Below, piece after piece: positions 1 to 54,234 of a DNA stretch of 54,234 nt. A program made the translations under genes and the position numbers. Under the pieces are notes generated by a model that worked only from the letters and a program-made list of their open reading frames with translations, searched no databases and was not told the origin of the DNA. Within the stretch, counting starts at the first letter, position 1. Every line of letters begins with the position of its first letter. Source of the stretch: Candidatus Peregrinibacteria bacterium CG_4_10_14_0_2_um_filter_38_24 (GTDB lineage Bacteria; Patescibacteriota; Gracilibacteria; UBA1369; LOWO2-01-FULL-3); NCBI GenBank assembly GCA_002792535.1, contig PFOM01000019.1:1-54234 (forward strand), written 5' to 3'.

Positions 1-208
1 ATGCAAGCTCCGCCTTAAGATTATTAAGTTCCTCAGTTAGCTTTCCAATCTCTGCCTGTAAAGCCTTAAGTTCGGTATCTTTTTCAGTATAATCAGACCC
101 CAACTCCCCACCACCAACCGGAGCAGGACCATTAGCCATCGCCAAAGGTGCCCACCAAAGGGCATTAACGACCAAAACCGACAATATGAAGAGGACTTTC
201 AATTTCAT
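1..208 (-). CDS. Secreted coiled-coil protein, N-terminal part (cut by window edge)
   Basis: The reading frame opens with ATG at 208-206 and runs off the left edge after 69 codons. The first 25 residues form a classic signal peptide: KLK at the start, a hydrophobic core, then an APLAMA cleavage motif. A Gly/Pro-rich linker follows, and then a charged heptad-like stretch (KALQAEIGKLTEELNNLKAEL) that predicts a coiled coil. The product is probably exported and anchored or soluble outside the membrane; its function is not recognisable from this fragment. A TATACT hexamer at 221-216 lies 7 nt before the ATG, so the message may be leaderless. The gene is divergent from der. Confidence 0.7.
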   Translation of the reverse strand, partial: MKLKVLFILSVLVVNALWWAPLAMANGPAPVGGGELGSDYTEKDTELKALQAEIGKLTEELNNLKAELA

Positions 209-256
209 TGAATACAGTATATCATCACCAAAGCACAAGTAAACCAAAAGATAAAA

Positions 257-1597
257 ATGGAGGCTCTACCGGTAATAGCAATCGTAGGAAGACCAAATGT
301 TGGAAAATCAACCTTATTCAACAGGTTGGTCATGCAAAAATATGCGATAACATCAGATATAGCAGGCACAACACGCGACAGAATATACAAAAGATGTGAA
401 ATAGCAGGATACGAAGTTACTTTGGTCGACACAGGCGGACTCGAATACGGGAAACACGAAAACATAGAAAAAGACGTGCAATCTCAGGCCGCATTAGCTA
501 TAGAAGAAGCCGATTTAATACTTTTCATTGTAGATTTATCCGAAGGAGTAAATCCAAATGACCAATTGGCCGCAAATGCCCTCAGAAAATCAAAAAAAGA
601 AGTTTTATTCATCGCAAATAAATCCGACGCAAAAAACGCAAAATCAAACTCTTATGAAACTCTCGAACTTGGCTTCGGAGAAGCATTAAAAATATCAGCG
701 ATTCACACGGACGGACTTGCAGACTTAGAATTATTGATAGAAAAAACTCTCAGAAAATTAAAATTCAAAAAAAGAAGAAAAAAAGAAGAAAAAAACTCGG
801 ACACACTAAGCCTTTGCATCCTCGGCCGACCAAATGCCGGAAAATCCTCACTCGTAAATGCAATCACCGGAACAGAAGCCATCATAGTCTCTGATATTCC
901 CGGAACTACAAGAGACCACACGGACACTTTAGTCACACACGATGAGAAAAAATACAACTTAATAGACACAGCAGGACTTCGCCGCAGAGGAAAAATAGAG
1001 CAGGGGATAGAGAAATTTAGCTCATTACGTTGCCTCAACGCACTTCAAAGATCGGATATAGCTGTCCTTTTGATAGACGGCACGGAAAGAATTGCAAAAC
1101 AAGACGCCCACATCGTAGAATACATATTGGAGATGAAAAAAGGGCTTATAATAGCCGTAAACAAAATAGATGATTTCGACAAATCAGCAGACGAAGAGAA
1201 AAAAAACATGATAATCTACAGACTAAAACGTAGATTTGCATTTGTTCCTTGGGCTCCGGTGGTCTTCATCTCAGCAAAAAACAAAACGAATGTAATGAAA
1301 ATTTTCGATTTAGCAGACGAAATTAAAAAAGAAAGAGAGAAAAAAATAAACACTCCGGAATTAAACAGCTTCATGCAAATGATCACAAACAAACATTTGC
1401 CATCCAGCGCAAATACAAGAAAACCAAAATTTCTTTATATAAGCCAAGTGGAAACCTCTCCACCTAGCTTTGTTTTGTTTTTCAAATCCGTCGAAAACCT
1501 GCATTTTTCATACCCAAGATACATCGAAAACGAATTACGCAGAGAATACGGATTCGTAGGAACAAGCATAAATCTAAAATTCAAAAGTAAAGTTTAA
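257..1597 (+). CDS. der: Ribosome-assembly GTPase Der (EngA)
   Basis: Der is a double-GTPase that matures the 50S subunit. The 446 residues match the family length. The first G domain has its P-loop at residues 11-18 (GRPNVGKS) and a DTGG switch II motif. The second has its P-loop at 190-197 (GRPNAGKS) and DTAGLRRRGK. A basic linker (KKRRKKEEK) separates them, and the C-terminal KH-like domain ends in a Lys-rich tail. The start is the only Met directly before the first beta strand. The 3' end overlaps the convergent nucleotidyltransferase gene by 17 bp. Confidence 0.95.
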   Translation: MEALPVIAIVGRPNVGKSTLFNRLVMQKYAITSDIAGTTRDRIYKRCEIAGYEVTLVDTGGLEYGKHENIEKDVQSQAALAIEEADLILFIVDLSEGVNPNDQLAANALRKSKKEVLFIANKSDAKNAKSNSYETLELGFGEALKISAIHTDGLADLELLIEKTLRKLKFKKRRKKEEKNSDTLSLCILGRPNAGKSSLVNAITGTEAIIVSDIPGTTRDHTDTLVTHDEKKYNLIDTAGLRRRGKIEQGIEKFSSLRCLNALQRSDIAVLLIDGTERIAKQDAHIVEYILEMKKGLIIAVNKIDDFDKSADEEKKNMIIYRLKRRFAFVPWAPVVFISAKNKTNVMKIFDLADEIKKEREKKINTPELNSFMQMITNKHLPSSANTRKPKFLYISQVETSPPSFVLFFKSVENLHFSYPRYIENELRREYGFVGTSINLKFKSKV

Positions 1598-2309
1598 GGA
1601 TTTTAGAATCTGTAATTTTAGATTCACCATATTTCTCACCCCAAAGATCTCGAAAAGATTTTCGCCTATCTATATTATGAAATTTTAACACGTGTTCCGA
1701 AACAACAATCCCTGAAGCATCAGACACCTTCTTGGCTTTCCTTAAAGCTCTTTTCATCTGCCATTTCTTCAAAAACCACTCAATCATTTCGCCAAAATAC
1801 CCTGACGAAAGAAACTCAAAAACAAATCTAAAAAAAATATGCCACCTGGAAACAGGCAAAATTTCATTGGCACGGATGAAAAAATCATCTTCATTTTCAA
1901 AATATTTTTTAACCCATTCATTTTTTTTCAACAAGTCCAAAGAAACACCGTCATTTATAAAAGGTACTTGCGATTTTATCCAATAGGCAAGATAAATATC
2001 GTTGTCTATCGCCATTTTCGACAAATCAAGGGCACTATCATCTACAAAAAAACTCAAACAAAATCTTTGATGAATTTTTTCCCCATGTCTTCTTACACCA
2101 AAAAAATTAAAAATAAGAGTAACGAAAGTTCTCACAATAAAAAGCCTCCCAGTTCTAGCAACAATAAAAAGATCAATATCACTTTTCTCATCTGCAAGCC
2201 CAAAAGCAAGATTATTACAAACAGAAACCATCCTCACGAAAGGCACAATCTGTAAAATTTTTATATATTTCCTTGCCCGAATCCACAACTTATTTTCTAT
2301 TTCTTTCAT
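1581..2309 (-). CDS. Nucleotidyltransferase-fold protein (pol beta superfamily)
   Basis: The protein has 242 residues. Residues 37-50 hold a GLADEKSDIDLFIV segment, the GS-like turn plus DxD metal motif (Asp44, Asp46) of minimal nucleotidyltransferases. The usual Gly-Ser before the motif is replaced by Asn-Asn-Leu-Ala-Phe-Gly, so catalysis is not certain. Conserved aromatic and basic segments follow, but no second recognised domain. Substrate and role are unknown. It is convergent with der (17-bp overlap) and divergent from uvrC. TATACT at 2321-2316 sits exactly 6 nt before the ATG, suggesting a leaderless message. Confidence 0.7.
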   Translation of the reverse strand: MKEIENKLWIRARKYIKILQIVPFVRMVSVCNNLAFGLADEKSDIDLFIVARTGRLFIVRTFVTLIFNFFGVRRHGEKIHQRFCLSFFVDDSALDLSKMAIDNDIYLAYWIKSQVPFINDGVSLDLLKKNEWVKKYFENEDDFFIRANEILPVSRWHIFFRFVFEFLSSGYFGEMIEWFLKKWQMKRALRKAKKVSDASGIVVSEHVLKFHNIDRRKSFRDLWGEKYGESKITDSKILKLYF

Positions 2310-2315
2310 GTTTGA

Positions 2316-2323
2316 AGTATACT
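2316..2323. promoter_or_regulatory. Palindromic -10 element AGTATACT between the nucleotidyltransferase gene and uvrC
   Basis: The 8-bp self-complementary AGTATACT reads TATACT on both strands. On the minus strand it lies 6 nt before the nucleotidyltransferase ATG. On the plus strand it lies 24 nt before the uvrC ATG. One symmetric -10 could therefore serve both directions. No convincing -35 was seen on either side. Confidence 0.45.
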
Positions 2324-2347
2324 ACTTAACGTGAAACAAAAAAACTT

Positions 2348-4498
2348 ATGATAAGCGAAAAAGAATCAAAAAAAATACTGGAGAAAGCGCCTTCTTCGCC
2401 GGGAATCTATAAAATGATAAATGAAGAGGGGATTGTACTGTACGTAGGAAAAGCAAAAAACATAAAAAAAAGATTACGACAATATTTTCAAAAAGATTAT
2501 CAGCATTCAACTAGAACAAAAAAACTCCTGGAGAATACTGCAAGGATAGACTTCACAAGCGTAGACACTGAGCTGGAAGCCATTATTTTTGAATCGAATT
2601 TAATCAAACAACTCCAACCAAAATACAATATTTTACTGAAAGACGACAAAAATTACGTCTACATAAAAATCACGAATGAAGATTTTCCAAGAATTCAAAT
2701 CGTAAGAAAAGTGGAGAAAGACGGCGCAAAATACATCGGCCCAAAAACCGCCGCACACAAAGTGGAAACAACATTCAAAATCTTAAAGAAAATTTTCCCG
2801 TTCAGGCATTGCAATCTCGACATAAAATTTGTCAAAAAACTTACAACAGACAATGAAGTCAAAATAGAAAATAAGGTCATCAAATACCCATGTTTGGACT
2901 ATTACATAAAAACATGCGCCGCTCCATGCATAGGAAAAATCACAAAAGAAGAATACGCGGAAATAATAAAAAATGTTGAAAATTTTCTCGCGGGAAAAGC
3001 AGACAACATCATGAAAGACATGAAGGCAAAAATGCAAAAATTCGCAACGAACAAAGAATTCGAAAAAGCCGCGAAGCTCAGAGACCGCTTAAAAAAGGTA
3101 GAAGAGATTTTGGAAAAACAAAAAGTTTCCGACCCAAATCAAGAAGACAAAGACGTAATAAATTACTATATCACTCAAAATAAAGCTTACTTTAATCTAT
3201 TCCAAATAAGAGACGGAAAACTCATAGGACAAGAGAATTTCACGCTATCCGCAGAGGCCGCAGAAGAAAACGAAAACACCGAAATCTTGGAAGCATTCAT
3301 AAAACAGTACTATAAAATAGCGACAGATATCCCAAAGGAAATACTGATACCACACGAGATAGAAAACAAAAATGAAATCGAAAAGATTCTAAGCGAAGAA
3401 AAAAAATCAAAAGTACAAATAGTAATTCCAAAAATAGGAACAAAAAACAAACTCCTTGAAATGAGCTTAAATAACGCAAAAATTTACGCTGACAGGCAAA
3501 AACCAAGCTGGAAAGTGGAAAGCGAATTCACAAAAGAAGGAACAGAAGAACTCCAAAAATTATTAAAACTAGATTCGCCATTGAAACGCATTGAATGCTA
3601 CGACATTTCACATTTGGGAGGAACAGAAACCGTCGGATCAATGGTCGTTTTTCAAAACGGAATTCCGAAAAATGATTTATACAGAAAATTCAAATTACGC
3701 ACTATAGACGGCTATCCGGACGATTATAAATCTATGGAAGAAGTCCTCACAAGAAGATTTTCAAAAATAACAGCCGACTATAAAGCAAAAGATTACATCT
3801 TCAAAAAAGCCACAAAAAAATATGAGAAAGAAATCAGAAAAATAATAAAAAAAGAAGACCTCAAGCCTGACTTAAAATTGAATCAATTTTACATATTGGA
3901 AAAAAACAAAAAATCACTGGCCGCGTTTACAGCACTTTCGGAATACTCCGAAAAAGTTGCGATAATAAATGCACTTTTCGTTATGCCAAAAGAACGCGGA
4001 AAAAAAATAGGACACAAGCTAATAAAAAACATCATAGCCAAATCGAAATCAAAACGCGTCTATATAATATGCAAAGAAAAACTCAAAGATTACTATCTAA
4101 CACTCGGGTTCGAAGAAATAAAAATAATCCCCCAAGAACTGCAAAAACATCACAAAGATTGTATATGTTGGGATAAAACATCTATAATTTTGGCATACGA
4201 CAAAGCAAAACATAAACCAGACGAATCATTCCTCCAAATCCCTGATCTTATCATTATCGACGGAGGCAAAGGACAGCTTTCTGTAGCCACAAAAGTTATG
4301 CAAGAATTAGATTTAAAAATACCGCACATTTCACTAGCAAAACAGCTCGAAGAAATCTTTACACCGGAAAATAAAACCTCAATTATACTTGATAAAACAA
4401 ATGCGGCACTAAAATTATTGCAAAGAATCCGTGACGAAGCACACAGATTTGCGATAACATACAATAAAGAAAGGCGTACGAAAAAAATGTTTAAATAA
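2348..4498 (+). CDS. uvrC: UvrC excinuclease subunit with an inserted GNAT-like domain and no HhH domain
   Basis: UvrC makes both incisions in nucleotide excision repair. At 716 residues it is about 100 longer than usual. The N-terminal GIY-YIG domain (residues 14-95) and a UVR segment (about 205-250) are normal. The C-terminal RNase H-like nuclease keeps Asp419 (DISH), Asp638 (IIDGGKGQ) and the DEAHRFA histidine. Between Asp419 and Asp638, residues about 472-628 are extra. They include a strand-rich stretch and a GNAT motif A-like ERGKKIGHKLI at 549-559, followed by YYLTLGFEEI, which is typical of acetyltransferases. The protein ends just after the nuclease (RRTKKMFK), so the C-terminal helix-hairpin-helix pair is missing. 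The 22-bp gap to the next gene leaves no room for a frameshifted remnant. Confidence 0.9.
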   Translation: MISEKESKKILEKAPSSPGIYKMINEEGIVLYVGKAKNIKKRLRQYFQKDYQHSTRTKKLLENTARIDFTSVDTELEAIIFESNLIKQLQPKYNILLKDDKNYVYIKITNEDFPRIQIVRKVEKDGAKYIGPKTAAHKVETTFKILKKIFPFRHCNLDIKFVKKLTTDNEVKIENKVIKYPCLDYYIKTCAAPCIGKITKEEYAEIIKNVENFLAGKADNIMKDMKAKMQKFATNKEFEKAAKLRDRLKKVEEILEKQKVSDPNQEDKDVINYYITQNKAYFNLFQIRDGKLIGQENFTLSAEAAEENENTEILEAFIKQYYKIATDIPKEILIPHEIENKNEIEKILSEEKKSKVQIVIPKIGTKNKLLEMSLNNAKIYADRQKPSWKVESEFTKEGTEELQKLLKLDSPLKRIECYDISHLGGTETVGSMVVFQNGIPKNDLYRKFKLRTIDGYPDDYKSMEEVLTRRFSKITADYKAKDYIFKKATKKYEKEIRKIIKKEDLKPDLKLNQFYILEKNKKSLAAFTALSEYSEKVAIINALFVMPKERGKKIGHKLIKNIIAKSKSKRVYIICKEKLKDYYLTLGFEEIKIIPQELQKHHKDCICWDKTSIILAYDKAKHKPDESFLQIPDLIIIDGGKGQLSVATKVMQELDLKIPHISLAKQLEEIFTPENKTSIILDKTNAALKLLQRIRDEAHRFAITYNKERRTKKMFK

Positions 4499-4520
4499 TT
4501 TTTTAAATTAAAAAAATCCT

Positions 4521-5891
4521 ATGAAAAAAATAATCACAAAAGTGTTACTTGGTTTAAGTATGCTCTCAATGATGAGCTCTACGGCATCTGCAATAACATT
4601 TCCTGAAACAGTAAACAGCGTAGTTCTAATTCAAACACAAGAAGCAAACGGAGATTTTTATAGGGGCTCGGGTTTTACAATAAGTAACGACGCAATAATC
4701 ATAACCGCTGCACATGTCATAATAAATCCGACCACAAACAAGCCAAATAATCACATAGAAATATGTACAATCGAATCGGAATACAGCGAACCATGGTGCT
4801 ATTTTCTTGCAGGAGTTTTGACTTACGACACAGATTTAGACCTTGCCCTGATTTATCCGGAATACGTAATGGACTCAAACAGAAAAAAAACAGGAGAAAA
4901 AATAACAGTCGAGCAAGCACAAGCATTAAAACTACCATATGTTGATTTCGCCGACACAAAACCTCATTTATCCGATGAATTAAGTATTCTTGGCTTCCCT
5001 CAGGCCGCGATGTCTCCAACAATTACCCTCACAAAAGGAGCAGTAAGCAGTTTTATCCCATTAAACAAAGACATTACTTGGGCCTACACCACAGACGCAA
5101 CAATAAATCCGGGAAATTCCGGAGGACCTGCATATGACAAAAACGAAAAAGTTGTAGGAATTGTCTCAGCAGTCTCCACGACAGGAGTCGGTGGTAATTA
5201 TGGATATGTAATTTCAAATGAAATAGTATATCTTTGGTTTTTGGATTTAGTCGATCAAAAAACCCTAAATAAAACTTTCGTTGATCAAGTATTTTCAAAC
5301 GATTACCAATCTTTAGACAATCAAGAGACACAAATCTTTACCGATGTAGATTTAACCACAAAAAATGCAGAAGCAATTTCATACCTAAAAAGTGTAGATA
5401 TAATCTCAGGATATTCAGATGGAAGTTTCAAACCAAGCAACCCATTAAACAGAGCTGAATTATTAAAGATACTCGTAAATGGAGCTCTTCCTGTAGGAGA
5501 AGGTGAAAAATTAGACACAAAAAAATACAGCAATTGTTTTCCGGACGTAAAAGAAGAATGGTTTGCAAAATATGTATGTTTGGCAAAAGAAGAAGGATGG
5601 ATTTCCGGCTATCCTGACGGCACATTCAAACCTGCGAACAATATAAACAAAGTTGAAGCAATGAAAATGTTACTTGAAATATTCGAAATACCTCTTTCCA
5701 CTCCAAAAGCAAAACCATTTTCGGACGTAAATATGGGAGAATGGTTCACGAAATACATCGACACAGCAAAAACCATAGGAATCCTTGAAGAAACAGGAAA
5801 AATATATGGACCGGGAGCCCTAATAACGCGCGGAGGAATAAGCGAAAGCCTATACAGACTAGCCCTTTATATAAACACACTAGGAGAATAA
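4521..5891 (+). CDS. Secreted trypsin-like serine protease with three SLH domains
   Basis: A 24-residue signal peptide (cut after TASA) precedes a chymotrypsin-fold S1C-type protease. The likely triad is His65 (TAAHV), Asp106 (DLDLALI) and Ser199 (NPGNSGGP). From about residue 270 there are three SLH repeats, each with FxDV and GYxDGxFxP-type motifs; the third is degenerate. The product should sit on the cell envelope, bound through SLH domains, and cleave extracytoplasmic proteins. No PDZ domain is present, unlike DegP. The gene lies 22 bp after uvrC and its TAA overlaps the folP ATG by one base, so it may be co-transcribed with the folate genes. Confidence 0.9.
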   Translation: MKKIITKVLLGLSMLSMMSSTASAITFPETVNSVVLIQTQEANGDFYRGSGFTISNDAIIITAAHVIINPTTNKPNNHIEICTIESEYSEPWCYFLAGVLTYDTDLDLALIYPEYVMDSNRKKTGEKITVEQAQALKLPYVDFADTKPHLSDELSILGFPQAAMSPTITLTKGAVSSFIPLNKDITWAYTTDATINPGNSGGPAYDKNEKVVGIVSAVSTTGVGGNYGYVISNEIVYLWFLDLVDQKTLNKTFVDQVFSNDYQSLDNQETQIFTDVDLTTKNAEAISYLKSVDIISGYSDGSFKPSNPLNRAELLKILVNGALPVGEGEKLDTKKYSNCFPDVKEEWFAKYVCLAKEEGWISGYPDGTFKPANNINKVEAMKMLLEIFEIPLSTPKAKPFSDVNMGEWFTKYIDTAKTIGILEETGKIYGPGALITRGGISESLYRLALYINTLGE

Positions 5892-6691
5892 TGAAAAAAA
5901 CACACTCAAGAAAAGGTCCACTCATAATGGGCATATTGAATATCACCCCCGACTCTTTTAGCGACGGAGGAAAATTCATGACACTGGAAGAAGCAACCAA
6001 ACAAGCAAAAAAACTGATAGAAGAAGAGGCTGACATTTTGGACATAGGAGGGGAATCCACGGGCCCAAATTCAAAATTTGTTACAGAAAAAGAAGAGCTC
6101 TCAAGAGTAATTCCAGTAATAAAAGCGATAAGAGAATTTTCAGACATTCCAATATCAATCGACACATACAAAGCAAATGTAGCTTTAGCCGCCATACAAA
6201 ACGGAGCAGACATGATAAATGACGTAACAGCCATGAGAGAAGATCAAAAAATGGCAGACGTCGTAAAAAAACACAGATGCCCGATAATAATGATGTATTC
6301 GAAAGACAATTCACCTCGCACAACAATAAAAGAAAAAAAATATCCAAACGTAATGCAAACAATAAAAAAATTTCTTGAAGAAAGAATTGCGTATGCAAAA
6401 TCAAAAGGAATAAAAAGAGATCAAATAATATTAGATCCGGGAATGGGCCAATTCATAAGCAAAATCCCACATTATAGTTTCGAAATAATCGCAAAACTGC
6501 AAGAATTGGAAATTTTCAAAAAACCAATTTTGATAGGAATATCCAGAAAATCATTCTTACAAGAAGACTTAAGCCTGAGAGAAGAAAAGGCAAAAACATT
6601 AAGCGCTATTGCATATATTAACGGAGCCAATATAATAAGAACCCACGACGTGGGGAAACTTAGAGATTATTTAAACCTAATATGCCAATAG
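5891..6691 (+). CDS. folP: Dihydropteroate synthase
   Basis: FolP condenses p-aminobenzoate with 6-hydroxymethyl-dihydropterin diphosphate in folate synthesis. The 266-residue TIM barrel shows GILNITPDSFSDGGK near the N-terminus, DIGGEST, SIDTYKA, MINDVTA, DPGMG and the final GISRKSF motif, all pterin or pABA site elements. It is the first of seven overlapping folate genes. Its ATG shares a base with the stop of the SLH protease, and its own 3' end overlaps the PTPS gene by 10 bp, which points to translational coupling. Confidence 0.95.
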   Translation: MKKTHSRKGPLIMGILNITPDSFSDGGKFMTLEEATKQAKKLIEEEADILDIGGESTGPNSKFVTEKEELSRVIPVIKAIREFSDIPISIDTYKANVALAAIQNGADMINDVTAMREDQKMADVVKKHRCPIIMMYSKDNSPRTTIKEKKYPNVMQTIKKFLEERIAYAKSKGIKRDQIILDPGMGQFISKIPHYSFEIIAKLQELEIFKKPILIGISRKSFLQEDLSLREEKAKTLSAIAYINGANIIRTHDVGKLRDYLNLICQ

Positions 6692-7032
6692 TAAAACTCA
6701 ATTGTATCGTCACATTCGCCGCTTCACATTTCCTCACGAAATACAAAGGTAAATGTGAAAATTTACACGGCCACAACTATAAACTCGTAATAACAATCGA
6801 AGATACAGTCAAAGAAAATGGAATGGCTATTGATTTCAAAGATATAAAACAAATAGCCGAAGACAAAGTTTTAAAAATAGTAGATCACCGTCACTTAAAC
6901 GACATCATAGACAATCCGTCAGCAGAAAATCTTGCAGTATGGGTATGGGATAAACTAAAAAACGATTTACCTCTGATAAAATTAACGGTTTTCGAAACGG
7001 AAGATTACTACTGCGAATATGAAGGCAAATAA
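6682..7032 (+). CDS. 6-pyruvoyl-tetrahydropterin synthase homologue, PTPS-III type (likely FolB bypass)
   Basis: This 116-residue COG0720 protein has zinc ligands His16, His29 and His31 (LHGH) and the catalytic-position Cys25 directly followed by Glu26 (CENLHGH). In folB-lacking bacteria, PTPS paralogues in which Glu replaces or accompanies this Cys convert 7,8-dihydroneopterin triphosphate directly to 6-hydroxymethyl-dihydropterin, bypassing dihydroneopterin aldolase. Its position between folP and folK, with no folB in the operon, strongly supports that role here rather than queuosine synthesis (QueD). It overlaps folP by 10 bp and folK by 14 bp. Confidence 0.88.
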   Translation: MPIVKLNCIVTFAASHFLTKYKGKCENLHGHNYKLVITIEDTVKENGMAIDFKDIKQIAEDKVLKIVDHRHLNDIIDNPSAENLAVWVWDKLKNDLPLIKLTVFETEDYYCEYEGK

Positions 7033-7456
7033 AGCATATCTAAGCCTCGGATCAAATCTCGGAGACAGAGAGAAATTTTTGGAAAAAGCTATTTCGGAAA
7101 TAAAAAAAATCACAGACGTAACTAAAAAATCTAAAATATACGAAACCTCTCCTGTCGGATATAAAAACCAAGGAGCTTTTTTAAACATGGTAATTCAGGT
7201 GAAAACAAATTTAACCCCACAAAAATTACTGGAGGAATTTATGAAAATAGAAAAAAAACTAGGAAGGGAACGAAGAATAAAAAATGGCCCAAGAACAATA
7301 GATATAGACATTTTGACATTTGGGAATACAATAGTCGACGAACCAAATCTAAAAATTCCGCATCCAAGAATGCATGAAAGAAAATTTGTACTCGTACCAC
7401 TCATGGAATTAATTGATAAAAACGAAACAATTTCACAATGGACCAAAAAAAAATAG
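7019..7456 (+). CDS. folK: 6-hydroxymethyl-7,8-dihydropterin pyrophosphokinase
   Basis: FolK transfers pyrophosphate from ATP to hydroxymethyl-dihydropterin, making the FolP substrate. The 145 residues contain YLSLGSNLGDR at the N-terminus, SPVGYKNQGAFLN (pterin pocket), the ATP and metal motif GPRTIDIDIL, and the closing PHPRMHERKFVLVPL. It is fused neither to FolB nor to FolP. It overlaps the PTPS gene by 14 bp upstream and folE by 19 bp downstream. Confidence 0.95.
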   Translation: MKANKAYLSLGSNLGDREKFLEKAISEIKKITDVTKKSKIYETSPVGYKNQGAFLNMVIQVKTNLTPQKLLEEFMKIEKKLGRERRIKNGPRTIDIDILTFGNTIVDEPNLKIPHPRMHERKFVLVPLMELIDKNETISQWTKKK

Positions 7457-7989
7457 AAAAATTAGCAAAAGCCCTTCTGCAAGCAATCGGAGAAGACCCA
7501 AAAAGAGAAGGTTTGATAAAAACTCCTGAAAGAGTTGCAAGATCATTCAAAAAATTATTTGGAGGATACGACAAGAAACCGAAAGATATTCTAACCGAAT
7601 TCGACGGCGAAAATTACGATGAAATGATTATTTGTAAAAACATAGATTTTTATTCGACATGTGAACACCACATGATTCCATTTTTCGGAAGAATATCGAT
7701 TGGATACATTCCAAATAAAAAAATAATCGGAATCTCAAAACTTCCAAGAATAGTGGAAATATTCAGTCGTAGACTGCAAAACCAAGAACGCATGACAATG
7801 CAGATTGCTAACACTTTAAACACACTTTTAAAGCCACAAGGAGTCGGAGTGGTAGTGGAAGCTCAACATCTATGCACAATGGCCAGAGGAGTGGAAAAAC
7901 AGAACGCATCGATGACAACATCATCCTTCACGGGACTTTTCAAAAAGAAACTTAAAACAAGAAGTGAATTCTTAAGATTGATAGAGTGA
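7438..7989 (+). CDS. folE: GTP cyclohydrolase I (type IA)
   Basis: FolE opens GTP to 7,8-dihydroneopterin triphosphate, the first step of pterin synthesis. The 183-residue protein has zinc ligands Cys75 and His78 (CEHHMIPFFG) and Cys146 (AQHLCTMARGV), plus the conserved SKLPRIVEIFSRRLQ and TSSFTGLF segments, so it is the classical zinc type IA enzyme. Its TGA stop overlaps the GTG start of pabA by 4 bp. The TGA stop also argues against a genetic code in which UGA is glycine. Confidence 0.96.
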   Translation: MDQKKIEKLAKALLQAIGEDPKREGLIKTPERVARSFKKLFGGYDKKPKDILTEFDGENYDEMIICKNIDFYSTCEHHMIPFFGRISIGYIPNKKIIGISKLPRIVEIFSRRLQNQERMTMQIANTLNTLLKPQGVGVVVEAQHLCTMARGVEKQNASMTTSSFTGLFKKKLKTRSEFLRLIE

Positions 7990-8546
7990 TTTTACTGATA
8001 GACAATTACGATTCCTTTACCTACAACCTCTATCAATTGATAGAAAGCCTAGGGGAGGAAACAAAAGTCGTGAAAAACGATGAAATTACGATAAACGAAA
8101 TAAAAAAAATAAAACCTTCCAAAATAGTGATATCTCCAGGACCAGGAAGCCCTAAGGATTCAGGTCTTTCGAAACAAGTTATCGAAGCTTTCTACAAAGA
8201 AATTCCAATACTTGGAGTATGTTTGGGCCATCAATGCATAGGTGAAATATTCGGAGCAAAAGTAATACATGCAAAAAAATTAATGCACGGAAAAACCTCA
8301 AAAATCTATCACGACAAAAAATCTATTTTTACAAATGTGAAAAATCCATTTACAGGAGCCAGATATCACTCACTAATGATTAACAAAGTTCCGAAAGATT
8401 TTCTGCTAACAGCATGGACAAAAGATAAAGAAATTATGGGAATAAAACACAAAAAATACAAATTATTCGGAGTACAATTTCATCCTGAATCATTTATGAC
8501 CAAAGAAGGAGAAAAAATAATAAAAAACTTTTTGAATGAGAACTAA
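7986..8546 (+). CDS. pabA: Aminodeoxychorismate synthase glutaminase subunit
   Basis: PabA is a class I glutamine amidotransferase that supplies ammonia to PabB. The 186 residues show IDNYDSFTYNL, PGPGSP, the nucleophile Cys79 in GVCLGHQ, and GVQFHPES with the catalytic His and Glu. The start is GTG at 7986, which overlaps the folE TGA; no ATG fits the conserved N-terminus. Sequence alone cannot separate PabA from TrpG, but the neighbours are all folate genes and no trp genes are present. Confidence 0.93.
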   Translation: MILLIDNYDSFTYNLYQLIESLGEETKVVKNDEITINEIKKIKPSKIVISPGPGSPKDSGLSKQVIEAFYKEIPILGVCLGHQCIGEIFGAKVIHAKKLMHGKTSKIYHDKKSIFTNVKNPFTGARYHSLMINKVPKDFLLTAWTKDKEIMGIKHKKYKLFGVQFHPESFMTKEGEKIIKNFLNEN

Positions 8547-9795
8547 AATAATCAAAAACAAGAAATTGCTAGATGTCTTCAAACGACTCAAGGAAGACAA
8601 AAAAAACGTATGCTTATTCCACAGCAGACAAAAAGAAGGATGGGAGAAAATATTAGCATGGAACCCAAAAGAAAAATTTTCATATAAAACTTCGAAGGAA
8701 GATTTCGAAGAAAATGTAATAAAATTTATAGAAAAAGAGACAAGAAAAAAGAGAAAGGTGCTAGGCTTTTTCTCTTACGATATAGGATACAAAATACACA
8801 AAATTAAAAATGTCGCAAAAGATGATTTAGCCCTTCCAGACATATATTTATTGTCTTTTGAAAACTGGATAACAGAAGAAAAAAACGGAATAAAAACACA
8901 TTTTCAAGAAGAAAATTTTAGAGAAGAAATTGAAAAAATATTAAAAGAAAAAAGTGTCACAAAAATCACTTTATCGAAAAATAAGAACTTTGAAGCTCAA
9001 CAAAGTAGAAACTCTTACGACAAAGCTTACTTCACTACAAAAAATCACATAAAAGAAGGAGACATATATCAATTAAACTTAACTCACAGACTTCACGTAA
9101 AAACAAAAACTCCCTCCACCGAAATATTTAAAAAAATAATAGAAAACAACGAAGTAGGTTTTTTGGCCTACATAAGAGGTAAAAACTTCGAGATACTAAG
9201 TGCGTCTCCGGAACGTTTTATAAAAATAAAAGGAAACAAAATCGAAACAAGTCCGATAAAGGGCACGCGCCCAAGAGGAAAAACAAAAGCAGAAGATATA
9301 AAATTGAAAAACGAACTAAAGAAAAACAAAAAAGAAGAAGCAGAATTAAACATGATCACAGATTTACTTAGAAATGATTTAGGAAAATTTTGCAAAACCG
9401 GAAGCGTAAAGGTTGAAGAAAAAAAAATCATCAAAAAATACAATAATGTTTGGCACACACTAAGCAAAATTTCAGGGGAAATAGACAAAAAAACAAATCC
9501 GATCAAAGGGCTTATCTCAATGCTTCCCGGCGGATCCATAACAGGATGTCCAAAAAAACGAGCGATAGAAATAATAAACGAAATTGAACCTACAACCAGA
9601 GGAATTTACACCGGAATAATAGGACAAATTACAAACAAAAATGACATGGACTTTAGTGTCGCAATAAGGACTATAATAAGAAAAAAAGAAGACCTGTATC
9701 TTCAAGTCGGAGGAGGAATAGTCGCAGACTCAAAAAACAAAGATGAATTTGAAGAGACACTGCATAAAGCAAAATCATTCATGAAAATATTATGA
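8536..9795 (+). CDS. pabB: Aminodeoxychorismate synthase component I
   Basis: PabB aminates chorismate to 4-amino-4-deoxychorismate. The 419-residue chorismate-binding enzyme has the PIKGTRPRG motif with Lys242. This lysine is the aminodeoxychorismate-synthase signature; anthranilate synthases have PIAGT. Other core motifs are ASPERF, the DLLRNDLG metal motif, SMLPGGSITGCPK and the closing VGGGIVADS. The N-terminal third is short and divergent, without an obvious tryptophan pocket. It overlaps pabA by 11 bp and pabC by 4 bp. Confidence 0.94.
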   Translation: MRTKIIKNKKLLDVFKRLKEDKKNVCLFHSRQKEGWEKILAWNPKEKFSYKTSKEDFEENVIKFIEKETRKKRKVLGFFSYDIGYKIHKIKNVAKDDLALPDIYLLSFENWITEEKNGIKTHFQEENFREEIEKILKEKSVTKITLSKNKNFEAQQSRNSYDKAYFTTKNHIKEGDIYQLNLTHRLHVKTKTPSTEIFKKIIENNEVGFLAYIRGKNFEILSASPERFIKIKGNKIETSPIKGTRPRGKTKAEDIKLKNELKKNKKEEAELNMITDLLRNDLGKFCKTGSVKVEEKKIIKKYNNVWHTLSKISGEIDKKTNPIKGLISMLPGGSITGCPKKRAIEIINEIEPTTRGIYTGIIGQITNKNDMDFSVAIRTIIRKKEDLYLQVGGGIVADSKNKDEFEETLHKAKSFMKIL

Positions 9796-10556
9796 TCATT
9801 CTGCACAACAATAAATTCGTAAAAAAAGCGCTTGTAGACGCTCTAGGACCATTCAGTAGAGGAGAGGGGATTTTCGAAACATTAAGAATCGTCAATAAAA
9901 AAGCAGTCCTAATAAAAATGCATTTAGACAGATTTTTCTATTCAGCAAAAAAAATAAATTTAAAAATAAAATACAACCGAGAAGAAATCCTAAAAATGTT
10001 TGAGAAAGTTATAAAAAAATCTCCGCACAAAGAGCAAAGAGTAAAAATAATCGCAACATCAAGCGATACAATCGTAACATCAATAAAAACAAAAATCGAC
10101 AAAAAAATATACTCCGGAATTTCGATGAAAAGCACAAATCTTCAAAGAAGTATGCCGGAAATAAAATCAATGTCACGCCTAACATCTTTCATAGCACACG
10201 AAAATGCGGTTAAAGAAGGTTTTTTCGACGCACTCCTGATAGACGATAATGATGAAGTATACGAAGGCGCTTACAGCAACATTTTCTGGTTTGAAAAAGA
10301 CACATTATGCACACGAAAAAATAAAGTTCTCCCGGGAATAACAAGAGAAATCATATTGAAAAACACTAAATTCAAAACGAGATTCAAAACAATAAAACTG
10401 CAAGACCTAAAAAAACAAAAAGAAATATTTCTAACGCAAAGCATAACTCTCATTATCCCTATAACAAAAATCGATACAACAAAAATCGACAACGGCAAAG
10501 TGGGGGATAACACAAAAACAATAATGAAAGAGATTAATTCTTTGCTTTCCTCCTGA
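9792..10556 (+). CDS. pabC: 4-amino-4-deoxychorismate lyase (class IV aminotransferase fold)
   Basis: PabC cleaves aminodeoxychorismate to p-aminobenzoate and pyruvate using PLP. The 254 residues fit the family. GPFSRGEGIFET lies near the N-terminus, the PLP lysine is Lys125 in EIKSMSR, and the cofactor motif YEGAYSNIFW with Glu158 follows, then LPGITRE. Branched-chain aminotransferases and D-amino-acid transaminases share this fold, but the position at the end of the pab/fol operon favours PabC. The 3' end overlaps the convergent DedA gene by 23 bp. Confidence 0.9.
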   Translation: MIILHNNKFVKKALVDALGPFSRGEGIFETLRIVNKKAVLIKMHLDRFFYSAKKINLKIKYNREEILKMFEKVIKKSPHKEQRVKIIATSSDTIVTSIKTKIDKKIYSGISMKSTNLQRSMPEIKSMSRLTSFIAHENAVKEGFFDALLIDDNDEVYEGAYSNIFWFEKDTLCTRKNKVLPGITREIILKNTKFKTRFKTIKLQDLKKQKEIFLTQSITLIIPITKIDTTKIDNGKVGDNTKTIMKEINSLLSS

Positions 10557-11154
10557 TCTTCACGAAAAAGAAAGAAATAATGAAAACAACAAACACCGCA
10601 AGAAAACCAAGCCCTATAGTTTTAGAATACATAAAAATGAAATCCTGATTTTGTCCGAAAAAATAGCCAAGAGCCGCCAATATCGCACTCCAAACAATAG
10701 CTCCTGCAAAAGTATAAAGAACAAACGAAAAATAATTCATTTTTACGAAACCAGCTGGAATTGAGATAAGGTGCCTAATTCCCGGAACAAGTCTTCCTAA
10801 AAAAGTCGCCAAATTTCCCCTCTCCAGAAAATATTTCTCGGCCTTTTCTATATGAGATTTTTTCAAAAATATAAATTTAGCCCATTTTTTCTCAACAATC
10901 GCATAAACAAGAGGTCGCCCCAAAATTCTCGCTAAAACATAATTAAAAGAAGCGCCTAAAACACTTCCAAGCCCCGCCAACAACACAATTAAAAACACAT
11001 TCATTTCTCCCCTTGAAGCCAAATACGCCACAGGAGGCACGACCAATTCAGAAGGCAAAGGGACAAAAGAACTTTCCACCGCCATCAAAAAGAAAACTCC
11101 ACCATATCCAAGCTCAGCGGCAAAAGCCAATAATTTAGTTATTAATAATTCCAT
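10534..11154 (-). CDS. DedA-family membrane protein
   Basis: DedA (SNARE-associated/VTT) proteins are polytopic inner-membrane proteins, some of which act as lipid flippases for undecaprenyl phosphate. The 206 residues show the family pattern: an N-terminal re-entrant segment with ESSFVPLPSELV, then FLGRLVPGIRHLISIPAGFVKMNY, and further hydrophobic helices ending in a basic tail. The Glu and Arg residues of these motifs match the transport-associated positions. Its ATG overlaps the stop of the upstream 78-residue membrane protein (TAATG). Confidence 0.92.
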   Translation of the reverse strand: MELLITKLLAFAAELGYGGVFFLMAVESSFVPLPSELVVPPVAYLASRGEMNVFLIVLLAGLGSVLGASFNYVLARILGRPLVYAIVEKKWAKFIFLKKSHIEKAEKYFLERGNLATFLGRLVPGIRHLISIPAGFVKMNYFSFVLYTFAGAIVWSAILAALGYFFGQNQDFIFMYSKTIGLGFLAVFVVFIISFFFVKIRRKAKN

Positions 11155-11390
11155 TAAACTATATCTTTTAGATCTTCATCAGGAAGATAAAGCAAAAACG
11201 CTCCAATCAATATTGATATAATATTACTAAGAAGAGGTCGACCGGGAAGCAAATAGATATCAAGTAAATTCCAAAGCCCTCTCCAAAGCAAAGTCATGGC
11301 AATAAAAGCAAACATGACTCCAAAAAACTTTTTATGTAACCTCAAAGAAAACCTAATTTTTTTCTGAACATCTTTTACAGAACTATTCAT
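11154..11390 (-). CDS. Small two-helix membrane protein, unknown function
   Basis: The 78 residues carry a basic N-terminus, then two hydrophobic segments (about 24-48 and 54-70) and an acidic C-terminus (DEDLKDIV). No family is recognised. The one-base stop/start overlap with the DedA gene implies translation from one message and possibly a shared membrane role. The nearby tRNA-Leu gene is also on the minus strand, just upstream. Confidence 0.65.
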   Translation of the reverse strand: MNSSVKDVQKKIRFSLRLHKKFFGVMFAFIAMTLLWRGLWNLLDIYLLPGRPLLSNIISILIGAFLLYLPDEDLKDIV

Positions 11391-11411
11391 AGGAATTATA
11401 TTAAAGAATTA

Positions 11412-11498
11412 TGGTGCCCAAGGAGGGAATCGAACCCTCACGATGTTGCCACCACGGGATTTTGAGTCCCGCGCGTCTACCAATTCCGCCACCTGGGC
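11412..11498 (-). tRNA. tRNA-Leu (anticodon CAA)
   Basis: Read on the minus strand, the 87-nt sequence starts GCCCAGG and ends CTTGGGC-ACCA, giving a 7-bp acceptor stem with one G-T pair and an encoded CCA. The anticodon loop CTCAAAA lies between GCGGGA-type and TCCCGC-type arms, so the anticodon is CAA and reads UUG. The long variable arm (TGGTGGCAACATCG region) marks a class II tRNA, and the T arm has GGTTCGATTCC. This is one of the tRNAs whose wobble base is not a uridine. Confidence 0.97.
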
Positions 11499-11533
11499 AT
11501 TTTTAAAAAAGCGCAACTAAAATTAACAAACAA

Positions 11534-11562
11534 TTGATAATAAGTCAAAAGATTGCTAGGTT
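11534..11562 (+). promoter_or_regulatory. Probable obg promoter giving a leaderless message
   Basis: TTGATA at 11534-11539 and TAGGTT at 11557-11562 are separated by 17 bp. The obg ATG at 11569 starts 6 nt after the -10, the distance at which transcription normally starts. The -10 is weak (3 of 6 consensus). Confidence 0.4.
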
Positions 11563-11568
11563 ATATCC

Positions 11569-12879
11569 ATGTTTTGTGATGAATTAAAAATAAAGGTGCG
11601 CGCAGGGAACGGTGGAGACGGCTGTATTAGCTTCCGCAGAGAGAAATTTGTGGCCAAAGGAGGCCCAAATGGCGGAGACGGCGGAAACGGCGGAAACATC
11701 GTAATAAAGACAAATTTAAACTTAAACACTTTAAGTAACCTTGTTAATAAAAAAGAATACAAAGCTCCAAAAGGAGAAAATGGTATGGGTTCAAACATGT
11801 ACGGGAAAAGAGGAGAAAACTTAGAAATAGAAGTACCGATCGGCACAATGATATTCAATTCTGACAAATCAAAAATATTAGCAGATCTTTCGAAAGAAGA
11901 AGATGAAATAATAATAGCAAAAGGTGGAAAAGGAGGAATGGGGAATGCACATTTTGTCTCATCAGTAAGACAAACACCTCGATTTGCTGAAACCGGAGAA
12001 CCGGGAGAAGAAAAAGAAATAGTAATGGAATTGAAGCTCGTTGCAGACATTGGAATTATTGGTCTTCCATCAGCCGGAAAATCAACACTAATTTCAGTAA
12101 TCAGCAACGCAAGACCGAAAATCGCTGAATATCACTTCACAACACTTATCCCAAATCTAGGAGTTGTAAATATGTCTAAATTTGGAGGAGACGCCAATGA
12201 TTCATTTGTCGTAGCAGACATTCCAGGGCTTATAGAAGGGGCAAGTCAAGGAAAAGGACTTGGTCATCAATTTCTAAAACATATTGCCAGAACCCAAGTT
12301 TTAATTCACGTCATTGATGGATATTTAGAAAACGCAGACAAAAATTTCAAAACAATAAACAAAGAACTAAAAGATTTCGACAAAACATTGGCGAAAAAAA
12401 CACAAATCGTAGTTATAAACAAAATAGATTTACTGGATGACGAAGCCCTAAAAACAAAAAAGAAAGAACTCAGGAAAGCCTACAAAAAAGGAGAAATATT
12501 CGAAATATCAAGCGTAACACACGAAGGGCTAAAACCTCTTTTGTTTGAAATATCCAAAAGACTTATAGAATTCAGAAGGAACTTAAGGAATAATCCCCCA
12601 GAAGAATCAGAAGGAATGACCGTATTGAAGCCACATCTTGAAAAAGTTCCATTCATTCTAGAAAAAATAAAAAAGACAAAAAGCCATAAAACATTCAAAA
12701 TAAGCGGAACAAGAATAAACAGACTCGCAATAATGACAGACATCAGAAATCCAGAAGGACTTGAAAGAATGTACATATATATGGAAAAATTAGGTATCAA
12801 AAAATTAATTAACAAAAAAGGAGCCACATTCGGAGATTTCATAGAAATAAATGGCAAAAAAATACCTTACAGGAAATAA
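11569..12879 (+). CDS. obg: Obg-family GTPase
   Basis: Obg couples GTP state to 50S assembly and stress responses. The 436 residues contain the glycine-rich Obg fold (about 1-158, with NGGDGGNGGNI and KGGKGGMGN repeats) and a G domain with P-loop at 165-172 (GLPSAGKS), DIPGLIEGA and NKIDLL. A C-terminal OCT domain follows (about 350-436, ending in FGDFIEINGKKIPYRK). The gene is directly followed by pth with no spacer: TAA is followed immediately by ATG. Confidence 0.96.
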   Translation: MFCDELKIKVRAGNGGDGCISFRREKFVAKGGPNGGDGGNGGNIVIKTNLNLNTLSNLVNKKEYKAPKGENGMGSNMYGKRGENLEIEVPIGTMIFNSDKSKILADLSKEEDEIIIAKGGKGGMGNAHFVSSVRQTPRFAETGEPGEEKEIVMELKLVADIGIIGLPSAGKSTLISVISNARPKIAEYHFTTLIPNLGVVNMSKFGGDANDSFVVADIPGLIEGASQGKGLGHQFLKHIARTQVLIHVIDGYLENADKNFKTINKELKDFDKTLAKKTQIVVINKIDLLDDEALKTKKKELRKAYKKGEIFEISSVTHEGLKPLLFEISKRLIEFRRNLRNNPPEESEGMTVLKPHLEKVPFILEKIKKTKSHKTFKISGTRINRLAIMTDIRNPEGLERMYIYMEKLGIKKLINKKGATFGDFIEINGKKIPYRK

Positions 12880-13443
12880 ATGAAAATCGTCGTAGGCTTA
12901 GGAAATATAGGAGAAAAATACGAAAATACACGCCATAACGTGGGATTTATGTTCATCGATGAACTAATAAAAGAGTTAGGGAAAAAACTCAACCAAAAAA
13001 TATCCACAGCAGAAAGCCCTAAATTCAAAGCGGAAATATGCAAATTTTCATACGAAGGAGAAGATTTTTTGTTGGTAAAACCTACTACATTCATGAATCT
13101 ATCAGGAGAATCTATCTCAAAAATATTAAATTTCTACAAAGAAACCCCGACAAACTTATTCGTCATCTATGACGATATAGACCTTCCATTAGGCAAAATA
13201 CGAATAAGGGAATCAGGTTCAGCCGGAACCCACAACGGAATGAAATCCGTAATTCAACAACTCGGCACAGAAGATTTCGTAAGAATCCGCATAGGAATCG
13301 AAAGCAGAGGGACGTCAAGCCCAAAACAACAAGATATCAGCGATTTCGTACTATCCAAGTTCAAAGAAGAGGAACTTTCAGAGGTAAAAAAAGCCATAGA
13401 AGAGGGAATAAAAGAACTAAAAAACCTCACGATTTCAAAATAA
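12880..13443 (+). CDS. pth: Peptidyl-tRNA hydrolase
   Basis: Pth releases peptides from prematurely dropped peptidyl-tRNA. The 187 residues have the family N-terminus KIVVGLGNIGEKYENTRHNVGF with catalytic His19. KPTTFMNLSG, the YDDIDLPLGKIR segment and SAGTHNGMKS follow, covering the active-site Asn and Asp residues. It starts at the base after the obg stop, so the two are almost surely on one message. Confidence 0.96.
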   Translation: MKIVVGLGNIGEKYENTRHNVGFMFIDELIKELGKKLNQKISTAESPKFKAEICKFSYEGEDFLLVKPTTFMNLSGESISKILNFYKETPTNLFVIYDDIDLPLGKIRIRESGSAGTHNGMKSVIQQLGTEDFVRIRIGIESRGTSSPKQQDISDFVLSKFKEEELSEVKKAIEEGIKELKNLTISK

Positions 13444-13445
13444 GC

Positions 13446-13474
13446 TTGACCTATTCAGGATTTTTACGTAGATT
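13446..13474 (+). promoter_or_regulatory. Probable rplU promoter with a small downstream hairpin
   Basis: TTGACC at 13446-13451 and TAGATT at 13469-13474 are separated by 17 bp and lie directly after pth. A 5-bp inverted repeat (CGTAG/CTACG, 13467-13481) overlaps the -10. The leader to the rplU ATG would be about 28 nt. Confidence 0.45.
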
Positions 13475-13509
13475 ACCTACGCAAATTTTACGCATTAAAC
13501 ACCAAAAAA

Positions 13510-13968
13510 ATGTTCGCAATAATAGAGACAGGAGGAAAACAATATAAAATCGAAAAAGGATCAGTTCTAGAAATTGAGAAACTAGAACTAAATGCAGAAG
13601 ACAAAATCGAAATCGACAAGGTCGTTTTAATCGTAGACGGAGATGATGTGAAAATGGGAACACCTTATCTAGAAGGCGCTTTCGCAGAAGTAAAAGTCTT
13701 AGAACAAACAAAAGCGGACAAAATCTATGTATACAAAATGAAAGCTAAAAAGAGATATCAGAAAAAACAAGGACACAGGCAAAAACTTACAAAAGTAGAA
13801 GTATTAAGCATTTCAGCTTCAGGAGCAAAACCTGTAGAGAAAAAAGTTAAAGAAGAAGTGGTAATCGCAAAAAAGCCAAAAGCAGAAAAGAAACCAAAAA
13901 CAGAAAAAAAGACGACAGTCAAAAAAGCTACAACGAAAAAAACAACTTCAGAAGAAAAAGAAGCTTAA
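13510..13968 (+). CDS. rplU: 50S ribosomal protein L21 with a long basic tail
   Basis: Residues 1-102 match L21: FAIIETGGKQYKIEKGS at the start and YKMKAKKRYQKKQGHRQKLTKVEV near the end of the core, which binds 23S rRNA. L21 is normally about 103 residues; here the chain continues to 152 with a Lys/Ala/Thr/Glu-rich tail (KKPKAEKKPKTEKK-like repeats) that is probably disordered. rpmA (L27), the usual neighbour, does not follow. The next gene is on the other strand, after a 3-bp gap. Confidence 0.95.
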   Translation: MFAIIETGGKQYKIEKGSVLEIEKLELNAEDKIEIDKVVLIVDGDDVKMGTPYLEGAFAEVKVLEQTKADKIYVYKMKAKKRYQKKQGHRQKLTKVEVLSISASGAKPVEKKVKEEVVIAKKPKAEKKPKTEKKTTVKKATTKKTTSEEKEA

Positions 13969-13971
13969 ATC

Positions 13972-14676
13972 CTACAAAGCTTTAAGCTTAATAACGATAT
14001 CATTTAAATCTTCAGGCAAATCACTCCTGAAGATTTTTGCATTACCATCAGGATCCCTGAATTTCAACATATACGCATGTAAAAACTGCCTCTTCAGCCC
14101 CAATGCTTCAGAAAACACCTCATTAAACTTCCTGTCTCCGTAAGAGGCATCCATCACTACAGGATGGTCTATTGCCTTCATATGAACCCTTATTTGATGC
14201 GTGCGACCCGTCTTTATCTCTACATCAAGCAAACTAACCATGCCAAAAGAAGTTTTATATTCATTAAGAACTTTATAAACAGTCACAGCATTCTTTGCTC
14301 CAACACTAGCAGATATACTCATTTTAGTCCTATTATTAAGATCTCTCGAAATAGGAGAATCAATCACCGCCTTTTTGTGCTTCAAAACACCCCTCACAAG
14401 CGCAGAATAATGTTTTTCAATCTTCCTGCTTTTAAAAAGTTTCACAAAATAATCATAAGAAACCTTATTCCTGGCAATAATTAAAATACCGGAAGTATTT
14501 TTATCCAGCCTGTGAACAACTCCTGGACGAATAGGATCCAAATCCTTCAGATCGATTTTAGACTTAAGCTGATCAGTAAGCGTAATTTCATTCGAAGTCT
14601 CGGAAGGATGCACGGAAATTCCGGAAGGCTTCTCCACAACAAGGTAATCTTTATTTTCAAACAAAATCTTAACCAT
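13972..14676 (-). CDS. RluA/RluD-family rRNA pseudouridine synthase
   Basis: The enzyme isomerises uridine in rRNA or tRNA. It has the RluA motif HRLDKNTSG with catalytic Asp58, KHYSALVRG, and the closing TGRTHQIRVHM. The N-terminal S4 RNA-binding domain of RluD/RluC is missing, so this is the short form; the target site cannot be inferred. I chose ATG at 14676 (234 residues), where VKILFENKDYLVVEKPSG begins the fold. The longer frame to 14709 would overlap the upstream regulator gene by 29 bp and adds nothing conserved. Confidence 0.9.
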   Translation of the reverse strand: MVKILFENKDYLVVEKPSGISVHPSETSNEITLTDQLKSKIDLKDLDPIRPGVVHRLDKNTSGILIIARNKVSYDYFVKLFKSRKIEKHYSALVRGVLKHKKAVIDSPISRDLNNRTKMSISASVGAKNAVTVYKVLNEYKTSFGMVSLLDVEIKTGRTHQIRVHMKAIDHPVVMDASYGDRKFNEVFSEALGLKRQFLHAYMLKFRDPDGNAKIFRSDLPEDLNDIVIKLKAL

Positions 14677-14680
14677 GTCC

Positions 14681-15439
14681 CTATTGTATACCATTCCAAG
14701 CCATATCAAAAATCATCTTATGCATATCAGCTACTTTTGGATTTTCAATAACAATTCCATATTCCACCCCTTTATCAAAATTCAAAATACAAACCTTATC
14801 TCCATAAATCGCCATTTCGTTCTCAAAAAGCTTTCCAAAATCAACTTTATCAAGACACAAAACCTCAACATTTTTATTATTAAAATTGAATATTTTTTTA
14901 ATTTCATCAAAATTAGGCAAAATTATTTTAAAAGATTTTGAAGTCTTTCTTTTCAATGCATCCCTAAAAGAATCAGAAAAATCACGATCAGACCAAAAGC
15001 CTTTATTAAGCGAAATATAGCCCCTCTTTTCACAATTCGCATTCAAAAAATCATGAATAATATGCTTAACCCCCTCCAAACCATCAAAAAAAGAAACAAC
15101 AGGTTTCTGAAAAACAAAATCATCCATCACACCCCTAAATTTGGGAATAACAGAAATAAGTTTTTCCCTATAATAATCAAAAGCACGACATTTTCTATCA
15201 ATATATCCAATAAGAAAATTAGGATCATTCGCAACAAAATATAGAATTTTCTTACTTGAATAAGAAGAAACAATCCCTTTCTGCTCTAAAGATTTGAGCA
15301 AACTCCACACGGAAGTACGATTCATAGAAAGCCTCTTTGCCAATAAGCTCGCAGGCTGCGCACCTACTTGCAAAAGTTCGAGATAGACTTTTGATTCATT
15401 GCTGGTAAAGCCTATTTGACACAGATATTCCCTCAACAT
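14681..15439 (-). CDS. TrmB-like transcriptional regulator
   Basis: Residues 1-65 form a TrmB-type winged helix-turn-helix (IGFTSNESKVYLELLQVG, then SLLAKRLSMNRTSVWSLLKSLEQKGIV). The remaining 185 residues resemble the effector and dimerisation part of TrmB family members, but no sugar-binding residues can be assigned. The gene diverges from tyrS. A promoter (TTGTAA, 17 bp, TAATAT at 15478-15450) precedes it, and an imperfect palindrome at 15526-15541 in the intergenic region could be its operator. Confidence 0.8.
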   Translation of the reverse strand: MLREYLCQIGFTSNESKVYLELLQVGAQPASLLAKRLSMNRTSVWSLLKSLEQKGIVSSYSSKKILYFVANDPNFLIGYIDRKCRAFDYYREKLISVIPKFRGVMDDFVFQKPVVSFFDGLEGVKHIIHDFLNANCEKRGYISLNKGFWSDRDFSDSFRDALKRKTSKSFKIILPNFDEIKKIFNFNNKNVEVLCLDKVDFGKLFENEMAIYGDKVCILNFDKGVEYGIVIENPKVADMHKMIFDMAWNGIQ

Positions 15440-15449
15440 ATGAATACAA

Positions 15450-15478
15450 ATATTAACTACAGGAGGGCAATATTACAA
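15450..15478 (-). promoter_or_regulatory. Probable promoter of the TrmB-like gene
   Basis: On the minus strand TTGTAA (15478-15473) and TAATAT (15455-15450) are separated by exactly 17 bp. The ATG lies 10 nt after the -10. Confidence 0.45.
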
Positions 15479-15525
15479 CGACTCGAAAGGATATGTCAAT
15501 AGCTTTTGACCTAGACTTAGTATTT

Positions 15526-15541
15526 TGCATTTTAAAGTGCA
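15526..15541. promoter_or_regulatory. Imperfect palindrome in the tyrS promoter region
   Basis: The 16-bp TGCATTTTAAAGTGCA has perfect TGCA ends and a TTTAAA centre, with one mismatched pair. It lies 15-18 bp after a TTGACC hexamer (15506-15511), overlapping where a -10 would sit. A second possible -10 (TATTCT, 15548-15553) is just downstream. It is a plausible binding site for the divergent TrmB-like regulator. Confidence 0.35.
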
Positions 15542-15583
15542 GTTTGCTATTCTTTAATCGCCAAAAAAATAACAAACAAATAA

Positions 15584-16774
15584 ATGGCAAAAGATAATAA
15601 AAACTTATTGGAAAGGGGAGTAGTAGAGGTTATCGTAAAAGAAGAACTTGAAAAAAAACTCAACTCAGGAAAAAAGTTAAGAATAAAATTTGGAATAGAC
15701 CCAACGGGATCCGATTTGCATATTGGACACGGAGTTGTTCTTAGAAAATTAAAACAATTTCAAGACAGGGGAGACACAGCAATTTTGCTAATAGGAGATT
15801 ATACCGCCAGAATAGGAGATCCTACGGGAAAATCTGAAACACGAAAAACGCTTACAGAAGAGCAAATCAAGGAAAACATGAAACACTACATAGAACAAGC
15901 TTCAAAAATTTTGGATCTAAAAAAACTAGAAATCAGATACAATTCCGAGTGGTTTGGAAAAATGAACATGGCCCAAATCCTTGAATTAACAACAAAAAGA
16001 ACAGTAAGCCAAATGCTTCAAAGAGAAGATTTCAAAAATCGATTAAAAAATAATCAAGACATTTCGGTTACAGAATTATTGTATCCTTTAATGCAAGGAT
16101 ATGACTCCGTTATGCTCGAATCAGACGTAGAACTCGGCGGAACAGATCAAACATTCAACATGCTCGTGGGCCGCGATATGCAAAAAAACTACGGATGTAA
16201 AACAATTCAAGACATCATCACCGTGCCAATTCTGGAAGGAACAGACGGAATCGAAAAAATGAGTAAAACGTACAATAACTATATTGGTTTTTCAGAAAGT
16301 CCAAAAGAAATTTACGGAAAAGCCATGTCTATTCCAGACAATATGATTATAAAGTATTTTGAATTAGCGACAGAAATCTCATTTGAAGATCTAAAAACTA
16401 TCGAAAAAGCCCTGAAACAAGGCGAAAACCCAAAGAATCTAAAAATGCGCCTCGCAAGAGAACTTGTAGCGCTATATCATGATAAAAAATCAGCGGAAAC
16501 AGCAGAAAAAGAATTTACAGAAATATTTTCGAACAAAGGAAAACCTGAAGAAATAGAAAAAATCAAACTTTCCGGAAAAATACACAAACTAGTAGATTTA
16601 TTAGTGGAAACAAAACTAACAACTTCAAAAGGCGAAGCAAGAAGACTCATCGAACAAGGAGGATTAAAAGTCGATGATGAAAAAATAATAGACATAAATG
16701 CTGAATTAGACACAAGCAAAGAACGCCTAATCCAAGCTGGAAAAAGGAAATTTATAAAAGTGATCGGCAAATAA
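15584..16774 (+). CDS. tyrS: Tyrosyl-tRNA synthetase
   Basis: TyrRS charges tRNA-Tyr. The 396 residues show the class I signature HIGH at 46-49 (DLHIGHG), the tyrosine pocket segment QGYDSVMLESDVELGGTDQTFN, and KMSKT at 225-229 in place of KMSKS. A C-terminal S4 RNA-binding domain follows (about 330-396, with TTSKGEARRLIEQGGLKVD). Length and motifs match the TyrZ-like branch. Its TAA overlaps the recG ATG by one base. Confidence 0.95.
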   Translation: MAKDNKNLLERGVVEVIVKEELEKKLNSGKKLRIKFGIDPTGSDLHIGHGVVLRKLKQFQDRGDTAILLIGDYTARIGDPTGKSETRKTLTEEQIKENMKHYIEQASKILDLKKLEIRYNSEWFGKMNMAQILELTTKRTVSQMLQREDFKNRLKNNQDISVTELLYPLMQGYDSVMLESDVELGGTDQTFNMLVGRDMQKNYGCKTIQDIITVPILEGTDGIEKMSKTYNNYIGFSESPKEIYGKAMSIPDNMIIKYFELATEISFEDLKTIEKALKQGENPKNLKMRLARELVALYHDKKSAETAEKEFTEIFSNKGKPEEIEKIKLSGKIHKLVDLLVETKLTTSKGEARRLIEQGGLKVDDEKIIDINAELDTSKERLIQAGKRKFIKVIGK

Positions 16775-18819
16775 TGCTTCAAAAAAATCTCGAAAAAGTC
16801 TTAAGGACTACAAAGAAACACATAGAGAAATTGTCTTCTCTTGGGGTAAAAACAGTTGAAGATTTACTTCTTTATTTTCCGCGTGACTACAACGACACAC
16901 GTGAATTCACAAAAATAAAAGACATCATTCCAAATGAAGTAAACACTATAAAAGGCAAACTGACTTCACTCTTTAACATAAACACAAAATTCGGAAAAAA
17001 AATAACACGCGGAATATTCACAGACTCAACAGGTTCAATCGAAATAGTTTGGTTCAACCAACCACATTTAACAAGAATGCTTCCTAGAAACAAAGAAATT
17101 ATTCTAAGCGGAAAAGCAAAAATAGGTTTCAACAAAATAGCTATTCAGAATCCATCTCATGAAATAATAAAACCATACGAAGATCAAATTCACAGCGGCA
17201 TAATTGCTCCTGTATATCACGAAACTGAAGGCATAACATCAAAGTGGATAAGAGAAAAAATAAAACCGATTGTAGATAAATGGTTATCCTTTTTTGAAGA
17301 ACACTTACCGGAAGAAATATTAAGAGAACACAATTTGATGGGCATTAGAGAAGCAATAAAAAATGTACATTTTCCAGAAAGCGAAAAACTTTTACTACTA
17401 GCAAGAGAACGTCTCGGATTTGACGAACTTTTCATTCTACAATTAAAAGTTTTACAAAGAAAATGGCATTGGCAACATGCGACGCAGTCGCAAGCAAAGA
17501 ACATAGAAATTAAAACAGAAATACTTAAAGAAGCAATTGAATCACTGCCATTTGAATTAACCAATGCCCAAACAAAATCACTTAAAGAAACTCTGTTGGA
17601 TTTTCAAAAACCGTACCCAGCAAGCAGACTAATTCAAGGAGACGTAGGCTCGGGAAAAACAGTTGTCGCCGCACTTGCCGCATTAAATGTAGTAAAAAAC
17701 GGCTACCAAGTGGCCATAATGGCCCCAACCGAAATCCTTGCAAAACAACACTATACCACATTTGTAAAAACATTAACAAAATATAATCTAAACATTCAGT
17801 TCATTTCTGGTTCAACAACAAAAAAAATGAAGGAAGACGTTGTTAGACAAATGAAAACCGGAACAGTCGACATAGTCATAGGAACCCATTCATTAATTCA
17901 AGAAGATATTGGATTTAGAAATCTTGGACTTGCAATTATAGATGAACAACACAGATTTGGAGTCAAACAACGAGAAATCTTAAAAAGTTATAATTCTCCG
18001 CATCTTCTAAGCATGACGGCAACACCAATTCCAAGAACGCTCGCAATCGTAGTTTACGGAGACCAAGATCTTTCAGTCATAGATGAAATGCCGAAAGGAA
18101 GACAAAAAATTATAACCAGAGTCGTTCCGGAAAACAAACGAACCGAAGCTTACAGATGGATCGAAGACCAAATAGCAAAAGGCAGACAAGCTTTCGTAAT
18201 TTGCCCACTAATAGACGAATCAGACACCATCGAAGTAAAATCAGTCGTCCAAGAATACGCACATTTACAAGAATTTATTTTCCCAAATCTAAAACTTGGA
18301 CTACTCCACGGAAGGCTTAAACAAGAGGAAAAAGACACAGTCATGGAAGATTTTAAAAACAATAAAATCAATATATTGGTTTCAACTTCAGTAGTCGAAG
18401 TCGGAATCGACGTACCAAACGCAACAATAATGCTCATAGAAGGATCCGAAAGATTTGGCTTATCCCAACTACATCAGTTTCGCGGAAGAGTAGGTAGGGG
18501 AGTGCATCAATCATATTGTTTTCTTTTCACCGGCAATTTATCAGACGAAGGAAAAACAAGAATGCAATCAATGGAAAAACACTCAAGTGGCTTTAAGCTA
18601 GCCGAAATCGATATGCAATTGAGGGGACCGGGTGAAGTTTATGGAGTACGCCAAAGCGGGATTCCAGATTTAAAAATGGCTAGCTTGACAGATTCAGTAA
18701 ATATCGAAAAAGCCAGAAACAGTGCGTCAAAAATTATAGATCAAGATCCATTGTTAAAAACATTCCCAAAATTAGCAGCAAAAATCACAGAAATTCAGGA
18801 AGTTTTCGTAAATGATTAA
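16774..18819 (+). CDS. recG: ATP-dependent DNA helicase RecG
   Basis: RecG remodels stalled forks and branched DNA. The 681 residues contain an N-terminal wedge/OB domain (about 60-150, YFPRDYNDTR onward) and a Walker A motif at 289-296 (GDVGSGKT). The DEQH box is at 390-393 (IDEQHRFGVKQR), followed by TATPIPRTLA. The second helicase lobe has TSVVEVGIDVPNA and QFRGRVGRG. A short TRG-like end follows. It is co-transcribed with tyrS (TAATG junction). Confidence 0.95.
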   Translation: MLQKNLEKVLRTTKKHIEKLSSLGVKTVEDLLLYFPRDYNDTREFTKIKDIIPNEVNTIKGKLTSLFNINTKFGKKITRGIFTDSTGSIEIVWFNQPHLTRMLPRNKEIILSGKAKIGFNKIAIQNPSHEIIKPYEDQIHSGIIAPVYHETEGITSKWIREKIKPIVDKWLSFFEEHLPEEILREHNLMGIREAIKNVHFPESEKLLLLARERLGFDELFILQLKVLQRKWHWQHATQSQAKNIEIKTEILKEAIESLPFELTNAQTKSLKETLLDFQKPYPASRLIQGDVGSGKTVVAALAALNVVKNGYQVAIMAPTEILAKQHYTTFVKTLTKYNLNIQFISGSTTKKMKEDVVRQMKTGTVDIVIGTHSLIQEDIGFRNLGLAIIDEQHRFGVKQREILKSYNSPHLLSMTATPIPRTLAIVVYGDQDLSVIDEMPKGRQKIITRVVPENKRTEAYRWIEDQIAKGRQAFVICPLIDESDTIEVKSVVQEYAHLQEFIFPNLKLGLLHGRLKQEEKDTVMEDFKNNKINILVSTSVVEVGIDVPNATIMLIEGSERFGLSQLHQFRGRVGRGVHQSYCFLFTGNLSDEGKTRMQSMEKHSSGFKLAEIDMQLRGPGEVYGVRQSGIPDLKMASLTDSVNIEKARNSASKIIDQDPLLKTFPKLAAKITEIQEVFVND

Positions 18820-18866
18820 AAAAATATAAAATTTTTATAAAGTTTTAAAAAAACTTCTCTAAAAAA

Positions 18867-18875
18867 TGATATAAT
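18867..18875 (+). promoter_or_regulatory. Extended -10 promoter of the orphan transcription unit
   Basis: TGATATAAT matches the extended -10 consensus (TGnTATAAT) exactly. No good -35 lies 17 bp upstream, where the sequence is A-rich. Transcription should start near GGG at 18879-18881. Confidence 0.55.
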
Positions 18876-18878
18876 TAA

Positions 18879-19217
18879 GGGTTGCATTAAAACGCTCCAA
18901 TAAGCCAGAAACAAGACTTCCGAAATTTTAAACAGACGACTAAACCCCCATCTTTTTTATTTAAAGGCCTTAAAACGCAAATTTTTAGCCCCATTTTTAT
19001 CTAAGTTTTACAACAAAAGGGGAATAAGGCAAGAAACCGAAAAAGTACAACAAAAGAGTGTAAAAAATCATCAAGACCCGCACAACAGAAAATAACAAAT
19101 AAAAAACGACATTCTTTAAAAAAGAAGCCAACTAACCAAAAGCATACAAAATAACATTCTAAACAGAAAATCAACCTAGGTTCGCACAAGATACATTGTG
19201 CAAACCTTTTTCTTTTT
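18879..19217 (+). ncRNA. Candidate structured non-coding RNA of unknown family
   Basis: This gene-free stretch between recG (+) and elp3 (-) has a perfect extended -10 promoter at its 5' side and a strong intrinsic terminator at its 3' side, with no ORF on the plus strand. The predicted transcript is about 335 nt. Helices visible by eye are GGGTT (18879-18883) with AACCC (18943-18947), and GCCTTA (18967-18972) with TAAGGC (19025-19030) enclosing CCCC (18989-18992) with GGGG (19019-19022). It lacks the tRNA-like ends of tmRNA, the conserved core of RNase P RNA and the SRP apical loop. Structure prediction and RNA-family searches were not possible here. Confidence 0.45.
19179..19217 (+). terminator. 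Rho-independent terminator of the orphan transcription unit
   Basis: GGTTCGCACAA (19179-19189) pairs with TTGTGCAAACC (19196-19206) over 11 positions with one mismatch, around a 6-nt loop. TTTTTCTTTTT follows at 19207-19217. The T tract is only on the plus-strand side, so it ends plus-strand transcription. It runs 2 bp into the elp3 stop codon. Confidence 0.85.
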
Positions 19218-20841
19218 ATATTCCCTTTAACATATATGTACCTTTGATTCTATATCCTAACTTTTTATAATACTCTCTTGTCCCAATCCCCGCTATAACA
19301 GCGATTTTTTTGTATCCATTCTTTTTTGAAAAATCTTCCGCATACTTCATAAGCTTAGATCCAAGCCCACCGTGCTGCTTTTCTTTTCCACTCCTCTTCC
19401 CCACCGCCACTTGTTTTCCATAAACATGGATTTCTCTCACCAACGAAGCATTTTTTAATTCAGGAATAAACGTTTTATGGGCGAATCTAAGCCTTAAAAG
19501 GGCTATAATCTTATCCTGTTTTGGATCTTCAAAAGAAATAAAAAACTCCTTTCCGCCATTTGCATCGTATTCACGAACAACCAATTTCACATCTTTATTC
19601 TTAAATGTTTCATTTTTTATTTCACGTGCACGTATTTCACGAAAAGTTTTTCCAGTTCTTTTCATGAGTTTCTGTTCAAGAATTTGCCTTATATTAGACA
19701 CTTTTGAACCTGCAGTAATTTCATCAGAAGGAATATCCCTAGCAACACGATCAACTCGACACCATTCCGGCACAGATAACATTTCCACCAAAAGAACCTC
19801 TTCAAGAGTTGCATCATCATAAGGTTGATATTCCCCACGTTTGAAAATATAAAAAAGCTGAGCCTTTGGCACCACAACACAAGGATATATCTTTAAATAA
19901 TCAGGCTGAAACCCAGAATCAGTGAAAAGTTCTCCAACCATTTTCTTGTCAAAATCTGGCGTAGATCCAGGCAAATTCGGCATCATATGATAACCAATTT
20001 TAAATCCACTGTCTTTTAGTAAACCGGTCGCATCTTTCACCGCATTTAAATCATGGCCTCGCTTAGTCAATTTTTGTATTTTTTCATCTGTAGTTTGAAC
20101 CCCCATCTCAACTTTAGTAACTCCAAGCATTCTCAAACGTTTAACTTCAGCTTTATTGATATAATCAGGTCTTGTTTCAATATTAACTCCAATACATCGA
20201 ACCTCAGCAGTCTCATTTATCTTTACTACATAAGCAAAAGAAAGATTTTTCTTAAAAGGTTTCTTCCCAAGAACAAGCAAAGGAAAATCATTCATTGCTA
20301 GTAAACATCTCTTCACGAACCAAGTCTGATAAGCTTTTGGATAAAAACTAAAAGTCCCTCCAATAACACGCAATTCAACTTTTGAAACTTCATGCCCAGT
20401 CATAGTTAGAGCCTTTAACCTAACAAAAACCTGAGTATAAGGATCAAAATCTTGAGAAAAAGCACGTTGTGCCGCAGGTTGCGATTGCAAATAACTCTTC
20501 GGCATTCTTATATCTGTCGGACAATAAATACACTTTCCAGGACATGGATAAGGCTTAGTAAGGACCGTAACAGGCGTTACACCACTCAATGTTCGCACTC
20601 CCCTCTTTCTTAATAAAGAAAGAAGAGCAGGATTATTTTTTATTTTCTTCTCTTTCAATAAATCATAATACGCTTTAATAAAATAAAGATTATGGAAAAC
20701 TTTACCTTTAAATTCTTTTATAATTCCATTCCTGAAATGCTCGAAATCCCCTCTTCTTGCAAAAGTTTTTTTTGAAGCCGCCATTATCACATTCCTGGCG
20801 ATCTCCTGATTATCATCTAGATTTAAATTCGCGAAATCCAT
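19216..20841 (-). CDS. elp3: Elp3-type radical SAM/acetyltransferase (tRNA wobble uridine modification)
   Basis: Elp3 uses a radical-SAM Fe-S cluster and acetyl-CoA to place a carboxymethyl group on C5 of wobble uridine in tRNA. The 541 residues include a CxxxCxxC cluster (Cys100, Cys104, Cys107) in PCPGKCIYCP. Elp3 signature segments follow (DPYTQVFVRLKALTMTGHEVSKVEL, VIGGTFSFYP, GVNIETRPDYI, EMGVQTTDEKI), then a C-terminal GNAT domain (about 420-541, GGLGSKLMKYAE, GTREYYKKLGYR). I chose ATG at 20841; the frame also opens 9 bp earlier with TTG. It is divergent from a Trm9-like methyltransferase gene. Confidence 0.94.
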   Translation of the reverse strand: MDFANLNLDDNQEIARNVIMAASKKTFARRGDFEHFRNGIIKEFKGKVFHNLYFIKAYYDLLKEKKIKNNPALLSLLRKRGVRTLSGVTPVTVLTKPYPCPGKCIYCPTDIRMPKSYLQSQPAAQRAFSQDFDPYTQVFVRLKALTMTGHEVSKVELRVIGGTFSFYPKAYQTWFVKRCLLAMNDFPLLVLGKKPFKKNLSFAYVVKINETAEVRCIGVNIETRPDYINKAEVKRLRMLGVTKVEMGVQTTDEKIQKLTKRGHDLNAVKDATGLLKDSGFKIGYHMMPNLPGSTPDFDKKMVGELFTDSGFQPDYLKIYPCVVVPKAQLFYIFKRGEYQPYDDATLEEVLLVEMLSVPEWCRVDRVARDIPSDEITAGSKVSNIRQILEQKLMKRTGKTFREIRAREIKNETFKNKDVKLVVREYDANGGKEFFISFEDPKQDKIIALLRLRFAHKTFIPELKNASLVREIHVYGKQVAVGKRSGKEKQHGGLGSKLMKYAEDFSKKNGYKKIAVIAGIGTREYYKKLGYRIKGTYMLKGI

Positions 20842-20849
20842 ATAAAACA

Positions 20850-20857
20850 ATTATAAT
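20850..20857. promoter_or_regulatory. Palindromic -10 element shared by elp3 and the Trm9-like gene
   Basis: ATTATAAT is self-complementary and reads TATAAT on both strands. The Trm9-like ATG starts 6 nt after the plus-strand copy and the elp3 ATG 8 nt after the minus-strand copy. The starts are only 22 bp apart, so any -35 boxes lie inside the opposite coding regions. Both messages would have no or almost no leader. Confidence 0.6.
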
Positions 20858-20863
20858 GGATAC

Positions 20864-21538
20864 ATGCGGGAAAAAACAGCAATTAGCTTGTTAAAAAAAG
20901 TAAAAAAAGACTATACGGAAATTTCCGAAGAGTTTGATAGAACAAGAAAAAACAAATGGGAAGAGTTTGATATTTTTTTGAAATACATAAAAGAGAAACA
21001 CACGGTTGCCGATATAGGATGTGGAAACGGAAGATTTTATGAGTTTCTAAAAAAACACAAAACAACGAAATACATAGGCATAGATAATAACAAAAAACTA
21101 CTAGAGAAAGCCAAAAAAGAAAAGAATGCGAAATTCATAAAAGGAGACCTTTTGAAAATTCCACTCAAAAAAGAAAGCGTAAACGTAGTACTGGAAATCG
21201 CATCACTTCACCACATTCCGTCAAAAAAATTAAGAGAAAAAGCTATAAAAGAAGTAAACAGAGTTCTCAAAAAAAATGGAATTTTCATAGTCAGCGTGTG
21301 GAATTTATCCCAACCAAAATATAAAAAATACATAAAGAAAGCCTTCCTTAAGTCAATTTTGACACTAGGAAAATACGATCCTAGAGACACTTTTATCCCC
21401 TGGGCAAAAAAAGCCGAAAGATATTATTACGCATTCAAAGAAAACGAACTTAAAAGATTGCTAGAAACACACAATTTCGAAATAATAGAGCAAGAAAAAA
21501 ATAACAACATAGTTTTCATATGCAAAAAGAAGAAATAA
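20864..21538 (+). CDS. Trm9/ALKBH8-like tRNA wobble-uridine methyltransferase
   Basis: This is a 224-residue class I SAM methyltransferase. Motif I is DIGCGNG (residues 50-56), and IASLHHIPS follows. Several segments match the Trm9 family specifically: EFDRTRKNKW (23-32, Trm9 has IAxxFxxTRxxxW), DTFIPW (175-180, Trm9 DVFVPW) and RYYYAFKENEL (186-196, Trm9 RYYHxFxEGEL). Trm9 methyl-esterifies cm5U made by Elp3 to mcm5U. Its position divergent from elp3 around one symmetric -10 supports the same pathway. No Trm112 partner is visible. The 3' end overlaps the glycosyltransferase gene by 19 bp. Confidence 0.82.
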   Translation: MREKTAISLLKKVKKDYTEISEEFDRTRKNKWEEFDIFLKYIKEKHTVADIGCGNGRFYEFLKKHKTTKYIGIDNNKKLLEKAKKEKNAKFIKGDLLKIPLKKESVNVVLEIASLHHIPSKKLREKAIKEVNRVLKKNGIFIVSVWNLSQPKYKKYIKKAFLKSILTLGKYDPRDTFIPWAKKAERYYYAFKENELKRLLETHNFEIIEQEKNNNIVFICKKKK

Positions 21539-22344
21539 AAATATTAGGAGTAAATTTCAGTGACACAACTCTGGAGAAAGCGACAGAACAAGCCTTAAAG
21601 TGGGCAAAAGAAAATTTTAAAACATATATCGCAACCCCAAATCCGGAAATGCTTCTTGAAACAATAAAAAATCCAAAATTCTTGCAAGTACTAAATGAGT
21701 CAGGACTAAACATTCCAGACGGCACAGGAATTTTATGGGCAAGCACTTACACTTCAAAAATTAAAAAAGATTCATCGAAATTAGCAAAAATATTAAAAGC
21801 AGTCCAAACTCTATTTTTTGGCTTAATAAAGCCAAAATCAATAAGACTTATCTTAAAAGAACGCGTAACCGGCATAGATTTAATGCTGGAAATTTGTAAA
21901 AAATCCGGAGAAGAAAATCTAAAAATATTTTTACTTGGAGCAAGCGAAAAAACAGGAGAAAAAACAAAACAAAAACTTCAAGAAAAATACCCAAATATAA
22001 AAATCACAGGAAGAATGAGTAAAAGTCCAAAAGAAGAAGACGAAAAAGAAATAATAGAAGAAATAAATCGCTCAAGCGCAGATATCTTATTTGTAGCATA
22101 TGGAGCCCCAAATCAAGAATCATGGATAGCGAAAAACTTGCCAAAATTAACTTCCGTAAAGGTAGCAATCGGTGTTGGCGGAGCATTCGACTTCATTGCC
22201 GGCATCAAAAAAAGAGCCCCAAAAATATTCAGGAAGATAGGACTAGAATGGCTAATAAGGCTTATTCAAGAGCCAAAACGAATCAAAAGAATATGGAACG
22301 CAGTAATCAAGTTCCCCTACGAAATAATAAAGAAAACAAAATAA
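21520..22344 (+). CDS. WecG/TagA/CpsF-family glycosyltransferase
   Basis: Members transfer N-acetylmannosamine-type sugars to lipid-linked GlcNAc in cell-wall or envelope polysaccharide synthesis. The 274 residues show TPNPEMLLE and the IPDGTGILWA motif with the catalytic Asp. VTGIDLM, IFLLGASEKTGE, VAYGAPNQESWI and GVGGAFDFIAGIKKRAP follow, all conserved in the family. The C-terminal basic amphipathic region (LIRLIQEPKRIKRIW) is the membrane-association element. The 5' end overlaps the methyltransferase gene by 19 bp. Confidence 0.93.
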   Translation: MQKEEIKILGVNFSDTTLEKATEQALKWAKENFKTYIATPNPEMLLETIKNPKFLQVLNESGLNIPDGTGILWASTYTSKIKKDSSKLAKILKAVQTLFFGLIKPKSIRLILKERVTGIDLMLEICKKSGEENLKIFLLGASEKTGEKTKQKLQEKYPNIKITGRMSKSPKEEDEKEIIEEINRSSADILFVAYGAPNQESWIAKNLPKLTSVKVAIGVGGAFDFIAGIKKRAPKIFRKIGLEWLIRLIQEPKRIKRIWNAVIKFPYEIIKKTK

Positions 22345-22345
22345 A

Positions 22346-22624
22346 TTATTTCTTTTTGGGTGCAACCTTCCCAGCATTCATTTTCTTATCTATAAACATC
22401 TCTATGTAAGGACGAATCTTCTCTACGATAAATTCAATAGCCATAAGAGGTTGAGCTATTGTCGTGTGAATTTTAGCAACAGTAGTCTTGATTTCCTCAC
22501 TAACATGCGAAAAATCACGAAGAATTAAAATCGCATAAAAAAGCGTAATACATAAAAATATGACAAGAACAAGGAAACCTATAGCCAACGAGATATTCAA
22601 AATATCTGCAGAAGTTGAAAACAT
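22346..22624 (-). CDS. Small single-pass membrane protein, unknown function
   Basis: The 92 residues have one N-terminal transmembrane helix (about 10-35), an amphipathic helical region (HVSEEIKTTVAKIHTTI, about 40-72) and a basic tail ending in KVAPKKK. The layout resembles DUF948-like proteins but the match is not firm. The gene follows gatB on the same strand after a 40-bp gap and may be the last gene of that operon. Confidence 0.6.
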   Translation of the reverse strand: MFSTSADILNISLAIGFLVLVIFLCITLFYAILILRDFSHVSEEIKTTVAKIHTTIAQPLMAIEFIVEKIRPYIEMFIDKKMNAGKVAPKKK

Positions 22625-22664
22625 AGGAAAAAGATTAAGGAGATAAAACCAAAAGAATAATAAC

Positions 22665-24110
22665 TCAAATAATCAGCTTCTTCAAGACTTCATTTACCAT
22701 TTGGGGATTCGCCTTACCTCTTGATTTTTTCATAGCCTGACCGACAAGAAACGCCATCGCCTTATCTTTCCCCGCTTTAACATCCGCAACAGGCCCTGCA
22801 TTCTCCGCTATAACTTCATTACAAACACGTTCAATTTCCGAAGTATCAGAAACTTGCATCAGCCCCTTCTCCTCAACAATTTGAGAAGGAGAAACCCCAT
22901 TTTCATACATATCATCAAACACCTCACCCTTCGCAGTATTATTTGAAATAACATTTGAACTAACAAGTTTTATTAATTCTGCCATCATTTCCGGAGAGAT
23001 TTTTTGCTGACTTATTTCAACTAAATCTTCCTTTAATTTTGCAATCAAAATTGTAGTAATAAAAGAAGCCGCCTTTTTCGCATCTTCACAAATCTCAACA
23101 ACTTTCTCAAAATAAGCAGCCATTATTGGATCATCTGAGAGTATTCTCGCTTCATCCTCAGAAATTCCGAAATCTTCTGTATATTTTTTTCTCTTAACAT
23201 TTGGCAACTCAGGCAAATTTTTCTTTATTTCCGAAACCAATTTTCCATCCAAAACAAGAATAGGCAAATCAGGTTCTGGAAAATACCTATAATCATCACT
23301 TTCCTCCTTATCTCTCATGAAATATGTTTCTTTCTTTTCATCATTCCACCCCATCGTAATGGGAGATTTTAAAGAATTTCCCTCTTCCCATGCACTAATT
23401 TGTCGAGCAATTTCATAATCAATCGCATTCTCAAGCATCTTAAAAGAATTCAAATTCTTTATTTCAGCACGTGGATAAAGTTTTGTTTCTCCTTTTGGTC
23501 GGATAGAAACACTCGCATCAAAACGCATCATCCCCTTCTCCATATCCGCATCACTACTTCCAACGTAACGAACTATCTTCTGAATCTCTCGAGCATAAGC
23601 CGAAGCTTCCTGTGCATTATGCATGTCAGGCTCAGAAACAATCTCCATAAGCGGCGTCCCCGCCCTATTGAAATCGACCAAAGATCCGTCACGAACATGC
23701 GTCAATTTTCCGGCATCATCTTCCAAATGCAAACGCGTAATCCCAACCCTAACCTTCTTCACATTATTTTCGCCATCACGAATTTCAACCTCTATAAAGC
23801 CATTTTTCGACACAGGCTCATCATATTGAGAAATCTGAAATCCTTTTGGATTATCGGGATAAAAATAATTTTTTCTATCAAATTTTGAATGCAACTGAAT
23901 TTCACAATTAAGAGCAAGCGCAGCACTTACCCCTTTTTTCACAGCCTCTTCGTTAACAACAGGAAGCTGACCCGGAAACCCCATGCAAATAGGACAGGCA
24001 TTTATATTTGCCTCTTTATCAAAAGAATCATTATCGCATCCACAAAACATTTTAGTTTTTGTAGACATTTGTGCGTGAATTTCTAGTCCTATAACAACTT
24101 CAAATTCCAT
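22665..24110 (-). CDS. gatB: Aspartyl/glutamyl-tRNA amidotransferase subunit B
   Basis: GatB, with GatA and GatC, converts Glu-tRNA(Gln) or Asp-tRNA(Asn) to the amidated form. The 481 residues begin FEVVIGLEIHAQMSTKTKMFCGC and have the zinc-site cysteines (CGC and CPIC near residues 23-42). RKNYFYPDNPKGFQISQY, the LHLEDDAGK segment, and the C-terminal YqeY-like tail domain with NPQMVNEVL complete the family pattern. gatA and gatC are not adjacent. It follows coaE after 9 bp. Confidence 0.96.
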   Translation of the reverse strand: MEFEVVIGLEIHAQMSTKTKMFCGCDNDSFDKEANINACPICMGFPGQLPVVNEEAVKKGVSAALALNCEIQLHSKFDRKNYFYPDNPKGFQISQYDEPVSKNGFIEVEIRDGENNVKKVRVGITRLHLEDDAGKLTHVRDGSLVDFNRAGTPLMEIVSEPDMHNAQEASAYAREIQKIVRYVGSSDADMEKGMMRFDASVSIRPKGETKLYPRAEIKNLNSFKMLENAIDYEIARQISAWEEGNSLKSPITMGWNDEKKETYFMRDKEESDDYRYFPEPDLPILVLDGKLVSEIKKNLPELPNVKRKKYTEDFGISEDEARILSDDPIMAAYFEKVVEICEDAKKAASFITTILIAKLKEDLVEISQQKISPEMMAELIKLVSSNVISNNTAKGEVFDDMYENGVSPSQIVEEKGLMQVSDTSEIERVCNEVIAENAGPVADVKAGKDKAMAFLVGQAMKKSRGKANPQMVNEVLKKLII

Positions 24111-24119
24111 ATAAATTAG

Positions 24120-24632
24120 TTAACGAACAAGATAATAAACAGATTTCTTCAAATCGGCAATAGAACCATTATTCTTCAAAACATCATCAACCCTTGAAGG
24201 GTTTTTTATAGAAAATTCTTTTTTCCTATTTTCACGTTCAACCCAAATCACTTTATTCACAATTTTACCAAACTTCTTTTCGTCAAAATAAACAGCTTCA
24301 ATAACGATATTTTCCTTACCGGAAGCCAAATATTTATCAATAAGTTCTATAATTTTTTTATAAACCAAGGGATGCATTAACTTATTTAATCTTTCAATAT
24401 TCTTAACATTTTCCAAAGCAAGTTTTTTCAATTTCATCCTACAAACATTCCCCTGCTTATTTAAAAATCTTTCTCCAAAATTTTTAACGATCAAAGTCTC
24501 TCCATCATTCCCGGATTTATAAAGTTCATGAACAATCTTATCCGCATAGATACACGAAAAACCTTTCTCTTTTAGAAATTTCATAACGAGAGATTTACCA
24601 CTCCCCTGCCCTCCTGTAAGCCATATAATCAT
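24120..24632 (-). CDS. coaE: Probable dephospho-CoA kinase
   Basis: CoaE phosphorylates dephospho-CoA to CoA. The 170 residues carry a P-loop at 7-14 (GGQGSGKS), YADKIVHELY (the family's DADxxxHxLY motif) and LMHPLVYKKI (the HPxV motif). The chain is about 30 residues shorter than typical CoaE, and the C-terminal region with the conserved arginines is divergent, so a related nucleotide kinase cannot be excluded. The ATG overlaps the stop of the upstream gene by 4 bp. Confidence 0.75.
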   Translation of the reverse strand: MIIWLTGGQGSGKSLVMKFLKEKGFSCIYADKIVHELYKSGNDGETLIVKNFGERFLNKQGNVCRMKLKKLALENVKNIERLNKLMHPLVYKKIIELIDKYLASGKENIVIEAVYFDEKKFGKIVNKVIWVERENRKKEFSIKNPSRVDDVLKNNGSIADLKKSVYYLVR

Positions 24633-25045
24633 AATTTTGCCCCTAAATCATTCAATGCTTTTTTGTAAGAATGCAATGCCATCCTAAAGTTTTTTTCTGA
24701 AATTTCAACCATTTCATGAGCTATAGAATTTCGAACTTTATGCGCCGCCCAAACAGCATTGATATCAGAAAAAAGTTTACCAGCACGCTTTAATTTTTCA
24801 CCCAAAGACCCTTCGTATCCTTTTTTATGCAAAGCATAATCAAGTAATTTGTCAGCATCCAAAATTGCTTCCTTGGGATGAGAATGGAACATGTCTATTA
24901 TTCTTATCCAATGAGATTTTATATATTGAAGCGTTTTATCTTCAAACACAGAACTTCTTTTTTTCAAAAAAATCAAAAAGAAAACAAAGAAAAAAGTAAC
25001 AACAAAAACCAAAATCATAATGCCAAGAAAATTTTGTATAATCAT
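24629..25045 (-). CDS. Membrane-anchored helical protein with an RNxxxH (HEPN-like) motif
   Basis: The 138 residues start with one transmembrane helix (about 8-27), followed by a cytoplasmic helical domain. Residues 105-110 read RNSIAH, matching the RNxxxH pattern of HEPN ribonucleases, in the context AHKVRNSIAHEMVEIS. DADKLLDYALHKKGYEG precedes it. Either it is a membrane-tethered HEPN-fold protein or the motif is a coincidence within a DUF4145-like helical bundle. It overlaps the PH-domain gene and coaE by 4 bp each, so it is made from the gatB operon. Confidence 0.6.
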   Translation of the reverse strand: MIIQNFLGIMILVFVVTFFFVFFLIFLKKRSSVFEDKTLQYIKSHWIRIIDMFHSHPKEAILDADKLLDYALHKKGYEGSLGEKLKRAGKLFSDINAVWAAHKVRNSIAHEMVEISEKNFRMALHSYKKALNDLGAKL

Positions 25046-25638
25046 TTATCTTTCTTAGGAATTTTTATCTTATCATTATGCACATTATAAGCAATCATGT
25101 CAGACAGCATACCTTTGAGCATCTGATGATCTCTAACGCTCCTATCATAAACATATTTTTCCTGATATCTCATTATGAGTCTTTCAAGTTTTTTAGGAGA
25201 AGCGGCCTCCTGAAGAATAATAGAAATTTGAGCCCCCATTTTATCTATTTGAATATCGCCATAATTAAAAATTGTTTGCAAAACCCCCCTAATAGAATAA
25301 GAAACACCTTCAATCATATGATATTCAATACGCTTTGACGTAAAATCCAATAAACCATTCCTCATAACTTCAACAACTCCAGCGTTAGTAAGCAACCACA
25401 CGTCAAAATACCAGTCTAAAAAATGATAACACCAACCAAAAAGACCAATCAATCCCCAAATAATAAATACAAAAAACATTTTTGGAAAAAGAAAATAAAG
25501 CGCAATTGGAGCCAAAATCCCAAAAGCGGAAACTTTTGCCGTAGTAACCTTCAAAACAATCGGATGTTTATGAGCAACATACAAAATCTTCTCACCCTCA
25601 TCGAGGTACCTCCCAAATAAATATTGCTTAAAATTCAT
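25042..25638 (-). CDS. bPH2 (bacterial PH-like) domain membrane protein
   Basis: The 198 residues contain a short cytoplasmic N-terminus (EGEKILYVAHKHP), two hydrophobic helices (about 38-75), and a YdbS/YdbT-type bacterial PH domain (VWLLTNAGVVEVMRNGLLDFTSKRIEYHMIEGVSYS through the IQIDKMGAQ strand). It is an integral membrane protein; the ligand is unknown. It is the first gene of the minus-strand run to gatB. Confidence 0.75.
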   Translation of the reverse strand: MNFKQYLFGRYLDEGEKILYVAHKHPIVLKVTTAKVSAFGILAPIALYFLFPKMFFVFIIWGLIGLFGWCYHFLDWYFDVWLLTNAGVVEVMRNGLLDFTSKRIEYHMIEGVSYSIRGVLQTIFNYGDIQIDKMGAQISIILQEAASPKKLERLIMRYQEKYVYDRSVRDHQMLKGMLSDMIAYNVHNDKIKIPKKDK

Positions 25639-25734
25639 AAGAACAAAAATTACACTGATAATTATAAATCGTTACAGGTCCTATTGTAAACACAAAGCAA
25701 AAATTATAAGATGATATAGCTGCCATAAAAGCCT

Positions 25735-26415
25735 ATGAATAAAAAATTAAAAAACATTCTACTTTGGATATTTGATCTGGGAATAAATCTCGGAGTAATC
25801 GCAATATTAGTATTTGTTATACAAAAATGGCTTATAGCTCCATTCGACGTATCCGGAGCCTCCATGTGCGACACTTTCAATTTAGTTGAAGAAAAATGTC
25901 AGACAGGATATGGAGAAAAAATAATAATAAACGAAGCAACATACCTTTTTAATGATCCTGTTCGCGGAGATGTCGTAGTGTTCAGACCACATGAAGACGA
26001 AGATAGATATTTTATAAAAAGAGTCATAGGCCTACCTGGAGAAACAGTACAAATAAAAAATGGCGAAGTCTACCTCACAGATAAAGACGGCAAAGAAACA
26101 CACAGATTAAACGAAGATTATTTAAACGAAAACAATAAAGGAAAAACAACCGCATACTTCAGCGATTTTGCGACATTCGAAGTTCCGGAAGGAAGTTATT
26201 TTCTAATGGGAGACAATCGCAGAGAAAGCACAGACGGAAGAAGCTGTTTCATGCAATCAATAAATGAATCATGCAAAAATTCTCCGGAAAAAGCATTCGT
26301 CAAAAAAGAAATGATAAGAGGAAAAGCATTCGTAGCATGGTGGCCTCTTCAAAACATGAGATTCATCAAAATGCCGACATATCAAACAAATTCAGAATCT
26401 CTGGAAGAAAAATAA
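25735..26415 (+). CDS. lepB: Type I signal peptidase
   Basis: LepB cleaves signal peptides of exported proteins on the outer face of the membrane. The 226 residues have one N-terminal transmembrane helix (about 8-35), the nucleophile Ser43 in SGASM and the general base Lys95 in YFIKRVIGLPGE. Box E is GDNRRESTDGR. Four cysteines (Cys45 directly after the SxxM motif, Cys55, Cys171, Cys180) could form two disulfides. The 3' end overlaps the convergent membrane-protein gene by 34 bp. Confidence 0.95.
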   Translation: MNKKLKNILLWIFDLGINLGVIAILVFVIQKWLIAPFDVSGASMCDTFNLVEEKCQTGYGEKIIINEATYLFNDPVRGDVVVFRPHEDEDRYFIKRVIGLPGETVQIKNGEVYLTDKDGKETHRLNEDYLNENNKGKTTAYFSDFATFEVPEGSYFLMGDNRRESTDGRSCFMQSINESCKNSPEKAFVKKEMIRGKAFVAWWPLQNMRFIKMPTYQTNSESLEEK

Positions 26416-26765
26416 GATTCCAATAAAACCACAATAGCGACAAGTAAGAGTCCTGACCACCAAGTAAGAACTCTCATCATTTGAAATGCAAAACAAAAAA
26501 TGGTAACAACACTTAAAAGAAGCGCCTGTCTAAAAGAGACACCAATGTGTTTATAAAAAATTTCATTTCGATAAAGCCACAATCTAAAATAAAAACCAAA
26601 AACCGTAAAAGTACAAACGAGCGCAATAAACAAAGTGATAAAGAAAAACGACAAAGCAAGCCCCATTGATTCATAAGGACTAATTTTGTTAATCACAACA
26701 ATAAAGCCAAGCCAAGCCATTATTCCGGCAAATCCTATTATCGAGATATATTTATTATAAGACAT
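26382..26765 (-). CDS. Polytopic membrane protein, unknown function
   Basis: The 127 residues are mostly hydrophobic, with four predicted membrane helices (about 7-27, 35-58, 76-95, 99-117) and a short polar tail. No family motif was recognised. It overlaps the upstream UDG gene by 11 bp and the convergent lepB end by 34 bp, so it is likely translated from the UDG message. Confidence 0.6.
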   Translation of the reverse strand: MSYNKYISIIGFAGIMAWLGFIVVINKISPYESMGLALSFFFITLFIALVCTFTVFGFYFRLWLYRNEIFYKHIGVSFRQALLLSVVTIFCFAFQMMRVLTWWSGLLLVAIVVLLESYFSSRDSEFV

Positions 26766-27339
26766 TTTTTTCTTTTTTTACCTGCTTTAGAATCAAAGGA
26801 ATTTTTTCAAAATCTTCAAAAAGAGTAACTTTCTTTCTAGGATCATACAACGCAACGGCTGGATGATAAAGAGGTAAATACGCTTGTCGTTCATTCCAAG
26901 CACTTTTTGCACTCTTTGGCTGACCATGAACTTCGGAAATTTTCAACCCGGGCAAAAATCGCCCCATAGAATGCCTTCCAAGCGTAACCACAAGAAGTGG
27001 TTTAATAATTTTCACCTGCTCATCAAGATACGGCCAACAAGCCGCAATTTCCTCAGGCAAAGGATCCCTATTATTTGGAGGCCTACACTTCACCACATTC
27101 GCTATAAAAACATCCTCACGACTAAGCCCAATACTCTTAATCAATTCAATCAAAAGTTTTCCCGCCGCCCCGACAAAAGGCTTACCCTGCAAATCCTCAT
27201 CTCTACCGGGCCCTTCACCTATAAACATAATTTCCGCATTATAGCTACCATCTCCAGGCACAGAATGAGTCCGCCCTTTATGCAAAGGACATTTCTTGCA
27301 AACATTAATCCGATTAATAATATCTTCAGTTAACGTCAT
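26755..27339 (-). CDS. Family 4 uracil-DNA glycosylase (Fe-S type)
   Basis: The enzyme removes uracil from DNA to start base excision repair. It shows the four-cysteine cluster pattern of UDGa: Cys14 and Cys17 (CKKCPL), one in NVVKCRPP and one in IAACWPYL. The active-site segment GEGPGRDEDLQGKPFVG and the C-terminal LYHPAVALYDP motif are present. I chose ATG at 27339 (MTLTEDIINRI); the frame continues 24 bp upstream with an unconserved extension. It overlaps the upstream membrane-protein gene by 14 bp. Confidence 0.93.
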   Translation of the reverse strand: MTLTEDIINRINVCKKCPLHKGRTHSVPGDGSYNAEIMFIGEGPGRDEDLQGKPFVGAAGKLLIELIKSIGLSREDVFIANVVKCRPPNNRDPLPEEIAACWPYLDEQVKIIKPLLVVTLGRHSMGRFLPGLKISEVHGQPKSAKSAWNERQAYLPLYHPAVALYDPRKKVTLFEDFEKIPLILKQVKKEKNVL

Positions 27340-28219
27340 AAACAGGCTCTTTATCAAAAACAATAGTAAGAATAAATAACCCCAATAGAATACAAATCAA
27401 AACAAAAAGATAAATAAAAATATGTCCAAACAATAAATCAAAAATCCCTGGGATAGTTTTTATAGGCAAGAGAGTCGGAACAAAAATAGAAGCGGTAAAC
27501 AAAACAAGAGAATTCAAAAATCCCAATATAATCCATTTCAAAATACGGATAAAAGGCCTAAAAACAAGCAATCCACCAATAATAAGCAACACAACCAAAA
27601 GCGCCACATAAGCATAAAAGATAGTATAAGCAAGATCAAAAATTACAGATCCATTAATAGTCGGCAAATTCACAGAAAAAGTAAATTGGCTCGGAATTTG
27701 CGAAAATAATTTCCTATCAAAAGTAGCCTTGAATTGCCTGACAAAATCACCCTTAGACACACCACTTGGAATACATCTCGGATTCTCAGGAACATAAACA
27801 GAAGAATCGATACAAATATTTAAATTTTCCGCTAAATGACTGGCAAATTCCTCAGAAATCAAATTTCTTTTTTTAGTAAAAACACTCAAATCAATATTAA
27901 ATTCACGATTCCCTCCAACTTTTATAGCCTCACCAACTTGATCTCCTAAATCAGAGACAACTGGTTTAAATTCAGCAGATGTAAAATATTTTTTTATTAC
28001 ATCAGAAACATATTCAGACGAAAAATTTTCCGGAAGATTTCCTTCCAAATAATTTGGCAATTCAGCTATCGCCAAATCATAAGAATAAGCAACAAATTTA
28101 TCACTGGTATAAAAATCTTTATTAAAAACAGTTAAATAAAGGGCAATAATGGTATAAAACAAAGTTGCCAAAACAACGAAAATAGACAAAACAGTCCCTG
28201 CTAAAAATTTTCTAATCAT
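27326..28219 (-). CDS. Membrane protein with large extracytoplasmic domain, unknown function
   Basis: The 297 residues comprise an N-terminal transmembrane helix (about 8-32), a soluble region of about 160 residues outside the membrane with a Cys pair (Cys136, Cys149), and three C-terminal helices (about 198-290). No catalytic motif was recognised. The fold resembles other uncharacterised CPR envelope proteins only in layout. It lies 22 bp after the DHH phosphoesterase gene on the same strand. Confidence 0.6.
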   Translation of the reverse strand: MIRKFLAGTVLSIFVVLATLFYTIIALYLTVFNKDFYTSDKFVAYSYDLAIAELPNYLEGNLPENFSSEYVSDVIKKYFTSAEFKPVVSDLGDQVGEAIKVGGNREFNIDLSVFTKKRNLISEEFASHLAENLNICIDSSVYVPENPRCIPSGVSKGDFVRQFKATFDRKLFSQIPSQFTFSVNLPTINGSVIFDLAYTIFYAYVALLVVLLIIGGLLVFRPFIRILKWIILGFLNSLVLFTASIFVPTLLPIKTIPGIFDLLFGHIFIYLFVLICILLGLFILTIVFDKEPVYDVN

Positions 28220-28241
28220 AAGAAAATTCTAGCAATAATCA

Positions 28242-29225
28242 TCAGAAATCCAAAGTCTTTTTATTTGAATCTTCATCCATAATAAAATATCTAACATCTT
28301 CTACAAGTTTTCCCTTCATAGAAAATCCTGAAGCTTTCGGATGACCTCCTCCTCCAAAATCAGCAACAACCTTTGATAAATCCAAATCATCAAGACGTGT
28401 CCTAAAAGAACCTTTTACATTCCCCCTTCGATCTTCATTCAGTAAAACTGCAAAACGCGTCCCAGGCACCATATTGAGGTAATCTATAACTCCTGACAAT
28501 TGATCCGGCGAAGCATCGCAAGAAGCATATTCATCTTCTTTTATAACAGAAACGAGAACATCATCAGGCGTCTTGAAAGCTTTTTCCAAGACACGTCCCC
28601 ATAATTTAAGTCCGTTAACAGTATTTGATCTAAACAACGACTTCACAATAATTTTAAAATCAGCTCCTCTCGAAATCAAATCTGAAGCTATTTCAAAAAC
28701 TTCTTTAGACGTATTTGAATGCATAAAACTGCCGGTATCTCCGTACACTCCAGAGAGAAGACAGGTCGCCATATTTTCATCAATTTCAACCCCAAGAAAT
28801 TTAAAAAATCTGTAAATAATTGTAGTAGCCGAAGATGCCAAAACATCAACAATATTCACAGTTCCAAAATTATCATTCGAAGCATGATGATCTACATTCA
28901 AAATCGGAATCCCAGAACTAAATAAATCAGAATATTCCACTTGAAAATTTGTCATATAAGATGCACCACAATCTACAAAAACAATATAATCAAAATCCTT
29001 CAATTCAAATTTATCAACATATTCACCAATAAAAGGCAAAAATGAAAAAACTTTTGAAGGCTTATCTATACACGCAAGAGTAACGTTTTTCCCCACTTTT
29101 CCAAGCCAAATTTTAAAAGCAATCGCCGCACCAAGCGTATCACCATCAGGCTTCCTATGCGAAAGCACAAGGACATTACTTGCCTTCATTAAACCATTAT
29201 TTGCCTCTTCAAACAATTTCGTCAT
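28242..29225 (-). CDS. DHH/DHHA1 phosphoesterase (NrnA-like)
   Basis: NrnA-type enzymes degrade short oligoribonucleotides, cyclic dinucleotide products or pAp. The 327 residues have LSHRKPDGDTLGAA (metal ligands His23, Asp27, Asp29), FVDCG, the DHH motif NVDHHASND and a further metal ligand in GVYGDTGSF. A C-terminal DHHA1 domain carries the nucleic-acid motif FGGGGHPKASGF. The exact substrate cannot be read from the sequence. Confidence 0.92.
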   Translation of the reverse strand: MTKLFEEANNGLMKASNVLVLSHRKPDGDTLGAAIAFKIWLGKVGKNVTLACIDKPSKVFSFLPFIGEYVDKFELKDFDYIVFVDCGASYMTNFQVEYSDLFSSGIPILNVDHHASNDNFGTVNIVDVLASSATTIIYRFFKFLGVEIDENMATCLLSGVYGDTGSFMHSNTSKEVFEIASDLISRGADFKIIVKSLFRSNTVNGLKLWGRVLEKAFKTPDDVLVSVIKEDEYASCDASPDQLSGVIDYLNMVPGTRFAVLLNEDRRGNVKGSFRTRLDDLDLSKVVADFGGGGHPKASGFSMKGKLVEDVRYFIMDEDSNKKTLDF

Positions 29226-29303
29226 TTTTGTTTCAGGATTTAATTAGTTCTAAAAGAATAAACTATACACCAAAATCAAAATAAATCAAGTCGTTTTTAA
29301 TGA

Positions 29304-29327
29304 GGATATGATAAGCGGATATGATAA
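29304..29327 (+). repeat. Tandem 11-bp repeat upstream of fmt
   Basis: GGATATGATAA occurs at 29304-29314 and again at 29317-29327 (period 13 bp), ending 10 bp before the fmt ATG. Each copy contains a -10-like TATGAT, and TAATAT at 29325-29330 lies 7 nt before the ATG. It may be a duplicated promoter element. Confidence 0.5.
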
Positions 29328-29337
29328 TATAAACATC

Positions 29338-30258
29338 ATGAAAATAGTATTTTTTGGAACACCGGAGTTCGCAGTCCCAACACTAGAATCTTTATCTAAA
29401 GAGATGGAGATTTTATTTGTAGTCACTCAACCAGACAAAAAAGTGGGCAGAAAACAAATATTGACTCCACCACCAATAAAAATATCCGCACAATCATTAG
29501 GACTAAAAATCATTCAACCAAGAAATAAAAAAGAACTTAGAGAAAACTTAAAAAATATAAAAGCTGATTTTTTCGTTGTATTAGCCTTCGGAATGATACT
29601 CGAAAAAGATATTTTGAATATTCCAAAACACGGATGCATAAATATTCACGCTTCATTGCTTCCAAAATACAGAGGCGCATCCCCTATTCAAGAAACACTT
29701 CTAAATGGAGATAAAAGCACAGGGGTAAGCATTATGAAAATGGAAGAGAAATTGGATCAAGGCCCCGTATATTTACTCCAAAGAATAGAAATAGAAGATT
29801 TAGATGATTTAGAAACCTTAAGCAAAAAATTGCAGACACTAAGCGCAAAAATCGCTCCTCCTGTATTAGTAGATATCGCAGAAGGCACACTTTCTCCCCT
29901 CGCACAAATTGAATCAAAAGCAACATACTGTAAAAAAATAGAAAAAAAAGACGGGGAAATAAATTGGGATTTAGATGCAGAAAAAATACACAACATGATT
30001 AGAGCATATAATCCATGGCCATCGGCTCACACAAAATTCAAGGACAAAGAAATAAAAATATTCGAAGCAAAACTTGAAAAAAAAGAAGAAAACACAAAAC
30101 GGGGAAAATTTTTTATTGAATCCGGCGTACTGAAAATTTCAGCAAAAAACGGGAACATTCTTCCTGAAAAACTTCAAATTGAAGGCAAGAATTCGATGTC
30201 AGACAAAGAATTCTTAAACGGATATAAAGCACAGATAGAAAGCCAAAAAAGCGCCTGA
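29338..30258 (+). CDS. fmt: Methionyl-tRNA formyltransferase
   Basis: Fmt formylates initiator Met-tRNA. From ATG at 29338 (306 residues) the protein begins KIVFFGTPEFAVPTLESL. It has the catalytic Asn-His-Asp set in INIHASLLPKYRG and EKLDQGPV, plus the tRNA-binding C-terminal domain (IRAYNPWPSAHT onward). The frame is open 30 bp further upstream, but the extension is not conserved and lies inside a promoter-like repeat. The last 85 bp overlap the convergent O-antigen ligase-like gene. Confidence 0.95.
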   Translation: MKIVFFGTPEFAVPTLESLSKEMEILFVVTQPDKKVGRKQILTPPPIKISAQSLGLKIIQPRNKKELRENLKNIKADFFVVLAFGMILEKDILNIPKHGCINIHASLLPKYRGASPIQETLLNGDKSTGVSIMKMEEKLDQGPVYLLQRIEIEDLDDLETLSKKLQTLSAKIAPPVLVDIAEGTLSPLAQIESKATYCKKIEKKDGEINWDLDAEKIHNMIRAYNPWPSAHTKFKDKEIKIFEAKLEKKEENTKRGKFFIESGVLKISAKNGNILPEKLQIEGKNSMSDKEFLNGYKAQIESQKSA

Positions 30259-31478
30259 CCTTGATAGAGCGTAAACAAGTAATGATCAAAAGACCCCAAG
30301 ACTAAAAGCATAAAACATATTACTATAAAAAAAGGATTCTTTGTCTTAAAAGAATAGACAAATAAATACACAAATAAAGAAACTAGCGCCACAAAACCAA
30401 TCATTCCAAGCTCGGCAAGAGAAAGAACAAATATATTATGAACGGGTTGAATCTCCCATGGAGACAATTTTAAAATGGAAAAATTCTGCATAACATCAGT
30501 AAAATTCCCGACTCCGACGCCAAAAGGATTTTGGAAAAACATAGCAAAACCTATAACCAAATACATAACTCTATACCTCAAAGACTCGACATCTATAGAA
30601 TTAATTCTCTCAATAAATAAAGGAAAACCCTTAATTAAAAAAAGGAAAAGCATAGCGCATCCCAAAATAAGTAACGAAATCTTTAATAATTTCCATCTAT
30701 TAAGTTTTTTCAAAACAAAAAGTGAAAAGATGAAAGAACCTATTACAAAAGCGATAAGCCCAGTTCTGGAAAAAGTTAAAAACAGAGCAATCAAAAAAAC
30801 TGAAATAAAAAAAGAAGATATTTTTGAAAAACTTCTGAACAGATACATAATCGAAAAAATTGCAAAGACCAAATAACCGGCAAAAATATTTGGATGAGGG
30901 AATGTGCCATAAGAACGCAAAAATTTCATATTCATAAAATCAACTTTAGCGACACCAAGAATGTGAGAATTGATGACAGGCTCGCCAAAAAACCGAAGAC
31001 CAAGAGATTCCTGCAAAACATATTGAGAGATTCCAATCACAGCTTCTAAAAACATAACTGAACAGAAAATAATCAAAACTTTCCTCATATCAATTGTTTT
31101 ATTTACAACAAAAAGATAAACGACAAAAAATTCAAAAAATCTTAGAATATAGAAGATAGAATTCGTGAAATTTTCAGAAAAAGAAAGGGAAAGACAAAAA
31201 GATAAAAAGAAAAAACAAAGAAAATAAAAAATCTTTTTATCTCCAATCGCAAACTTTTCCGAAAACATAGGTTTATCCGATAAGAAAAGATCCAAGCCAA
31301 AAAACACAAAACCCAGAACAAGCATAACGTCAGATAAATACAAAAAATGACTAAGATATGGATTAAAAAAACCAACATCATAAACATCCGAAACAAATAA
31401 AAGAACATCTACCTGCAACGGCAAAAAAGCAAAAAACAGATAGAAACAAATTTTATAAAGTCTTTTCAGCATCAACAA
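30174..31478 (-). CDS. O-antigen ligase/polymerase-like membrane protein
   Basis: The 434 residues form about 12 hydrophobic helices. The Wzy_C/WaaL-type core includes SYGTFPHPNIFAGYLV, LTFSRTGLIAF and a large loop with NPFGVGVGNF and PVHNIFVLSLAELG, where ligases have their conserved Arg and His. The family joins or polymerises lipid-linked glycans on the outer membrane face. The last 28 codons overlap the 3' end of fmt on the opposite strand. Confidence 0.85.
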   Translation of the reverse strand: MLMLKRLYKICFYLFFAFLPLQVDVLLFVSDVYDVGFFNPYLSHFLYLSDVMLVLGFVFFGLDLFLSDKPMFSEKFAIGDKKIFYFLCFFFLSFCLSLSFSENFTNSIFYILRFFEFFVVYLFVVNKTIDMRKVLIIFCSVMFLEAVIGISQYVLQESLGLRFFGEPVINSHILGVAKVDFMNMKFLRSYGTFPHPNIFAGYLVFAIFSIMYLFRSFSKISSFFISVFLIALFLTFSRTGLIAFVIGSFIFSLFVLKKLNRWKLLKISLLILGCAMLFLFLIKGFPLFIERINSIDVESLRYRVMYLVIGFAMFFQNPFGVGVGNFTDVMQNFSILKLSPWEIQPVHNIFVLSLAELGMIGFVALVSLFVYLFVYSFKTKNPFFIVICFMLLVLGSFDHYLFTLYQGQALFWLSICALYPFKNSLSDIEFLPSI

Positions 31479-31531
31479 AACTTGGGATTAAAGCAATTCT
31501 ATGGTAAATTTAAAGCCAAAATAAATCAAAT

Positions 31532-32122
31532 ATGTTTACAGGAATAGTACAAAAACAAGGAAAAATAATCGCCATAAAAAAAGAGAACAAAGCTTGGAAA
31601 TTTAGAGTAGAAGCAAATAATTTTCCAAAAGACATCAAAAAAGGTGATTCAATAGCGGTAAACGGAGTTTGCGCAACAATAGTGGATTTTGAAAAAAACA
31701 AATTTGCATTTGAAGCGATCGAAGAAACTTTAAAAAAAACAAATTTTAAAAAACTCAAAAAAGGATCCGTCGTGAATCTAGAAAAATCAATAAAATGGAA
31801 CGAAAAAATAGACGGACATTTTGTTCAAGGACATGTAGATGAAACAGGAAAAATCTTAAACATAAAAAACGACAAAAAAAGAACAAAAATAACTATTTCA
31901 TTATCCAAAGAAATGAGACCTTTTGTGGCCTACAAAGGCTCTATTTCCATAAACGGAATATCTCTAACTATATCCGAAGTCGAAAACAAAAACTTTAGCG
32001 TCGACATAATCCCCCACACATTAAAAAACACGAATTTATGTCAGCTCAAAAAAAATGATATAGTTAACCTTGAAGCCGACATGATCGCAAGATATCTTCA
32101 CAAAATAATAACAACAAAATGA
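31532..32122 (+). CDS. ribE: Riboflavin synthase, alpha subunit
   Basis: The enzyme dismutates two 6,7-dimethyl-8-ribityllumazines to riboflavin. The 196 residues show the two pseudo-repeats of the family, each a six-stranded barrel. The first begins MFTGIVQKQGKI with SIAVNGVCAT. The second begins GHFVQGHVDETGKI with SISINGISLT, followed by IIPHTLKNTN. The ribH gene follows with a 4-bp overlap. ribD and ribBA are not in the window, and no FMN riboswitch is seen upstream. Confidence 0.96.
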   Translation: MFTGIVQKQGKIIAIKKENKAWKFRVEANNFPKDIKKGDSIAVNGVCATIVDFEKNKFAFEAIEETLKKTNFKKLKKGSVVNLEKSIKWNEKIDGHFVQGHVDETGKILNIKNDKKRTKITISLSKEMRPFVAYKGSISINGISLTISEVENKNFSVDIIPHTLKNTNLCQLKKNDIVNLEADMIARYLHKIITTK

Positions 32123-32583
32123 GCAAAAAAGGCCTAGATAACGCGCTAAACGTAAACGGAGAAAAATTAAAAATTGCAATAGTCCTCCCCTATTTCAACG
32201 AAAAATATGGACTTGAAATGTTAGAAAACACAAAAGAAGAATTACTAAAAAATAACGTAAAAGAAAAAAACATAAAATTATTCAGATGCGCAGGTGCACT
32301 AGAAATCCCATTCACATGCAAACAAATAATTGAAAAATACAACCCCGATGCAATAATCGCACTTGGCATAGTTATACGAGGAGAAACATCTCACTTTGAC
32401 CTTGTCACACAAACAACACACAATGCAATTATGGACTTACAGATGACAAAAAAAACACCTATCTCTTTTGGAATCCTTGCGTGCGAAAACAAAAAACAGG
32501 TAAAAGAAAGAGTCGAAAAAAACAAATTAAATAAAGGAAAAGAATATGCCATCGCGGCACTTTTACAAGCAAATTTTAAATAA
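32119..32583 (+). CDS. ribH: 6,7-dimethyl-8-ribityllumazine synthase
   Basis: RibH condenses the ribityl-aminouracil with dihydroxybutanone phosphate. The 154 residues have the family motifs PYFNE, GALEIPF (ribityl contact) and GIVIRGETSHFD (phosphate site and the catalytic His region). TPISFGILACEN replaces the usual PVxFGVLTxDT. Its ATG overlaps the ribE stop by 4 bp, and pgk follows after 6 bp. Confidence 0.95.
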   Translation: MSKKGLDNALNVNGEKLKIAIVLPYFNEKYGLEMLENTKEELLKNNVKEKNIKLFRCAGALEIPFTCKQIIEKYNPDAIIALGIVIRGETSHFDLVTQTTHNAIMDLQMTKKTPISFGILACENKKQVKERVEKNKLNKGKEYAIAALLQANFK

Positions 32584-32589
32584 AAAAAC

Positions 32590-33783
32590 ATGGACATTCG
32601 AACACTAAAAGACATAGAAACCTTGGAAGATAAAAAAGTCCTTTTAAGAGTAGATTTCAATGTGCCAATAAACAAAACCACAGGAGAGATCGAAGACGAC
32701 ACAAGAATCGCAGAATCTTTGCCAACAATAAAATTTCTATCAGGAAAAGAAGCAAAAATCATCATAATGTCTCACCTCGGAAGACCGGACGGGGAAATCC
32801 AAGATGGCTTAAGACTAACAAAAATCGGAGAACATCTTTCAAAACTTCTAAACAAACCTGTAAAAAAATTAAATGAAGTATTAAGTGAAAATGTAAAAGC
32901 AGAAACAGAAAAAATGCAAAACGGAGAAATTATTTTGCTTGAGAACATGAGATTCAGAAAAGAAGAAGAAGAATGTGAACCAAATTTCACAAAAGAATTG
33001 GCATCATTGGGCGAAATTTTCGTAAATGACGCATTTGGAACAGCACACAGAAAACATGCGTCTACAACAGGCTTAGCTGATTTCTTACCTGCATATGCAG
33101 GACTTTTAATGGAAAAAGAAATAACAGAACTTTCAAAAGTTTTAGAAGAAACACCTGCAAAACCAATCACAATGATTTTTGGAGGTGCAAAAATAGATAC
33201 GAAAATCGGCATAATACAGCACTTTTTAGACAAAGCGGATTATTTCTTAATAGGAGGCGGACTCGCAAATACATTCCTATTCGCAAAAAGCATAAACATC
33301 GGAGATTCGCTTTGTGAAAAAGACAAAGTAGATATCGCAAAACAAATAATAGAAAAATTAAATTCAAGAAAAAACGCACTAAATCTACCGACAGATGTAG
33401 TCGTAGCAAAAGAACTTTCAAACGAAACACAAGCACAGGAAGTGGCCATAGGAAGCCTTCCGGAAGGAATGAAAATTCTCGATATTGGTTCAAAAACAGC
33501 AGAACATTTCAGCGAAATAATAAAAAAATCAAGCACAGTAATTTGGAATGGACCTGTTGGAGTTTATGAATTCAAACCTTTCATGAATGGCACAAAACAA
33601 GTTGCACAAGCCATCGCAGAGAGCGAATGCGTCTCAATAATCGGTGGCGGAGACACAGCTGATGCAATAAAAAAACTAGGAATCGCACAAAAAAAATTCA
33701 CACACATCTCAACAGGTGGAGGCGCATGCATAGAATTTTTATCAGGAGACAAACTTCCGGGGATAGAGATTCTAAGAAAATAA
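32590..33783 (+). CDS. pgk: Phosphoglycerate kinase
   Basis: Pgk makes ATP from 1,3-bisphosphoglycerate in glycolysis. The 397 residues match the family length. LLRVDFNVPI, SHLGRPDG, LLENMRFRKEE, NDAFGTAHRKHAST, the hinge TMIFGGAKIDTKIG and the nucleotide-site IIGGGDTADAIK near the C-terminus are all present. It lies only 6 bp after ribH, so the three genes are probably one operon. Confidence 0.96.
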   Translation: MDIRTLKDIETLEDKKVLLRVDFNVPINKTTGEIEDDTRIAESLPTIKFLSGKEAKIIIMSHLGRPDGEIQDGLRLTKIGEHLSKLLNKPVKKLNEVLSENVKAETEKMQNGEIILLENMRFRKEEEECEPNFTKELASLGEIFVNDAFGTAHRKHASTTGLADFLPAYAGLLMEKEITELSKVLEETPAKPITMIFGGAKIDTKIGIIQHFLDKADYFLIGGGLANTFLFAKSINIGDSLCEKDKVDIAKQIIEKLNSRKNALNLPTDVVVAKELSNETQAQEVAIGSLPEGMKILDIGSKTAEHFSEIIKKSSTVIWNGPVGVYEFKPFMNGTKQVAQAIAESECVSIIGGGDTADAIKKLGIAQKKFTHISTGGGACIEFLSGDKLPGIEILRK

Positions 33784-33788
33784 AACAT

Positions 33789-34490
33789 TTACTTCGAAAC
33801 AATCTCCTCTTGAATTTCCTTAATCTTTTTCACTGTCTTTATACTGAAAAAATCAGAGACCATATCGCTAAATACATAGACACTATGCGCAATAAAATAA
33901 GCCGCAAACACATCTATCGAATAATGAATATGCATAAGAAGAACAGTAATAGTCATTAAAATCGCCACAACAAAAAACACCCATCTAAATCTCGTCCCCT
34001 TGAAAAGAAGAAATGCAATAAAAGGAACCGCCACATGTCCGGAGAAAAACAAATCATTTCTAAACAAAAACTTTGAAGCCACCATCGCCCCGGGAAGAGA
34101 TTCATCATAGAAAAACCCAACCGGTGGCCCAACATGCGTAAGCAATATAAAAAATGCACGAACAACATATAAAAGACCAAAAGTTTTAAAAATAAAAGGC
34201 CCCTTCGAAGGCTTAAACAAAAACGAAAAAACAACTATCAAAACAATCGTCAAATACATCCCCCAAGAATAAAAAAACTCAAGATTATAAGTCTCAATTC
34301 TATTCAAAATAAAATCTCCAACAGACACGTAAGCCCCAGCAGAATCATTATAAACACTGGAAATATTGTTTAAATAAAGCCCAAAAATAAAAAACAAAAC
34401 TCCTACAATTAACGACAAAAAATAATATTTATTGCTCAAAGCATCTCTCCAATTCTCAACGACTTCGATTTTTAATTTTTTCAAAAACAT
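33789..34490 (-). CDS. PAP2-like membrane phosphatase (sphingomyelin-synthase-like subgroup)
   Basis: The 233 residues have about six transmembrane helices. The catalytic motifs resemble the PAP2_C group: FFSGHVAVPFI (His in the SGH motif) and MHIHYSIDVFAAYFIAHSVY (second His and Asp). The typical KxxxxxxRP motif is not clear. Likely substrates are lipid phosphates such as undecaprenyl-PP or phosphatidate. It follows the VirD4-like ATPase gene by 4 bp. Confidence 0.75.
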   Translation of the reverse strand: MFLKKLKIEVVENWRDALSNKYYFLSLIVGVLFFIFGLYLNNISSVYNDSAGAYVSVGDFILNRIETYNLEFFYSWGMYLTIVLIVVFSFLFKPSKGPFIFKTFGLLYVVRAFFILLTHVGPPVGFFYDESLPGAMVASKFLFRNDLFFSGHVAVPFIAFLLFKGTRFRWVFFVVAILMTITVLLMHIHYSIDVFAAYFIAHSVYVFSDMVSDFFSIKTVKKIKEIQEEIVSK

Positions 34491-34494
34491 AACA

Positions 34495-36831
34495 TTAATT
34501 TAAACTCCATTTCCTTATTTTTTCCTCTACTTCATCAACTTTCTTCGCATACCTTTCTTTGGAAACTCTCAACAATTTTTGGACGCGAACATCGTCAGAG
34601 ATATTACCAGAAGGCGGTAAAGTAGACAAAGAGAAAGTTTTCGAAGGCATGCCGTCTATAAGAAGTCTCATATAAGCATTATATTTGCTAAGCGAAGCTA
34701 AATCGGCAGGCAAAACCTCCTCTCCAAATTGCTGAGAAATGTATTCACCATCCTCATATCCGACCTGAAAAGATAGAATACTTCCGACATTCCCAAAAAC
34801 AGCATCTTTAACTTCATCAGGTAATTGCGAAATATACTGATTCGCGATTGTAAGATTTAATCTATATTTCCTAGCCTCAGACAAAATAGTCGCAAAAGAA
34901 TCCGTCGCAAAATTTTGAAATTCATCTACATACAAATAAAAATCCTTACGATCTTTTTCTTTTATATCAGCCCTTCCCATCGCATCGATCTGAAATTTCG
35001 TCACAAACATCGACCCCAAAAGCGCCGCACTATCCTCCCCCACTTTTCCTTTCGAAAGATTTATCAAAACAATTTTTCCGTTATCCATCAAAAATCTAAA
35101 ATCAACAGTACTCTTAACCTGTCCAACAATATTTCGAATAATATTCGTCGAAAGAAACTGCCCAACCTTATTCATAATCGGCGAAATAGCCTCTATCCTT
35201 AGCCGTTCCTGCATCTTTCCAAATTCATCAGTCCAAAACTTTTTCACAACAGGATCTTTTATTTTTGCAACAATTTTTCCCCTAAAATCATCATCCGAAA
35301 GCATTCTCGTTATCCCAAGCATAGTCATTCCTTTCGCTTCCAAAAGCGCCAAAACAGTATTTCTCAAAATATGTTCAAGTCTCGGGCCCCAACTCTCCGC
35401 ATAAAGTTTTTTAAAAATCCCAACGATTCCACTGCAAACAATCGCCCTCTTACTATCATCCCCATCCTCAAACATATTAAATCCCACAGCATAATTTTTA
35501 TCCGAAGGATCAATCAACACAACATCATTCGTACGATTCGCGGGAATTCTTTTCAAAACATTTTCAATAAGATCTCCGTGCGGATCAATAAGCCCAACCC
35601 CACGCCCCACAACAATATCGGAAACAACCATATTTTCCATCAAAACACTTTTCCCCATACCGGTTTTCCCGACAATATACATATGTCTTCTGCGATCTTC
35701 AGCTTTTATCCCAAAATTCTGAATCATCCCCCTAAAATTCGTCCTTCCCAAAACTGTAACATCTCCAGAATTGGAATCCACCAACGGCAAATCAGCCGGC
35801 GGTTCAAGTTTTTTACTTGTCACCCAATAAATCAAAGGAGTTTTCACAGAAACATTCGGCAAATGAAAAATAGTCGCAAGTTCTTCGTTATTTAAAGCCA
35901 TTCCATCAACAATTTCCCTTTTCTCATAAAGTTCCCTAGCCTCTTCCCCATAAACAAAATTTCCGACTTCGAACCCGTTCAAATGAGGAAAATTAAATTG
36001 CTTAAAAGCCCCAACCAATTCAGTAAGTTTCACCTTAGCCACTTCCTCATTTTTACGTTTTGGTAAATAAAAAATACGAATAGAAACGTCGAAAAGTGGA
36101 CGAACAACTTTATCAATAGCCGCATCAATATTACTTTCCCGATCATGAGATTTTGACGTAAGCTCCTCAAGCGAAGCCTGCTCATTTTTCCCAACTTTTG
36201 CATTCACAAAGAATCCATGTAGCCAAAATAGGAAATAAAACGGGAAAAGCACAATTTTAGGCCAAATTTTGCGTGTTATAAAAGCTCTCGCATACAAAAT
36301 CTCCAAAGATTCGATATGTCCGAAAATTCCATTATCCAAAATCTTCACACATTTTACAAAAATATTTCTCCACTTGTCAGGCAAAGGAGTTGAAACAATT
36401 TGAATCCAGACTTGATCATTTATATCCGCTAACTTAACTAAAGAAGAAGTAATCCCCGCAATCGGATCAACAGCAATTTTAGCAAGCCTATCCTCAAATT
36501 GAGAATATCTTTTTATAGGATAGACGTCGCTATTTTTCATTTTCAATTCAACCATCACCCCGTTTTCCTCATTCTTACATTTTTTCACATAATCCTCTCT
36601 GGCCTCAATCTCCGCATCCGGATATTGCGCATAGATTTGGCTCTCAACCAAGTCCACCATTTTCCCAGACAATGTGACGAAAAACCTTATACTCCTGCCA
36701 ATATTCGCTATCTCAAAACTTACAATCTCTTTCGAAAAAGCATGCAAAGTCGCGAAAATTTGTTCGGCGACGATAGGACCGGATTCATTATCTTTTGGAA
36801 CCTTTATTTGTAAAACAACTTTATCCTTCAT
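34495..36831 (-). CDS. VirD4/TraD-like membrane-associated DNA-translocase ATPase
   Basis: The 778 residues contain a hydrophobic N-terminal half with a short membrane segment (about 196-212) and a C-terminal FtsK/VirD4-type ATPase. Walker A is GKTGMGKS at 388-395, then GVGLIDPHGDL, the Walker B segment FYLYVDEFQNFAT, and TIANQYISQL. Such proteins are widespread in CPR genomes and are often called type IV secretion or HerA-like ATPases. No relaxase or mating-pair genes are near, so the cargo is unknown. It sits 3 bp after ruvX on the minus strand. Confidence 0.88.
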   Translation of the reverse strand: MKDKVVLQIKVPKDNESGPIVAEQIFATLHAFSKEIVSFEIANIGRSIRFFVTLSGKMVDLVESQIYAQYPDAEIEAREDYVKKCKNEENGVMVELKMKNSDVYPIKRYSQFEDRLAKIAVDPIAGITSSLVKLADINDQVWIQIVSTPLPDKWRNIFVKCVKILDNGIFGHIESLEILYARAFITRKIWPKIVLFPFYFLFWLHGFFVNAKVGKNEQASLEELTSKSHDRESNIDAAIDKVVRPLFDVSIRIFYLPKRKNEEVAKVKLTELVGAFKQFNFPHLNGFEVGNFVYGEEARELYEKREIVDGMALNNEELATIFHLPNVSVKTPLIYWVTSKKLEPPADLPLVDSNSGDVTVLGRTNFRGMIQNFGIKAEDRRRHMYIVGKTGMGKSVLMENMVVSDIVVGRGVGLIDPHGDLIENVLKRIPANRTNDVVLIDPSDKNYAVGFNMFEDGDDSKRAIVCSGIVGIFKKLYAESWGPRLEHILRNTVLALLEAKGMTMLGITRMLSDDDFRGKIVAKIKDPVVKKFWTDEFGKMQERLRIEAISPIMNKVGQFLSTNIIRNIVGQVKSTVDFRFLMDNGKIVLINLSKGKVGEDSAALLGSMFVTKFQIDAMGRADIKEKDRKDFYLYVDEFQNFATDSFATILSEARKYRLNLTIANQYISQLPDEVKDAVFGNVGSILSFQVGYEDGEYISQQFGEEVLPADLASLSKYNAYMRLLIDGMPSKTFSLSTLPPSGNISDDVRVQKLLRVSKERYAKKVDEVEEKIRKWSLN

Positions 36832-36834
36832 AAG

Positions 36835-37263
36835 CTAAAGCCTATCAAAATACCGTTGAAGAGTGACCTGCGCCGCATAAGCATCATCCGCAGTCCCCCG
36901 ATTAACAATCCCCTTTTCCCTTAAATCTTTGAAAACATCCTGAGCTTCAAAAGAACTAAGTCTCTCATCAAACAAAACAATTTCCACCTCTTTCGGCAAA
37001 ACACCACCAAGAGCTTTCTGAAATTTCTCAACTTCCCTCATCATAAAATTCTTTTCTCCCTCCTCCATATTGAGAGGATATCCCAACACAACCAAACTCG
37101 CTCCATATTCAAAAACGATATCAACAACATGCTCAGCAGCTTTTTCTGTACCTTTATTTTCAAAAACCTCCTTCGCAAAAGCCATTTTCATCTCCAAACT
37201 ACCGGTCGCGACACCGATTCGTTTTTTACCATAATCTATACATACAGCCTTCCCATCAAACAT
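36835..37263 (-). CDS. ruvX: Pre-16S rRNA nuclease RuvX/YqgF
   Basis: YqgF trims the 5' end of 16S rRNA; it has an RNase H-like fold. The 142 residues show CIDYGKKRIGVATG with the first catalytic Asp10, LVVLGYPLNMEEGE, LFDERLSSFEAQ, and the C-terminal GTADDAYAAQVTLQRY with the last acidic residues. Operon position after rplI is not unusual in CPR. Confidence 0.92.
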   Translation of the reverse strand: MFDGKAVCIDYGKKRIGVATGSLEMKMAFAKEVFENKGTEKAAEHVVDIVFEYGASLVVLGYPLNMEEGEKNFMMREVEKFQKALGGVLPKEVEIVLFDERLSSFEAQDVFKDLREKGIVNRGTADDAYAAQVTLQRYFDRL

Positions 37264-37276
37264 AAGGAAGATTTAT

Positions 37277-37723
37277 TTATTTCTTCTCCTCAACAATTAC
37301 CTTGATAGTCGCCTCAGCCCCTTCAGCAATATGAACAAGAACATCATGTTCACCAACTTCTTTGATTGGTTCTGATTTAATATATGAAGGCTCAAGTTTT
37401 ACGTTTGTTTGTGCTAAAACAGCATCAACAATCTCATCAACTGAAAGACCTCCGTAAAGCTTTCCTTTCGAAGTGATTTTCTTGGAAATATTAATAACAA
37501 TTCCCTTAAGTTTCTTGACCACTTCTTTGGCATTTTCGACCAATTGTTCTTTCTTCATGATAAGCTTAGCTTTTCTTGATTCCTGAACCTTAAGAACACT
37601 TGCGTCAGCCATAATAGCTAATCCCTCAGAAAGTAGAAAATTTGTGAAATATCCAGTTTTGACATTCACAATATCCCCCCTATATCCTAATTTTTTGACA
37701 TCTTTATTTAATAAGACTTTCAT
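37277..37723 (-). CDS. rplI: 50S ribosomal protein L9
   Basis: The 148 residues start with the conserved N-domain KVLLNKDVKKLGYRGDIVNVKTGYFTNFL. The long connecting helix follows, then the C-terminal domain ending in VIVEEKK. Several CPR lineages, Microgenomates in particular, lack L9, so its presence helps exclude those. Its ATG follows a 66-bp gap after the substrate-binding protein gene. Confidence 0.95.
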   Translation of the reverse strand: MKVLLNKDVKKLGYRGDIVNVKTGYFTNFLLSEGLAIMADASVLKVQESRKAKLIMKKEQLVENAKEVVKKLKGIVINISKKITSKGKLYGGLSVDEIVDAVLAQTNVKLEPSYIKSEPIKEVGEHDVLVHIAEGAEATIKVIVEEKK

Positions 37724-37789
37724 TGTTTTTTTGATTAAAGGCCATATATAAATACCTAATAATTGACATAAAGTAAAGAGAAATTTGCC

Positions 37790-39475
37790 CTATCTCTCAA
37801 ATTTCCACTCCCCTATATTAAAAAACCTATCTGAAGCGAATGTAGCACCCTCCATCAAAATACCGGAAACTTTGCTATCCGTAGCATAATAATAAACAGG
37901 CCTATAAAGAAAAACGGCAGGTACTTCATCTCTTATGAAAGTAGCAATCTGAGCCACCTCTTTATTCCTTTTTTCTTGATTAAACACAGATCTTACATCT
38001 TCAATCAAGCTATCAACAGCAAAACTCTTATAATCCGAGAAATTCTGCCCTGTCGCATTTGCCTGAGAAGAATGCCAAAAAGAGTAAGTATCCAAATTAT
38101 AACCAAGACTTTGTCCTACAAGAAGAATGTCATATTTACGCGTCATTATGCGAGTTTTAAAATCATCTGAAGATAAAAATTCAACATCTATCCCGATTCC
38201 AACCGCTTCCCAAGATTCCTTCAAAAATGAAACAGTAGCCTTAATTTCATCATATTGAGGAGTTCCCTCATCATAAAGCCTTGAAATCAAGTTCAATTTT
38301 AAAGCTTTACCATCTTTTCCATATCTGAAATCCTCAAGTTTCTCTCGCGAAAAAGTATATCCGGCATCTTTCAAAGCCCCTTCAGCCTCCGTTTTATCAG
38401 ATTTATATCCCCATGCAGTTTGATCAAGCTCCATCATCGGCGTATCCACACGAACTTTGTCCTTCAAAATACCGCCATCCCCCACCAACTTATCCTTATC
38501 AATCGCTTTCTGAAGACCAATCCTAAGTTTTTTATTATCTTTTATAAGATCTTTACTCAAATTAAAAAACATAGCCGTATACTGAGGAAGTTCATAAGAT
38601 AAAAGCTTAAATCTCAAATTTTCCTTAAACACATCGGCAACTCCACCGGTCACACGAGGAGAAACATTGTAAGAACTCATATTTTCCATCAATAAATCCG
38701 CAGTAGGATAAGCAATAATTCTCAAATTTTTAATTTCCGAAATTTGATTATAATAATAAGGACTTATAGTGAGCGTAATTTGCGTTCGCCCGTCAGGAAA
38801 AGATTCCACAGGACTCGTCACCATATAAGGCCCTGTCCCAACAGGAAGCTTATTAAATGTATGCTGAAGCAAATCATAAGACTTCACCCCATTAAGGATA
38901 TGCTTCGGCAAAATTCCAGTCGTGAGATTCGTCGTAAAAAAAATATTAGGCTTTAAAAGCTTAAATTTTATAGTACTCTCATCTACTTTTTCAACAGTAA
39001 CACCGTCAAAATTTGCCTTCAAAATCTCATTTGGGAAATCATTATCCATCACAATATCATGATATGTGAAATAAACATCATCGACAGAAAAAGCCTTTCC
39101 ATCATGCCATTTTACACCGGTTTTAATCTTAAAAGTATACTCAGTTTTATTTTCATTCAAAGTCATCGTACCCATATCATCCACAACAGCTTTTTTCGAA
39201 GGGTCATATTTCATCAATCCGGAAAAAACCAAACTCGAAACATCTCTATCCGCATCATTATAATCCACAAAAAGCGGATTTATATTTTGTATCCCATTTT
39301 TAGCGACAATTCCCTCCGCATAAGTATTTGAAACTCCAAAACTGAAAAATCCATAAGGAAAAACCATCATTTTCAAAATCATTAACAAAAAAGCAAGCAC
39401 ACAAAGCACTGAAACGATCTTATCACCATAGGTATAAGACTTAAAAACCTTAATAATCCACTTTAAAAGCTTCAT
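37790..39475 (-). CDS. Oligopeptide ABC transporter substrate-binding protein (family 5)
   Basis: The 561 residues begin with a membrane anchor (about 18-40) without a lipobox Cys, then the SBP_bac_5 fold. GIQNINPLFVDYNDADRDVSSLVFSGLMKYD, MTLNENKTEYTFKIKTGVKWHDGKAFSVDDVYFT and LPVGTGPYM are diagnostic. It should capture peptides outside the membrane. No permease or ATPase genes lie in the window, so its transporter partner is elsewhere or it acts as a peptide scavenger. It follows secG by 9 bp. Confidence 0.93.
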   Translation of the reverse strand: MKLLKWIIKVFKSYTYGDKIVSVLCVLAFLLMILKMMVFPYGFFSFGVSNTYAEGIVAKNGIQNINPLFVDYNDADRDVSSLVFSGLMKYDPSKKAVVDDMGTMTLNENKTEYTFKIKTGVKWHDGKAFSVDDVYFTYHDIVMDNDFPNEILKANFDGVTVEKVDESTIKFKLLKPNIFFTTNLTTGILPKHILNGVKSYDLLQHTFNKLPVGTGPYMVTSPVESFPDGRTQITLTISPYYYNQISEIKNLRIIAYPTADLLMENMSSYNVSPRVTGGVADVFKENLRFKLLSYELPQYTAMFFNLSKDLIKDNKKLRIGLQKAIDKDKLVGDGGILKDKVRVDTPMMELDQTAWGYKSDKTEAEGALKDAGYTFSREKLEDFRYGKDGKALKLNLISRLYDEGTPQYDEIKATVSFLKESWEAVGIGIDVEFLSSDDFKTRIMTRKYDILLVGQSLGYNLDTYSFWHSSQANATGQNFSDYKSFAVDSLIEDVRSVFNQEKRNKEVAQIATFIRDEVPAVFLYRPVYYYATDSKVSGILMEGATFASDRFFNIGEWKFER

Positions 39476-39484
39476 TAAGACTTC

Positions 39485-39703
39485 TTAAACAAAAAATAAG
39501 TAAACGATTGAGTTAGCGACAAAAAGAATACCAAGAACGATAGTAGCATGAAAAAGCACTTTCTCCGCTCCTCTTTTACTTGTATAAAAAGTTCCGCTTC
39601 CTCCAAATGTTGAAGAAAGTCCCGTTCCTCTTTGTTGTGTCAAAATAGCCACTGAAAGAAGAATCGAAAGCACAATCTGAACTGTTGTTAATATAGTTTG
39701 CAT
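39485..39703 (-). CDS. secG: Preprotein translocase subunit SecG
   Basis: SecG is the small SecYEG component. The 72 residues have two membrane helices (about 3-20 and 52-70) flanking the conserved cytoplasmic loop ILTQQRGTGLSSTFGGSGTFYTSKRGAEK. Length and motif are typical. It lies in a minus-strand run between the YvlD-like and substrate-binding-protein genes. Confidence 0.94.
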   Translation of the reverse strand: MQTILTTVQIVLSILLSVAILTQQRGTGLSSTFGGSGTFYTSKRGAEKVLFHATIVLGILFVANSIVYLFFV

Positions 39704-39717
39704 ATTATTATTTTAAA

Positions 39718-40083
39718 TTAAGTTAGATTAATAAGCCAATTTATAATTCCAAATACTACAGCACCTATAACATAACTGCCAAGATTTGGAAAGGTAATTG
39801 ATACCCCCGAAAAATGTAAATAATTGATAATATAGGTCAGCGCCCACAAAAGAATTCCGTTGACAATCATGAAGAAAAGCCCTCCGCTAACAATCAAAAT
39901 CGGCAAGATCGCCAATTTCAGAATAGGTTTCAAAACAAAATTAAGCAATCCGATGATAGCTCCCCCAAGTATAAAAAACTTAATTCCTCCAGTGTAAGTA
40001 ACTCCGTCCACGAAATTAGTTATCACATATAGAGTGATACTATTTAACGCGATACTGATAAATGGAGAAAATAAAAATCCCAT
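39718..40083 (-). CDS. YvlD/phage-holin superfamily IV membrane protein
   Basis: The 121 residues have four membrane helices. The conserved pattern is LNSITLYVITNFVDGVTYTGG, ALIGLLNFVLKPILKLAILPI-like and WALTYIINYL. These proteins are common in envelope-stress operons of other bacteria, but no molecular activity is known. It follows ileS by 4 bp. Confidence 0.88.
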   Translation of the reverse strand: MGFLFSPFISIALNSITLYVITNFVDGVTYTGGIKFFILGGAIIGLLNFVLKPILKLAILPILIVSGGLFFMIVNGILLWALTYIINYLHFSGVSITFPNLGSYVIGAVVFGIINWLINLT

Positions 40084-40087
40084 AATT

Positions 40088-43000
40088 TTAAGCTTTCTTA
40101 ACGGCTATTTTAACATCATTTTCTTCTAATTGCACAACTTTTTCCTTGTCCCATTCTAAATTTCCACTCTGCTGAATTTCAATAGCCAACGTTTCATTTT
40201 TTATATAATCAGCAAATGCGCTTACAGCCTCGGCAATTTCCGCTGGAGCCTCAACCAAAACGTAAATCCTATCATCAACTTGGAAATCCGCCTCCTTTCT
40301 CATTTCCTGAATAAACCTGATTATATCACGGGCATATCCTTCTTTTTTAAGTTCCTCAGTAATAACAGTATCAAGCGCAACCGTTATTCCCCCCTCACTC
40401 TCAACATCGAATCCTTCTTTCCCTTTGAATCCGACAGAAACTTCATCATTTTGCAAAACAAATTGCTCAACTTTCACCTCTCCAGTTTCAAGCAGTTCAA
40501 AATCTCCAGCCTTTATTTTTTGAATAATAAATTGAACATCTTTACCGTATTTTGGCCCTAACGCCTTCGAATTTGGAGTTACAGTGTACTCTGCAATTTC
40601 ACCGGCATCTTTCAAAATCTCAATATTTTTTACATTTAATTCCTCCAAAATAACATCCTTTTGATCAAATATAAGCTTTTCATCCATGCCCTTAGGTAAG
40701 GCCACGCTGACGGTCGCCAAAGGCTGACGAACTTTGATTTTCGCCTTGCTACGAACACTATGTCCAAGATTTACAACAGTTCTTACCAAATGGATTTCAC
40801 CATTCAATTTTTCATCAATCAAATTTCCGTTGGGGACAGGCCAATCACAAAGATGTACAGATTTTTCACCGGTCAAATTTTTATAAATTTCATCAGAAAT
40901 AAACGGCATAAATGGCGCCATAACCTTACATAGTTGAACCAAAACAGTATAAAGAGTTTGATACGCCTGTTTTTTATCTCCATCATTTTCACTCTTCCAA
41001 AACCTCCTGCGAGACCTTCGGACATACCAATTTGAAAGATTATCCAAAAAGTCCGAAATAGGCCTTACCGCTCGCGTCAAATTATAATCATCCATTTGCT
41101 CAGTCACAGTTTTTATCAATGTATTTAACTCAGATAAAATCCATTTATCCAATTTATTGTCAGGATAAAATTTATCGAATTCCTTATCCGCCTCAAAATT
41201 ATCGATAATGGCATAAGTTACAAAAAAACTATAAGTATTCCATAAAGTTAATGTAACTTTTTTCACGATTTCATCTACATGGTCCTCGGAAAATCTCACA
41301 TCCTCGGCCAAAGGCGCAGTCGAACTACACAAGAAATACCTCGTACTATCAACACCTTTTGTATCAAAAAGTAAATTTGGATCAGGATAATTTTTCTTTC
41401 TTTTTGAAAGTTTTTCACCATCAGCCGCAAGCAAAATTCCATTTACAATCACATTCTTAAACGCGGGTTTATCGAAAAGAATTGTCGCCAAAACATGAAG
41501 CGTATAAAACCATCCACGTGTCTGATCCAAGCCCTCCGCGATAAAATCCGCAGGGAAATTTTCCTCAAATTCTTTTTTATTTTCAAAAGGATAATGCAAT
41601 TGCGCATAAGGCATCGATCCACTCTCAAACCAACAATCAAAAACATCCGGAATTCTCTTCATCGTATCTCCACATTGTCCACATTTTATCGTAACTTCAT
41701 CAATGTAAGGTTTATGCAAATCAAGTTCTCCTTTATTCGTAGGTGTTTTTCCACCTGACAAATTTTTCAGTTCCTCAATCGAACCAACACAAGTCATTTC
41801 TCCACAATCACATTCCCAAACCGGAATCGCACACCCCCAGAATCTATTTCTCGAAATACCCCAATCTCTGGCTTGCTCAAGCCATTTCCCAAAACGTCCA
41901 TCTTTAATATGATCAGGTTGCCAATGAATTTTTTCATTATTATTAAGTAACTTATCGCGAATTTCACTGACCCTTATAAACAAAGATCTCGTCGCATAAT
42001 TCAAAAGCGGCGTATCGCATCTCCAACAATGTGGATAACTATGTCGATAATTTTCTTTTTTAAACAATAGTCCTTTGTCATCCAAAAATTTCGCAACATT
42101 TCCGTCCTGACCTTTTACAAATTTTCCTGCAAAATCCTTAACTTCAGGATTGAAAGTTCCATCCATCGCAACATGCTGAATAATTCCAAAACCTTTTTCT
42201 TTTCCAAGGTTATAATCATCCTCACCAAACATCGGCGCAATATGCACAACTCCGGTACCATCCTCAGTCGTCACAAAGTCCGCCAACGCGATACTATAGA
42301 GCTCGCCCTCGATTTCCGCTTTCAAATAATAATCAAAAAGAGGCTCATAATGTTTCCCCTCTAAAGCTTTTGGATCAATATCGCAAACAATCACATGACT
42401 TCCTTCAGCAAAAACTTTTTCGACAAGATTTTTCGCCAAAATATATGTACCAACTTCGATTTTTTTCGGATCAACATTTTCCGCTTTCTCTTCAGGTTTC
42501 ATCAATGATCCGACAACTTTCACATACTCAATTTCAGGCCCAAACGCCAAAGCCACATTTCCTGGAAGCGTCCAAGGAGTGGTTGTCCAAGCCAAAACAT
42601 AGATGCTCTCCTTTTCAGCCCCAATCGCGTTCAGTGCATCTTCTTTTAGTTTAAATTTCACAATTGCAGATAAATCCGTGACATCTTTATACCCTTGAGA
42701 AACCTCAAAATTTGAGAGTGGAGTCTCACATCTTGGACAAACATGCATCGCCTTATATCCGGAATAAACCATTTTTTTATCCCAAATTTGTTTGAAAATC
42801 CACCATATCGATTCCATGTAATTATTGTCCAACGTCGCATAGCTATCACCAAAATCGACCCAACGACCAATTCTTTTAAGCGTCTCTTCCCATTCTTTTG
42901 TGTACTTGAAAACAGATTGTCGACACTTTGAATTAAAATTTTCTATACCAAAGTCGACGATAGCTTTTCTTCCGGAAAGTTCGAGTTCTTTTTCTATTTC

Positions 43001-43282
43001 GTATTCAACAGGAAGTCCATGACAATCCCAACCATTCGTTCTTGGCACATACAAGCCCTTCATCGTCCAATATCTAGTGATCGCATCCTTCAAAACATTC
43101 GCCAAAATATGACCGTAATGTGGCAACCCATTTGCAAACGGAGGCCCGTCAAAAAACACAAATTTTTTATTGTCTTTTCTTTTTTCAATAGATTCTTCAA
43201 AAATTTTATCGTTATTCCATGTCGTTAAAATTTCCTTTTCCATCTGAGGAAAACTCTGCTTTGGATCTACCTTCTTGAACAT
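40088..43282 (-). CDS. ileS: Isoleucyl-tRNA synthetase
   Basis: IleRS charges tRNA-Ile and edits valine. From ATG at 43282 (1064 residues) it has the HIGH variant HYGH at 55-58 (GLPHYGHILAN), the CP1 editing domain and KLSKR in EKLSKRKKNYPDP, the type 2 (eukaryote-like) signature also found in mupirocin-tolerant forms. Zinc-type Cys clusters are CPRCETPLS, CWRCDTP and CGQCGDT. The frame is open 84 bp further upstream, but those residues are hydrophobic and not conserved. Confidence 0.96.
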   Translation of the reverse strand: MFKKVDPKQSFPQMEKEILTTWNNDKIFEESIEKRKDNKKFVFFDGPPFANGLPHYGHILANVLKDAITRYWTMKGLYVPRTNGWDCHGLPVEYEIEKELELSGRKAIVDFGIENFNSKCRQSVFKYTKEWEETLKRIGRWVDFGDSYATLDNNYMESIWWIFKQIWDKKMVYSGYKAMHVCPRCETPLSNFEVSQGYKDVTDLSAIVKFKLKEDALNAIGAEKESIYVLAWTTTPWTLPGNVALAFGPEIEYVKVVGSLMKPEEKAENVDPKKIEVGTYILAKNLVEKVFAEGSHVIVCDIDPKALEGKHYEPLFDYYLKAEIEGELYSIALADFVTTEDGTGVVHIAPMFGEDDYNLGKEKGFGIIQHVAMDGTFNPEVKDFAGKFVKGQDGNVAKFLDDKGLLFKKENYRHSYPHCWRCDTPLLNYATRSLFIRVSEIRDKLLNNNEKIHWQPDHIKDGRFGKWLEQARDWGISRNRFWGCAIPVWECDCGEMTCVGSIEELKNLSGGKTPTNKGELDLHKPYIDEVTIKCGQCGDTMKRIPDVFDCWFESGSMPYAQLHYPFENKKEFEENFPADFIAEGLDQTRGWFYTLHVLATILFDKPAFKNVIVNGILLAADGEKLSKRKKNYPDPNLLFDTKGVDSTRYFLCSSTAPLAEDVRFSEDHVDEIVKKVTLTLWNTYSFFVTYAIIDNFEADKEFDKFYPDNKLDKWILSELNTLIKTVTEQMDDYNLTRAVRPISDFLDNLSNWYVRRSRRRFWKSENDGDKKQAYQTLYTVLVQLCKVMAPFMPFISDEIYKNLTGEKSVHLCDWPVPNGNLIDEKLNGEIHLVRTVVNLGHSVRSKAKIKVRQPLATVSVALPKGMDEKLIFDQKDVILEELNVKNIEILKDAGEIAEYTVTPNSKALGPKYGKDVQFIIQKIKAGDFELLETGEVKVEQFVLQNDEVSVGFKGKEGFDVESEGGITVALDTVITEELKKEGYARDIIRFIQEMRKEADFQVDDRIYVLVEAPAEIAEAVSAFADYIKNETLAIEIQQSGNLEWDKEKVVQLEENDVKIAVKKA

Positions 43283-43302
43283 ATATTTATATTTTAAAAA
43301 AC

Positions 43303-43327
43303 AGAAAAATTCTACTCTAAAAGAGTA
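43303..43327 (-). terminator. Possible weak terminator after purB
   Basis: On the minus strand TACTCT (43327-43322) pairs with AGAGTA (43318-43313) around a 3-nt loop and is followed by GAATTTTT. The 6-bp stem is AT-rich, so termination may be partial, or it may be a chance hairpin. It lies between purB and ileS. Confidence 0.3.
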
Positions 43328-43381
43328 AAAACTTAAAGCAAAAAATGAATTCCTTGACGGAATCAAACAAGATAACCAACA

Positions 43382-44818
43382 TCATCCGCATCCACCGCCA
43401 CAACTGCCACAACCTCCATCACCACATCCGCCCAAGCCTTCGCTTGATTTCAGCTCGTATTCATCGACAAGTTTTGTCGCAAGCCCGACGTATTTTTCAG
43501 GGGTAAGATCTAGCAAAGTTTTCTTATCTTCGGCTTTTATTTTCAATTTCTTAATAAAACTTTGTACAATAGTTTTCGAGATTCCACCTTTTCCACGAGT
43601 CAATTCTTTTAGTTGTTCATAAGAATTTTTTACCAAATTTTTCCTCATTACGACTTGAATTGGTTCAGCCAAAACCTCCCACCTATCTTTCAAATCATCT
43701 TTTATTACATCTTTCTTGATTTCACATTTTGCAATTCCTTTTATAGTGCTCTTGTAAGCCAAAATCGAGTAAGCAAATGCAGATCCGATATTTCGTAAAA
43801 CAGTAGAATCAGTCAAATCTCTTTGCATTCTTGAAATAGGAAGTTTCTCAGACATATGAGACAAAAGCGCATTTGCAAGTCCGAGATTTCCCTCACTATT
43901 TTCAAAATCAATTGGATTCACTTTATGCGGCATTGTAGAAGATCCAACCTCACCGGCAATCGTTCTCTGACCAAAGTATCCAAGACTAATATAAGTCCAC
44001 ATATCACGGTCAAAATCGAGCAAAATTGTATTTAATCTTTTAACAGAGTCAAAGACGAAAGCGAAACCATCATGAGGTTCGATTTGTGTTGTATAGGCAT
44101 TAAAACTCAAGCCCAAAGATTCAACGAATTTCTTTCCGGCATCCTGCCAATCTACATTTTTATATGCAACAACGTGCGCATTGTAATTTCCGACAGCACC
44201 ATTTATTTTCGCTGGCAATGCCGTAAAATTGCTTAGAACTTCAAGTTCTTTTTCAAGCCTTGCAACAAAATTTATCATCTCTTTTCCAAGCGTTGTCGGA
44301 GTGGCAGTTTGCCCGTGAGTTCTTGCAAGCATCGCAACAGCCCTATTCGCAGAGCCAAGAGCATAAATCTCCTTCGCCAAATCTCTTGCAGTCACCAAAA
44401 AATCTCTTTCCAAAAAATCCCTCATAGAACAAGAATATGAAAGATTATTAATGTCTTCTGAAGTACATGCAAAATGCACAAACTCAGAATATTTTTCAAG
44501 ATCCGTTCCCTCAAATTTTCCCTTTATAAAGTACTCAACCGCTTTCACATCATGATTCGTCGTCCTCTCAATTTCTTTTATTTTTTTCGCAGAATCAATA
44601 TCAAAATCCTCATAAATTTCACGAAGCATTCTGATTTTCTTTGAATCAAGTTTCACTTTTGCCAAATCAAGATCATTGAAAATAAAAATAAACCATTCAA
44701 TTTCTACCAAAACTCGATATCTCATAAGCGCAGCCTCAGCAAAATATTGTGACAAATAAGACACTTTATCACTATATCTTCCATCCAAAGGCGAAACTGC
44801 AAGTAAACTATGTTCCAT
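43382..44818 (-). CDS. purB: Adenylosuccinate lyase with a Cys/Gly-rich tail
   Basis: PurB acts twice in purine synthesis (SAICAR to AICAR and adenylosuccinate to AMP). The 478 residues match the E. coli-type branch: LLAVSPLDGRYSDKV at the start, the TSEDINNLSYS segment, MLARTHGQTATPTTLGKE, and the flexible signature loop GSSTMPHKVNPIDFENSEGN with catalytic Ser. Unusually, the last 17 residues are almost only Gly, Cys and Ser/Asp (four Cys in CGDGGCGSCGGGC). This tail is not part of the family and could bind metal. The stop is TGA. Confidence 0.94.
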   Translation of the reverse strand: MEHSLLAVSPLDGRYSDKVSYLSQYFAEAALMRYRVLVEIEWFIFIFNDLDLAKVKLDSKKIRMLREIYEDFDIDSAKKIKEIERTTNHDVKAVEYFIKGKFEGTDLEKYSEFVHFACTSEDINNLSYSCSMRDFLERDFLVTARDLAKEIYALGSANRAVAMLARTHGQTATPTTLGKEMINFVARLEKELEVLSNFTALPAKINGAVGNYNAHVVAYKNVDWQDAGKKFVESLGLSFNAYTTQIEPHDGFAFVFDSVKRLNTILLDFDRDMWTYISLGYFGQRTIAGEVGSSTMPHKVNPIDFENSEGNLGLANALLSHMSEKLPISRMQRDLTDSTVLRNIGSAFAYSILAYKSTIKGIAKCEIKKDVIKDDLKDRWEVLAEPIQVVMRKNLVKNSYEQLKELTRGKGGISKTIVQSFIKKLKIKAEDKKTLLDLTPEKYVGLATKLVDEYELKSSEGLGGCGDGGCGSCGGGCG

Positions 44819-44830
44819 ATTATTTTTAAA

Positions 44831-45286
44831 TTATTTATCGAAACTTTTTTTAATTTCTTTAATTCTTTTTCTTAATGCATCCTTAAGTTTGTGATCCTTA
44901 AGCGCAAAAATCCTTAGCACAGCCATGATAACATTTTGGCAATCAAGCACTGTCATCACAGGTGTATCGCTCGGCATCACAAGAGTGCTGTTTATATTGA
45001 TGATGAAATCCTCTTTATCTTTAAATGGAGGGCACGCGATCACCGGATGAACACTGTTTGCCGCAGTCACACCGGAAAGTCCATTTGATCTTCCCGCAAC
45101 TGTAATATAGACGATATCCTCGGCGCTTTCGTTATTTTTTGAAACGATTTCAAAAACTTTTTCCGGAACTTTGTGCGCAGACGCAACGATAATTTCAGAT
45201 TCAACGCCATAAGACTCAAATTCACTTGGAAAACCTTTCACGAATTCTTGATCAGATTCAGATCCCAAAAGTATTACGACTTTCAT
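44831..45286 (-). CDS. purE: N5-CAIR mutase/AIR carboxylase PurE, class II type
   Basis: PurE makes CAIR. The 151 residues have GSESDQEF, ASAHKVPEKV and AGRSNGLSGVTAANSVHPVIACPP. The AGRSNGL...CPP version is that of class II enzymes (animal AIR carboxylase type), which use CO2 directly and need no PurK. Class I has AGGAAHLPG. Together with the adjacent purC this mirrors the fused animal PAICS protein. It follows purC by 42 bp and precedes purB by 12 bp. Confidence 0.9.
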   Translation of the reverse strand: MKVVILLGSESDQEFVKGFPSEFESYGVESEIIVASAHKVPEKVFEIVSKNNESAEDIVYITVAGRSNGLSGVTAANSVHPVIACPPFKDKEDFIININSTLVMPSDTPVMTVLDCQNVIMAVLRIFALKDHKLKDALRKRIKEIKKSFDK

Positions 45287-45328
45287 AGATTTTTGAGTGA
45301 AAAATTAATATTTTTAATATACCTCACC

Positions 45329-46294
45329 TTACAAATACTTCGCCAAATTTGCCGCAAGTCTTTCACCGACATCACCAACTTCAGGAGCAAAAGTTTGCCC
45401 TGTAATAAGCTCATAAGCCTCGATATATCTTCGTGCTGTTTCTACTCGAATTTCATCAGGAATAACAGGCACTTCACCTTCTCCCATAAATCCATGCTCT
45501 GCAAGCCATTCTCTCAAATATTCTTTATCAATTTTTTTCTGATCTTGTCCTTCCGCGAAACGTTTTTCATATTCATCAACAAACCAAAAACGTGAAGAAT
45601 CCGGAGTGTGCATTTCATCGATAAGAACGATTTTTCCCTCTGGAGTAACACCAAATTCGTACTTTGTATCTACTAATATAATCCCCTGCTTTGCCGCGAT
45701 TTCAACACCTCTAGCATAGAGTTTCATGGCCGCGTCAGCCATAAAATCGAATTGCTCAGGAGTAATAATTCCACGATCAAGAATATCTTCTCGAGAAACC
45801 GATTCGTCATGCAAACCGTGTTCTGCTTTTGTAGAAGGCGTAAGAATAGGTTTTTCAAATTTCTGATCACATTTCATTCCATCCGGAAGTTTATTTCCAC
45901 AAAAATTTCGACCACCATTTTTATAATGATACCAAACGCTGGTAGTAGTAACTCCAGCCAAATACCCTCGAACAACCATTTCCACAGGAAGCGCTTTACA
46001 TTCAATTCCAACAACGACATTTGGATCCGGAAAATCGATTACGTGATTACCGATGATATCTTTTGTTTGCTCAAACCAAAATTTCGCCATTTGATTTAAG
46101 ACCTGTCCTTTGAAAGGAATCAGAGTAATCACGCGATCAAAAGCCGAAAGCCTATCGGTCACGATGATAAAACGTTTTCCGTCTTTAGTATAATTGTCGC
46201 GAACCTTCCCCTTATATTTCGCCCCAAGCATCGGAAAATCCGTCGCATTCAAGCAGAAAGGAATCTGCGCAAGAAGTTTGTCTTGTGTAATCAT
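45329..46294 (-). CDS. purC: SAICAR synthetase (long, eukaryote/Ade1-like form)
   Basis: PurC joins aspartate to CAIR. The 321 residues include KYKGKVRDNY, VTDRLSAFDRVI, VVRGYLAGVTTTSVW and the ILVDTKYEFGVTPEGKIVLIDEMHTPDSSRFW motif with ATP/Asp ligands. It is longer than the E. coli enzyme (237) and carries the extra C-terminal region of yeast Ade1-type proteins (DKEYLREWLAEHGFMGEG onward). It is the first of the purC-purE-purB genes. A possible promoter has TATAAC 11 nt before the ATG. Confidence 0.95.
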   Translation of the reverse strand: MITQDKLLAQIPFCLNATDFPMLGAKYKGKVRDNYTKDGKRFIIVTDRLSAFDRVITLIPFKGQVLNQMAKFWFEQTKDIIGNHVIDFPDPNVVVGIECKALPVEMVVRGYLAGVTTTSVWYHYKNGGRNFCGNKLPDGMKCDQKFEKPILTPSTKAEHGLHDESVSREDILDRGIITPEQFDFMADAAMKLYARGVEIAAKQGIILVDTKYEFGVTPEGKIVLIDEMHTPDSSRFWFVDEYEKRFAEGQDQKKIDKEYLREWLAEHGFMGEGEVPVIPDEIRVETARRYIEAYELITGQTFAPEVGDVGERLAANLAKYL

Positions 46295-46357
46295 TTTTCT
46301 TTGAAGTTATAGGAACAAGGTCAATGATACCAAATTGTAGGGGGAAGTGGCAAATTG

Positions 46358-46396
46358 AATAGTTAAAGGTGTCGATTTCGACACGGTTAAACTATT
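46358..46396. repeat. Inverted repeat, copy 1 of a hairpin element
   Basis: A hairpin with core GTGTCG/CGACAC and outer arms AATAGTT/AACTATT (one bulge and two mismatches) covers the stop codon of the Bro-N gene. The central GTCGATTTCGAC with flanking TTAAAGG is repeated at 47335-47368. No T tract follows on either strand, so a terminator is not supported. Confidence 0.6.
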
Positions 46397-47213
46397 TCAA
46401 TCTCTTCTTCCCCTCAGGCTCATTAAGAAAATTGTCAGATTTTGAAACTTTCTTACCAGTTTTAAGCTCAAGAGCTTTTTTAGCGTCACCAGCAATCTTT
46501 TCTCCTTCATTCGCATCAGTTTTTAGAGCAGAAAAACCTTGCGAATCCTTTGATTGAGTAATTTCAGTCGTTGCACTTTCTCCAAGCATAGAGAAAATCA
46601 GTTCCAAATCGGTCATATGATCTCTCAGATTCTCGCGTTTCAGAGCTTTAAAGTCTTTATATTCAGATGGAGTCATCCCAAACGTTGCTTTACATATTTC
46701 AGCAGTCAAAATAGAATATTCTTTTTTCTCTTTTAAACCACGCTTCTCCCATTCATTAGTCAAATTTTCGCGAACAGCAATTCCCCGCATACGTTTTTCA
46801 ATCCAATCATCGGAATAACCTTTAGATCGATAAAGCTCCCTAGTTCTTTTTGTCGCCAACTCCGGATCTTCTATCTCTTGAATTCTTTCATAACCAACCT
46901 TCGCAAGCCATCTTTTAAACGGCTCAGCTTTCGGAGATGGAATAGATTGAATTATACGAAGAACACCCTCAGTGTTAGCACAATCAGTTTCCCTCATCTT
47001 TCCGTCTGGAGCTTTCAATTTCAACCCGTGACAAATTGTCACGACTTCACTTCCCTCATACACAAGCCTTTGCTTAAGTTTTCTCCAATAAGCCCCAGCA
47101 TCCACACTGTCAGTTAAAACAGCACAGGCATCCACAACCGAAAACCATAGCTCACTATTAAAAATGATATTTCTGATTTCCTTACCTTCGAATATTGATA
47201 ATTTTTGATCCAT
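46392..47213 (-). CDS. Bro-N domain protein (phage-antirepressor/DinD-like)
   Basis: The N-terminal 115 residues form a Bro-N domain: the start LSIFEGKEIRNIIFN, WFSVVDACAVLTDS, and the GVLRIIQSIPSPKAEPFKRWLAKVGYERI motif. Bro-N domains occur in phage antirepressors and DNA-damage-inducible DinD. The C-terminal half (about 125-273, ELATKRTRELYRSKGYSDDWIEKRMRGIAVRENLTNEW) is the DinD-like extension of chromosomal members. It is transcribed from a promoter with a palindromic operator nearly identical to that of the RhuM-like gene, and is flanked by hairpin repeats. The stop is TAG. Confidence 0.85.
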   Translation of the reverse strand: MDQKLSIFEGKEIRNIIFNSELWFSVVDACAVLTDSVDAGAYWRKLKQRLVYEGSEVVTICHGLKLKAPDGKMRETDCANTEGVLRIIQSIPSPKAEPFKRWLAKVGYERIQEIEDPELATKRTRELYRSKGYSDDWIEKRMRGIAVRENLTNEWEKRGLKEKKEYSILTAEICKATFGMTPSEYKDFKALKRENLRDHMTDLELIFSMLGESATTEITQSKDSQGFSALKTDANEGEKIAGDAKKALELKTGKKVSKSDNFLNEPEGKKRLK

Positions 47214-47235
47214 GATTCCAAAGTTATTTTCACTA

Positions 47236-47282
47236 ACATCATAGGTGAGCGTACACTCACCGTCAATAATATTTTGAAGGAT
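47236..47282 (-). promoter_or_regulatory. Bro-N promoter with palindromic operator in the spacer (repeat copy 1)
   Basis: On the minus strand TTGACG (47266-47261) and TATGAT (47243-47238) are separated by exactly 17 bp. That spacer is almost wholly the 18-bp palindrome GGTGAGCGTACACTCACC (plus-strand 47244-47261, one mismatched pair), so a bound repressor would block RNA polymerase. The 47-bp block recurs at 51889-51935 with one difference. The ATG is 24 nt after the -10. Confidence 0.85.
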
Positions 47283-47300
47283 TGAATTGCAAAACCTTAC

Positions 47301-47324
47301 AATTATGGCGAATTCGCCATAATT
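47301..47324. promoter_or_regulatory. Perfect 24-bp palindrome
   Basis: The half-site AATTATGGCGAA is followed directly by its reverse complement with no spacer. It lies between the divergent Bro-N and HAD-like promoters, about 35 bp upstream of the Bro-N -35 and about 48 bp upstream of the HAD -10. It is a likely dimer binding site. Confidence 0.6.
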
Positions 47325-47334
47325 AAAAATCCAC

Positions 47335-47368
47335 TATTTAAAGGGGTCGATTTCGACTCCTTTAAATA
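47335..47368. repeat. Inverted repeat, copy 2 of the hairpin element
   Basis: Sixteen-bp arms (TATTTAAAGGGGTCGA and its complement) with one G-T mismatch and a 2-nt centre. It lies 6 bp before the extended -10 of the HAD-like gene and covers its -35 position, so it may act as an operator. It shares the GTCGATTTCGAC core with 46358-46396. Confidence 0.65.
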
Positions 47369-47371
47369 CAG

Positions 47372-47380
47372 TGCTATAAT
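47372..47380 (+). promoter_or_regulatory. Extended -10 promoter of the HAD-like gene
   Basis: TGCTATAAT matches TGnTATAAT exactly. The hexamer ends 6 nt before the ATG at 47387, so the message should start at or within a base or two of the start codon. Confidence 0.65.
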
Positions 47381-47386
47381 CCCCAC

Positions 47387-47788
47387 ATGAAATCAATTTA
47401 TTTAGACATCAACGGTTGCATTGAATACAAGGATCAAATCAGTCCGTACTTCAAAGAGTTTTTGCTAAAAGTTATCGACACGCACAAGGTTTATTGGCTT
47501 ACTACTCATTGCCAAGACGGATCGAGCGAAGCCGCACTCAAATATTTAGGCACAAAAACAACCGACCAAGGCCTCCTAGAAGCTTTCAAAAAAATCATTC
47601 CCACAAAATGGAATATGATAAAACCACAAGGAATTAATTACGAAGAAGATTTTATTTGGTACGACGACAAACCTCTTTCTTTCACCGAAGAAAAATATTT
47701 ACAAAAATTCAACGCCTTAGACAAATTTTATCTTGTCGACCTAAACGAAGAGCCTGATTTTTGGAAATTGGAGGGAGAGAAATATTAA
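47387..47788 (+). CDS. HAD-superfamily-like protein
   Basis: The 133 residues begin IYLDINGCIEYKD, resembling HAD motif I, but with Asn9 in place of the second Asp. WLTTHCQ (motif II-like Thr) follows, and a late acidic motif IWYDDKPLSF resembles HAD motif IV. The pattern suggests the small HAD domains seen in RNA-repair (SAK) proteins, but phosphatase activity is uncertain. It has its own extended -10 promoter overlapped by a palindrome, and is convergent (4-bp overlap) with the nuclease gene. Confidence 0.6.
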   Translation: MKSIYLDINGCIEYKDQISPYFKEFLLKVIDTHKVYWLTTHCQDGSSEAALKYLGTKTTDQGLLEAFKKIIPTKWNMIKPQGINYEEDFIWYDDKPLSFTEEKYLQKFNALDKFYLVDLNEEPDFWKLEGEKY

Positions 47789-48534
47789 ATAGAATTCACC
47801 GCCTCCCTATACGCACAAAAATCGCACCCATCACCCGCCAAAGGCATCTCATCCCCCCTCAAACATCGATACAAGTCCCGCACAACACCATCCACCCACC
47901 CGTCATCCCCCTCATAAGGCAAAAGTTTGATATCAAATTCCAACTTCCCGTCAAACGCCGCGCGATCCGTCACGCCGTTGCAATACACGAAGTACCCAAC
48001 CTTAGAAACCTTGAAACCATTGCACCGAAACAGCCATTGATACACCTCCATTTGGCGTTTATAGCCATCCTGCCACTCCGCATCCAGCGAAACCGAACCT
48101 TCCTTCGAAGTCGCCTTGTAATCCACGATAATCAGTTCCCCCGAAGGTGTCACCCACACATCATCAACACCTCCCGTAATCAAAAGATTTGTTTTTGGAA
48201 AATGAAAAGTAATCCCCTTGTGCAACGAATCCCGCCACTCCTCAATCTTTTCATGCGCCATCGGCACCGCATCAAGCCCATACGCCTTCATCAATGGATG
48301 CGCCGTCCCATTCACCCTATGAATATCAAATTCTTTCTTCAACAATTTATCCACCGCCGAATTCAAAGAAAATGGATACCCCGGCGGTTGCCCTACCCCA
48401 AGCCTTCTATCAAGATAAAAACATCTCGGACATTTAATAAAAAGATCAATCTTCGAACGAGAAAGTCGAAAAGGCTCTTTCGACTTTGGATCGTAAAGAT
48501 TGCGGGTACGGGTTGGGTTGTAGTATTGGGTCAT
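47785..48534 (-). CDS. PD-(D/E)XK nuclease with two CxxC pairs (Cas4/RecB-like)
   Basis: The 249 residues have nuclease motifs GGVDDVW (Asp124/Asp125) and IIVDYKAT (Asp138, Lys140), then QMEVYQWLF with the downstream Gln. CxxC pairs lie at both ends: Cys35/Cys38 (KCPRCFYL) and Cys237/Cys240 (GCDFCAYRE), enough for a 4Fe-4S cluster as in Cas4 and AddB-type nucleases (Cas4 has a one-plus-three arrangement). No CRISPR array or cas genes are nearby. A 58-bp stretch of this gene (48165-48222) recurs at 52796-52853. Confidence 0.82.
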   Translation of the reverse strand: MTQYYNPTRTRNLYDPKSKEPFRLSRSKIDLFIKCPRCFYLDRRLGVGQPPGYPFSLNSAVDKLLKKEFDIHRVNGTAHPLMKAYGLDAVPMAHEKIEEWRDSLHKGITFHFPKTNLLITGGVDDVWVTPSGELIIVDYKATSKEGSVSLDAEWQDGYKRQMEVYQWLFRCNGFKVSKVGYFVYCNGVTDRAAFDGKLEFDIKLLPYEGDDGWVDGVVRDLYRCLRGDEMPLAGDGCDFCAYREAVNSI

Positions 48535-48540
48535 GGTGGT

Positions 48541-48891
48541 TTATTTTTTAAATTTTAAATATTCCTCAATCCTAGATTCATCCTCTCGTGATTTTTGATT
48601 TTTAAGATATAACTCAATAAAATCGACACAATCTTCATGAACACAAAAAGAAAAAATAAGCCTTGTTTTATCTGATCCCTTAAGACTCCTCACCATCAAT
48701 CTGGTTTTAATTATTTTAATTTGTTTCTGAGTATCCTCCGTAAGAACAACAAACCTTTTATTTTGACCAAAATCTACTCCGGGGATAAATTTTTCAAAGT
48801 TTTTCAAATCATCTTCCAAAGAAGGTATCTTCTTTTTTAAACTTTTCAAATCCTTCAAAAAATCATCCAAATAATTAAATCTCATCCTCAT
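48541..48891 (-). CDS. RelE/HigB-like toxin of a Panacea toxin-antitoxin module
   Basis: From ATG at 48891 the protein is 117 residues. It has the RelE/ParE-like layout: two N-terminal helices (YLDDFLKDLKSLKKKIPSLEDDL), then the strand run (KIIKTRLMVRSLKGSDKTRLIFSFC, DFIELYLKNQ) and a short helix. Such proteins cut mRNA on the ribosome or block gyrase; the residues for either are not certain. The start overlaps the antitoxin stop by 17 bp. A longer frame to 48960 lies inside the antitoxin gene and is not conserved. Confidence 0.75.
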   Translation of the reverse strand: MRMRFNYLDDFLKDLKSLKKKIPSLEDDLKNFEKFIPGVDFGQNKRFVVLTEDTQKQIKIIKTRLMVRSLKGSDKTRLIFSFCVHEDCVDFIELYLKNQKSREDESRIEEYLKFKK

Positions 48892-49585
48892 ATTGTCTGA
48901 CAGAATAAGGATCATTGCGGTAAAACACGCTTTCATAACTGATCTGCTCGCCCTCTTCATGAGTCATCCACGGAACATCTCTATGAGAATATTCGCTCAA
49001 TTCCGTAGCGGATTTATCCGAGAGTCTCGACAAAACAGAGTCGATCATCTCCAATTCCCTTCCATTCAATTGAGATAAATCAGCTGAAACACGTGACAGA
49101 TATTTTCGTTGTTCATATTTGAAATAAGGACTTTTCACCTCTTCGATTTCACCTTTTTCCTTCATTTCTTCAACCACTTTTATGAATTCTTTTGGCGTCG
49201 GCCCGTGATGATTTTTGATATAGGTCAATCCCATCAATTGCTCTTCATATTTTTCGTAATAATCGAAATCGATAAAATACAAAAGTTTATAAAGCACAGT
49301 CAAGCCAACATTTGGCTTTCCACCAACTTTTTCAAGAATATAAAGGAAAACCTGTTTAAATTTATCAAGTTTCTTCTGAGGAATATCTATCCTCATGTCG
49401 CTTTTCATTTCAGCTTCATTCTCTTTTATCAATTCAAATATTTCTTGTATTTTTGCCTTTTCCTCAAGCTTTATAGGCCTAGTACCGTTTTCCAAATTTA
49501 TCAAAGTAGGCCGAGACATATTCAGCCTTCCGGCAAGCTCATCTTGCGACATCCCAAACTTTTTACGAAGTTCTTTAATATTCAT
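48875..49585 (-). CDS. HTH-Panacea antitoxin
   Basis: From ATG at 49585 (236 residues) residues 1-55 are an XRE-type helix-turn-helix (LRKKFGMSQDELAGRLNMSRPTLINLENGTRPIK). The rest includes a Panacea/SocA (DUF4065) domain: VLYKLLYFIDFDYYEKYEEQLMGLTYIKNHHGPTPKEF and YSHRDVPWMTHEEGEQISYE. Panacea antitoxins neutralise many unrelated toxins. The frame extends to 49648, but the extra 21 codons overlap a TTGACA -35 box, so the shorter start is preferred. Confidence 0.85.
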   Translation of the reverse strand: MNIKELRKKFGMSQDELAGRLNMSRPTLINLENGTRPIKLEEKAKIQEIFELIKENEAEMKSDMRIDIPQKKLDKFKQVFLYILEKVGGKPNVGLTVLYKLLYFIDFDYYEKYEEQLMGLTYIKNHHGPTPKEFIKVVEEMKEKGEIEEVKSPYFKYEQRKYLSRVSADLSQLNGRELEMIDSVLSRLSDKSATELSEYSHRDVPWMTHEEGEQISYESVFYRNDPYSVRQYEDEI

Positions 49586-49634
49586 ATGAGTTTTTTTATG
49601 AGGATATGAGGGTAAACAAACACTACTCCCAAGA

Positions 49635-49675
49635 AAAATAATTGTCAAGTTTTACATTTTCTTTACAATTATTTT
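49635..49675. repeat. Long AT-rich inverted repeat at the pif1/antitoxin boundary
   Basis: AAAATAATTGT (49635-49645) and ACAATTATTTT (49665-49675) are perfect 11-bp arms around 19 bp. The repeat spans the TTGACA -35 (49648-49643) of the antitoxin gene and the stop codon of pif1. A TAGTGT lies 17 bp after the -35. It may be the antitoxin's operator, but its low complexity makes chance possible. Confidence 0.4.
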
Positions 49676-51300
49676 ATACTCAAAATCCTATCCACTCTAA
49701 AAGTTCTAATTTCTTTCCTGTTCGAACAATAAGCCTCAATCCCAATAAAAGTTTTATTCAAATATTTCATCTCTCCGACAGAAAACGGCTTTATCTCACG
49801 ATGCGATTTAGTGTCATCAGCTTTAAGATAGATTATTCCCAAAGTTTCTCCTGCCTTGATAGCAGATTCAATTCTTTCAATTTTTTTACTCAGAGGCATT
49901 TCTTTTTCGGACATATCATACTGAAAACCTGTCAAAAATCTTACTATGTGATAATCAATCCAAATATGTTTTTTATAGATAGGTTTTTTCAAAATCAACC
50001 CTTCAAAACTTGTACATCTACTAATGGCCACATACACCTGCCCTTGAGCAAAAGCACCATTTCCGATATCAACCGCAACATTTTCAAAAGTCTTACCCTG
50101 ACTTTTATGTATAGTGACAGCCCACGCCAACCTGACAGGATATTGCAAAAATGACCCCATGATATCAGCCTCCAACTTCCCTTTATTCCTATCAAAAACA
50201 TACTTGTAAATTTCCCATGAATACTGAGAGACATTAACATGTGATCCATTTTGTAATTCCACAACCAACAAATCTTCTCCACTTTCTTCATCCGATTTTA
50301 TGTCTATAATTTTACCGATAGTGCCATTCACCCACCTACCGGCTGAATCATTACTAAGCAACATGATTTGTGCCCCGATTTTCATTTCGAGCTCTAGAGA
50401 AGTCGGCAAATGTTTATTATCAAATTCCCCTGTAATATCACCGTGATATTTTTTTATTTTAGTTTTTAATTGTGACAATTTTCTACTATTTATAGTATCC
50501 GCAGAAGAATTAGTAGTAGTTAATGTAATACAAAAATCTTCTCGATTATCATAATCATTAAAATCTTGTACATAACGACTATTAAGTTTTTCTACATCTT
50601 TATCCTGGACACTGCTGTTGCGAATTTTATTTAACAGTTCAATAAAATCCGGATCTTTTTGTCTATAGATTTTCTCAAGTTCAACAAGTTCGATTTTGAT
50701 ATTCTCCAAAATTTTTGCATCAAAAAAATATGGACTCAAGTAATATGTTTGAAACATTTCTTTTTCTTCTTTGCTCGAAACAACCGGCGGAAGCTGATAA
50801 AGATCACCTATAAATATCATCTGCATGCCACCAAATGGATCATCACTCTTGAGACAAAACTTAAGAATTTCATCAACACAATCCAAAAGATCCGCTCTTA
50901 CCATAGAAATTTCGTCAATGACAATAACGTCAACATGTTTCAGAAGCTCAATAAGTTTTTTTGAAGGCTCCTTCTCTCTCACGGTATCTTTCGTAATATG
51001 CGGAGGAAAATGAAAAAAAGAATGTATTGTCTGACCTTTTACATTGATAGCCGCAACGCCTGTGGGAGCCAAAACTACGATATTTTTGCCGGTCGTTTCA
51101 CGAAAATATTGCAGCAATGTAGATTTTCCTGTCCCAGCTTTACCTGTAATAAACAGCGTTTTCTCCGTATTCTCCATCAAATCCAATGCCTTTCTAAAAT
51201 ATTCATTTATCTCTATACCTGAAAAGTCATTTTCGCCACCGTCAACCGGATTTTTAGGCACACCTTTGGGACTATTTTTCTTTTTTAGAAATTTAAGCAT
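49669..51300 (-). CDS. Pif1-like helicase with C-terminal WYL domain
   Basis: This is a superfamily 1B 5'-3' helicase. The 543 residues have Walker A at 53-60 (GKAGTGKS), LAPTGVAAINVKGQTIHSFF, the DEISMVRADLLD box, FIGDLYQLPPV, and late motifs TIHKSQGKTF and YVAISRCTSFEGL. Residues about 470-543 form a WYL domain (ESAIKAGETLGIIYLKAD, FRVDRILSI), a ligand-sensing or nucleic-acid module common in defence genes; Pif1-WYL fusions are known. It lies 3 bp after the RhuM-like gene and shares its promoter. Confidence 0.9.
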   Translation of the reverse strand: MLKFLKKKNSPKGVPKNPVDGGENDFSGIEINEYFRKALDLMENTEKTLFITGKAGTGKSTLLQYFRETTGKNIVVLAPTGVAAINVKGQTIHSFFHFPPHITKDTVREKEPSKKLIELLKHVDVIVIDEISMVRADLLDCVDEILKFCLKSDDPFGGMQMIFIGDLYQLPPVVSSKEEKEMFQTYYLSPYFFDAKILENIKIELVELEKIYRQKDPDFIELLNKIRNSSVQDKDVEKLNSRYVQDFNDYDNREDFCITLTTTNSSADTINSRKLSQLKTKIKKYHGDITGEFDNKHLPTSLELEMKIGAQIMLLSNDSAGRWVNGTIGKIIDIKSDEESGEDLLVVELQNGSHVNVSQYSWEIYKYVFDRNKGKLEADIMGSFLQYPVRLAWAVTIHKSQGKTFENVAVDIGNGAFAQGQVYVAISRCTSFEGLILKKPIYKKHIWIDYHIVRFLTGFQYDMSEKEMPLSKKIERIESAIKAGETLGIIYLKADDTKSHREIKPFSVGEMKYLNKTFIGIEAYCSNRKEIRTFRVDRILSIK

Positions 51301-51303
51301 AAT

Positions 51304-51864
51304 TTAATTTTTCTTAGATTGCTTTAATAGCTTCTTCACTTCCACGTCAATATCTGTAATTTTTTTATAAAACCTGCATTCACTTGAACGAATATTCCTA
51401 ACTCGCGCCAGCTGTTCCTCAAAATAATCCTTCCCGAAAATATTATAAGGATCCTTGAGCCGCTCATCATCCATGGTAAATCCCTTGATTATATATTCCT
51501 TCAGCCTTTCAGTGGCCCAAATACGAAAATGCGTAGCTTGTGTGGAACTCACCCGATATCCAACAGAAATGATGGCATCAAGATTATAAAATTTTGTTTT
51601 ATATTTTTTCCCGTCTTCCGCAGTTAGTTCCAAAATGGAACTAACTGAATCTTCAACAAGCTCTCCGCTTTTAAAAATATTCTTCAAATGCTTTGTTACG
51701 GCAGGTCTTTGTACACCAAAAAGTTCTGCAATTTTCACCTGTGTAAGCCAAATATTTTCATCTTTCAAAAAAATCTCCACCCTTATCTTTCCATCAGGAG
51801 CGGTATAAAGCAAAAATTCTGTAAAACTATTATTCGGAACGACTTGTTTATTCTTTCTATTCAT
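51304..51864 (-). CDS. Short RhuM-like protein (C-terminally reduced)
   Basis: The 186 residues match the front half of RhuM family proteins: VEIFLKDENIWLTQVKIAELFGVQRPAVTKHLKNIFKSGEL is a phage-antirepressor-like HTH. KTKFYNLDAIISVGYRVSSTQATHFRIWATERLKEYIIKGFTMDDERL, FGKDYFEEQLARVRNIRSSE and YKKITDI follow. Normal RhuM proteins are about 330 residues; this one stops after the KITDI helix with a Lys-rich end (KKLLKQSKKN). Either it is a natural short form or a truncation fixed beside pif1. Its promoter holds the shared palindromic operator. Confidence 0.85.
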   Translation of the reverse strand: MNRKNKQVVPNNSFTEFLLYTAPDGKIRVEIFLKDENIWLTQVKIAELFGVQRPAVTKHLKNIFKSGELVEDSVSSILELTAEDGKKYKTKFYNLDAIISVGYRVSSTQATHFRIWATERLKEYIIKGFTMDDERLKDPYNIFGKDYFEEQLARVRNIRSSECRFYKKITDIDVEVKKLLKQSKKN

Positions 51865-51888
51865 AATATCAAAGTTATTTCTACGCCC

Positions 51889-51935
51889 ACATCATAGGTG
51901 AGCGTACACTCACCGTCAATGATATTTTGAAGGAT
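51889..51935 (-). promoter_or_regulatory. RhuM-pif1 promoter with palindromic operator in the spacer (repeat copy 2)
   Basis: On the minus strand TTGACG (51919-51914) and TATGAT (51896-51891) are 17 bp apart, with the palindrome GGTGAGCGTACACTCACC (51897-51914) filling the spacer. The block is identical at 46 of 47 positions to 47236-47282. The 5' leader (AAATAACTTT) is also shared. The ATG is 26 nt after the -10. Confidence 0.85.
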
Positions 51936-52013
51936 CTTGTTGCGAAAAACACAAAATCATTTCAATTCCTTATTCTTGTGTTTTCATCTAAAACTAACCA
52001 ACTTTCGACATCA

Positions 52014-52736
52014 TCATTTCCTGTAAACCAATCCAATAAATTCAAAAAGCACATCTAATGATTTTTTAACCCCCATCGGTTTTAACTTAGAATACATAAT
52101 ATGAGTCGACCACCATCGAGGAAACTCATTTCGGATAAATTCCGGACGAACAGACTTTAAATCAACAAAACCAACATGTAACGCCCTTTCAAAAAATACA
52201 TCAGCAACCTCATAATGTTCTTCGCAAATTTTTTTTATTTTCACTATCTGCTCCAGATATTTTTGGTATTTTGGAAGAGCATCTTGTTCAATCCATTCTT
52301 TAAAAGGTTTTTGTACTTTTTCCATTACACTAATCATCTCTTGAAATTCCTCCCATTCCATTTCTCTATCTCCAACGATAACCTTGGGCATTTCTTTTTT
52401 GTTTTTTGACTTTGAAGATCGTTCTTCCAATTTCTCGCCATACGTCTCATGGAATAACTCAGCAGGTGATCTCCCTTTAAGGAATTTATGAGGAAAATAA
52501 TTCCACGCATCCACAAATATCTGCATTAGATTATTGAGCTCATCAATATCCCTAGCAAGCGGAAACAAATTTAAACATTTTTTCTGAAATTTATTAGAAG
52601 CTTCCATTGCGTGTCCGGCAGAATTCCAAATCCAATTTTTAATATCATCCACACTAACTTTCCCTTGAATACCATATTTCTCAAACAAGCTATCCAAATC
52701 TTTTTCAACTTGTTCAAGTGTTTTATTTTTATCCAT
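52014..52736 (-). CDS. Hypothetical protein of the island
   Basis: The 240 residues have no recognised domain. They begin with an acidic helical region (EQVEKDLDSLFEKYGI) and contain a FVDAWNYFPHKFLKGRSPAELFHETYGE segment that resembles the NxxPHxxLxGxSPxE tail of DDE transposases and integrases. A charged linker (SSKSKNKKE) separates it from a C-terminal helical half. No acidic catalytic triad is seen. No signal peptide or membrane segment is present. Independent promoters were not identified. Confidence 0.55.
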   Translation of the reverse strand: MDKNKTLEQVEKDLDSLFEKYGIQGKVSVDDIKNWIWNSAGHAMEASNKFQKKCLNLFPLARDIDELNNLMQIFVDAWNYFPHKFLKGRSPAELFHETYGEKLEERSSKSKNKKEMPKVIVGDREMEWEEFQEMISVMEKVQKPFKEWIEQDALPKYQKYLEQIVKIKKICEEHYEVADVFFERALHVGFVDLKSVRPEFIRNEFPRWWSTHIMYSKLKPMGVKKSLDVLFEFIGLVYRK

Positions 52737-52787
52737 ATATTTATTATTAATAACAATGGAATCCTAACAAAACTATTTCACAACCCC

Positions 52788-52853
52788 AATAGAATTCAAC
52801 ACCTCCCGTAATCAAAAGATTTGTTTTTGAAAATTGAAAAGTAATTCCCTTGT
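52788..52853 (-). pseudogene. Remnant of a PD-(D/E)XK nuclease gene
   Basis: The 58 bp at 52796-52853 match 48165-48222 inside the intact nuclease gene at about 54 positions. Just before, AATAGAATTCA (52788-52798) matches the end of that gene (47788-47798). So the 3' end and an internal piece are joined with the middle deleted. It is too short to encode anything. Confidence 0.7.
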
Positions 52854-52872
52854 ACTGGGACATGGAAAAAAT

Positions 52873-53286
52873 TTAACAATATTTTTTATATTCAGGAAAA
52901 TTATTTTTAATATGCTCAATAATCCACTGTGTTTCAGGACATTTTTTATCACAATTATTTTTGCTATAAACAAGAAGAATTTTTATACTTGCTGTGTTAT
53001 TACATAAAAAGAAAATAGCCCGATTGCCTGAAGATTTAGGAGAAACATTTGTTCCAGCAACCTTAAAATCATATTTAAAAATACCGACATTATCTTCGCG
53101 TGAATATTTCAACACATCAATCAAACTTGTCTGCTGAACAAGAAAAGCTCTACCCAAAGTATCAAGTATCGTTCTCCTTGTCTCCACCCATTGCTTCCCC
53201 TTATATTTCTTATAGAACTCTCTACAAAAATGCGTCTCAGCATGTTGAGAAAATTCTACCTGAAAAAATAAATCTTTAATAAACAT
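52873..53286 (-). CDS. Toxin-like protein of the second Panacea module
   Basis: The 137 residues are compact and have the RelE-like order of helices then strands: EFSQHAETHFCREFYKKYKGKQWVETRRTI near the start, then the strands IFKYDFKVAGTN and RAIFFLCNNTASIKILLVYSKNNC, and an acidic/aromatic C-terminal helix. No firm family match was made; the partner position is the main evidence. The ATG overlaps the antitoxin stop by 11 bp, so translation is coupled and antitoxin-first. Confidence 0.6.
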   Translation of the reverse strand: MFIKDLFFQVEFSQHAETHFCREFYKKYKGKQWVETRRTILDTLGRAFLVQQTSLIDVLKYSREDNVGIFKYDFKVAGTNVSPKSSGNRAIFFLCNNTASIKILLVYSKNNCDKKCPETQWIIEHIKNNFPEYKKYC

Positions 53287-53968
53287 TTTCAGGTTCTTCG
53301 TTATTGATAAGTGTATATGGAATTATCTCTCTGGGCTTGCAGACCTTCCATGGCATCTGATTATGCGTAAACAGAACTAATTCGTCTGTTTTAGCTTTTT
53401 TCCATTTGTGGCAAACAGCTTTTATCAAATTCTGTTCTTGCTTTGTAAATACAGTACCGTCAGGCTGTTCAACCAATGAAACCATATTGGCTTTTCCATG
53501 TGTTTCAACATGCACAGATTCACTATCGTCCATAATATCAAAAAATTCTATTGCAACCGGTCCTTGCGGAAGTTTTCGATATTCAAAACCGGAGATTGGA
53601 TTCAGGAACTTATAATAACTCGCAAAATCACAAAGATATACGAGCTTAGCCAATTTCGTTTTTGTAATCTTACCATCATCATCCGATCCATACTTAATAC
53701 ATTGTAAAATCAAATTATAAAATTTTTGGAAAGATTTCTCGCTAAAATTTTGCGCAGATAATTTAACAGTTGTACTCAATTCATCATCAATAATCACCTC
53801 AATAGGAATATCAAAAATTTCTGCAATTTTCTTTAGCTCTGCAAAAGTTATATCTCTTTCACCTTTCTCTATCGAAACAAAGGTCGGTCGCGATATCCCA
53901 AGCTCTCGAGACAATTCTTCTTGGGAAAGACCCATAGATTTCCTTAATTTTACAATAAAATCTTTCAT
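53276..53968 (-). CDS. HTH-Panacea antitoxin, second module
   Basis: Residues 1-60 of the 230 are an XRE-type HTH (LRKSMGLSQEELSRELGISRPTFVSIEKGERDITFAELKKIAEIF). A Panacea domain follows: KTKLAKLVYLCDFASYYKFLNPISGFEYRKLPQGPVAIEF and LFTHNQMPWKVCKPREIIPY. It is related to the antitoxin at 48875-49585 in architecture but divergent in sequence. A near-consensus promoter and a perfect palindrome overlapping its -10 indicate autoregulation. Confidence 0.85.
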   Translation of the reverse strand: MKDFIVKLRKSMGLSQEELSRELGISRPTFVSIEKGERDITFAELKKIAEIFDIPIEVIIDDELSTTVKLSAQNFSEKSFQKFYNLILQCIKYGSDDDGKITKTKLAKLVYLCDFASYYKFLNPISGFEYRKLPQGPVAIEFFDIMDDSESVHVETHGKANMVSLVEQPDGTVFTKQEQNLIKAVCHKWKKAKTDELVLFTHNQMPWKVCKPREIIPYTLINNEEPENVY

Positions 53969-53977
53969 AGGAATGAG

Positions 53978-54003
53978 GATTAAAATACAACCGTATTTTA
54001 ATC
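53978..54003. promoter_or_regulatory. 26-bp palindrome overlapping the -10 of the second antitoxin gene
   Basis: GATTAAAATAC and its exact reverse complement flank a 4-bp centre. It contains the -10 (TAAAAT, 54000-53995); the -35 (TTGACA, 54023-54018) lies 17 bp upstream of that. Binding here would block the promoter. Confidence 0.75.
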
Positions 54004-54023
54004 TGACAAATATCCATTGTCAA
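53995..54023 (-). promoter_or_regulatory. Near-consensus promoter of the second Panacea module
   Basis: TTGACA and TAAAAT are separated by exactly 17 bp on the minus strand, with one mismatch to the consensus. The leader before the ATG at 53968 is about 20 nt. Confidence 0.8.
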
Positions 54024-54092
54024 TAGATTTTACTTTTTGCAACATTTTTGTAGTTTTTTCACTTATTTGTAAAAATATCTAACAATCCACCC

Positions 54093-54234
54093 TCACTCTC
54101 CCCTCCACTTCTTAATAATCTCCAAACAGTCCTCGTACCCCTCCGCCTTCCCGCCTATAAACTCATTGAACCCGAAAACTTCTATATCCTCACTTTCCCA
54201 CAATTCCTCCTTCCACTCTTCCCTATAATTCTTC
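54093..54234 (-). CDS. C-terminal end of an unknown protein (cut by window edge)
   Basis: An open minus-strand frame enters from the right edge and ends in TGA at 54095-54093, leaving 46 residues. They are rich in Glu, Lys, Trp and aromatic residues (WKEELWESEDIEVFGFNEF, then GYEDCLEIIKKWRGE). The start and family are outside the window. The G+C content is slightly higher than its neighbours. Confidence 0.5.
   Translation of the reverse strand, partial: KNYREEWKEELWESEDIEVFGFNEFIGGKAEGYEDCLEIIKKWRGE

Follow-up and report, generated by a model that had tools for sequence, protein, structure and literature searches.

The xm5 side chain of the wobble uridine (U34) of tRNAs is treated as a signature of the domains of life, with MnmE and MnmG (MnmEG) standing for bacteria and Elongator/Trm9 for eukaryotes. 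The Elp3-Trm9 pathway is established in eukaryotes, where Trm9 needs Trm112. An Elp3-Trm9 pathway has also been predicted in some archaea, and the genes are clustered in Sulfolobus solfataricus (PMC2584109, PMC5372719). For bacteria, a 2017 review stated that relatives of the Trm112-dependent methyltransferases are not detectable in their genomes (PMC5372719). In the literature searched, whose coverage excludes most subscription papers and preprints, no relevant description of Elp3/Trm9 in CPR, Patescibacteria or Parcubacteria was found, nor any description of the pairing in bacteria, in agreement with the original prediction made for the locus described here, which knew of no description of the pairing in Patescibacteria.

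The window, i.e., the whole stretch of DNA that was analysed, comprises 54,234 nucleotides from Candidatus Peregrinibacteria bacterium CG_4_10_14_0_2_um_filter_38_24 (contig PFOM01000019.1). The genome to which it belongs measures 1.10 Mb in 43 contigs and is 98.5% complete, and the named sequences nearest to its Elp3 and its methyltransferase are those of Peregrinibacteria/Gracilibacteria. The locus contains the following features:

19216-20841, minus strand: elp3, 541 aa, radical SAM and GNAT (KAT), predicted to produce cm5U at position 34 of tRNA
20842-20863, no strand: divergent spacer of 22 bp, with a -10-like symmetric element, ATTATAAT, at 20850-20857
20864-21538, plus strand: gene of a Trm9-type SAM methyltransferase, 224 aa, predicted to carry out the methyl-esterification of cm5U34 to mcm5U34
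21520-22344, plus strand: WecG/TagA/CpsF glycosyltransferase gene (Pfam PF03808)

An Elp3-type gene had been placed 22 bp from a methyltransferase gene, and both open reading frames are indeed intact at this location, head to head and 22 bp apart from ATG to ATG. The start of elp3 is the ATG at 20841, an alternative TTG at 20850 being possible. The spacer carries a TATAAT located upstream of both genes, 6 nt from the methyltransferase ATG and 8 nt from the elp3 ATG. Among 26 spacers of relatives, an exact TATAAT 5-8 nt 5′ of the methyltransferase ATG was counted 6 times, compared with 0.18 in simple shuffles, and the same comparison gave no significant enrichment of TATAAT on the elp3 side (n=26). 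For this last reason, it is suggested only that the 22-bp spacer could act as a shared leaderless bidirectional promoter, which might allow co-expression of the two genes.

The window Elp3 reaches 551.9 bits against TIGR01211, over the curated cut-off of 350, and aligns with the Elp3 of Methanocaldococcus infernus over residues 61-539 (401 bits). The Fe-S cysteines C100, C104 and C107 are conserved, as are the acetyl-CoA/KAT-site residues K154, K281, E470 and Y524, and the positions of both sites are kept in 82-83 of 83 CPR Elp3s. In MinElp3, acetyl-CoA hydrolysis needs K150, K266, Q/E461 and Y517 (PMC6367351); E470 of the window protein is a glutamate, as in the Dehalococcoides protein. About 75 residues stand ahead of the rSAM core, and an N-terminal extension of 60-89 residues is found in 80 of the 83 CPR Elp3s. 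Such an extended N-terminus is of the archaeal/eukaryotic type, the Dehalococcoides mccartyi protein (DmcElp3) having no long N-terminus (PMC6367351). Three linker cysteines are reported to be invariant among bacterial and archaeal Elp3s (PMC6367351); at these Zn-cysteine positions, the window Elp3 has F400, E402 and A405, and the cysteines are lost. The full set is present in 63 of the 83 CPR Elp3s and incomplete in the remaining 20, as it is in eukaryotes. All CPR Elp3s form one clade in the Elp3 tree (SH-aLRT 99), and the product of the window elp3 is predicted to make cm5U34.

The neighbouring methyltransferase had been credited with several Trm9-specific segments in addition to the usual SAM motifs, and the four segments named (EFDRTRKNKW, DIGCGNG, DTFIPW and RYYYAFKENEL) are all present in its translation. 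A search with the single sequence retrieved many methyltransferases, with yeast Trm9 (5cm2_Z) in third place and aligned through the C-terminal half. A profile built from 22 orthologs of the same order (A1) put 5cm2_Z first in the PDB (E=7.8e-23, 84 bits, aligned 26-222), in an alignment that takes in the C-terminal half with the xPW and RYY lid strands, so that the homology extends over the full length. The AlphaFold model of the methyltransferase has a mean pLDDT of 97.1 and its top PDB match by Foldseek is again 5cm2_Z (TM 0.82 by target length), the model strands 175-180 and 184-189 being located at the two-stranded lid of Trm9.

A finer comparison is offered by the residues that bind the substrate. 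In yeast Trm9, the substitutions R29A, H115A, R241A, Y243A and N271A impair tRNA binding (PMC5372719), and the aligned residues of the window enzyme, R28, H116, R186, Y188 and N215, are identical at all five positions. The S. cerevisiae Trm9 sequence used for this alignment has the published numbering at all five residues and agrees with the 5cm2 sequence, and the conclusions of the residue test do not depend solely on it. All five residues are found in 15 of 15 archaeal homologs and four or five of them in 47 of 50 CPR homologs, compared with three or fewer in 27 of 28 generic methyltransferase paralogs. The variation within the CPR set includes a valine instead of Y188 in 9 of the 50 homologs and changes at H116 in 6 of them.

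A methyltransferase phylogeny had been proposed as a check of the Trm9 assignment. In a maximum-likelihood tree of 97 rows, including CPR, archaeal and eukaryotic Trm9 sequences and 28 generic paralogs, the window enzyme groups with archaeal and eukaryotic Trm9, and the 28 near paralogs are split from this assemblage with a support of 90/83. The CPR and archaeal rows were retrieved with the family profile and their grouping is therefore partly due to selection. The yeast Trm9 sequences played no part in the retrieval, yet they fall with the CPR and archaeal rows and group with the archaeal homologs at 99/96. The CPR methyltransferases form a sister set to the archaeal and eukaryotic Trm9 clade and are not nested inside it, the CPR set itself having the weak support of 86/29. 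Several CPR lineages are represented in both the CPR Elp3 clade and the methyltransferase group. A recent transfer from a eukaryote to a bacterium is unlikely, as Elp3 (99) and the methyltransferase (86/29) form their own CPR branches, and the trees fit an Elp3-methyltransferase module that is old and was not recently transferred. Judged by its sequence and its modelled fold, the 224-aa enzyme is of the Trm9 type and not a generic UbiE-like methyltransferase. It is classified as a Trm9-type variant and not as Trm9 proper because a Trm112 partner was sought and not found, and it most likely works in the same way as Trm9.

The elp3-methyltransferase pair is a conserved CPR module and not a chance arrangement. 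The survey of elp3 neighbourhoods called for by the original prediction found the pair kept both in relatives and across the phylum. In the relatives set, Elp3 is present in 58 of 60 genomes, and the methyltransferase gene lies divergently beside elp3 in 26 of the 29 loci read, from genus to order. When a collection of 84,980 species genomes was scanned with the methyltransferase alone as query, elp3 was found within 6 kb in 64 of the 80 named loci, 62 of these being divergent, and the loci were spread over Peregrini-, Gracili-, Parcu-, Magasanik-, Nealson-, Portnoy- and Komeilibacteria, among others. Of 116 genomes drawn evenly from the Patescibacteria, 31 have both proteins, 16 have Elp3 only, 69 have neither and none has the Trm9-type enzyme without Elp3 (Fisher p 1e-16, n=116, uncorrected for kinship); the 31 genomes with both come from more than 20 families. 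This count leaves out two hits, namely the sole high-scoring methyltransferase found without Elp3 (L154 in genome G122), which is a divergent branch with two of the five residues missing, and a hit in genome G115, which grouped with generic methyltransferases in the tree. Of the 31 co-occurring pairs, 25 are in divergent orientation at up to 2.5 kb and another at up to 3.5 kb; the remaining five have their genes on different contigs.

A search for MnmE/MnmG, which would constitute a competing pathway, had also been proposed. Both are absent from the window's genome. More broadly, MnmG scores over the cut-off in no genome of the relatives set (60 genomes, the window's own included) and in 5 of the 116 phylum genomes, never together with Elp3, while MnmE is over the cut-off in 4 of the 116, all of them MnmG-positive. 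MnmA is encoded in the window's genome (G000:C8:30750-31673) and is present in all 47 Elp3-positive genomes of the draw, and all 31 methyltransferase-positive genomes have Elp3 and MnmA and no MnmG.

No Trm112 partner had been visible at the locus, and a search for PF03966 extends this observation, giving no match in the window's 98.5% complete genome; of the 60 genomes that were searched, 59 have none. Elsewhere in the phylum, PF03966 matches are few, each lying within a long ORF (286-758 aa), and a Pfam scan finds no N-terminal Zn knuckle ahead of the 224-aa enzyme. A PF03966 (Trm112-type) protein was found in the Haloferax and Sulfolobus control genomes. It is worth adding that the contact with Trm112 relies largely on main-chain bonds (PMC5372719). 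Either the Trm9-type enzyme is Trm112-independent, as we infer, or an undetected protein would substitute for Trm112.

Since Elp3, the methyltransferase and MnmA are present, MnmG and MnmE are absent and Trm112 was not found, the predicted set consists of Elp3, the Trm9-type enzyme and MnmA. There is good reason to believe that these form a hybrid pathway in place of MnmEG, apparently without Trm112. The enzymatic reactions, the tRNA substrates and the final nucleoside are those that we infer from established biochemistry. Elp3, using its radical SAM chemistry and acetyl-CoA, would make 5-carboxymethyluridine (cm5U) at position 34, acting without the other Elongator subunits, as in archaea. 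The Trm9-type enzyme would then methylate the carboxylate of cm5U34 with SAM, yielding mcm5U34, and MnmA, whose gene lies elsewhere in the genome, would add the 2-thio group, the likely end product being mcm5s2U34 in split-box tRNAs. The pathway would thereby replace the absent MnmE/MnmG and apparently make no use of the Trm112 activator. The original prediction had called such a pathway eukaryote-like; the Trm9-type pairing holds, and the label is better replaced by archaeal/eukaryote-type because Elp3 and Trm9 had already been predicted in archaea. With moderate confidence, the proposal can be extended to a large part of the CPR, in which Elp3, a Trm112-independent single-subunit Trm9-type enzyme and MnmA would lead to mcm5s2U34. 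This would be the first mcm5U pathway in bacteria and an alternative of long standing to MnmEG.

The methyltransferase could instead be a mere paralog of Trm9 acting on another wobble-uridine or RNA substrate (e.g., cmo5U, the substrate of CmoM, or a different base), in which case the Elp3 product would stay cm5U or become ncm5U. Its sequence identity with yeast Trm9 is merely ~21%, and the sister position of the CPR sequences, outside the archaeal/eukaryotic Trm9 clade, is compatible with such a role. Furthermore, the methyltransferase is missing in 16 of the 47 Elp3-positive genomes of the draw, where Elp3 therefore works without it, which indicates that cm5U without the ester is viable. However, the methyltransferase co-occurs exclusively with Elp3 (31/31) and in divergent adjacency, it has five of the five tRNA-binding residues of Trm9, and no CmoM model is found among its best 25 NCBIfam matches. 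Hence, a substrate other than cm5U34 appears improbable.

Less probable still, with only a slim chance of being correct, is that the methyltransferase serves the downstream WecG/TagA glycosyltransferase in the methylation of an envelope polysaccharide, its proximity to elp3 being a by-product of genome compaction. The WecG/TagA/CpsF gene overlaps the 3′ end of the methyltransferase gene by 19 bp in the window and follows it in Peregrinibacteria-type loci. In L046, L088, L111 and L116, the two are one ORF (apparent fusions within one sublineage), and in eight loci the methyltransferase and WecG were seen without elp3 found nearby. Against this, the WecG neighbour is limited to Peregrinibacteria/Gracilibacteria-type loci and is missing beside most elp3-methyltransferase pairs, including most of the 62 divergent ones, so that elp3 is the wider partner, and the fused L088 protein keeps the TR, HH, RYY and N motifs (read by eye). 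The link with WecG is real in one lineage and narrower than that with Elp3, and the WecG/TagA/CpsF gene probably lies outside the tRNA module. Finally, a generic class I methyltransferase (UbiE/Methyltransf_11) resembling Trm9 by chance is extremely improbable, for although Pfam and NCBIfam put the protein in broad families only (Methyltransf_11, UbiE-like), it scores below the cut-off of every NCBIfam model among the matches listed (67 bits against 155 for the best; 55 against 158 and 52 against 216 for UbiE models), Trm9 leads its PDB matches in both the profile and the fold comparison, and the tree and the residue test contradict the generic assignment, which is rejected on these grounds.

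If the preferred reading of a cm5U34-modifying Elp3 and Trm9-type pair is correct, many ultra-small Patescibacteria appear to have swapped the standard bacterial wobble-base system for an archaeal/eukaryote-type one. A relative of the Trm112-dependent methyltransferases is widespread in this phylum, gene-paired with Elp3, in genomes without MnmEG. The pair bears on the evolution and simplification of U34 decoding in CPR cells and would give biochemists a minimal version, with two proteins and apparently no Trm112, of a human pathway that is relevant to disease.

Among the known systems, the Elp3 of Dehalococcoides mccartyi, whose structure is known, is likewise a bacterial stand-alone Elp3; it differs by having no long N-terminus (PMC6367351), which CPR Elp3s possess, and the window Elp3 differs in turn by its loss of the linker Zn-cysteines. 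The bacterial MnmE/MnmG (+MnmC) pathway, leading to (c)mnm5(s2)U34, targets the same base and has MnmA in common with the proposed one. It differs in that the window's genome has neither MnmE nor MnmG, and that neither of them occurs together with Elp3 in the draw of 116 genomes. The archaeal Elp3 and predicted Trm9 (Haloferax volcanii HVO_1032/HVO_0574; Sulfolobus solfataricus; PMC2584109, PMC5372719) resemble the CPR pair in having an Elp3 without Elp1/2/4/5/6 and a Trm9 homolog, in the gene clustering reported in one archaeon and in the five residues shared by the 15 archaeal homologs; in contrast, Haloferax and Sulfolobus have a PF03966 protein, and the CPR Elp3 and methyltransferase stand on branches of their own. 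The eukaryotic Elongator (Elp3)-Trm9/ALKBH8-Trm112 pathway to mcm5(s2)U34 has the same Elp3 catalytic residues, the Trm9 fold and the five tRNA-binding residues. The CPR version differs from it in being bacterial, in a single Elp3 assumed to act alone, in that Trm112 was not found, in a thiolation predicted to proceed via bacterial MnmA and not via the eukaryotic thiolation proteins, and in the divergent and adjacent arrangement of its two genes.

The Elp3 gene and the divergent gene encoding the Trm9-type methyltransferase lie within a partly conserved neighbourhood:

15584-24110 of the window, gene order tyrS-recG-[elp3 / methyltransferase]-wecG-small ORF-gatB

This order is retained in part at the Peregrinibacteria-type loci L037-L040, L053 and L078. 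The 22-bp spacer between the two divergent genes includes a palindrome:

20850-20857 of the window, ATTATAAT

Because this element supplies a -10-like hexamer to each gene, its sequence suggests that elp3 and the methyltransferase gene could be transcribed bidirectionally as leaderless mRNAs. In several relatives, TATAAT is kept 6-7 nts 5′ of the methyltransferase ATG.

Downstream, the window methyltransferase gene is separate from the WecG/TagA/CpsF glycosyltransferase gene; together they span 20864-22344, with a 19-bp overlap. In some Peregrinibacteria/Gracilibacteria, the two proteins are encoded by a single uninterrupted ORF:

L046, 6001-7521, methyltransferase-WecG/TagA/CpsF
L088, 5953-7464, the same fusion
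L111, 5965-7545, the same fusion
L116, 18-1616, the same fusion

CPR-type methyltransferase genes were also found on contigs labelled Ignavibacteriales SURF_28 (L089, with a divergent elp3) and Omnitrophota KR13_N1 (L109), reflecting either mis-binning or transfer. The loci L154 and L156 (genomes G122 and G163, family f25) form a divergent methyltransferase branch, in which the Trm9-like W, RYS and N motifs are present and the equivalents of the predicted tRNA-binding residues R28 and Y188 are missing. No Elp3 match was found in G122, a genome that is 78% complete.

In an even draw of 116 CPR genomes, Elp3 occurs in 47 and MnmG, of the standard bacterial route, in 5; more than half show neither, hence many CPR may lack both known types of xm5U34 pathway. 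Families f30 and f35 of the same draw possess Elp3 without a Trm9-type methyltransferase; in such CPR families, the modification may halt at cm5U or ncm5U.
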